In this document: piece after piece, positions 1 to 32,532 of the stretch | Layout of the letters: each line of letters begins with the position of its first letter | How positions within the stretch are numbered: position 1 is the stretch's first letter | Source of the DNA: Planctomyces sp. | GTDB lineage: Bacteria > Planctomycetota > Planctomycetia > Planctomycetales > Planctomycetaceae | Direction: 5' to 3' | Length of the DNA stretch: 32,532 nt | NCBI GenBank assembly: GCA_005791255.1 | Contig: SXXK01000195.1 | Location: forward strand, 1 to 32,532 | Program-made: the position numbers and the translations under genes | Notes under the pieces: generated by a model | Seen by the model: the letters and a program-made list of their open reading frames with translations, nothing else | What the model was told of the DNA's origin: nothing | Databases searched by the model: none

Positions 1-213
1 CAGATGTTCCGCAGCACCTTCGCTCGCACCATCATCGAAATGGCCATGGTCCAGCTCAGCCTGCTGGAAAATCTCTCCGCCATCAGCGACCTGCTCTCCG
101 GTCGACTCCCCACGCTGCCCGAACAGACCTCCGCAGCAGCCCCCGGGACACCACCATCCCAGCCCCCAGGCACGACGCCCGCCACCGCCGAAAAAAAAAA
201 GCCTCAGAGCTGA
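1..213 (+). CDS. dnaX: DNA polymerase III subunit gamma/tau (DnaX), 3' part, zero-frame (short) form
   Basis: This is the end of the clamp-loader ATPase subunit, whose N-terminal ATPase lies outside the window. The visible part resembles the helical clamp-loader collar region (FARTIIEMAMVQLSLLENL), followed by a Pro/Ala-rich linker. The zero frame reaches an A10 tract at 191-200 and stops four codons later at TGA 211-213. The frame one base back is open from there to 881 and encodes a tau-like C-terminal domain, so this stop probably defines the short gamma-like product. The gene is followed by ybaB and recR, the classical dnaX-ybaB-recR order, which supports the identification. Partial at the left edge; the start is not visible. 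A homopolymer miscount in the A tract cannot be excluded and would merge this with the next entry. Confidence 0.82.
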   Translation, partial: QMFRSTFARTIIEMAMVQLSLLENLSAISDLLSGRLPTLPEQTSAAAPGTPPSQPPGTTPATAEKKKPQS

Positions 214-220
214 CTCCTGA
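191..220 (+). promoter_or_regulatory. Candidate programmed -1 frameshift / slippage site in dnaX
   Basis: Ten consecutive A residues (191-200) are followed by G. In the zero frame the codons are GAA AAA AAA AAG, so positions 195-201 form the heptamer A-AAA-AAG, the same slippery heptamer used in E. coli dnaX. The zero-frame TGA follows at 211-213. A weak complementarity (TCAG 204-207 with CTGA 217-220) is the only downstream hairpin seen, and no clear upstream Shine-Dalgarno-like stimulator is visible. The run is also long enough for RNA polymerase slippage, as known for Thermus dnaX. An uncorrected sequencing indel is the main alternative. Confidence 0.55.
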
Positions 221-881
221 AAATTCGGAACACCACACACCCGAAACCACGGCAGTCGCTGAAACTCCGGTTCCCGCCACACCCGCTCCACCGGCCCCGG
301 CACTCGAACTCTCCGACAGCACACTCCCACAAATCATGCAGCTCCTGCTGAAATCCGCAAAACTCACAGCCGTAGCCGGACTTCGCATGGCACGCTCACT
401 GCAGCTCGCCGGACCGGCACGAGTCGAGTTTGTGCTGCCCGCTGGAGCTGAATTCGCCCGCAAAGCCCTCGACTCCGCAGAAAATCGCTCCTGGGTCGAA
501 TCGGAAATCCTGAGACTCACCGGAAAAACCGTGGCCGTCGGAATCCGCCTGGCACCGCCCGATCCCCCCGCCACACAGCCCCCCGAAACCGCCATCAATC
601 CCGGCACCACTCCAACCCAAAACAACAAAGCCGGCACTCAGGCCAGCCGGACACCCCCAAGCTCGCCCGCCGGAAAACCGCAGTCAGCCCCCGCCGGCAG
701 CCAGCGTCGCGAAACACGCCGCGAACCTGATGAACCACCTCAGTCAAACCTCATCGGCGAAGTTGACCCCCGCCGCGACGCCTATGTCTGCCACGTCATC
801 GAAACCTTTAACGCCACAGTGGTCCGCATCACGCACGCACCCGCCGCTCGCGGCACCAACAGCGATCCCGCATCACCGTAA
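201..881 (+). CDS. dnaX: DnaX tau-specific C-terminal extension, -1 frame relative to upstream dnaX
   Basis: This frame is open without a stop from the A10 tract to TAA 879-881. It reads as a Pro/Thr-rich linker, then a folded segment (about 318-560) with the pattern of the conserved DnaX C-terminal domain: a helical LPQIMQLLLKSAKL start, then VEFVLPAGAEFARKAL and a helix ending before TGKTVAVGIRL. A second Pro/Ser-rich, low-complexity linker follows (about 560-760). The tail DAYVCHVIETFNATVVRI could be the part that contacts the polymerase, but that is inference. The first internal ATG is at 336 with no convincing ribosome site, so independent translation is less likely than fusion to the upstream frame. 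The stop overlaps the ybaB ribosome-binding site, suggesting coupled translation. Confidence 0.72.
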   Translation, partial: ASELTPENSEHHTPETTAVAETPVPATPAPPAPALELSDSTLPQIMQLLLKSAKLTAVAGLRMARSLQLAGPARVEFVLPAGAEFARKALDSAENRSWVESEILRLTGKTVAVGIRLAPPDPPATQPPETAINPGTTPTQNNKAGTQASRTPPSSPAGKPQSAPAGSQRRETRREPDEPPQSNLIGEVDPRRDAYVCHVIETFNATVVRITHAPAARGTNSDPASP

Positions 882-893
882 AGGAGACACCAC

Positions 894-1250
894 ATGTTCG
901 AAGGACTGAAAAACCTCGCCAGCATCGCCAACATGACTCGCCAAAGCGGCGAGATTCAAAAGAAAATGGCCGAGCTGAAAGAACGTATCGGACGCATGGA
1001 AGTGGAAGGCACCGCCGGCGGTGATGCGGTGACCGTCCGCATCTCCGGCGACTTCCAGGTCCTCAATATCCACATTCACCAGTGGCTGGTCGAAGCACGC
1101 AATCAGCAGCTGCTCCAGCAACTCACTCAGGACGCCACCAACAACGCCATCCGGAAAGCCCGCGATATCGCTGCTGCGGAAATGGCCCGCGTGGCGGAAG
1201 AACTGAATCTGCCCGGAATGCAGGACGCTTTCGGGAAACTCATGGGCTGA
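894..1250 (+). CDS. ybaB: YbaB/EbfC family nucleoid-associated protein
   Basis: This 118-residue protein has the size and pattern of the YbaB/EbfC family, small dimeric DNA-binding proteins that coat the nucleoid. It opens with an amphipathic helix ([14 protein letters not shown], then [14 protein letters not shown]), continues with a beta segment containing [20 protein letters not shown], and ends in a long helix plus the family's NLPGM-type tail. AAGGAG lies just upstream of the ATG, directly after the dnaX stop, with 12 bases between the genes. It sits between dnaX and recR as in many bacteria, where a role in replication-linked repair or recombination is suspected. The family assignment is firm; its precise cellular role is not settled in any organism. 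Confidence 0.93.
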
Positions 1251-1299
1251 ATTTCCCGACACCACACACAACGACAACCCTCTCACACGCAGAAACTGG

Positions 1300-1932
1300 A
1301 TGTCTGAAATGGCTCGACAGCCCGAAACTCAGGATCACCCCTACGGTCAGTCCGTCTCCAGACTCATCGATGAATTCGGTAAATTGCCCGGAATCGGTCG
1401 CAAAACCGCCGAACGCCTCGCCAATCACATCCTCAATGTCTCCACCGCAGAAGCCACCGCGCTGGCAGATGCCATTCGCGATGTCAAAGCCGCAGTCCGC
1501 CGCTGCTCCATCTGCTTCAACCTCACCGAAGAACCCGTCTGCCGCATGTGCCGCGACCCGCGACGCGATCAGCACGCCGTCTGCGTCGTGGAACAGCCTC
1601 GCGATGTCGTCGCACTCGAATCCTCCGGTGTCTGGGGGGGCATGTATCACGTCCTTGGTGGCCGCATCGCTCCGCTCGAAGGCATCGGCCCCGAAGACCT
1701 CACGATCCACCAACTGGTGCACCGCATCCGCAAACAGGGTATCACCGAAGTCGTCATGGCCACCAACCCCACACTCGAAGGTGATGGCACCGCCCTGTTC
1801 ATCACCAACCTCCTGCAAAATGACCCCGTCCGCATCACACGGCTGGCTCGAGGTATTGCGTCGGGCAGCGTTCTCGAATTTGCCAACCGCGAAATGCTGG
1901 CCGATGCACTCCGCGGACGACAGAAATTCTGA
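1300..1932 (+). CDS. recR: Recombination mediator protein RecR
   Basis: RecR works with RecO (and RecF) to load RecA on SSB-coated single-stranded gaps. The 210-residue product has the normal length and domain order: an N-terminal helix-hairpin-helix ([17 protein letters not shown], about 30-46), a four-cysteine zinc site (CSIC...CRMC, about 70-87), then a Toprim domain with the [12 protein letters not shown] strand and later GDGTALFI. The C-terminal segment [16 protein letters not shown] matches the family's Walker-B-like GxxLEYxD...L ending. ATG 1300 is taken as the start; ATG 1309 is possible, and no strong ribosome site separates them. The gap from ybaB is 49 bases, consistent with one operon. 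It converges with the DUF456 gene across a spacer of about 54 bases. Confidence 0.96.
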
Positions 1933-1986
1933 TTCACATCCACGGCCCTGTCCCGGAACTGTCCCCGGCCCCGATCGCCAGACCTC

Positions 1987-2523
1987 TCAAAACACGAACA
2001 GCACCGCCTGCAGACAGAAAATCACCAGACCCACCGCCAGCTTGGCCGCCATCCCAATCAAACGCCCCTTCATCGCCGCCGCGCCGATCTGCGCCCGCTG
2101 CTCAGGTTCCGTCCCCGCCCACGCTTCACCCAGCCACGCTCCCGCAAACGCACCGCCCGCAGCGCCCAGAATTGCCCCAATCACACCACCCACAAACGGT
2201 ATCGGAACCAGAACCGAACCCACCAGACTGCCCACCATCGACAATAACAACGACAGCAGCATCGCCCTGCGAGTCGCTCCGCGACGACTGGCCGCCGCAG
2301 AACCCAGCACAGTCTCCAGCACCTCCCCCAAAACCGCCAGAACACCCGCTGCACACACCGCCCACCAACCCGGACCACTCACACCGCCCGACAGCCACAC
2401 CCAACCCGCCAGAGCCAGCACCATCAGCCAGTTCCCAGGCAGCATCACCAGTGACGCCGACAACCCCAGCATCTGCAACAACTGCAGCACCGCAAAAGAC
2501 AGCCACCACGACAGCCCACTCAT
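1987..2523 (-). CDS. DUF456 family integral membrane protein
   Basis: This 178-residue, very hydrophobic protein has about five or six membrane segments. The family signature is visible: an N-terminal LVMLPGNWLMVLALAGWVW, a middle helix with LAVLGEVLETVLGS, and a Gly/Ala-rich block (GGVIGAILGAAGGAFAGAWLGE) typical of DUF456. The function of the family is unknown. Its ATG at 2523 overlaps the TGA of the upstream aminotransferase as ATGA, so the two are almost certainly co-transcribed and translationally coupled. Whether this reflects a functional link to sulfur or amino-acid chemistry cannot be told from sequence. Confidence 0.88.
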   Translation of the reverse strand: MSGLSWWLSFAVLQLLQMLGLSASLVMLPGNWLMVLALAGWVWLSGGVSGPGWWAVCAAGVLAVLGEVLETVLGSAAASRRGATRRAMLLSLLLSMVGSLVGSVLVPIPFVGGVIGAILGAAGGAFAGAWLGEAWAGTEPEQRAQIGAAAMKGRLIGMAAKLAVGLVIFCLQAVLFVF

Positions 2524-3677
2524 CGAGCCACCATCGCCAGCTCTCCAACCGCCGACACCGCCTGCGCCAACTCAGACTCCGTCGTAAACTCACCCACACT
2601 CAATCGCACAGCCCCACCCGCAGACTCCGTTCCCAAAGCCCGATGAACCAGCGGAGCACAATGCAGGCCCGCTCGACAGCGGATCCCAAACGCCTGCTCC
2701 AGAACCATCGCCGCTTCATGAGCATCCAGGCCGGGCACCACAAAACTCACAATCCCGCAAATCTCGCCAGGTACACTCGGAGTCAGCAAACGCAGACCCG
2801 AAATTCGACCAAGCTCCGCCAACAGCCAGTCCGTCTTCGCCACCAGATTCGCTCGCAGTAACTCAGGAGTTCTCTCCAGAACCCAGTCCGCAGCCGCTCC
2901 CAGCCCCGCTATCCCCGGCATATTCAAATTGCCACTCTCAAACTTCTCCGGCATTCGCTCCGGCTGCGCCAGCAATTCACTCTCCGTTCCCGTTCCGCCA
3001 AACTTCAACGGTGAGACCAGATCCTCTCGACCCTCACGAAAAACCAGCACTCCCGTTCCCAGGGGGCCGCACAAACCCTTGTGCCCCGGCAACGCCAAAA
3101 AATCAGCCCCCAAAACATCCAGACTGCAAGGCCAGTGACCAGCCGTCTGCGCTGCATCCACCAGCACCAGGGCCCCCCGAGACGCTGCCAGGGCCGCCAG
3201 CTCCGACACCCGCTGCACACGCCCCGTCACGTTCGATGCATGCGTCAATACCACCAGACGAACAGGACCCGCGTCCAGCTGTTGCTCCAGCTGCACCGCA
3301 TCCAGCAAACCCGTACCGGCATCAAAACCCAGCAGATCCAGATGAATCCCCCGAGTCCTCTCGAGCCAGGCCAGCGGACGCAGCACCGAATTGTGGTCCA
3401 GCTCAGAAGCAATCACACGATCGCCCGCACTCAGCAATCCCAGCAGGACCGTGTTCAGACTCTCTGTGCACCCCGATGTCAGTACCACCTGACAAGGTGA
3501 CGAGACTCCCAAAATCGCGGCCAGCGACAAACGACAGCGCTGCACCAGCAGCGCCGCATCCACCGCTCCCGCATGTCCACCCCGACCCGCCGCACAACCC
3601 GACCGCAACCAGCCCTCTACCGCTCGAATGACGGATTCCGGGCGAGGAAAACTGGTCGCGGCGTTGTCAAAATACAT
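2520..3677 (-). CDS. Class-V aminotransferase, cysteine desulfurase family (PLP-dependent)
   Basis: The 385-residue product matches the SufS/NifS-like fold, which removes sulfur from cysteine to give alanine and an enzyme persulfide. The N-terminus MYFDNAATSFPRPESV is typical of the cysteine-desulfurase subgroup containing am_tr_V-type proteins. Visible PLP-site residues include H95 (SELDHNSVLRP), D174 and Q177 (VDAAQTAGH) and the Schiff-base lysine K200 (LPGHKGLCG). A C-terminal cysteine lies in RAGLHCAPL, the expected position of the reactive-loop cysteine. The frame extends upstream, but the extra 51 residues are Cys/Arg-rich and unlike the family, so ATG 3677 (after a weak GGGGA) was chosen. 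It begins 13 bases after the SEC-C gene stop and overlaps DUF456 by four bases. Whether it serves Fe-S cluster, tRNA or other sulfur transfer is not visible. Confidence 0.9.
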   Translation of the reverse strand: MYFDNAATSFPRPESVIRAVEGWLRSGCAAGRGGHAGAVDAALLVQRCRLSLAAILGVSSPCQVVLTSGCTESLNTVLLGLLSAGDRVIASELDHNSVLRPLAWLERTRGIHLDLLGFDAGTGLLDAVQLEQQLDAGPVRLVVLTHASNVTGRVQRVSELAALAASRGALVLVDAAQTAGHWPCSLDVLGADFLALPGHKGLCGPLGTGVLVFREGREDLVSPLKFGGTGTESELLAQPERMPEKFESGNLNMPGIAGLGAAADWVLERTPELLRANLVAKTDWLLAELGRISGLRLLTPSVPGEICGIVSFVVPGLDAHEAAMVLEQAFGIRCRAGLHCAPLVHRALGTESAGGAVRLSVGEFTTESELAQAVSAVGELAMVAR

Positions 3678-3690
3678 GCCCGCTTCCCCA

Positions 3691-5835
3691 TCACTGCCCC
3701 GGCAGCCACAACTGACCACCACCTGCAGCAGGAGCCTCCGCGGAGGAACCAGGCAACCACAATCCGCCACCAGACCCCGCACCACCCGCCAAACCGCCGT
3801 CCAGCTCCGACAACAAATCCGTCGCACCAACCGCCGTCAACTGATCTGCCAGCAGCTCACGCAGCTCCGGAACCTTCATCAAATACTGGTCACGGAAACG
3901 ATGCAGCAACGACTTCACTGCAGGATTCCGCACGTCGTCCAGCAAATACGACAAATGCCGAATGTCCAGCTCAAGGCGGATCCGGAACGCATCCGGACCT
4001 GTCACCAGACCACGCGCCCGGTCCAGCATGCTGCAGGCCAGCTCCAGATTGTTGGAAACCCGCGCCAGCGAGGCCCGCGTCTGACAGGCACTGACCGCTT
4101 CCGTCCAGTCCCCAAACTGGTTCTGCTCCAGAAGTCGGTCAAAACATCGCTCCGCCAGCCGCACATAACCCATCATCCCCAGACGACTGCCCAGCTCACG
4201 CAGATTCCCGGATGCCGTAGCCACGTCAATCCGCCCCAGAGACAGCGAATTGAATGCACCCAGATGAGCACTGCCGTCAAACGGAAACGCCGCTCGCGGA
4301 GGCAGCTGCAAACGCTCAAATGTCACCGACTCCGCCGGATCCATGTCGCGACGACGCAGCAGATCATGCAGCACCAAAACCGCAGCCGTCAGGCACCGAC
4401 GCAGCTCCGGAACACCGGCAGCCTCCAGCGGACTGCGATTGCCCAGCACTGCCAGTGGCTGACTCAGCCACACCTCAACACCCGCCGACATCCCCTCACC
4501 CAGCAACCGACGATACTCCAGCGACGACATCTCGTCCGGACGCACATGCCGCAACTCGAACGGCAGCAACATCGGAGGCTCCGATGACACACGCTCCCGA
4601 ACCTCCTCACCAGCAGACGTCACAATCAGGTCACCCAGCACCTCACGCAAAAACTGCAGCGATCGCTCCAGCAACGCTTCCGATGTCGTCACATCAATCC
4701 ACGGCGATGAGATGTCCGAAGCCGCTGCCGCCTCCGCATCCACCACATCAAACACATCCAGATCCGCCAGAGATTCCGGCAATGCACTCAAACCCGTGGT
4801 ACCCACCGGATCCTGCAGCAACACCACCTCCGACACATGATCCGTCCCCGGAAAATGCTCACAGTCCTCGTGATCGTGCGACTTCAAAAACCGCACATTC
4901 TTCGCGTCACGCAGACGAGAAACCAGCTCGGATACCGAACGCACCTGCAGCCGCGCCGTGACAACATAGACCCGCTCCTGACTCCACAGCTGGTCCACCA
5001 TCTGCGCCAGCGCCTCAGCGTCAGTCGCCTGCTCAGCGTCAGTCAGCAACGTCGCCGCATGATGCAGTGATGATGCACCCTCACGATCACGACCGTCCCA
5101 CAACTGACACAACCCCAGATTAAACCACACCGCACCTTCAGTCGGTAACTGGTCGGCCAAACGATTGTACAGAATCGACGCCGGTTCCCAGCAGCCCAGC
5201 AGACACAGCTTGCGAGCCCTCTGGTCCTGCAACACCACCTCGTCAGAACCGGCAATCGGCAGCAGACTCCACGTCGTCCTGCACATCGCCGGCAGATTGC
5301 GATCCCCCTCCACCGACATCAGACGCGACAGAACTGTCTGCTGAGTCTCCCCGCGAGATAACCGCAGAGACAGTGCCAGATGCTCACGACCCGCCAGAAT
5401 CGAACCCCGCTGCAGCATCTCCATCGCCACTCGATACGCCAGACCTGCCACCTTCTCAGGATACTGACGCGAAGAAATCTGAAAGGCACGGTGCAGCAAT
5501 CGACGAGTCGCCTCGAAACCCTCCCGCACCAGACGCAGCTCTGATACCAGCAGCAGCATCATCGGATGGTCCGGATGAGCCTTCAAAAAGTCGGCCCCCA
5601 CCGCCACCGCATCGTTGTGCCGACGCAGGTCCAGCAATACTCCCATCAGCTCACGAACCACCGATTCCTTGTCCGGAAACCTCTTCTGCAGAGTCCGCAG
5701 CAGCTCCAGAGCCACCTCCGGCTGGTTCTCACGCAGAGTACTGGCTCGGGATAACTCGGGCAGCACGTCCTGACAACAAAACTTCAGCTTCTTACCGCTG
5801 CCACAGATGCACAATGCGTATGAGTCAAGAGCCAT
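3691..5835 (-). CDS. SEC-C motif / TPR-like helical repeat protein with tandem LWLPG tail
   Basis: The 714-residue protein begins with an SEC-C zinc-binding motif (C9, C11, C20, C21: CICGSGKKLKFCC), which in SecA binds SecB and ribosomes. The rest is mostly helical, with TPR-like repeats near residues 25-130 (EVALELLRTLQKRFPDK, then RRHNDAVAVGADFLKAHPDHP) and again near 200-260 (PASILYNRLADQLPTEGAVWFNLGLCQL). The middle and C-terminal halves are unassigned. The final 30 residues carry GLWLPG and QLWLPGQ in Gly-rich sequence, a tandem short motif. ATG 5835 was chosen because it places the SEC-C motif right at the N-terminus; a GTG at 5877 would add 14 residues. It lies just upstream of the aminotransferase and probably shares its operon. 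Likely a cytoplasmic adaptor; the partner is unknown. Confidence 0.82.
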   Translation of the reverse strand: MALDSYALCICGSGKKLKFCCQDVLPELSRASTLRENQPEVALELLRTLQKRFPDKESVVRELMGVLLDLRRHNDAVAVGADFLKAHPDHPMMLLLVSELRLVREGFEATRRLLHRAFQISSRQYPEKVAGLAYRVAMEMLQRGSILAGREHLALSLRLSRGETQQTVLSRLMSVEGDRNLPAMCRTTWSLLPIAGSDEVVLQDQRARKLCLLGCWEPASILYNRLADQLPTEGAVWFNLGLCQLWDGRDREGASSLHHAATLLTDAEQATDAEALAQMVDQLWSQERVYVVTARLQVRSVSELVSRLRDAKNVRFLKSHDHEDCEHFPGTDHVSEVVLLQDPVGTTGLSALPESLADLDVFDVVDAEAAAASDISSPWIDVTTSEALLERSLQFLREVLGDLIVTSAGEEVRERVSSEPPMLLPFELRHVRPDEMSSLEYRRLLGEGMSAGVEVWLSQPLAVLGNRSPLEAAGVPELRRCLTAAVLVLHDLLRRRDMDPAESVTFERLQLPPRAAFPFDGSAHLGAFNSLSLGRIDVATASGNLRELGSRLGMMGYVRLAERCFDRLLEQNQFGDWTEAVSACQTRASLARVSNNLELACSMLDRARGLVTGPDAFRIRLELDIRHLSYLLDDVRNPAVKSLLHRFRDQYLMKVPELRELLADQLTAVGATDLLSELDGGLAGGAGSGGGLWLPGSSAEAPAAGGGQLWLPGQ

Positions 5836-6092
5836 ACTTCCCGGTTCCCGTTTCCTGAACGTGTTTTCTGAAATCACCGGCTGATCCGGTGCTGTTGTTG
5901 CAATTCGACTGCTGTTTCATCGTGATTTCATGCGTCGCCAATGCCGAGACAGGCGCGCCGCAGGTGAGAAATCTAGCAGAAGCGGGGCGAATGTGGCAGT
6001 CCCAGCAGCCCCGCGTTCTCAGAAGAAGTGCGGAAAGCAAAACCCCCGCGCACCTGCACCAATACCGCAATCCGCGAATTTCGCCGTTCCTC
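5836..6092. other. Spacer between BRCT-TPR and SEC-C genes
   Basis: A 257-base spacer. It includes the GTG (5877) alternative start of the SEC-C gene. No promoter or terminator with a clear stem or T tract was seen. Read-through from the BRCT-TPR gene and a separate promoter are both possible. Confidence 0.3.
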
Positions 6093-7559
6093 TCAGTCCA
6101 ACAGCGATTCCAACGGCAATCCCGCTCCCGCCACACATCCCCCACCGATACCAGACTCCAGACCACCGGCTCGCATCCGCGCGTGCTCAGACCACGGGCC
6201 GCGACTGTCAAACTGCAGATACTGACGCCAGTATTCCACCGCCTCAGACTCCCGACCCAGACGGTCCAGCAACTGCGCAAAACTCAGTAACACGTCCGGA
6301 TTCGAAGGATGAATCGCCAGCGCAGCCCGCAATGACTCCTCCGCCGCCTCAAACTCCTCCAGCTCCGCCTGCAGACAACCCAACTGCGACCAGGCTTCAA
6401 TGAACTCAGGAGCCCACTCGATGGCACAGTAATAACGCTCCACCGCCGCCTCCAGCCGACCACCCCGATACAACGCATCCGCCAAATGAAAATTCACGTC
6501 CGCAGGATCCGGCTGCAGCGGCTCTTCACCACCACCCCAGCCCCCCGCACGCCGCACACCCAAACCACCCGACGCGCTGCCCAGTAAACACAGGGAACGC
6601 CGAAATACCGTTACCGCCTGCTCAAACTCCCCGCTCTCACTCAAACGACACCCCTCGTGAAACCACTCCTCCGCCGTCCACGGCTCCGACTCCGATCGCA
6701 CGCCACCCGCCAAACCCGCAAATGACAACACCCCGCCCTCAGCAGCACCCGCCGGATCCCCCGCCCACACACACTCGCCATGCACACCACCAGAGCTGCC
6801 CAATTCACCACCCGACAGCACCGCCGGCAGACCGGATCCACCCTCAAAATCCAGCAGACGCTGGCCCGTGCGAGGATTCAAAACGCCACGCTCGTCCCGC
6901 AGCAGTATCTGATCGTCATGCACCAGCAGATTCAGCTGCGCCAGTGAACGATCCGTCCCCGCCAGCACCCGACTCAGCTCGCACAGACTCCGCTCAATCA
7001 CCTCCGCCGAAACTCCCTCACCCAGCAAACCCGCCAGACGACGCGCTCCCGCAGCCTCCCGATAGTCAAACCACGGCAATCGCCCCACTGTCCGCACCGG
7101 ACGCAACAGACCCAGTCGAGCCCACCGGCGAATCAAACGCACAGGGACGTTCAGCATCCGACTGAGCATCGCCGGAGTATGCGCGCGGCGAATCTCGTCC
7201 CGACGCTCATCCAAACCCAGCATCTGCAGCCAGTCAGACTCCGCCACGATCCGGATCCCCGCACCCTCCGCCACCAGCTGCAATGCCTGCCGCAGCTTCA
7301 CCGAAGCTCGACCGTCGTCCTCCAGCGCCCAACCCTCCTCACCAATCACCAGCAGTGTCGTCCCCTGACTCAGCGCCTGCACACCTCGACCACCCGCCCG
7401 CTCCACCAGCTCCAAAGCTGCCTTGTGAGTCATCGAGGCCAGTGTCCCCGTAAAGGACACCACCTGCCCCGACAGCACACGCTGAACCACCACTTCTGTT
7501 GCTGCACTCAGGTTCACGATTTTGCCCGCTTCGCCGATCCCATCCCGCGGAATTTCCAT
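6093..7559 (-). CDS. BRCT domain - MerR-like HTH - TPR fusion protein
   Basis: This 488-residue protein joins three modules. Residues about 30-112 form a BRCT domain like that of DNA ligase or RFC1 (VVSFTGTLASMTHKAALELVERAGG, then TTLLVIGEEGW). Residues about 127-172 look like a MerR-type winged helix (TPAMLSRMLNVPVRLIRRWARLGLLRP, then WFDYREAAGARRLAGLL). Residues about 295-455 contain TPR units (AEEWFHEGCRLSESGEFEQAVTVFRRSL; VNFHLADALYRGGRLEAAVERYYCAIEWAP). A Gly-rich linker separates the HTH part from the repeats. ATG 7559 was preferred over an in-frame TTG at 7571. It is divergent from glyA across about 147 bases. Function unknown; a phospho-peptide- or DNA-end-responsive regulator is only a guess. 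It may be the first gene of the minus-strand cluster, although 257 bases separate it from the SEC-C gene. Confidence 0.85.
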   Translation of the reverse strand: MEIPRDGIGEAGKIVNLSAATEVVVQRVLSGQVVSFTGTLASMTHKAALELVERAGGRGVQALSQGTTLLVIGEEGWALEDDGRASVKLRQALQLVAEGAGIRIVAESDWLQMLGLDERRDEIRRAHTPAMLSRMLNVPVRLIRRWARLGLLRPVRTVGRLPWFDYREAAGARRLAGLLGEGVSAEVIERSLCELSRVLAGTDRSLAQLNLLVHDDQILLRDERGVLNPRTGQRLLDFEGGSGLPAVLSGGELGSSGGVHGECVWAGDPAGAAEGGVLSFAGLAGGVRSESEPWTAEEWFHEGCRLSESGEFEQAVTVFRRSLCLLGSASGGLGVRRAGGWGGGEEPLQPDPADVNFHLADALYRGGRLEAAVERYYCAIEWAPEFIEAWSQLGCLQAELEEFEAAEESLRAALAIHPSNPDVLLSFAQLLDRLGRESEAVEYWRQYLQFDSRGPWSEHARMRAGGLESGIGGGCVAGAGLPLESLLD

Positions 7560-7706
7560 ACCCCCAATCAACGAAGATATCGTGACCGCAGGGCAAAAGG
7601 TAGCATCCTCGAGCAGTCAACGGGGTAAAGACTCAGGGTTGCCTTACCAACGCCGGCAAAACTTACCGCCGCTGCCTTCCAGAACACAGACAGGACATCT
7701 GTACAT

Positions 7707-8981
7707 ATGTCAAATCCCGCCAGCTCACAGCAGTCCCCCATCCAGGCCAGCGACCCGCAACTGTGGGCCGCCCTGTCCGCTGAACGCCGCCGACAGGTCG
7801 ACGGACTCGAACTGATCGCCTCCGAAAACTACACCTGCGCCGCTGTCATGGAAGCCGCCGGCACCGTCCTCACCAACAAATACGCCGAAGGCTACCCCGG
7901 ACGACGCTACTACGGCGGCTGCGAAAATGTCGATGTCGTCGAAAATCTGGCGCGGGATCGAGCCTGCCAGCTGTTCGGCGCAGAACACGCCAACGTCCAG
8001 CCGCACGCCGGCTCACAGGCCAACATGGCCGTCTACATGTCCGCGCTCGAACCCGGCGACACCATCCTCGCCATGGACCTCGCTCACGGCGGACACCTCA
8101 CCCACGGAATGCACCTCAACTTCAGCGGAAAACTCTACAAAACCGTGCACTACGGTGTCCGCAGGGAAGACCACCTGATCGACTTCGATCAGGTCAGCCG
8201 ACTGGCACAGGAACACAAACCCCGCATGATCATCGCCGGAGCCAGCGCGTACCCGCGCGAAATCGATCATGCCCGCTTCGCCGAAATCGCCCGCTCCGTC
8301 AATGCCCTCTTCATGGTCGACATGGCCCACTACTCCGGACTCGTCGCCGCCGGAATCCACAACAGCCCCGTACCCGTGGCCGACTTCGTCACCTCCACCT
8401 CACACAAAACCCTCCGCGGCCCACGCTCAGGCTTCATCCTCTGCCGCAAAGAACACGCCGCCGCCGTCGATAAAGCCCTCTTCCCCGGCATCCAGGGCGG
8501 ACCACTGATGCACATCGTCGCCGCCAAAGCCGTCTGCTTCGCTGAAGCCCTGCAACCCGACTTCCGCACCTACGCCGAACAAATCGTCGCCAATGCCCGC
8601 ACCCTGGCCGATGCACTGCTCGCCGGAGGACTCCGACTGGTCTCAGGCGGCACCGACAACCATCTCATGATGTGCGATGTCACCGCCGTCGGACTCTCCG
8701 GAAAAATCGCCGAACACGCACTCGACCACGCCGGCATCACCGTCAACAAAAACATGATCCCCTGGGACACCCGCAAACCCATGGACCCCAGCGGGATCCG
8801 CATCGGCACCGCCGCGCTCACAACCCGCGGCATGAAAGCCGACGAAATGAAACAGGTCGCACACTGGATCCTGCAAACCCTGAAAGTTCACGATAACCCG
8901 GCAGCACTGGAAAATATCCGTCAGGAAATCGCCCAGTTCGCACAGCACTTCCCGGTCCCAGGCATCGCCACAGCAGGCTGA
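7707..8981 (+). CDS. glyA: Serine hydroxymethyltransferase
   Basis: SHMT interconverts serine plus tetrahydrofolate with glycine plus 5,10-methylene-tetrahydrofolate, the main source of one-carbon units. The 424-residue product covers the whole family: LELIASENY near 35-42, [17 protein letters not shown] at 57-73, PLP-binding D205 and H208 (VDMAHYSGL), and the Schiff-base lysine K234 ([12 protein letters not shown]). GIQGGPLMH and the C-terminal [14 protein letters not shown] are also present. AGGA lies 12 bases before the ATG; no other plausible start fits. The codons are strongly C-ending. The gene stands alone, divergent from the BRCT-TPR gene and convergent with the oxidoreductase across a structured spacer. 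No glycine riboswitch was recognised upstream. Confidence 0.98.
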
Positions 8982-9067
8982 TACCCGCCGACAGCCAGTC
9001 AGCACACCGGATAGTCAGCCCGAATACTCACGGCACCGCCGCAGCCAGGCACAGACAATCCGCGACG

Positions 9068-9102
9068 GCCTATCGGGTTTTCCGAAGGTACGGCTTTTTT
9101 TT
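9068..9102 (+). terminator. Possible weak glyA terminator
   Basis: A short stem (TCGG 9073-9076 with CCGA 9082-9085, plus possible GCC/GGC closing pairs) is followed by eight T residues at 9095-9102, about 90 bases after the glyA stop. The stem is imperfect, so the T tract is the stronger part of the evidence. Confidence 0.35.
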
Positions 9103-9164
9103 CTCAAAATGCACTTCCATTTTCAGAATCAGAAGTCACAATTTTAAGCAACGCCTGCGCGCAC

Positions 9165-9257
9165 GAACGCTGACAGGACGGGGCTGGTTAACCTTGGCTA
9201 CCGAAGCCTGCAAACACGGCAGCTTTCAGTATAACCAGCCCCCTCCTGTCAGCGTTT
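9165..9257. repeat. 25-bp near-perfect inverted repeat (large hairpin) between convergent genes
   Basis: Arms 9166-9190 and 9232-9256 pair at 24 of 25 positions; the only mismatch is C9179 opposite C9243. A G-U pair (9165/9257) could extend the stem in RNA. The 41-base loop can fold two small stems (GGCT 9196-9199 with AGCC 9205-9208; CTGC 9208-9211 with GCAG 9219-9222), which overlap by one base. The right arm runs into TTTTT (9255-9259), so it could terminate glyA transcription, but it is far larger than a normal terminator. There is no ORF. It could be a terminator, a structured RNA or a palindromic repeat element. Confidence 0.7.
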
Positions 9258-9298
9258 TTCATTTCACGTGCCCCGCTAAACACGACAGCTGAAAAATA

Positions 9299-9403
9299 GT
9301 GTCGGGGAAATTTCAAAGAAATTTGAAATTCGAAAAAACCTACGTCACACCCACAAACATCCACGGTTTTTTCATCCTCAGAACTCCCGACATTCCCCGA
9401 CAC
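9299..9403. repeat. Nested inverted-repeat element, AT-rich core
   Basis: An outer 11-bp inverted repeat (GTGTCGGGGAA 9299-9309 with TTCCCCGACAC 9393-9403) encloses a 9-bp hairpin with a GAAA loop (about 9309-9330, AATTTCAAA / TTTGAAATT) and another 9-bp pair (GAAAAAACC 9332-9340 with GGTTTTTTC 9365-9373). All stems are perfect. No ORF is plausible. The interval is visibly more AT-rich than the genes around it. It may be a non-coding RNA or a small non-autonomous repeat; nothing was recognised as a known family. Confidence 0.55.
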
Positions 9404-9415
9404 CCGACAAACACA

Positions 9416-9439
9416 CCACGGCAGCGCGAACTGCCGTGG
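9416..9439 (-). terminator. 9-bp hairpin downstream of the oxidoreductase gene
   Basis: CCACGGCAG (9416-9424) and CTGCCGTGG (9431-9439) form a perfect stem with a six-base loop, about 45 bases past the oxidoreductase stop in its direction of transcription. There is no T tract after it on the minus strand, so it may act as a transcript-end stabiliser rather than a classical terminator. Confidence 0.4.
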
Positions 9440-9483
9440 CTGGTGTACCCAGGATCAACCGAGGCCCGCTGCGCAGCACTGCG

Positions 9484-10830
9484 TCACAGCACCTTCGTGA
9501 CACCCGGAGTCGCAATCGTGTAGGACAGGTCCGCGTTCGGCAACACCGGCGGCTTGTCGTCAAAACTCCGGAAGGTCTCCACCGGAGAAATCACCAGCGG
9601 TGACGTCAGTGCGTCCTGCCAGCTGACCTCACGACCCGAATACGTCGCCATCCGACCCAGAATCGATGTCATGCTGCTGTACGCACCATACTCGCCCTCC
9701 GCCGGAATGTCGCCCTTCCGAATCGCCGCAAACAAATCATGATGCTCCTGCTGCCAGCCGTCGTGCAGGTTCTTCCGCTTGCCACCCTCGGCCTTCGGAT
9801 ACTCCCACGTCAGCTTGCCCTTCGCATCAAAAATCTGACCGTCGCCAATGTTGCACCACCCGTTCGCACCATGCGCATACTCAGAAACGCTGTTCCAGCA
9901 GTTCCCAATGTGGCGGCACTGACTCAGCAGCACAGAACGATCCCCATCCTTCTCGTAGGTAAATTCCACGAAATGATGGTCGTAAATCTCGCCGTACTCC
10001 TTGCCGGTTCGCACCTGCCGGCCACCCTGGCCCTGCGCCATCGTCGGATAGCCGTCCATCAGCCAGTTGATCACGTCCAGGTTGTGAATGTGCTGCTCAG
10101 TGATATGGTCGCCGCACAGCCAGTTGAAGTAGTACCAGTTTCGCATCTGGTACTCCATCTCCGACTGCCCCTCCTTGCGCGGACGCACCCACACGCCCTC
10201 GCCGTTCCAGTACGCTCGAGTCGCCACGATGCGACCAATCGCACCGTCCTGCAGACGCTTGATCGTCTCGATGTAAATCGGCTCATGCCGACGCTGCAAA
10301 CCCACCGCCACCGCCAGATTCTTCTTCTTCGCAGCCGCAGCAGCGTCCACCACCTTCCTCACACCCGCCGGATCCACCGCCACCGGCTTCTCCATAAACA
10401 CATGCTTCCCGGCATTCACCGCTGCCTCAAAATGCAGCGGACGGAAGCCCGGCGGAGTCGCCAGGATGACCAGATCCACGTCCTGCTCAAGCACCTTCTG
10501 AAACGCGTCAAATCCCACAAATCGACGGTCCTCAGGCACGTCCACCTTCTCACCGTGCTGCCGGGACAGAGTATTCACGGCGCTGTTCAGATTGTCCTCA
10601 AACGCGTCCGCAACCGCCACCAGCTTCGTCGGTCCGGCCGTGTTCATCGCCTGGTCCGCCGCACCCCGGCCACGACCGCCACAGCCAATCAAACCAATCC
10701 GAATCGTTTCATCCGCACTGACATGCGCCGCACGCACAGGATTCAAACCAGCCAGCAGCGACGCACCCGCCGCCACCTTCGCAGTATCCTGCAAAAATCC
10801 ACGACGCGAGCCTTCCGAGTTCTTCGACAT
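9484..10830 (-). CDS. Tat-exported Gfo/Idh/MocA family oxidoreductase
   Basis: The 448-residue protein starts with a twin-arginine leader (R9-R10 in SRRGFLQ, then VAAGASLLAGLNPVRAA), so it is probably folded with its nucleotide cofactor and exported. A Rossmann NAD(P)-binding domain follows, with the glycine loop IGLIGCGGRGRG near 45-56, then VDLVILATPP and the family's EKPV motif (HVFMEKPVAVDP). The C-terminal half is the alpha/beta Gfo/Idh/MocA domain (YYFNWLCGDHITEQHIHNLDVINWL). Such proteins are abundant in planctomycetes and usually act on sugars or cyclitols; the substrate cannot be read here. The frame is open further upstream, but ATG 10830 places the Tat motif correctly. It lies 124 bases downstream of the helicase gene on the same strand and converges on glyA. 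Confidence 0.94.
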   Translation of the reverse strand: MSKNSEGSRRGFLQDTAKVAAGASLLAGLNPVRAAHVSADETIRIGLIGCGGRGRGAADQAMNTAGPTKLVAVADAFEDNLNSAVNTLSRQHGEKVDVPEDRRFVGFDAFQKVLEQDVDLVILATPPGFRPLHFEAAVNAGKHVFMEKPVAVDPAGVRKVVDAAAAAKKKNLAVAVGLQRRHEPIYIETIKRLQDGAIGRIVATRAYWNGEGVWVRPRKEGQSEMEYQMRNWYYFNWLCGDHITEQHIHNLDVINWLMDGYPTMAQGQGGRQVRTGKEYGEIYDHHFVEFTYEKDGDRSVLLSQCRHIGNCWNSVSEYAHGANGWCNIGDGQIFDAKGKLTWEYPKAEGGKRKNLHDGWQQEHHDLFAAIRKGDIPAEGEYGAYSSMTSILGRMATYSGREVSWQDALTSPLVISPVETFRSFDDKPPVLPNADLSYTIATPGVTKVL

Positions 10831-10954
10831 CTTGCAATTCCAGTCAGTCTGAGGTGGGAAAACAGGAAAATTCGGGCAAACCCATGTCGCCTCTATCGGC
10901 ATCCATGCTACGCACCACCGCCCGTTTCCGCAATTCCACGACACCCCCAATTCA

Positions 10955-13900
10955 TCATTCACCCCCCGACCGAATCAGTTTCGCCAGATCCTGAGTCGAC
11001 AAACGACTGGCCGCATCCGTCCCGCTCAACACCCCGTCCACCAGATCCCGCTTCTCCTCGTGCAGCGACAATATCTGCTCCTCCACCGTCTCCTTCGCAA
11101 TCAGCCGATATACCACCACCGCACGCTCCTGACCCATCCGATGAGCCCGGTCCGTCGCCTGATCCTCCACCGCCGGATTCCACCACGGATCCATGTGAAT
11201 CACATAATCCGCCGCCGTCAGATTCAACCCCGTGCCCCCCGCCTTCAGCGAAATCAGAAAGACATCCCCCACACCGCCCTGAAATGACTCCACCAGCTCC
11301 TGACGACGGCCCGCCGGAGTCGATCCGTCCAGATACTGATACGTCACTCCCGCGTCCTCACACTCCCGACGAATCAGCTCCAGATGCGATGTGAACTGAC
11401 TGAACACCAGCGCCCGATGACCACGCTCCTTCAACTCCAGCAGCTTCTCTCGCAATAACTGCAGCTTCGACGAGCCCTGACTCCAGGCCCCGTCCACCAG
11501 CTTCACATGACACGCCAACTGCCGCAATCGCAATAACAAAGCCAGCACCTGCAATCGCTGCTCATTCCCCAGTCCTCCGGATCCCTGTTTCCTGTCGCCA
11601 CCCCCGCCACCCCCGCCACTCCCCGCTCCCTCCGCTCCCGCCGCCGCACCACCGTCCGATAACTCGCCCAGCTTCGCCATCGCCGAACGCCGCGCCTGCT
11701 CGTAACGCTCACGCTCCGCCGCCGACAACTCCACCAGCAAATTCACCTCCGTCCGCTCCGGCAGCTCCAGCAGCACATCCCGCTTCGCCCGACGCAGCAG
11801 AAACGGCGCAATCACCCGCGCCAAAGCCTCGCGACGCTCTCCACTCCCCTCACGCTCTATCGGCTGCGCAAAACGCCGCCGAAACTGCTCCCACGCACCC
11901 AGCACACCCGGAGCCACCACGTGGAAAATACTCCACAATTCCCCCAGATGGTTTTCCATCGGAGTCCCCGTCAGGGCCACCCGCCAGTCCGCCCGCAACT
12001 GCCGCACCGCCACCGCCGTCTTGCTGTTGCTGTTCTTCACGTTCTGAGCTTCGTCCAGCACCAGCGTGTGCCACTCCCGACGCTCCAGACGCTCCACATC
12101 ACGCAGCGCCAGCCCATAACTGCAGATCACCACGTCGCCAGCACCCACACCCTCCACCACCGATTCCCGATCCGCTTCCCGATACAACACCACGCGCAAC
12201 CCCGGAGCAAAACGCTCACACTCCCGCTGCCAGTTGAAGCCGAGAGACGTCGGAGCAATGATCAGGGCCGGCCCGTCGGCCGCTCGAGCCACCAGCAGGG
12301 CCAGCGTCTGCACCGTCTTCCCCAAACCCATGTCGTCCGCCAGCACACACCCAATCCCCCACGCCGCCAGCCGACTCAGCCAGCGATATCCCTGCAGCTG
12401 ATAATCCCGCAGCTCACCCCGAAATCCTCCAGGCAACTCCGCATCCAGCTCCCGCGAATCCCGCAATCGCTGCAGACACTGCTGCCACTGCCGATCCATG
12501 CCCACCGCCACACTCGCCGACTCCAGCTCCGCCACCACAGGCGCCGCCGCCGGATCCAGCTGCAGCCCCCCACGCACCTCCAGACTCACATCGTGCAATC
12601 GACGCAGCATCCGCAGAATCTCACCCTCCACCAGCGCCCACTGACCCGGCAAAACCTCAATCAATCCGTTCACCGGCTCATTCGACAACCCCGGCAACAC
12701 CTCCCGCAATGACAACTCACGACTGCCAAACTGCACCACACCGTCCAGTCCAAACCAGTCCCGCTTGCGCTGCACCCGCACCTGCACATTCTGCGCCGTC
12801 ATCCGGCCCAGCAGCTCCATCCGCACCGTCGATTTCCGATGCCATAACACACGCAGCACGCCCGCACCATGCAGCGCAGCACTCGACTGCACAATCCGCT
12901 GCACCTCCCCGGCATCCACATGCCGCCACACCCAATCCCGCAGCACCCGACCACCACTCAATCCCAGCTCCACCGAAAGCCGCTGAGCCTCTCCCTCCTC
13001 CCACTCCAGATCTCGCAACAAAACACTGCCAGCCTCGTCCCCGCTGCCCGCACCGTCTCCCCCCGTCGTCAGCCGCACCCGCCGGGAACCCGCACCCGGG
13101 AAATGCAGATTGCCACCCGAGTCCGCCAGACACAAGGTACTGTCCAGTTCTCCCCCCTCACGCATCTGCAGCAACAGCGCCGGCTGCAATCGCACAGGAC
13201 GCTCCTCACCACCCTCCGGCAAATGCACATCCATCCACTTCTGCGCTTCATGCACCACATCCCACAACACATCCTGCTCACCCTCACCAAAAATCACACC
13301 CTCCCCACCCACACGCCGAAACAAACCCGGCCAGGCACCCTCCAGACGCACGACCGCCACCCGCAGCCGCTGCAGATTCACCCCCAGCAGGCCACCGTCC
13401 AGCTCATACAACCGAATCCCGCCCTCGTCCCCGCTCTCCCCCAAAAAACGACTCAGTGATGTCGTCAGCCGTAACCCCTCCGCCACAGACTCCACCCACA
13501 GCTCCGGCTTCAGTCGCTCCAAAGCCGCCGGCAGCCGGTTCACCTCCAGCTGACCCGTCCCCGCCAGCAACTCCAGCGCCGGTCGCAGAACCGTCCGCGG
13601 AGTCCTCCAGAAAGTCACCGGAAACATCTGCTGCAACCTGCGGTCAACCTCAGACAAATCTTCAGCAGACTGCCCTTGAAACGTCTCCATCAGCAACTCC
13701 CGATCCGCCACCCACCGCCGCCCCTTCTCCACATACAGCACCGGCCGCAAATCCGGCACCCGCTCCAAATCCGACATACTCACCGTCAGATTCCAGCCAA
13801 AACGCACCCGCGGTTTGTCCACAACGGAAAAGCTCTCAGGAGTCTCCAAAGGAGCAGACTCACGTGACTTCTGCGCCAATGTCCGCAAATGCTCCAGAAA

Positions 13901-14539
13901 TCGCTTCCGCTCACGCTCCGCCACCGTCTGACCATACACCGCCACCTCAAACTCCGAACCGGCCGTCTTCAGCTGATAGTCCAATGCCGCCGCCAGACAT
14001 CCCAGATGCTGACACACACGATCCGAACCACAACTGCACAATGTCAGCGTCCGCCCGCTCCGCCGCTCAAACAACAGCCCGCAAACAAACGTCTCAGCCC
14101 CCTCACCCACCTGACCCACCGCCGCACAGTTCGGATCAACCTCCCGCAGACGCACCCCCTGGCGCTGACGAAACAGCGTCCAACTCCCACTGCCCGCACT
14201 CCGCCCCGCACGTGACTGCTCACTCATCCGCGCCAACACCTGACGCCAGACTTCCAAACGCTCCCGACCAGCCGGCAACACATCCGCATCACTCACCTGT
14301 GCCAACTGCTTCAATGTCTTCAGCACCGCCCGCGGATCCAGCAGCCGCCCCGCTCCAGACTCCCCCGCCGCATCCGACTTGCCCGCCACTCCTGACTTGC
14401 CACCAGCAGACTTGCCCCCGGCATCCGGCACCGGCGGCCGGCCAGCAGCCCCCGCCTCCGTCGCCTTCAGGTCCTCAGCCAGTCCCCATGATGCGCCATC
14501 CGCCTTTACCTGCTTCCGTTTCCTGCCCTCGCTCGCCAT
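10955..14539 (-). CDS. SNF2-family DEAD/DEAH-like helicase with SWIM zinc finger
   Basis: This 1194-residue protein has a Lys/Gly/Ser-rich N-terminus (about 40-65), a SWIM zinc finger (CSCGSDRVCQH, about 168-178), a long middle region of the bacterial SNF2 type, and a full two-lobed motor. Motor motifs are DDMGLGKT (about 736), DEAQ in place of DEAH (about 828, VLDEAQNVKN), LTGTPMENHLGELWSIF, and motif VI ATDRAHRMGQ (about 1128). A Gly-rich insert (GGGGGGG after GAGS) lies between the lobes. Such proteins are ATP-driven DNA translocases or remodellers; the target is unknown. ATG 14539 (MASEGRKRK) was chosen; the frame runs on to 14704 but the extra 55 residues are unlike a protein N-terminus. 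The antisense strand carries long Pro-rich open frames that are compositional shadows. Confidence 0.93.
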   Translation of the reverse strand: MASEGRKRKQVKADGASWGLAEDLKATEAGAAGRPPVPDAGGKSAGGKSGVAGKSDAAGESGAGRLLDPRAVLKTLKQLAQVSDADVLPAGRERLEVWRQVLARMSEQSRAGRSAGSGSWTLFRQRQGVRLREVDPNCAAVGQVGEGAETFVCGLLFERRSGRTLTLCSCGSDRVCQHLGCLAAALDYQLKTAGSEFEVAVYGQTVAERERKRFLEHLRTLAQKSRESAPLETPESFSVVDKPRVRFGWNLTVSMSDLERVPDLRPVLYVEKGRRWVADRELLMETFQGQSAEDLSEVDRRLQQMFPVTFWRTPRTVLRPALELLAGTGQLEVNRLPAALERLKPELWVESVAEGLRLTTSLSRFLGESGDEGGIRLYELDGGLLGVNLQRLRVAVVRLEGAWPGLFRRVGGEGVIFGEGEQDVLWDVVHEAQKWMDVHLPEGGEERPVRLQPALLLQMREGGELDSTLCLADSGGNLHFPGAGSRRVRLTTGGDGAGSGDEAGSVLLRDLEWEEGEAQRLSVELGLSGGRVLRDWVWRHVDAGEVQRIVQSSAALHGAGVLRVLWHRKSTVRMELLGRMTAQNVQVRVQRKRDWFGLDGVVQFGSRELSLREVLPGLSNEPVNGLIEVLPGQWALVEGEILRMLRRLHDVSLEVRGGLQLDPAAAPVVAELESASVAVGMDRQWQQCLQRLRDSRELDAELPGGFRGELRDYQLQGYRWLSRLAAWGIGCVLADDMGLGKTVQTLALLVARAADGPALIIAPTSLGFNWQRECERFAPGLRVVLYREADRESVVEGVGAGDVVICSYGLALRDVERLERREWHTLVLDEAQNVKNSNSKTAVAVRQLRADWRVALTGTPMENHLGELWSIFHVVAPGVLGAWEQFRRRFAQPIEREGSGERREALARVIAPFLLRRAKRDVLLELPERTEVNLLVELSAAERERYEQARRSAMAKLGELSDGGAAAGAEGAGSGGGGGGGDRKQGSGGLGNEQRLQVLALLLRLRQLACHVKLVDGAWSQGSSKLQLLREKLLELKERGHRALVFSQFTSHLELIRRECEDAGVTYQYLDGSTPAGRRQELVESFQGGVGDVFLISLKAGGTGLNLTAADYVIHMDPWWNPAVEDQATDRAHRMGQERAVVVYRLIAKETVEEQILSLHEEKRDLVDGVLSGTDAASRLSTQDLAKLIRSGGE

Positions 14540-14972
14540 CGCACTCACAATCCCGCAAAAAACAGGCCCGCTCAATACTCCAGCCGCATCTTCCCAAACA
14601 CCCCGCGAACGGCAACCCACCACCCACCCAACTTCCCAAAATCTCCCGCCACACTGACCAAACAACGTCAACACTACGCCCCTCGCCCACAAACCCGCAA
14701 CCACACACTCTCACAGGATTCTTGTCGTTCGCCGATCCATCCCACGCCCAGCCACCTCACCACCGCCAATACATCAGGACACACCACCAAATGCGCTCCG
14801 CACTGTTTATTTGCCCCGACAATTCTCTTCCCCACCCCGCTGTCTGCAACGCCCCCTCAAGACTATAATATCGCCGCAACCGAAGCAGCCTGCAGCCCCG
14901 CAGCAGCCCTGCAGCACTCACACCCGCGGACTTCCGTCCGCGGCTCGCCAGACTGAAAACTGAAAACTCCCA
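14540..14972. other. Divergent intergenic region between helicase and serine hydrolase
   Basis: No gene was recognised in these 433 bases. TATAAT at 14864-14869 could be a -10 box for the + strand gene, but no convincing -35 lies at the right distance. Two copies of the heptamer TGAAAAC (14954-14967) sit directly before the hydrolase start codon, where a Shine-Dalgarno sequence would be expected; none is obvious. Confidence 0.4.
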
Positions 14973-16046
14973 ATGCTCACCCTCCTCTCCAGATCCGATC
15001 TCGCCGCCGCCGATGTCGTCGCCGGTACACGCCACCAGACCCACCTGGCTGTGCACTTCCGCCGACCACACCCGGATTCCCCCGGACAACTGCTCCCCGA
15101 CGCCCCCGGTCGCTACCTGATCGCCTCACTCACCAAACCCATCGTCTCACTGCTCGCCGTACAACTGGCCGCTGCCGGCCGAATCTGGCTCAACGAACAC
15201 CTGCGAACCTTCCGCCCGGATTTCCGCCGCGGACCACTCCGCACCATCACCCTCCGACACCTCCTCACACACTCCTCCGGACTCCCGGACATGCTGCCGG
15301 AAAATGAACAGCTCCGTGCCGCACACGCCAGCGTCGCCGACTTCGCCGCCGCAACAGCCACCCAGGATCCCGCCTTCCAGCCCGGATCCGCCATCAGCTA
15401 CTGCAGCATGGGCTTCGCACTGCTCCAGCACGTCATCGAACTCACCGCAGAACAACCACTGCCACAACTGCTCCGCGAAACACTGCTCAGCCCACTCGGA
15501 ATGCACAATTCGTGGCTGGGACTGCCCGCCGAAAATGCCCCCGAACTGCTCGCTCACAGCCTCCACTGCGAATTGCCACCCGGCCAGTCACCCCACACCG
15601 ACTGGCACTGGAACAGTTTGTACTGGCGAACCCTCGGGGCACCCTGGGGCGGCATGACCTCCACCGCCACAGATCTCGGAAGACTGCTCGGCTGCATCGC
15701 CGACAATGGCCGACTCCCCGACGGCCGGCAACTCATTTCCCCCGCCGTCATCTCCGCCAGCCTCAGCAACCAAACCCGCTGCATGGCCTCCCTGCCCGCC
15801 GCAGACCGCGAAACTCGACCATGGGGACTCGGCTGGCGACTCAACTGGCCCGACCACCACGGCTGCTTCAGTGATTTCCTGCCGGAATCCGCCGCCGGGC
15901 ACTGGGGAGCCACCGGGACGCTCATGTGGGTCGACCCGCTCTCCGGTCGCTGGTGCGTCATTCTCACCAATCAGCCGTTCGAACGCAGCCAGCGAGTCAT
16001 TCAGCAGTTGTCCAACCTGATTGCCGCAACCGGGAATTCCAGCTAA
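14973..16046 (+). CDS. Serine hydrolase, beta-lactamase class C / penicillin-binding-protein-like
   Basis: The 357-residue protein has the three active-site elements of the Beta-lactamase (PF00144) family: SxxK at S52-L-T-K55 (YLIASLTKPIVSLL), a YxS/N-type motif at Y143-C-S145 (AISYCSMGF, with Ser where Asn is usual), and the third-box HxG at H310-W-G312 (AAGHWGATGT). The family block LRHLLTHSSGLPDMLP is at 95-109, and GAPWGGMTSTATDLGRLL is near 222-239. There is no signal peptide or lipobox, so it is probably cytoplasmic. Members are esterases, peptidases or amidases as often as beta-lactamases, so antibiotic resistance should not be inferred. The heptamer repeat abuts the start. RNase R begins 39 bases downstream on the same strand, so the two may be co-transcribed. 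Confidence 0.88.
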   Translation: MLTLLSRSDLAAADVVAGTRHQTHLAVHFRRPHPDSPGQLLPDAPGRYLIASLTKPIVSLLAVQLAAAGRIWLNEHLRTFRPDFRRGPLRTITLRHLLTHSSGLPDMLPENEQLRAAHASVADFAAATATQDPAFQPGSAISYCSMGFALLQHVIELTAEQPLPQLLRETLLSPLGMHNSWLGLPAENAPELLAHSLHCELPPGQSPHTDWHWNSLYWRTLGAPWGGMTSTATDLGRLLGCIADNGRLPDGRQLISPAVISASLSNQTRCMASLPAADRETRPWGLGWRLNWPDHHGCFSDFLPESAAGHWGATGTLMWVDPLSGRWCVILTNQPFERSQRVIQQLSNLIAATGNSS

Positions 16047-16085
16047 GCTGCGAACTCCGCACTTCCGCGGCGGGTCACAATACTC

Positions 16086-18494
16086 ATGAGCCCCAATGAC
16101 GGTCGTTCCCTCGAATCGCTGATTCTCAACAAACTGCTGGCCGTGGATTACCAGCCAGTCACGCCCGGAGTCCTTGCGCGGCAGCTGCAGCTGTCGCGTG
16201 ATCAGGGCGACGAATTTCGCGAAACCCTGACACAGCTCCTCGAAGCCGGCCGCGCCCGCCAGGACAAACACGGTCGCATCAAACCCCGCGGCTCCACCGG
16301 CTCAGCCACCGGCATTGTCAAACGAATCAACAGCGGCGCAGGCTGGGTCATCCCCCAGCAGCCGCTGCCGGAACTGCACGGCGGCGACATCTATATTGCC
16401 TCCCGCGACCTCGGCGATGCCCAGTCCGGGGACGAAGTGCAGGTCCGCCTGACCTCCAGACGGCGGACCGGAGGCCAGCGGTGCGGCATCATCGAAAAGG
16501 TCCTGAAACGAGCCACCTCCACGTTCGTCGGAACCTGGTTTGAACAGGGTGGGCGAGGCTACGTGCGGATCGATGGCAGCCAGTATCCCGACCCGATCCT
16601 GATCCCGGACAGTGGCGCACGCGGGCCGCGGCGCGATGACAAGGTTGTCATCGAAATGCTGCGGTTTCCTTCCGAACGTCGTGCCGGGGAAGCCGTCATT
16701 ACGCAAATCCTCGGCAAACGCGGTGATCCCGGCATCGACACCAAAACCGTCATTCACAGTCTTGGCCTGCCCATCGAATTCCCGGAACCAGCACTCGCTG
16801 AAGCCCGCGCCGCAGCCACACGTTTCGATGAAGATCAAATCGCCGACCGCACCGATCTGACCGGTGAAACCATCATCACCATCGACCCGTCGGATGCCCG
16901 TGACTTCGATGACGCCATTTCGCTCACCCGGTCAGCGGATGGCACGTGGCACCTCGGAGTCCATATTGCGGATGTCTCAACCTTTGTCACACCCGGCAGC
17001 GAGCTGGATCAGGAGGCTCAGAAGCGAGGCACCAGTGTCTACCTGCCCGGACACGTGATTCCCATGCTGCCCGAACTCATCAGCAATGGACTGGCCAGTC
17101 TCCAGCAGGATCAGATTCGCTGGACGAAGTCCGTGTTTATCGACATCAGTCCCGATGGATCGGTCCTCGGTTCAGATTTCGAAAACGCAGCCATCCGCAA
17201 CTGTCGGCGGTTTGCCTATGAAGAGGTGATGCCGCTGATTCGCCAGCCGGACAGCGCGGCAGCACGGCGGGAAGATCCCCGGGTGATCCGGCTCCTGCAG
17301 CAGATGTTTGAACTGGCGATGCTCCTGCGCCGCCGTCGCACGGAACACGGGGCGCTCCAGATGGGCATTCCCGAAGTCGAAATTGATTTTGACAAAGACG
17401 GGCATGTGACGGGTGCGCACGAGCGTCATCATGATGAAAGCCACGAAATCATTGAAGAGTTTATGCTGCTGGCCAATATCACGGTGGCCCGTGCGCTGAC
17501 CACTCACAGGATCCCGTTTTTGCGGCGAGTGCACGGGGATCCGGATGAGCTGCGGATGACCAGCTTACAGCAGTTTGTCACCGGACTCGGCCTGACACTG
17601 CGAAAGCCTCAAAGTCGCCACGAATTGCAGCAGCTTGTGCGAAAGGCAGCGGGGCAGCCGATCGAACGAGCCGTCAATTTTGCGTTGCTGCGAGCCATGA
17701 AGCAGGCTGAATATTCTCCGGAAGACCTCGGGCATTATGCCCTCGCGGAAGAAGACTACTGTCACTTCACCAGCCCGATTCGACGGTATCCCGATTTGAC
17801 GGTACACCGGCTGATCGAGCAATTGATCCGAGACCGCAAACAGCCGCAGCCGGCGTTTTCAGAACTCGTACAACTGGGACGGCACTGTTCGTTTACGGAA
17901 CGCCGGGCGGAACGCGCCGAGCGGGATTTGATCCGCATCCGACTGCTCCGATTCATGAGCACCCGAGTGGGTCAGGAGATGGACGCGATCATTACGGGCG
18001 TCGAGAGTTTTGGGATCTTCTGTCAGGGGATTGCGATCCCGGCGGAGGGCATGCTGCATGTGTCCGGGATGGGCGAAGACTACTGGGAATTTGACCCGGT
18101 CGGCCGCAGCCTGACAAACACCCGCACACGCCGACAGCTGCGGCTGGGTGATCCAATCCGAGTCATCATTGCGGCGGTCGACATTGACCGTCGACAGCTG
18201 GACCTGGCACCAGCCGGAAATTCGAACCGACGTACCGCACGAACAGCCAGCAGCGTCCCCGCCGGCCGCCCCGGCCCATTGCCGCCTCGCGAAAACTCAG
18301 ACGGCAGAAAACCAGCCGGCAGCGGAAAAAACGGCTCAAAAAAATCGGCCAAAGGGAAGCAGCCCGGCAGCCCCTCCGGAACTTCCGGAAACGCCGGAAA
18401 CGCCAGCGGTCCCAAACGAAATGGCGAATCCCCAGGCAGCCGCAACTCCCCGACCAGCAGGAAACGCAGCGACCAATCCCGCCGCCGCCGCTGA
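16086..18494 (+). CDS. rnr: Ribonuclease R (RNB-family 3'-5' exoribonuclease)
   Basis: RNase R degrades structured RNA 3' to 5' and takes part in mRNA, rRNA and tmRNA-linked decay. The 802-residue product has a winged-helix-like N-terminus (LARQLQLSRDQGDEFRETL), cold-shock OB domains (about 80-230), the catalytic RNB domain with metal-binding aspartates in TIDPSDARDFDDAISL (about 264-279), the downstream HFTSPIRRYPDLTVHR (about 560), and an S1 domain (about 630-710: DAIITGVESFGIFC). The last 85-90 residues are a basic Gly/Ser/Lys/Arg-rich tail ending in RRRR, as in many RNase R proteins. The gene's + strand is G-balanced or G-rich in the middle, unlike its surroundings. ATG 16086 has no strong ribosome site. 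Confidence 0.96.
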   Translation: MSPNDGRSLESLILNKLLAVDYQPVTPGVLARQLQLSRDQGDEFRETLTQLLEAGRARQDKHGRIKPRGSTGSATGIVKRINSGAGWVIPQQPLPELHGGDIYIASRDLGDAQSGDEVQVRLTSRRRTGGQRCGIIEKVLKRATSTFVGTWFEQGGRGYVRIDGSQYPDPILIPDSGARGPRRDDKVVIEMLRFPSERRAGEAVITQILGKRGDPGIDTKTVIHSLGLPIEFPEPALAEARAAATRFDEDQIADRTDLTGETIITIDPSDARDFDDAISLTRSADGTWHLGVHIADVSTFVTPGSELDQEAQKRGTSVYLPGHVIPMLPELISNGLASLQQDQIRWTKSVFIDISPDGSVLGSDFENAAIRNCRRFAYEEVMPLIRQPDSAAARREDPRVIRLLQQMFELAMLLRRRRTEHGALQMGIPEVEIDFDKDGHVTGAHERHHDESHEIIEEFMLLANITVARALTTHRIPFLRRVHGDPDELRMTSLQQFVTGLGLTLRKPQSRHELQQLVRKAAGQPIERAVNFALLRAMKQAEYSPEDLGHYALAEEDYCHFTSPIRRYPDLTVHRLIEQLIRDRKQPQPAFSELVQLGRHCSFTERRAERAERDLIRIRLLRFMSTRVGQEMDAIITGVESFGIFCQGIAIPAEGMLHVSGMGEDYWEFDPVGRSLTNTRTRRQLRLGDPIRVIIAAVDIDRRQLDLAPAGNSNRRTARTASSVPAGRPGPLPPRENSDGRKPAGSGKNGSKKSAKGKQPGSPSGTSGNAGNASGPKRNGESPGSRNSPTSRKRSDQSRRRR

Positions 18495-18520
18495 ATTCCC
18501 CCGCGCTCAGATCCGCAAAC

Positions 18521-18541
18521 TGAAAACTGAAAACTAACAAC
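18521..18541 (+). repeat. Heptamer repeat (TGAAAAC)2 + TAACAAC
   Basis: Two exact TGAAAAC units (18521-18527, 18528-18534) are followed by a variant TAACAAC (18535-18541). The array lies four bases before the first copy of the C-rich/G-rich element. The same heptamer occurs at four other places in the window. Confidence 0.8.
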
Positions 18542-18545
18542 TAAT

Positions 18546-18592
18546 CCCCCCCTCGCCCCCAACGGGGGTGAGGGGCCGGGGGTGAGGGGGCA
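18546..18592 (+). repeat. C-rich/G-rich intergenic repeat, copy 1
   Basis: A stretch of Cs with CTCGCCCCC, then a short spacer and GGGGGTGAGGGG, then CCGGGGGTGAGGGGGCA. The two halves are partly complementary and can form a GC-rich hairpin. The core CCCCTCGCCCCC and the ending GGGGGTGAGGGGGCA recur in copies 2 and 3, always in the same orientation. Confidence 0.8.
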
Positions 18593-18739
18593 AGTCCCCT
18601 TGAACGCCGACGCCACCACCATCACACACCCGACCGTGCGCCCGCAGCATCAGCGCAGAGGTCCCGCACCCTCGCGATCTCGACTCAGTCCGACAACTGG
18701 GCGATCACTCTCCCATCAACGAGCCCCCACCTGCGATTC

Positions 18740-18782
18740 ATCCGTGCCAATCCGTGTTCATCCGTGGCCACAAACATCCGTG
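18740..18782 (+). repeat. ATCCGTG array with 10-bp period
   Basis: ATCCGTG occurs at 18740-18746, 18750-18756, 18760-18766 and 18776-18782. The first three are spaced exactly 10 bp apart and the last by 16. The units are degenerate (CC, TT, GCC joints). From general knowledge, similar period-10 phrases occur between genes in many bacteria. Confidence 0.7.
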
Positions 18783-18882
18783 GCACCAGCCCCGGCTGCA
18801 CCGAATTCCAATTCCTCCCGCGTTTCGCCACAATCACACTACCAGAACCTTCCACCATCACTCGGATTTTCCAGGAGCCCCC

Positions 18883-20130
18883 ATGCGATCGCTCGCCCAC
18901 GGCCTCACCCTGCTCACACTGCTCGCCATCAGCATCACCGACACGTCGGCCACCAGCGCCGCAGACCCGCCACTGCAGACCACCCACTCGCTGCCCGCCT
19001 GGATCCTCCAGAACGACTGCGTCAGCCTCGCAATCACCCAAACCGGCGGACACATGGCACCCGCCACATTCCACCGCAATACCCCGGCGCCCGTCCAGCC
19101 CTATTATGTCAGCCCCTGGCAGGATGAACCCCGACAGCAGCCCTTCCCCGCACCCGTGCTCAAAGCCCTGCGCGGTGATTTCTTCTGCCTGCCCTTCGGA
19201 GGCAACAATGTCCCGGTCAGTGGCGAATCACATCCGCCACACGGAGAAATCGCCGGCATGGAATGGAAGTCGGCCGGTCTGCAGCGTTCCAACACCATAA
19301 CCTCACTGACACTCACCGCCGAAACTCAGGTCCGACCCGGCAAAATCACCAAAACACTGCTGCTGAAAAACGGACACAACGTGATCTACTCCACGCACCT
19401 GATCAGCGGCTTTGTCGGCGCCGCCCCGCTGGGACACCACGCCACTCTCGCCATGCCCGACGAACCCGGCAGCGTTCGCATCGCCACCAGCCCCATCAAA
19501 TTTGGCATGACGTGCCCTGGAGTCTTCAGTGATCCAAAAAATGGCGAATACCAGCGACTCCAGCCCGGACAACGCTGGAACAGCCTCAGCGCCGTCCCGC
19601 AGGCATGGAAAGACAGCCCGGATGCCGACCTCACACGGCTGCCCGGCCCCGTCGGTTACGCCGATCTGGTCCAGATCTTCCCCGCCACACCCGCCAGCGG
19701 ACAGCCGGCATGGGTCACAGCCACCTTCGCAAAATCCGGATATCTGTGGTTCTCAATGAAGGATCCGGCAGTCCTCAACAGCACGGTTTTTTGGATGGAA
19801 CACCGCGGCAGACATGGCTTTCCCTGGAATGGACGCAACAACTGCCTCGGACTGGAAGACGTCACCGCCTTCTTTGCCGAAGGTCTCAAAGCGTCGGTCG
19901 AACCCAACGAACTGACCAGACAGGGAGTCCCCACGGCGGTCACACTGAAGCAGGATCAGCCCACCGCAGTGCACTACCTGCAGGGAGCCGTCCGCATTCC
20001 GGCGGACTTTGACGCCGTCACAACCGTGGATTTTGCCGCCGGCGAGGCCGTCTTCAAAGCAGCCTCCGGAGCCTCCGTCAGGGTGCCCGTGGACCACCAG
20101 TTTGTGCTCACAGGCAAACTGGCCAACTGA
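18883..20130 (+). CDS. Secreted protein of unknown function, possibly galactose-mutarotase-like
   Basis: The 415-residue protein has a clear signal peptide (MRSLAHGLTLLTLLAISITDTSATSAA, cleavage near residue 27). AGGAG lies seven bases before ATG 18883, which decides the start; the frame is open further upstream to 18754 but that part is repeat-derived. The mature part is beta-rich. Its opening, SLAITQTGGHMAPATF, then YYVSPWQDE, LPFGGNNVP and HPPHGEIAGMEW, resembles aldose-1-epimerase/galactose-mutarotase-like sugar-binding folds, but no catalytic pair can be named with certainty. Related proteins of unknown function are, to my recollection, common in planctomycetes. A role in envelope or periplasmic carbohydrate chemistry is inference only. 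No obvious operon partner. Confidence 0.78.
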   Translation: MRSLAHGLTLLTLLAISITDTSATSAADPPLQTTHSLPAWILQNDCVSLAITQTGGHMAPATFHRNTPAPVQPYYVSPWQDEPRQQPFPAPVLKALRGDFFCLPFGGNNVPVSGESHPPHGEIAGMEWKSAGLQRSNTITSLTLTAETQVRPGKITKTLLLKNGHNVIYSTHLISGFVGAAPLGHHATLAMPDEPGSVRIATSPIKFGMTCPGVFSDPKNGEYQRLQPGQRWNSLSAVPQAWKDSPDADLTRLPGPVGYADLVQIFPATPASGQPAWVTATFAKSGYLWFSMKDPAVLNSTVFWMEHRGRHGFPWNGRNNCLGLEDVTAFFAEGLKASVEPNELTRQGVPTAVTLKQDQPTAVHYLQGAVRIPADFDAVTTVDFAAGEAVFKAASGASVRVPVDHQFVLTGKLAN

Positions 20131-20229
20131 TCCGGCACAACAGAAAAACCGCGCAGCCCAGGCAGATGGGGAAATCCTGAGAATATCCAACTGGCTGTTT
20201 TGCAAGGCTCTGAACACGCGAATCTTCCT

Positions 20230-20258
20230 ATTTTTTCACCTCGTGATTTTTTCTCCTC
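20230..20258 (+). repeat. Tandem 13-bp direct repeat upstream of small secreted protein
   Basis: ATTTTTTC-A-CCTC (20230-20242) and ATTTTTTC-T-CCTC (20246-20258) match at 12 of 13 positions with a three-base spacer, a period of 16 bp. It lies about 120 bases before the start of the small secreted protein, so it could be an operator or part of a promoter. No clear -35/-10 pair was identified. Confidence 0.45.
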
Positions 20259-20379
20259 AGAACGGTCGACACTGGCTGCCCTGCCTCCAACAATTCACCC
20301 GTTAATGGATGGCGAGTCTGTCTGTGGTGCTGCCACAGGGGATTCGCGATGGAGGTTCTCAAAAGGTGTTGAGGGTTCT

Positions 20380-20688
20380 ATGAGGAAGATGCTTGTACTG
20401 GGGCTGCTGCTGTGTTCTTCCGCAGTGGCCAACAATCTGCCGTATTACGGAACTGTCTGGCAGAATGCTCAGACGGATCAGGCTCGCTGTGAAGCGGAAG
20501 CTCGCTACATGGCAGCTCGTGGTATTCGCGGCCATGTCGGACCGAACATCGGAAACTTCGAGGGCGTCGGCTGGGGCTACAGCTCCCGTCCAGCCACCTG
20601 CACCCCCGGTCGCGCCATGCGACTGACGGGTGACGCGGTGGCTCAGTCTTCGAATGGTACCTGGTATCGCGTCCGCAGCTGGCGTTAA
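20380..20688 (+). CDS. Small secreted protein, unknown function
   Basis: A 102-residue product with a signal peptide (MRKMLVLGLLLCSSAVA, likely cleaved before NNLPYYG). The mature 85 residues contain two cysteines (ARCEAEARYMAARG and ATCTPG), a central GIRGHVGPNIGNFEGVGWGYSS and the end MRLTGDAVAQ...WYRVRSWR. It looks like a compact, possibly disulfide-bonded extracellular protein. GAGGG precedes ATG 20380; ATG 20389 is an alternative two codons later that would still leave the leader. Codon use is less C-ending than in the neighbouring genes. It is a single-gene unit: its own upstream region with a direct repeat, and two hairpins downstream. I recognise the style as one seen in planctomycetes but cannot give a function. 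Confidence 0.78.
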   Translation: MRKMLVLGLLLCSSAVANNLPYYGTVWQNAQTDQARCEAEARYMAARGIRGHVGPNIGNFEGVGWGYSSRPATCTPGRAMRLTGDAVAQSSNGTWYRVRSWR

Positions 20689-20713
20689 CCAGCCAACTCT
20701 CCCACTCTCTGCA

Positions 20714-20734
20714 GCTCGGGCATCCCGCCCGAGC
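20714..20734 (+). terminator. Hairpin after small secreted protein gene
   Basis: GCTCGGGC (20714-20721) and GCCCGAGC (20727-20734) form a perfect 8-bp stem with a five-base loop, 26 bases after the stop codon. No T tract follows, so it may be a transcript-end or processing structure upstream of the stronger hairpin at 20810. Confidence 0.4.
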
Positions 20735-20809
20735 CCCCATCTTTACAACGCACAGCCCGCGGCCCCCGCCGCAGGTACCCTCGGTTCCCCCAAACCTGTG
20801 CCGCTCAGC

Positions 20810-20845
20810 AAAAACGGCTTTCCCCGCCCGGGAAAGCCGTTTTTT
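20810..20845. terminator. Strong bidirectional rho-independent terminator
   Basis: Arms 20810-20824 (AAAAACGGCTTTCCC) and 20830-20844 pair perfectly over 15 bp with a CGCCC loop. Six Ts (20840-20845) end the right arm and five As begin the left arm, so it can terminate both the + strand small-protein gene and the minus-strand recombinase gene, which converge here. Confidence 0.9.
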
Positions 20846-20869
20846 ATCGCGCTAACCCACACAAAATCC

Positions 20870-20914
20870 TCCCCTCGCCCCCAACGGGAAAGAGGCGTCG
20901 GGGGTGAGGGGGCA
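20870..20914 (+). repeat. C-rich/G-rich intergenic repeat, copy 2
   Basis: CTCCCCTCGCCCCCAACGGG, then AAAGAGGCGTC and GGGGGTGAGGGGGCA. It shares the C-rich first half and the G-rich end with copies 1 and 3; the middle is diverged and the hairpin weaker. Downstream, the CGCGTAAG phrase (about 20957-20963) has a similar partner after copy 3 (CGCGTGAG near 23865). Confidence 0.8.
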
Positions 20915-20972
20915 CAGGCCGATTCCACCCCTGCAGCACAACGCCCCCGCCGCTCCGCGTAAGCCAAACAGC

Positions 20973-21017
20973 ACCGAACACCGAACCACTGAAAACTGAA
21001 AACTGAAAACTGACAAC
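20973..21017 (+). repeat. Heptamer arrays: (ACCGAAC)2 then (TGAAAAC)3 + TGACAAC
   Basis: ACCGAAC is repeated at 20973-20979 and 20980-20986. After CAC come TGAAAAC at 20990, 20997 and 21004, and the variant TGACAAC at 21011-21017. The last unit ends exactly one base before the recombinase stop codon (complement of CTA at 21018-21020). This is the longest heptamer array in the window. Confidence 0.8.
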
Positions 21018-21971
21018 CTACCCCCTTGGGTGGCATTTGCGATGCACCGCCTTCAACCGGCTGTGCTCAACATGAGTATAAACCTGCGTCGTGCGGATCG
21101 AAGCATGACCCAGCATCTCCTGCAACGCACGAATGTCAGCCCCGCCCGCCAGCAGATGAGTCGCAAAGCTGTGACGCAGCGTGTGCGGACTGATATCCGC
21201 ACAACCAACTCGACTGGCATAGCGACGCACCAGCGCCCAAATCATCTCCCGATTCATCCGACGTCCACTGCGTGATAAAAACAGCCAGCCCTCATCCTCG
21301 CCTCGCACAGCAGTCTGAGCCGGCCGCTCAGTTTCCTGATAGCCGCGAATCGCCGTCACCGTCAGCGGATTCAGTGACACCATCCGCTGCTTGTTGCCCT
21401 TGCCCGTACAACGGCAGTAATTTTCTTCGAAAGCAATATCCACCAGCCGCAGATGCACCACCTCGGACACTCGGCACCCCGTCGCATACAGCACTGCCAG
21501 CATCGCCCGGTCACGCAGCGGAAAGCGGTCGGCCCGCGCCACCGGGGCGGTCAGCAGACTGTCCACCATCTCCGGGCTCAGCACCTTCGGCAGACGCTCC
21601 CACAGTTTCGGTGAACTCACCAGATCCACCGTGCTTTCCGCGATGATCCCCTCCAGCATCAGATACCGGAAAAACATGCGAATCGCCACCAGATTGCGGC
21701 CCGAACTGCTGGCAGCCAGCCCCAGCTGCTGCAAATGCTCCAGATACGCCGTTACCGTCGCCACCCCAATGTCGTGCACACTCGTGCGACTGCTGTTCTG
21801 GTTCCAATCGAAAAAACGCCGCAGATCGCGACCATAAGCCGCCAGAGTATTCTGCGACATGCCACACTCGGCATCCAGATAGCTCAGAAATCCGTTCAGC
21901 CATGAAGACGGATCACGGAAGGACGAAACGACGAATGCCCGACCCTCAGGCGGTCTTTTGCGTCGAGTCAT
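21018..21971 (-). CDS. xerD: Tyrosine recombinase, XerC/XerD type
   Basis: The product of about 317 residues has the two-domain layout of XerC/XerD: an N-terminal SAM-like core-binding domain (WLNGFLSYLDAECGMSQNTLAAYGRDLRRF) and a catalytic domain with all expected residues. Arg is in ATGCRVSEVVHL, Lys in GKGNKQRMV, HxxR in SPHTLRHSFATHLL, His in LGHASIRTTQ, and the nucleophile Tyr in QVYTHV. XerCD resolve chromosome dimers at dif. No integrase-type arm-binding domain, att site or mobile neighbours are visible, so a housekeeping role is likelier than phage integration. ATG 21971 has AAAGG eight bases upstream; ATG 21989, six codons earlier, lacks one. XerC versus XerD cannot be separated by eye. 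A heptamer array abuts the stop codon. Confidence 0.9.
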   Translation of the reverse strand: MTRRKRPPEGRAFVVSSFRDPSSWLNGFLSYLDAECGMSQNTLAAYGRDLRRFFDWNQNSSRTSVHDIGVATVTAYLEHLQQLGLAASSSGRNLVAIRMFFRYLMLEGIIAESTVDLVSSPKLWERLPKVLSPEMVDSLLTAPVARADRFPLRDRAMLAVLYATGCRVSEVVHLRLVDIAFEENYCRCTGKGNKQRMVSLNPLTVTAIRGYQETERPAQTAVRGEDEGWLFLSRSGRRMNREMIWALVRRYASRVGCADISPHTLRHSFATHLLAGGADIRALQEMLGHASIRTTQVYTHVEHSRLKAVHRKCHPRG

Positions 21972-21989
21972 GTCGGCTGCCTTTTCCAT

Positions 21990-22241
21990 CCGCGGTCATT
22001 GCCAATCCACCAAATCCCCTGTTTCTCCCAAATCGACCCACCCGGCAGCCAATCTTCAGCGATCCCGGCGATTCGCAGTCATCGCGAGCTGTTTTCGCTC
22101 AGCCGGTCGCCCCGGCCGGGAAGTCGGTCCCTCGCCTCACAAATTACACCAAAATCTTAGATTTTTTGATCCATGCCGCGGGCATCCGCGTTCTGCAGGC
22201 CAGCCTGACCTGCCAGCTGACCTCATCTCAGGAATTCGCCC
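21990..22241. other. Divergent spacer between recombinase and membrane-protein gene
   Basis: No gene was recognised. A small 6-bp hairpin AAAATC-TTA-GATTTT (22151-22165) followed by TT and a 5-bp hairpin ATGCC-GCG-GGCAT (about 22172-22184) are the only structures noticed; neither is strong. No promoter could be assigned with confidence. Confidence 0.3.
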
Positions 22242-23027
22242 ATGCTGGATCACATCACAGAAATGCGTAAACGCATTCTCGCCAGTTTCCTGCTGCCACT
22301 GCGGGACTCTGCATGGTCCATCCAAACCATCATTTCCCAAAGCGAGGACAGTCTCCGGCAGCACCTCACTGAGCCAATCACGTGGCTTCTCGTGTTTCTT
22401 TACTACTTTGCCAATTACTTCGTGATCACGTTTTTCAACAGCGCCCTCGTGGCCTGCGTTGTGGTTCGGGCGGAAGGTGGCGTCCCGACGGTCGCCACAG
22501 GCCTCCGTTTCGCCGTCAGTCGACTGCCACAGATTCTCGGCTGGTCTGCTGTCGCCGGTACGGTCGGCACTCTCCTGAAGTTCCTTGAATCCCGCAGCGA
22601 ATCGTCCGGAAGATGGGTCAGTTCACTCGTGGGTTTTGCGTGGAGCCTTGCGACATTCTTCGTGGTCCCTGTAATGGTCGTGGAGAAAGCCGGGCCACTG
22701 GCAGCCATTCGCAGATCCATGGCAGTCATGAAAGACACGTGGGGTGAGCTGCTTGTTGCGGGCATCACCCTCGGGCCCGTCAAAAGCATCGGCGTCATCC
22801 TGTGCTTCCTGCCCTTTTTCGCCTGCTGCCTGATCAACACACACGCAGCAATCTGGTTCGGCGGTGTCGTCAGCCTGCTGACACTGCTGTTCGCACTTCT
22901 GGTGTTTGCCACACTGGACGCGATCTTCCTGTCAGCGCTGTACCTGTATGTCACAGACCGCGGAGTCGCAGCGGAATTCACTCGCCGCCAGCTCGCCGAT
23001 GCGTTCCAGTTGCGTGCTCAGGAATAG
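22242..23027 (+). CDS. Integral membrane protein, DUF6159-like
   Basis: A 261-residue protein with about five or six hydrophobic segments. The middle, YFVITFFNSALVACVVVRAEGG, then RLPQILGWSAVAGTVGTLLKFLESR and SLATFFVVPVMVVEKAGPLAAIRRS, is the pattern I associate with DUF6159 membrane proteins of unknown function. CAGGA lies nine bases before ATG 22242. The N-terminal 45 residues are more hydrophilic (SQSEDSLRQHLTEPI), which may be a cytoplasmic lead or a sign that the start is slightly off. It is expressed divergently from the recombinase and followed by a 279-base spacer containing a 6-bp GC stem (23037-23051). No partner gene is apparent. Confidence 0.78.
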   Translation: MLDHITEMRKRILASFLLPLRDSAWSIQTIISQSEDSLRQHLTEPITWLLVFLYYFANYFVITFFNSALVACVVVRAEGGVPTVATGLRFAVSRLPQILGWSAVAGTVGTLLKFLESRSESSGRWVSSLVGFAWSLATFFVVPVMVVEKAGPLAAIRRSMAVMKDTWGELLVAGITLGPVKSIGVILCFLPFFACCLINTHAAIWFGGVVSLLTLLFALLVFATLDAIFLSALYLYVTDRGVAAEFTRRQLADAFQLRAQE

Positions 23028-23306
23028 ATTGCATCGCGGCGGCAGCCGCCGGGACTTCATCCCGCACCCGGTGACTCGGCTGCAGGCCGGGCTGCCCAGC
23101 GACACAGCCCCAAACACTGGCTGGAACAGCCACATCGCAGCAGTCCTCGTTGCGACGCTCCCGCATCACATGGGAAACCCACCGCTCCCTGAGAAATCCG
23201 CTCCGATTTCAGCGCTGATTTTTGGCAGCACGCCGCTAAACTCGAAACAATTTCCGAAATCGCCGCGGATTTGGCCACGATACCGCACCAAAGCAGCCTC
23301 CCCCCT

Positions 23307-23759
23307 ATGCCAGATCGCACCGACAACCCGTTTGCCGTTCCCCAGTCCCTGCAGCCGACCGACCACCGCCCCCAGGCCACCGAAAGCGGCCCGTACCGGT
23401 TCCCCACACTGGCACTCCGCACGGCATCTGCGCTCGCCTTTCTGCTGCACGCCGGCTTCACGACTCTGCTGCTGACCTCCACACCGGCAGATCGCTCTGC
23501 CGGCTACGCATTTTTGGGCAACGCGGTGCTGCTGCTGGCACTCGCGATCGCCTCCTGGCGGTCCCTGCAGGCCACCTTTTTCTTTGGCTGCAGCACCATC
23601 GTGTTCCAGTCCGCCATCACCCTCGTGCTGCTGGCCACCGGCGGAAAAGTCACAAACACCCTCCTGATCAACGGTGCCATCCTCCTGCCCCTGCTGTGCC
23701 TCACACTGCTCGCCCGTTATCTCGCCCGAAAATTGCACCATCCTCCTCCCCACAACTGA
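23307..23759 (+). CDS. Small membrane protein, unknown function
   Basis: A 150-residue protein with about four predicted membrane segments: LRTASALAFLLHAGFTTLLL, GYAFLGNAVLLLALAIASW, LQATFFFGCSTIVFQSAITLVLLAT and LLINGAILLPLLCLTLLARYLA. The hydrophilic N-terminus has DNPFAVPQSLQP, like the NPY/NPF-P leaders often seen in planctomycete membrane proteins. ATG 23307 is preferred over ATG 23271, whose extra 12 residues look like upstream sequence. The TGA stop codon (23757-23759) lies within the first TGAAAAC unit of a heptamer array, so the repeat has entered or created the end of the gene. Function unknown. Confidence 0.7.
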   Translation: MPDRTDNPFAVPQSLQPTDHRPQATESGPYRFPTLALRTASALAFLLHAGFTTLLLTSTPADRSAGYAFLGNAVLLLALAIASWRSLQATFFFGCSTIVFQSAITLVLLATGGKVTNTLLINGAILLPLLCLTLLARYLARKLHHPPPHN

Positions 23760-23770
23760 AAACTGAAAAC
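23757..23770 (+). repeat. Heptamer repeat (TGAAAAC)2 overlapping a stop codon
   Basis: TGAAAAC at 23757-23763 and 23764-23770. The first TGA is the stop codon of the small membrane protein. The array is followed within seven bases by copy 3 of the C-rich/G-rich element, the same order as at 18521-18592. Confidence 0.8.
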
Positions 23771-23776
23771 CAAAAT

Positions 23777-23823
23777 CCCCCCCTCGCCCCCGCAGGGGGA
23801 GAGGGGTCGGGGGTGAGGGGGCA
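23777..23823 (+). repeat. C-rich/G-rich intergenic repeat, copy 3
   Basis: CCCCCCCTCGCCCCC then GCAGGGGGAGAGGGG and TCGGGGGTGAGGGGGCA. It is the copy with the most regular hairpin potential. It is followed by CGCGTGAGTCCAACA near 23864-23879, a diverged match to the sequence after copy 2. Confidence 0.8.
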
Positions 23824-23960
23824 ACACACCCTCAACACCACCCAGCGTTTCCCTTCGCAGCTTCGCGTGAGTCCAACAAACTGCTCAGCACACCCTCAGC
23901 AAATATGAAACCCCGCACCGCAAAGACTTCACCCACTCACCCACAATCGGAATCTCAAAC

Positions 23961-23974
23961 CGACAACTGACAAC
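23961..23974 (+). repeat. Variant heptamer repeat CGACAAC-TGACAAC
   Basis: Two units of the C-variant of the heptamer, 72 bases before the amidohydrolase start. The second unit is identical to the last unit of the array at 21011-21017. Confidence 0.6.
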
Positions 23975-24046
23975 TGGCCCCCCACCCACACTCGTGGTAA
24001 ACTGCCAGCTAACCCACTCCCCCACCACAACCACCCCCAAAAAGCC

Positions 24047-24829
24047 ATGATCTGGGATCTGCACTGTCACCTCAACGGCGTCCCAGGACGCACGCCCGAT
24101 GAACAAATGGCCCGACTCATCGAAGTCGCCGATCGCATGCACATCGAACGACTCATCGTCTTCATGGGCTCGCCCTTCAGCCAGGATCCCGACCCCGCAG
24201 AACTCAGACGACAAAACGATCAGGTCCTCCAGGCACTCAGCCACTGGCACCATCGAGCCTTCGGGTTCGTCTATCTCAGTCCCGCTCACGAACAAGCCAG
24301 CCTCGATGAACTGGAACGCTGCGTCGCCAATGGTCCCATGGTCGGAATCAAATTGTGGGTCGCCCGTCGCTGCACGAAATCACAGATCGATTCCATCATT
24401 CACCGAGCCATAGAACTCGAAGCCGTCATCTACCAGCACACATGGCTGAAAACTACCGGAAATCTGCCCGGCGAAAGCACTCCAGCCGATCTCGCCGCAC
24501 TCGCCGCCCGTCACCCCAGGGCCCGGCTCATCTGCGGACACACCGGCGGCAACTGGGAACTGGGCCTCCGCACCGTTCGCCCGTATCCCAATATCAGCGT
24601 GGACCTCGGCGGCGGTGACCCGCTCAGCGGCATCGCCGAAATGGCGGTCCGGGAAGTTGGGGCCGACCGAGTTCTCTTCGGCAGCGATGTCGCCGGACGC
24701 AGCTTCGCCTCACAACTGGCGAAAGTCACCGGCGCGCTGCTCGAAGAACCTGTCAAACAGGCCATCCTCGGACAAAATCTTAAACGACTGCTGACGCCCA
24801 TGCTGCAGCGGAAAGGCGTCCGAATATGA
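24047..24829 (+). CDS. Amidohydrolase family protein (metal-dependent, Amidohydro_2 type)
   Basis: The 260-residue TIM-barrel hydrolase has the metal-ligand pattern of the family: D4-L-H6-C-H8 at the first strand, K102 (GIKLW), H131 (IYQHTW), H165 (CGHTGGNW) and the catalytic-type D214 (FGSDVAGRSF). The length is normal for the Amidohydro_2 group, which includes decarboxylases and lactonases; the substrate is unknown. ATG 24047 is the only sensible start, though the ribosome site is poor. Its TGA overlaps the ATG of the next gene as ATGA, so the two are translated together. The pair with a non-catalytic homologue next door suggests a heteromer or a regulated enzyme, which is inference. Confidence 0.85.
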   Translation: MIWDLHCHLNGVPGRTPDEQMARLIEVADRMHIERLIVFMGSPFSQDPDPAELRRQNDQVLQALSHWHHRAFGFVYLSPAHEQASLDELERCVANGPMVGIKLWVARRCTKSQIDSIIHRAIELEAVIYQHTWLKTTGNLPGESTPADLAALAARHPRARLICGHTGGNWELGLRTVRPYPNISVDLGGGDPLSGIAEMAVREVGADRVLFGSDVAGRSFASQLAKVTGALLEEPVKQAILGQNLKRLLTPMLQRKGVRI

Positions 24830-25596
24830 TCACCGATGTCAATGTCTGGCTGTCCCGCTGGCCCACACGACGCCTGCCTCTTGACGACACCCCACAACTG
24901 GTCGCAACACTCAGGTCACTCCACATAACGGATGCATGGTGTGCCAGTCTCGATGGTCTGCTGCATCGCGATCTCAGATCCGTCAATCGCCGCACGGTCG
25001 CCGAATGTCAGCAGCACGGACCAGGGCTGCTCCGCCCTGTGGCCGTAATCAACCCCGCACTGCCCGGCTGGCAGGCGGACCTGGAAGACTGCCAGCAACT
25101 GGAAATTCAGATCCTGCGCCTGATGCCTGGCTGGCACGGGTACGATCTGTCATCCCCCCACTTTCGGCAGCTGCTGCAGTCGGCACAGCAGGCTCGCATG
25201 CTGGTCCAGATCTGCCTGCGTCTGGAAGATCCCCGGATTCAGCACACGCTGCTGCAAATCCCCGACATCGATGCCAGCCCGCTGCTGGCTCCGGAAATCA
25301 CCAGCACCGGCTGTCCACTGATGCTGCTGAATGCCCTCGCTTCCACAACACCGGACGTCGCCGCGCGACTGGCCGCAAACGCCGGCATCGGTTTTGACAT
25401 CGCCATGCTGGAAGGACTTGCCGGACTGGAACGCCTGACCACGACACTGCCCGGCAATCGCATCCACTACGGCAGCTACTCTCCCGTATTTGCTCCCCAC
25501 GCCGCCAGCCTGAAGCTGCAGGAATCACAGCTGCCGGCCCCGCTGCAAACCCTGATCACCCGCGACAATTCCACCGAACTGCTCCGCAGCCTGTAA
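24826..25596 (+). CDS. Amidohydrolase-fold protein lacking the metal-ligand histidines
   Basis: The 256-residue protein follows its neighbour by an ATGA overlap and begins the same way (MITDVNVWLSRWP against MIWDLHCHLN), but the two histidines of the HxH metal site are N6 and W8. The later Asp motif (FGSD) is replaced by HYGSYSPVF. The barrel-like pattern is otherwise kept: ITDAWCASLDGLLHRD, LLRPVAVINPALPGW, QILRLMPGWHGY, MLVQICLRLED, GNRIHYGSYSP. It is therefore probably a non-catalytic or differently acting member of the family. The WP.RRLP and GLLHRD signatures suggest a conserved subgroup rather than a decaying gene. The short spacer to the convergent transporter gene is 83 bases. Confidence 0.8.
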   Translation: MITDVNVWLSRWPTRRLPLDDTPQLVATLRSLHITDAWCASLDGLLHRDLRSVNRRTVAECQQHGPGLLRPVAVINPALPGWQADLEDCQQLEIQILRLMPGWHGYDLSSPHFRQLLQSAQQARMLVQICLRLEDPRIQHTLLQIPDIDASPLLAPEITSTGCPLMLLNALASTTPDVAARLAANAGIGFDIAMLEGLAGLERLTTTLPGNRIHYGSYSPVFAPHAASLKLQESQLPAPLQTLITRDNSTELLRSL

Positions 25597-25679
25597 GACC
25601 TGCACGCTGCCGCAGCCACCATACACCATGGCCGGCGATCGCAGCACACACCCCCACCATGCTCTCACAACCTCACTGC

Positions 25680-27293
25680 TCAGCCGGCAGCAGGTGCCAC
25701 CGTCGCCATATACTCGTAGCCACCCTGTATGCCCAGTGGCATGCCCAACTGCCAGTACACAAACAAAAACACAGTCCAAAGCACCAGAAACGTCATGGAA
25801 TACGGCAGCATCAGTGAAGTCACCGTACCCAGTCCCGTACTCTTCACGTACTTCTGACAAAAGACCACCACCAGCGGGAAGTAAGGCATCATCGGAGTGA
25901 TAATGTTGGTGCACGAATCGCCCACCCGATAGGCCGCCTGCGTCAGCTCAGGAGAAATACCCAGCAGCATCAGCATCGGCACAAAAATCGGTGACAGCAT
26001 CGCCCACTTGGCCGATGCAGAACCAATCAGCAGATTCACCGTGGTCGACAGCAGAATCACTCCCGCAATCGTGACCCCAGGCGACGCATTCATGGCCTTC
26101 AGCTTTGCCGCACCCTTGACAGCCAGCAGTGCCCCAAAACCCGATTCCGTGAATGACGCAATAAACAGGGCCGCAAAGAACACCAGCACCAGATAATAAC
26201 TCATGGATTCCATCGCTTTGCTCATGCCTTTCACGGCGTCGCGATGAGTCCTGAAGGTGCCGGACACAAAGCCGTGCACCAGACCGGGGATCAGAAAGAA
26301 CACAAAGATCAGAGGCACGATCGAGCCCATCAGTTTTGCCGGAGCCGCTTTGTTCAGACTGGTCAGACGCTGGTAAAGCGCCCACTCCTCGCCCTCCGGA
26401 GGCTTCGCCTGCAGCGCGGAACCCGGCCACAGCGACCACACGGCCAGCAGCACAGTACACACCAGCACAGACCCGCCGGCGAGTACCATGCCGCGACGAT
26501 CCTGAGCAGTCAGTTCGGGGAGTTTCGGCATCTGCGACGGATCCCCGTCAACCACCGAATTCTTCAGCCGCGGCTCGATCACAAAATCCGTGATCACCCA
26601 GCCAATACCAATGATCAAAATGCTGGAACAGCCCGTGAAAAACCAGTTGCACAGCGGATTGACAACATACTCCGCGTCGACCAGCTGAGCACCCGACGTT
26701 GTCAGACCGGCCAGCAGCGGGTCAATGCCACACGGAATGAAATTGGCACTGAAACCACCGCTGACTCCCGCAAACGCCGCCGAAATGCCAGCCAATGGAT
26801 GCCGACCAACAGCGTAAAAAATAACCCCGGCCAGCGGAATCACCACCACATAACCCGCATCCGCAGCGGTGTGGCTGATCACCGCCACAAATACCACCAT
26901 CGGAGTCAGCAGGGATTTCGGAGTAAACGTGAGCATGGTCTTGAGCACTGCGTTGATGAAGCCCGAATGCTCAGCAACACCCACTCCCAGCATCGCCACC
27001 AGCACCACACCCAGCGGATGAAATCCCACAAATGTTTCCGTCATCTTCGACAGAAAGTCGGCCACCTTTGCCGGAGCCAGCAGATTCACGATCTGGATCG
27101 GGTCCGTCTTGCCCGGCAGCGTCTCCGTGAACTCCACATAGGAAAACACAGCCGACAGCAGCCACACCGTGGCAATCCCGATCACAAACAGCACCGCCGG
27201 GTCCGGCAGCTTGTTTCCCACCCACTCGATCGTGTCCAGGAAGGATCCCAGTAATCCGCGCTTTTCGCCGCTGCTCGGCTGAGACTGGCTCAT
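25680..27293 (-). CDS. AbgT-family transporter
   Basis: The 537-residue protein has roughly a dozen membrane segments. AbgT-family features are visible: NKLPDPAVLFVIGI near 25-40, HTAADAGYVVVIPLAGVIFYAVGRHPLAG near 140-168, GGFSANFIPCGIDPLLAGLT, and the C-terminal SASAKWAMLSPIFVPMLMLLGISPELTQAAYRVGDSCTNIITPMMPYFPL. E. coli AbgT imports p-aminobenzoyl-glutamate, and other members (MtrF, YdaH) export sulfonamide-type antimetabolites; which applies here cannot be told. The ATG at 27293 is 34 bases after the PQQ-propeller gene stop, so they may be co-transcribed, though that transcript would start far upstream. A link to the folate enzyme SHMT 17 kb away is not supported. Confidence 0.92.
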   Translation of the reverse strand: MSQSQPSSGEKRGLLGSFLDTIEWVGNKLPDPAVLFVIGIATVWLLSAVFSYVEFTETLPGKTDPIQIVNLLAPAKVADFLSKMTETFVGFHPLGVVLVAMLGVGVAEHSGFINAVLKTMLTFTPKSLLTPMVVFVAVISHTAADAGYVVVIPLAGVIFYAVGRHPLAGISAAFAGVSGGFSANFIPCGIDPLLAGLTTSGAQLVDAEYVVNPLCNWFFTGCSSILIIGIGWVITDFVIEPRLKNSVVDGDPSQMPKLPELTAQDRRGMVLAGGSVLVCTVLLAVWSLWPGSALQAKPPEGEEWALYQRLTSLNKAAPAKLMGSIVPLIFVFFLIPGLVHGFVSGTFRTHRDAVKGMSKAMESMSYYLVLVFFAALFIASFTESGFGALLAVKGAAKLKAMNASPGVTIAGVILLSTTVNLLIGSASAKWAMLSPIFVPMLMLLGISPELTQAAYRVGDSCTNIITPMMPYFPLVVVFCQKYVKSTGLGTVTSLMLPYSMTFLVLWTVFLFVYWQLGMPLGIQGGYEYMATVAPAAG

Positions 27294-27327
27294 GAAGTGC
27301 TCCGAAGAAATGCCCTGTGACCGGCTG

Positions 27328-28608
27328 TTATCGCTGCTTCACACCAAAACAAAACAGATGACGTTCACCACGCAGATAGATGCAACCGTCCAGTGGAATC
27401 GGAGATCCGATCACCGGTTCCTGCAGATCGTGCTGCGACAGGACACGAAACTCATCGCCCGCCACATTCGCGACAAACACCACCCCGTCCTCACGCGGTG
27501 CATAAAATCGCCCGCCGGCAATCACCGGCGAGGAATAAAAATTGGTACGATGCTTCGGAAATGCGCCCTTCCATACCGTCTTTCCAGTCGCCGGTTCCAG
27601 ACACTCCACCTCACCACCATCCCGCACCAGATACACCTTCTGGTTCCACACGGCAGCACTGGGAACAAACGTGCCCACATCAGTCCGCAGCCACGCGTGA
27701 GCACTGGCTGTGACGTCTCCTGAGCCATCAAGGCGGATCCCATGCAGTCGCGGTTTGCCACGGTCGTTGCGACCAAAGGCAATCACGGCCGTGCCGTCAA
27801 CAATCACCGGAGTAGAGATGGAGGGCCACAGTTTTTCTCCGTCCGGGTTAAAGTTGCCGCAGGTCCACAGCAGCTTCCCGGATCCCGCATCATGCATCGT
27901 CAGATGCTCCGCACCCCACGTCAGTATCGTCTCCCTGCCGTCACGCATGACCACCAGCGGAGTCGCGTAACCGTGATCACCTTCCTGCGGAGTCTGAAAG
28001 TTGCGGTCGGTCTTCCACGACATTTCGCCGGTACGCTTGTCAAATGCAGCCAGCCACGATTCGCCATTATGCATGCGGGCCAGCACCACGTGAGTGCTGG
28101 TCAGCACCGGCGACGTCCCGTGGTCCCAGTACAAAGTATCCTTGCCAAATCGTTCCACAATGTTTGTCTGCCACAGCACCTTGCCCGCGAGGTCCACCGC
28201 AGCCAGAGTCCCGCTCTTGAAATACACCCAAATCGCCGAGCCATCACTGACCGGAGACGCATTGCTGCCGGAACCATTGCGGTGTTTGCCCGCGTCCTCT
28301 TGGTCAAACACGGTCTGCCAGAGCTGTTTGCCGGCCAGATCAAAGGCCTGCACAGCGTCCCGGCCCTCAAACGGTGATGTCACACAGAGTGTTTTCCCGA
28401 CAATAATCGGAGTCGAACAACCCTTGCCAGGCAGCGGTGTCTGCCAGATCAGAGTCTTCTCGCTGAGACTGTCAGGATAGTCGCCACCATCCACACTGCC
28501 CGTATCCGCCGGTCCGCGCCAACGCGGCCAGTCCCCGGCATGCACACCGGAAACAGCCAGAAACACACCAAAAATGGCTGCACAGAAAGTACGTCTGTAC
28601 CAGGTCAT
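27328..28608 (-). CDS. Secreted PQQ-type beta-propeller protein
   Basis: The 426-residue protein has a signal peptide (MTWYRRTFCAAIFGVFLAVSGVHA, cleaved before GDWPRWRGP, a typical planctomycete opening). Repeated blade motifs follow: VQAFDLAGKQLWQT, LAAVDLAGKVLWQTN, LAAFDKRTGEMSWKT, LTMHDAGSGKLLWTC, VECLEPATGKTVWKG, each ending in the Trp-x-x/Ala-x-D-x-x-x-G-x-x-x-W docking pattern of PQQ/BamB-like propellers. There is no obvious catalytic domain or lipobox. Members bind partners or, less often, PQQ; neither is shown here. It lies between the AbgT and PPC-domain genes on the same strand with small gaps (34 and 113 bases). Confidence 0.9.
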   Translation of the reverse strand: MTWYRRTFCAAIFGVFLAVSGVHAGDWPRWRGPADTGSVDGGDYPDSLSEKTLIWQTPLPGKGCSTPIIVGKTLCVTSPFEGRDAVQAFDLAGKQLWQTVFDQEDAGKHRNGSGSNASPVSDGSAIWVYFKSGTLAAVDLAGKVLWQTNIVERFGKDTLYWDHGTSPVLTSTHVVLARMHNGESWLAAFDKRTGEMSWKTDRNFQTPQEGDHGYATPLVVMRDGRETILTWGAEHLTMHDAGSGKLLWTCGNFNPDGEKLWPSISTPVIVDGTAVIAFGRNDRGKPRLHGIRLDGSGDVTASAHAWLRTDVGTFVPSAAVWNQKVYLVRDGGEVECLEPATGKTVWKGAFPKHRTNFYSSPVIAGGRFYAPREDGVVFVANVAGDEFRVLSQHDLQEPVIGSPIPLDGCIYLRGERHLFCFGVKQR

Positions 28609-28721
28609 AACTGCAGATCCAGAGAACTGTTGGAACAGAAATGCGGCTCGAAACCACAGTATACCGCGAAAATTCGGCGATGGCGACTGAAAGCCCGATT
28701 CACCGACGCCCCTTCCGGCCC

Positions 28722-31139
28722 TCAGTCCCGCTCGCCCCGCACAGAATCCGCCGCAGGATCAATCAGCACCAGTGGCGACTCAGCACATGCACGATTCACC
28801 CCGACACCCACTGTGGCTCGCACCACCAGCGGCATGTTCAGCGGACCAGCCCCCGCCCCTCCAAAACGCAGCTTCAATACGCCCGCCGTCTCGGTGTCGT
28901 TCAACTGCACAGGCTCACAAACAATACCCTGCACATGACGCGGTAACAGCAGCTCCACCCGCAGCGGCCCCGCAAGGTCCGCACCACGCTGCACCTCAAA
29001 CCGCAAATCAGACTCCCCGCCGCGGTTCGCCAGCAGCGAACTGCGCTCCAGACGCAGATTCATCCGACCAGGATCCACCAGCACAATGATCTGATCATTC
29101 TGCTCAAACGACGTGTAGCTGACATCATGCGAATGACCGTCCTCCGTCATTACCTGCCCCACAGCCATCAAACACGTGCGACTGGTACGGCCGATTTCCA
29201 TCCACGGAGGCAGATTCACCGTATATTCGAATTCATTCTGCCCGGCAGGCACCTCGATCACCGGTCCCGTGACACCCTGCAGATGCCTCGTCTGCCGCTC
29301 AGCCAGTGACACTCGCAACGGCCCCTCATAGCCACCACGCTCGATGCGATACCGTCGAGTAAATGCAGAACCCCGAGCCGCATAGCGAGTTTCAAAGTCG
29401 CCCACAAAACGAAACGGAGTCGCCACAGTCACGGCCAGCCACAAATGACCACCCGCCGCTCCCGTCGCCGGCCCCTCGACTCGCGCCGGATACTCCATTC
29501 GCACCCCGTTCCATTCTCCCACCCCGCAGACTTCCACAGCAGAAACACAGACCCGTGCCGCAGCCTCCGCCCTGAACGTCAGCTGCGTCTCATTCCTGCC
29601 CGCCGCAATCTCAGCACCCTCCACAACAACACCGGGCGGCAGCCCCCTGACCTCCAGCGGAATCGCACCGCTGTGACCATGCAGCCGCTCTGCCGAGACT
29701 TTGATCTTTGACTCCCCACCCCGCTTCAGATTCAAACAGTCCGCCGCAAGGCTCAGACTGAACGATGGACGCAGAACAGCGGCATCACGAATCGACAGCC
29801 GATACGAATATTCCGGACCGCCGCGACTGTCAAACCGGTCTGACACTCGCACCGCATACACACCATCCTCCGGCGGTTGAAACAGCAACAGCGAATCCGG
29901 CTGACCATCCACCGCATTGTCGGATTCTGCCACCAGCTTCCCCGCCGCATCATACAACTGCAGCAGGCTGTCCAGCGGTGATCGCAGCTCCGCCGCCGTC
30001 AGCTTCAATTGTACCGCACTCCCCTTCTGCAGTGTGACAATCCAGTAATCAGCGTCGCCGGCACTTTGGATCCTTCCATTCAGCACCATCCCGGCAGACA
30101 CCGACCGTCCCGACTGCATGTCATTGTTCGGCTCCTGCTCAGCAAGTTCCGGAAACTCCGAAACCTCAAAGGGTACGCCCGCCAGGTCCGGTCTGAATCC
30201 GGGTTCAGTGCCCGCAGGAATTGACAGCGTGCGACTGCTCTGCGTCAGCCCCACACCGGTCAGCTCCAGCTGCACCTCCGTGCCGGCCTGCGCCCCCAGG
30301 GGATAAACCGACTGCACCACCGGCCCCCGCTGCAGCGTCAATCGATAGACATAATGCTGCAGCCCGCCCTGCTCCGCGTCCCACACCCGCACCGCATACC
30401 GTCCAGCCCGCACTGCCGTAAAAACCACCCGCGGATCACGACCAATCGAATCGTCACACCGCACAACCGTCTCACCCCCCGGACCCGTCACCTGCAGCAC
30501 GGCATCCAAAGGAGACTTCAGTCGCTGCGCTGACACCTCGCAGCAAATCACCTCGCCCGCATCAGCTTCAAATGTCCAGATATCAATGTCTTCGCGAGGA
30601 TAAATGCGACCGTTCACCGTCAGCGGCAGAGTCACCGCAGTCGGCAGCGGACGACCCTCAATCTCCTGCTCCGTGATCTCCGGAAGATCACCCACCACGA
30701 ACGGCATGCCGGCAGTCACCCCCTGAGATGTGCTGACCCGCCACCAACGCTCCCCCGGATACGCATCAGCCCCGATCTCCATCCTCCCCCGATGCTCCAC
30801 CGGGTAGTCTTCCTTCTGCTGCGATTCCGGCAATGGCAGCAGCGGGCCTTCAAACCAGACCGTCTCCTGCTGACGCTGCAGACGATCCACAACGGCACCC
30901 GTTGCGCCCTCGATATGAAACGCTGCACCATCATGCAGATAATGCCCGCCCACACGAAACTCCACCGTCGTACCCCGTTGCCCGCCAGCCGGAAAAATAT
31001 AGCTGGCTGTGGGCTCATCACCGCAAACACTGCCGGACAGCAGCAGCAGCCACCACAGCGCAGCACACAGCCTGCCACAGGTGGCCACTCTGCAGATTGT
31101 CGCGTTTCGCTCCGCGAAACGTGCACCCCGGATTCTCAT
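28722..31139 (-). CDS. Secreted protein with IPT-like and two pre-peptidase C-terminal (PPC) domains
   Basis: The 805-residue protein begins with a hydrophobic leader (CRLCAALWWLLLLSGSVCG region, cleavage near 40). It contains an IPT/TIG-like segment (SYIFPAGGQRGTTVEFRVGG, about 46-66), a PPC domain near 175-270 (NGRIYPREDIDIWTFEADAGE, then DAVLQVTGPGGETV), a second TIG-like strand, and a second PPC near 335-445 (EQEPNNDMQSGRSVSAGMVLNGRI, GDADYWIVTLQKGSAV). The C-terminal third is beta-rich and unassigned. No protease domain is present. GAGGTG seven bases before ATG 31139 fixes the start; a TTG at 31154 is in frame. In planctomycetes such proteins often sit beside DUF1501 and DUF1549/DUF1553 genes, and a DUF1501 gene is next upstream here. 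Function unknown. Confidence 0.87.
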   Translation of the reverse strand: MRIRGARFAERNATICRVATCGRLCAALWWLLLLSGSVCGDEPTASYIFPAGGQRGTTVEFRVGGHYLHDGAAFHIEGATGAVVDRLQRQQETVWFEGPLLPLPESQQKEDYPVEHRGRMEIGADAYPGERWWRVSTSQGVTAGMPFVVGDLPEITEQEIEGRPLPTAVTLPLTVNGRIYPREDIDIWTFEADAGEVICCEVSAQRLKSPLDAVLQVTGPGGETVVRCDDSIGRDPRVVFTAVRAGRYAVRVWDAEQGGLQHYVYRLTLQRGPVVQSVYPLGAQAGTEVQLELTGVGLTQSSRTLSIPAGTEPGFRPDLAGVPFEVSEFPELAEQEPNNDMQSGRSVSAGMVLNGRIQSAGDADYWIVTLQKGSAVQLKLTAAELRSPLDSLLQLYDAAGKLVAESDNAVDGQPDSLLLFQPPEDGVYAVRVSDRFDSRGGPEYSYRLSIRDAAVLRPSFSLSLAADCLNLKRGGESKIKVSAERLHGHSGAIPLEVRGLPPGVVVEGAEIAAGRNETQLTFRAEAAARVCVSAVEVCGVGEWNGVRMEYPARVEGPATGAAGGHLWLAVTVATPFRFVGDFETRYAARGSAFTRRYRIERGGYEGPLRVSLAERQTRHLQGVTGPVIEVPAGQNEFEYTVNLPPWMEIGRTSRTCLMAVGQVMTEDGHSHDVSYTSFEQNDQIIVLVDPGRMNLRLERSSLLANRGGESDLRFEVQRGADLAGPLRVELLLPRHVQGIVCEPVQLNDTETAGVLKLRFGGAGAGPLNMPLVVRATVGVGVNRACAESPLVLIDPAADSVRGERD

Positions 31140-31209
31140 CGGCGAACACCTCAATCATCCGACCTTTTGTGACCAGTCCAAAAACGCCCCCCGACCGCGC
31201 ACATGGGCA

Positions 31210-32532
31210 TCAGGAAAACAGCGGCTGAATGACCCGTCCCTCACCCGGCACAATCGGCAGCGGACGACCCTCGGCCGTGTAAAACAGCGTCCTCGGATCA
31301 ATCCCCAGAACATGATAGATGGTGGCCGCCAGATCCTCCGGCCCGTACGGTTCCGTAGCCGGCTTCTCCGCTCGACCATCCGAAGCACCCACAACATTGC
31401 CCCCACGAATCCCGCCACCGCCAATCGCAATCGCCGTGCTGGGACCCCAGTGATCTCGCCCCGCGTCCTTGTTGATCCGCGGAGTTCGCCCGAATTCTCC
31501 CGTCACCAGCACCAGCGTTTTGTCCAGCAGACCCCGATCATGCAGATCGCGAAACAAACTACTCATCGCGCTGTCCAGATGCGGCAGCAAATCGTTCTTC
31601 AGCACGCTGAAATTGGAATAATGCGTGTCCCAGTTTGTGTGGTCAATCAACACACACCGCACACCCGCCTCCACCAGCCGCCGCGCCAGAATGCAGGACT
31701 GACCAAGCGAATGCCGACCATACTCATCCCGCAGTGCATCCGATTCAGCACCAATCTCGAACGCTGCCTTCGTCGCCTGCGAAGTCATCAGATCAAATGC
31801 CTTCTGCTGGAACGTATCCATCGCCAGCGCACCGCGGTTCGCTGCCAGCTCCGTGGACTTCTGAAAGCGATTGATCCGACTCATCAGACTGCGACGCGAA
31901 TCCAGACGGTCGGCTCGCACCGTCACCGGAGGCATCAGGTCGGGAACCGTAAATCCCGGAGCATTCGGGTCCGCATCCACAACAAACGGAGCTGCAGCCG
32001 AACCCAGATACGACGAACCCGCACTGTTGTGCATCTTCGGCAGACACACATAAGGAGGAACCGAGCCCCGCGGACCCAGCTTTCGAGCAATCACCGCTCC
32101 ATGAGCCGGTCGCTGATTATTGGGCTTCAGACCGCCATTAAAACCCGCACCCGGTCGATACCCCGTCAGCAGGTAATGATCAGCCGGGCCGTGGTCGGAA
32201 TTGGGATTCGTAAACGAACGCACCAGCGCAAATTTGTCAAACTGCCGAGACAGACGCGGCAAATGCTCACACACCTGAATCCCCGGAACACACGTCTCAA
32301 TCGGATTAAATTCCCCCCGAAACTCCGGCGGCGCATCCGGCTTCATGTCCCACGTATCAATCGTGGATAACCCGCCCTGCAGAAACACAATAATCAGGGA
32401 CATGCCGTCCCGGGCATTCGCGTGCTGGTCCCGCTGAGCCTGCTCGGCCGCCAGCAGACCAGGCAGCGTCAGACCAAACCCACTCAGCCCCGCTGCACCC
32501 AGATGCAGCAGGTCCCGACGCCGAATTCCATC
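31210..32532 (-). CDS. DUF1501 family protein, Tat leader, 5' end outside window
   Basis: The frame runs off the right edge, so the start is not seen; the visible part is 440 residues. An internal ATG at 32403 is not the true start, because upstream codons continue in frame with a twin-arginine-like leader (GIRRRDLLHLGAAGLSGFGLTLPGLLAAEQ). The body has the DUF1501 hallmarks: IIVFLQGGLSTIDTWDMKPDAP near the N-terminus, FTNPNSDHGPADHYLLTGYRPG, and the C-terminal VLVTGEFGRTPRINKDAGRDHWGPSTAIAIGGGGIRGG. The fold is related to alkaline phosphatase/sulfatase-like proteins; no activity is established. It precedes the PPC-domain gene by 70 bases on the same strand, the usual planctomycete pairing, and a DUF1549/DUF1553 gene might lie beyond the edge. 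Confidence 0.92.
   Translation of the reverse strand, partial: DGIRRRDLLHLGAAGLSGFGLTLPGLLAAEQAQRDQHANARDGMSLIIVFLQGGLSTIDTWDMKPDAPPEFRGEFNPIETCVPGIQVCEHLPRLSRQFDKFALVRSFTNPNSDHGPADHYLLTGYRPGAGFNGGLKPNNQRPAHGAVIARKLGPRGSVPPYVCLPKMHNSAGSSYLGSAAAPFVVDADPNAPGFTVPDLMPPVTVRADRLDSRRSLMSRINRFQKSTELAANRGALAMDTFQQKAFDLMTSQATKAAFEIGAESDALRDEYGRHSLGQSCILARRLVEAGVRCVLIDHTNWDTHYSNFSVLKNDLLPHLDSAMSSLFRDLHDRGLLDKTLVLVTGEFGRTPRINKDAGRDHWGPSTAIAIGGGGIRGGNVVGASDGRAEKPATEPYGPEDLAATIYHVLGIDPRTLFYTAEGRPLPIVPGEGRVIQPLFS

Follow-up and report, generated by a model that had tools for sequence, protein, structure and literature searches.

A planctomycete dnaX gene with the tau C-terminal part in the −1 frame behind an A10 tract, and similar flipped layouts in its genus and class

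The window, that is the whole stretch of 32,532 nt analysed (Planctomyces sp., contig SXXK01000195.1), opens inside dnaX. Base 1 is the start of the contig, and the N-terminal two-thirds of the gene are absent. The remaining part of the gene and its downstream neighbours are laid out as follows.

1–213, + strand: 3′ end of the dnaX zero frame (end of domain III and linker), predicted to give a short gamma-like product; from translation and identity to a relative's DnaX
191–200, + strand: A10 tract, putative slippage site, holding A AAA AAG in the zero frame; from the sequence, with A9–A12 in 83/95 family dnaX genes
211–213, + strand: TGA, zero-frame stop of the predicted short form; from the sequence
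201–881, + strand: −1-frame part of the gene (226 codons, then TAA), comprising the linker and C-terminal region specific to tau; from translation and purifying selection in the clade
300–551, + strand: predicted folded segment within the C-terminal region of tau; from an AlphaFold2 model
744–833, + strand: stretch of conserved C-terminal sequence, SNLIGEVDPRRDAYVCHVIETFNATVVRIT, in which two columns, D and F, are invariant; from an alignment of 37 sequences
894–1250, + strand: ebfC (YbaB/EbfC family), downstream neighbour; PF02575 at E 2.7e-20
1300–1932, + strand: recR, downstream neighbour; PF13662, PF21176 and PF02132

The translation of positions 1–105 is 91 % identical to residues 343–377 of the DnaX of a relative, the C-terminal region in the −1 frame is common to the DnaX proteins of relatives in alignment, and ebfC and recR follow downstream, a usual dnaX neighbourhood. 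Thus, the gene is identified as dnaX. Pfam gave no match for either of the two window pieces of dnaX; in other genomes, PF12169 and the ATPase domains are matched by the G010 zero-frame part and by the complete G004 protein. No strong DnaX match was found on the other contigs of the whole assembly, which is 88 % complete. The best match elsewhere in the genome, on contig C74, has 30 % identity to the relative's DnaX and is probably the delta′ subunit; weaker matches lie on contigs C222 and C441. The window also holds several ORFs on the − strand: a 1249-codon SNF2-family helicase-like protein (10958–14704; PF00176 from residue 768, PF00271) whose long region ahead of the motor has no Pfam match, a 492-codon protein with a MerR-type stretch and TPR repeats (6096–7571), and a 728-codon ORF for which Pfam gave nothing at E 1e-5 (3694–5877).

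Across the run the zero frame reads GAA AAA AAA AAG CCT CAG AGC TGA. It covers 70 codons, which comprise the last part of domain III followed by a linker, and closes at a TGA that is the fourth codon after the AAG ending the A10. From base 3 onwards the −1 frame has no stop, and it continues for 226 codons past the A10 to a TAA at 879–881; the +1 frame meets a stop 5 codons past the run. The frameshift site of Escherichia coli dnaX likewise lies after domain III. The original prediction of an A10 tract containing A-AAA-AAG, a zero-frame stop four codons beyond it and an open −1 frame carrying a DnaX C-terminal part was borne out, with the tract read at 191–200, the stop at 211–213 and the −1 frame running to 881 through the region shared with relatives.

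In an AlphaFold2 model from the −1 part, residues 1–84 (positions 300–551) form a block with pLDDT 92–98 and a helix-helix-strand-strand-helix-helix-strand fold. In Foldseek searches with this model, ranks 1–2 were SirA and no tau match was found at E ≤ 0.001. The C-terminal domain of E. coli tau (2aya) appeared at rank 6 as a weak match (E 0.066), and chain E of the pol III complex entries 5fku and 5fkv, presumably tau, appeared at ranks 4 and 14.

The genus was sampled with 18 genomes. Seventeen dnaX loci were read (16 including the window, plus G014), and in the remaining genome, G016, no dnaX match was found. The zero frame is short in three congeners: the window genome (G000) with A10, G010 with A11 and G007 with A12. 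Genes in which the DNA-encoded frame stops early and the C-terminal part lies in another frame are referred to here as flipped. Thirteen other congeners carry GAA AAA AAA AAC and a long zero frame, and G014 is unflipped too; in all unflipped loci read (14/14) the A10 is in frame. Between the GAA and a conserved TGA the flipped trio is one base shorter than four aligned sisters. A tree of 17 taxa was built from the N-terminal part of DnaX, EbfC (present in 16) and RecR (present in 9), the share of the window genome in the DnaX part being 36 codons only. This tree separates the trio from the 14 remaining congeners, with an ultrafast bootstrap support of 100 %.

Purifying selection acts on the −1 part, which evolves as a protein. 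Pairwise pN/pS for this part is 0.28 (G000–G010), 0.37 (G000–G007) and 0.35 (G010–G007), and two close pairs of unflipped genes give 0.39 and 0.43 in the same region, dS ranging from 0.67 to 1.8 over these pairs. In wider comparisons, two pairs, one of which sets a flipped against an unflipped gene, give 0.54; synonymous change nears saturation in these wider pairs, which makes the ratios rough.

A homopolymer error made in assembly or sequencing, with a single frame as the true gene, would draw on the fact that the run lies within draft contigs and that G007 and G010 are metagenome-assembled genomes (uncultured Planctomycetaceae). There is also a precedent in Deinococcus. In the excerpted source, a dnaX annotated there as two ORFs is a single ORF in the sequence of another strain, a single T apart, and such a one-base difference between two dnaX sequences calls for caution with two-ORF layouts generally. 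However, three genomes with three different run lengths arrive at one net frame, one base shorter than their sisters, and every other congener read keeps its A10 in frame. Given that two congeners show the same break, that the trio forms a clade and that selection on the −1 part is purifying, an error of one assembly is very improbable.

Even less credible is a decayed or split gene, in which a recent frameshift would have cost the C-terminal part or left it to be made from an internal start. In the −1 frame an ATG at position 336 does start an ORF of 181 codons, but this ATG corresponds to residue 13 of the modelled domain, within the first helix (residues 9–19), and bases 3 to 335 of this frame contain no ATG, GTG or TTG. 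Selection in the −1 frame over the whole dS range above also speaks against decay. The pseudogene reading was dropped on account of that selection.

For a wider comparison, EbfC matches were obtained in 140 of the 170 genomes of the GTDB family (f1). The 95 family dnaX genes considered below are hand-picked loci with EbfC hits, plus G014, and are a non-random selection; 7 of 102 family loci were excluded as being without the DnaX end, and the stretches of G184, G078, G107 and G128, which leave the contig in the zero frame, are uncounted. A run of A9–A12 is located in the linker after domain III in 83 of the 95 genes (49 A10, 32 A9, one A11 and one A12), mostly no more than 200 bases past the end of the conserved N-terminal part and up to 451 bases past it. 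Among the 92 unflipped genes the run is present in 80, against 0.61 expected from codon shuffling. The long form is the zero frame in 92/95, and within the family only the window trio is flipped.

Stops close to the run are similarly frequent. Both frames other than that of tau stop within 5 codons in 61/83 run-bearing genes, compared with 3.3 % of 10,106 other linker positions used as control, and within 8 codons in 71/83, compared with 7.4 %; early stops within 5 codons in both frames are missing in 22/83. Since the frequencies of the run and of the early stops are far above chance and control, the run with its nearby stops looks like a device that is kept up so that a short product is made as well, as described for Thermus dnaX. 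In the 5,583,264 assembled bases of the window genome an A10 occurs once per strand, and the window has a G+C content of 61 %. The other A10/T10 of the genome (L220, 1501–1510; G000:C160:3589–3598) is located between two ORFs and overlaps the TTG that is listed as start codon for the second ORF.

An A9 run is absent from 12 of the 95 family genes (L076, L091, L093, L115, L118, L124, L125, L130, L131, L133, L136 and L137). L115 has an A6 within a heptamer, and the other 11 have no A run over 5. With 12/95 genes lacking it, the slippage signal is not indispensable in family dnaX; these lineages may make tau alone, or the short form by another route.

The reversed logic first proposed for the window alone, with the zero frame giving the short form and a slip giving tau, is common to G010 and G007, and reading homologous dnaX genes recovered the A run in 83/95 and the −1 layout in the trio. 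Uninterrupted orthologues without a run had been named as evidence against the original prediction. Such genes do exist in the family (12/95), none of them in the genus, and uninterrupted genes with an A9 or A10 are far more numerous (80/95). Because the run is kept in these 80 uninterrupted genes, and as A10 in all 14 unflipped congeners read, the prediction is not overturned by them.

Flipped dnaX genes also occur in other families of the class. In a class screen, in which 376 of 397 genomes gave a DnaX match, places among the matches listed where the DnaX N-terminal part had a short open frame were picked and the DNA was then read. Five more flipped genomes, in two other families (f5 and f3), were found among the matches listed. 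In f5, G364 has an A11 with the C-terminal part in the +1 frame (genus mates G503 and G469 unflipped), G511 is flipped with an A9 (G524, G532, G420 and G422 unflipped), as is G519 (G468, G502 and G528 unflipped). In f3, G293 is flipped with an A10, and G355 (L231) is flipped with only an A8 at the junction. A profile of the C-terminal region of the window family, searched against 14 sequences with no filters, matched all 14 tails (five flipped, nine sisters), the weakest being G364 at 1e-6. PF12362 (DnaX C terminus) was below the cut-off in the G511 and G364 tails and was not found in the G519 tail.

Together with the trio, these bring the flipped genomes to eight and the separate flips to five or six, depending on whether the two f3 cases are one. 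The five single flips outside the genus could be homopolymer errors. DnaX matches were obtained in 129/139 f5 and 67/68 f3 genomes; the DNA was read in 23 f5 and 11 f3 genomes, partly chosen for short frames, and the rest were judged by open-frame length. The flip counts, be it the 3/95 in f1 or those in f5 and f3, are therefore counts within these selections and not rates. The f5 loci of G431, G282 and G471 have short open frames that leave the contig and are unsettled, several more f5 genomes have partial DnaX matches only, and G493 (f5) was read and is unflipped. In f3, G026 has a short frame near a contig end and was read once. A further f5 locus (G530; L182, G530:C318) has a zero frame that stops 25 codons past the N-terminal part, near the contig end and with no A run.

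It is likely that the window carries the end of a working dnaX whose linker holds a conserved slippage site, and that RNA polymerase slips on the A10 to yield both gamma and tau. Slippage during transcription would create a mixed mRNA pool. Messages with a faithful run, or with a run length that does not fit, would reach a stop three or five codons on and encode a short gamma-like clamp-loader subunit consisting of domains I–III. Those with one additional A, or a length fitting modulo 3, would join the frames and encode the complete tau, C-terminal domain included. Most relatives have tau in the frame written in the DNA, and there slippage would give the short form; in the ancestor of the clade, one net base would have been lost just after the run and the roles of the two products swapped. 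Slippage, its transcriptional level, two proteins in a given ratio and an ancestral event are all suggested by sequence comparison.

The short step needed could instead be taken by the ribosome, as a −1 frameshift on the A run like that of E. coli with the roles reversed, so that tau would be the frameshift product. The window tract ends in a zero-frame A AAA AAG, all three flipped congeners require a −1 step, and any run of at least nine A's by simple arithmetic includes an in-phase A AAA AAA heptamer. In excerpts of Atkins 2016, Chlorobium dnaX combines E. coli-like stimulators with reversed roles. However, in the two flipped sisters the run ends as A11-C and A12-T and no AAG closes it, and the same excerpts state that in E. 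coli a shift occurs far more readily on A AAA AAG than on A AAA AAA or A AAA AAC. A zero-frame A AAA AAG is present at just 5 of the 83 family sites, the window among them. Across the family sites the run is kept while the base that follows it varies; codon phase varies less often.

Likewise, no stimulators were apparent. There was no excess of downstream structure in five stretches folded, nor at the 83 family sites against 377 control windows (p 0.22), and the fold of the stretch taken from the window (z −1.39) was equalled by 19/200 shuffles. No upstream excess of Shine-Dalgarno words was found (3/83 sites, 43/377 control windows), and the 20 bases before the A10 of the window hold no Shine-Dalgarno-like word. 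Furthermore, flipped G364 requires a shift in the +1 direction. A tRNA-Lys with anticodon CTT is present in the genome; going by the excerpts of Atkins 2016, a second Lys tRNA is perhaps relevant to the use of polymerase slippage instead in Thermus. The tRNA argument is incomplete, since a tRNA-Lys with anticodon TTT was not found in the 88 %-complete assembly, where 2 of 24 tRNA hits were without an ARAGORN call. A ribosomal origin of tau is accordingly unlikely, and slippage by RNA polymerase, which the original prediction had offered as an option, appears to fit better and is favoured because of the conserved run length, the flips in both directions and the ribosomal stimulators not found. 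Flips in both directions are taken as a sign of transcriptional realignment in the excerpted text of Antonov 2013 (PMC3711429).

At the A9 of Thermus dnaX about half of the product is full length, according to the excerpts of Atkins 2016. With a similar output, a one-base change would merely reassign which class of mRNA makes which protein. For dnaX in the Planctomycetia as a whole, the balance tilts slightly towards selection that keeps the run and the stops and hardly the frame, with gamma and tau flipping repeatedly and both ways; flipped lineages may tune tau by way of a longer run (A10, A11, A12).

Recoding in dnaX has an established background (excerpts of PMC3711429, PMC5009743, PMC11219805, PMC1088944 and PMC3017870). 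The excerpts of Antonov 2013 (PMC3711429) describe two-ORF dnaX as a new type with 17 genes in 12 genera, a poly-A at the junction in 12/17 and an A10 in nine genes, propose transcriptional realignment, and include 2 Planctomycetes genomes in the set, though no planctomycete dnaX is named in them. As in that type, the gene has its C-terminal part in −1, an A run at the junction and tau as the predicted product of recoding. Specifically, the two frames overlap here, with the C-terminal part in −1 and an A10 at the junction, and the gene is conserved, with no sign of a pseudogene and tau as its presumed long product. Unlike in the excerpts on the 2013 set, the flip is here placed on a tree, within a genus of which the other members read are unflipped. 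Reversed dnaX roles are also mentioned in the excerpts of Atkins 2016. In an open paper library no paper was found whose title or abstract start treats planctomycete dnaX, and a planctomycete may be among the species of the 2013 set. The reversed layout has thus been known since 2013; repeated flipping is the addition.

Individual systems, again from excerpted sources, compare as follows. Thermus thermophilus dnaX, in which transcription slips at an A9, likewise has a run of at least nine A's late in the gene and stops nearby in the other frames; there, however, the DNA frame is that of tau and slippage leads to gamma, the reverse of the arrangement here. E. coli dnaX, with its ribosomal −1 shift at A AAA AAG, similarly makes two products from one gene, and the same heptamer is in the zero frame of the window. 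The product assignment is opposite, and a Shine-Dalgarno or stem-loop stimulator was not found in the window or in excess at the family sites. In Blochmannia vafer and B. floridanus (PMC3017870), a poly-A frame break in dnaX is thought to be corrected by transcriptional slippage, but that break lies downstream of the slippage site, in the tau-only region, and not at the gamma/tau junction.

Automatic annotation may label dnaX genes of this kind as truncated or frameshifted. In the window organism tau would presumably really be made, and slippage during copying then appears to be what gives an essential replication subunit the region that binds the polymerase. What deserves to be kept is the evolutionary result: a flip located on a tree within a genus and replicated in three genomes, together with the further flips in the class. 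These provide natural pairs within one genus that are one net base apart and have the encoded product swapped. Such pairs would let one ask whether the gamma : tau ratio is important, or just the presence of both.
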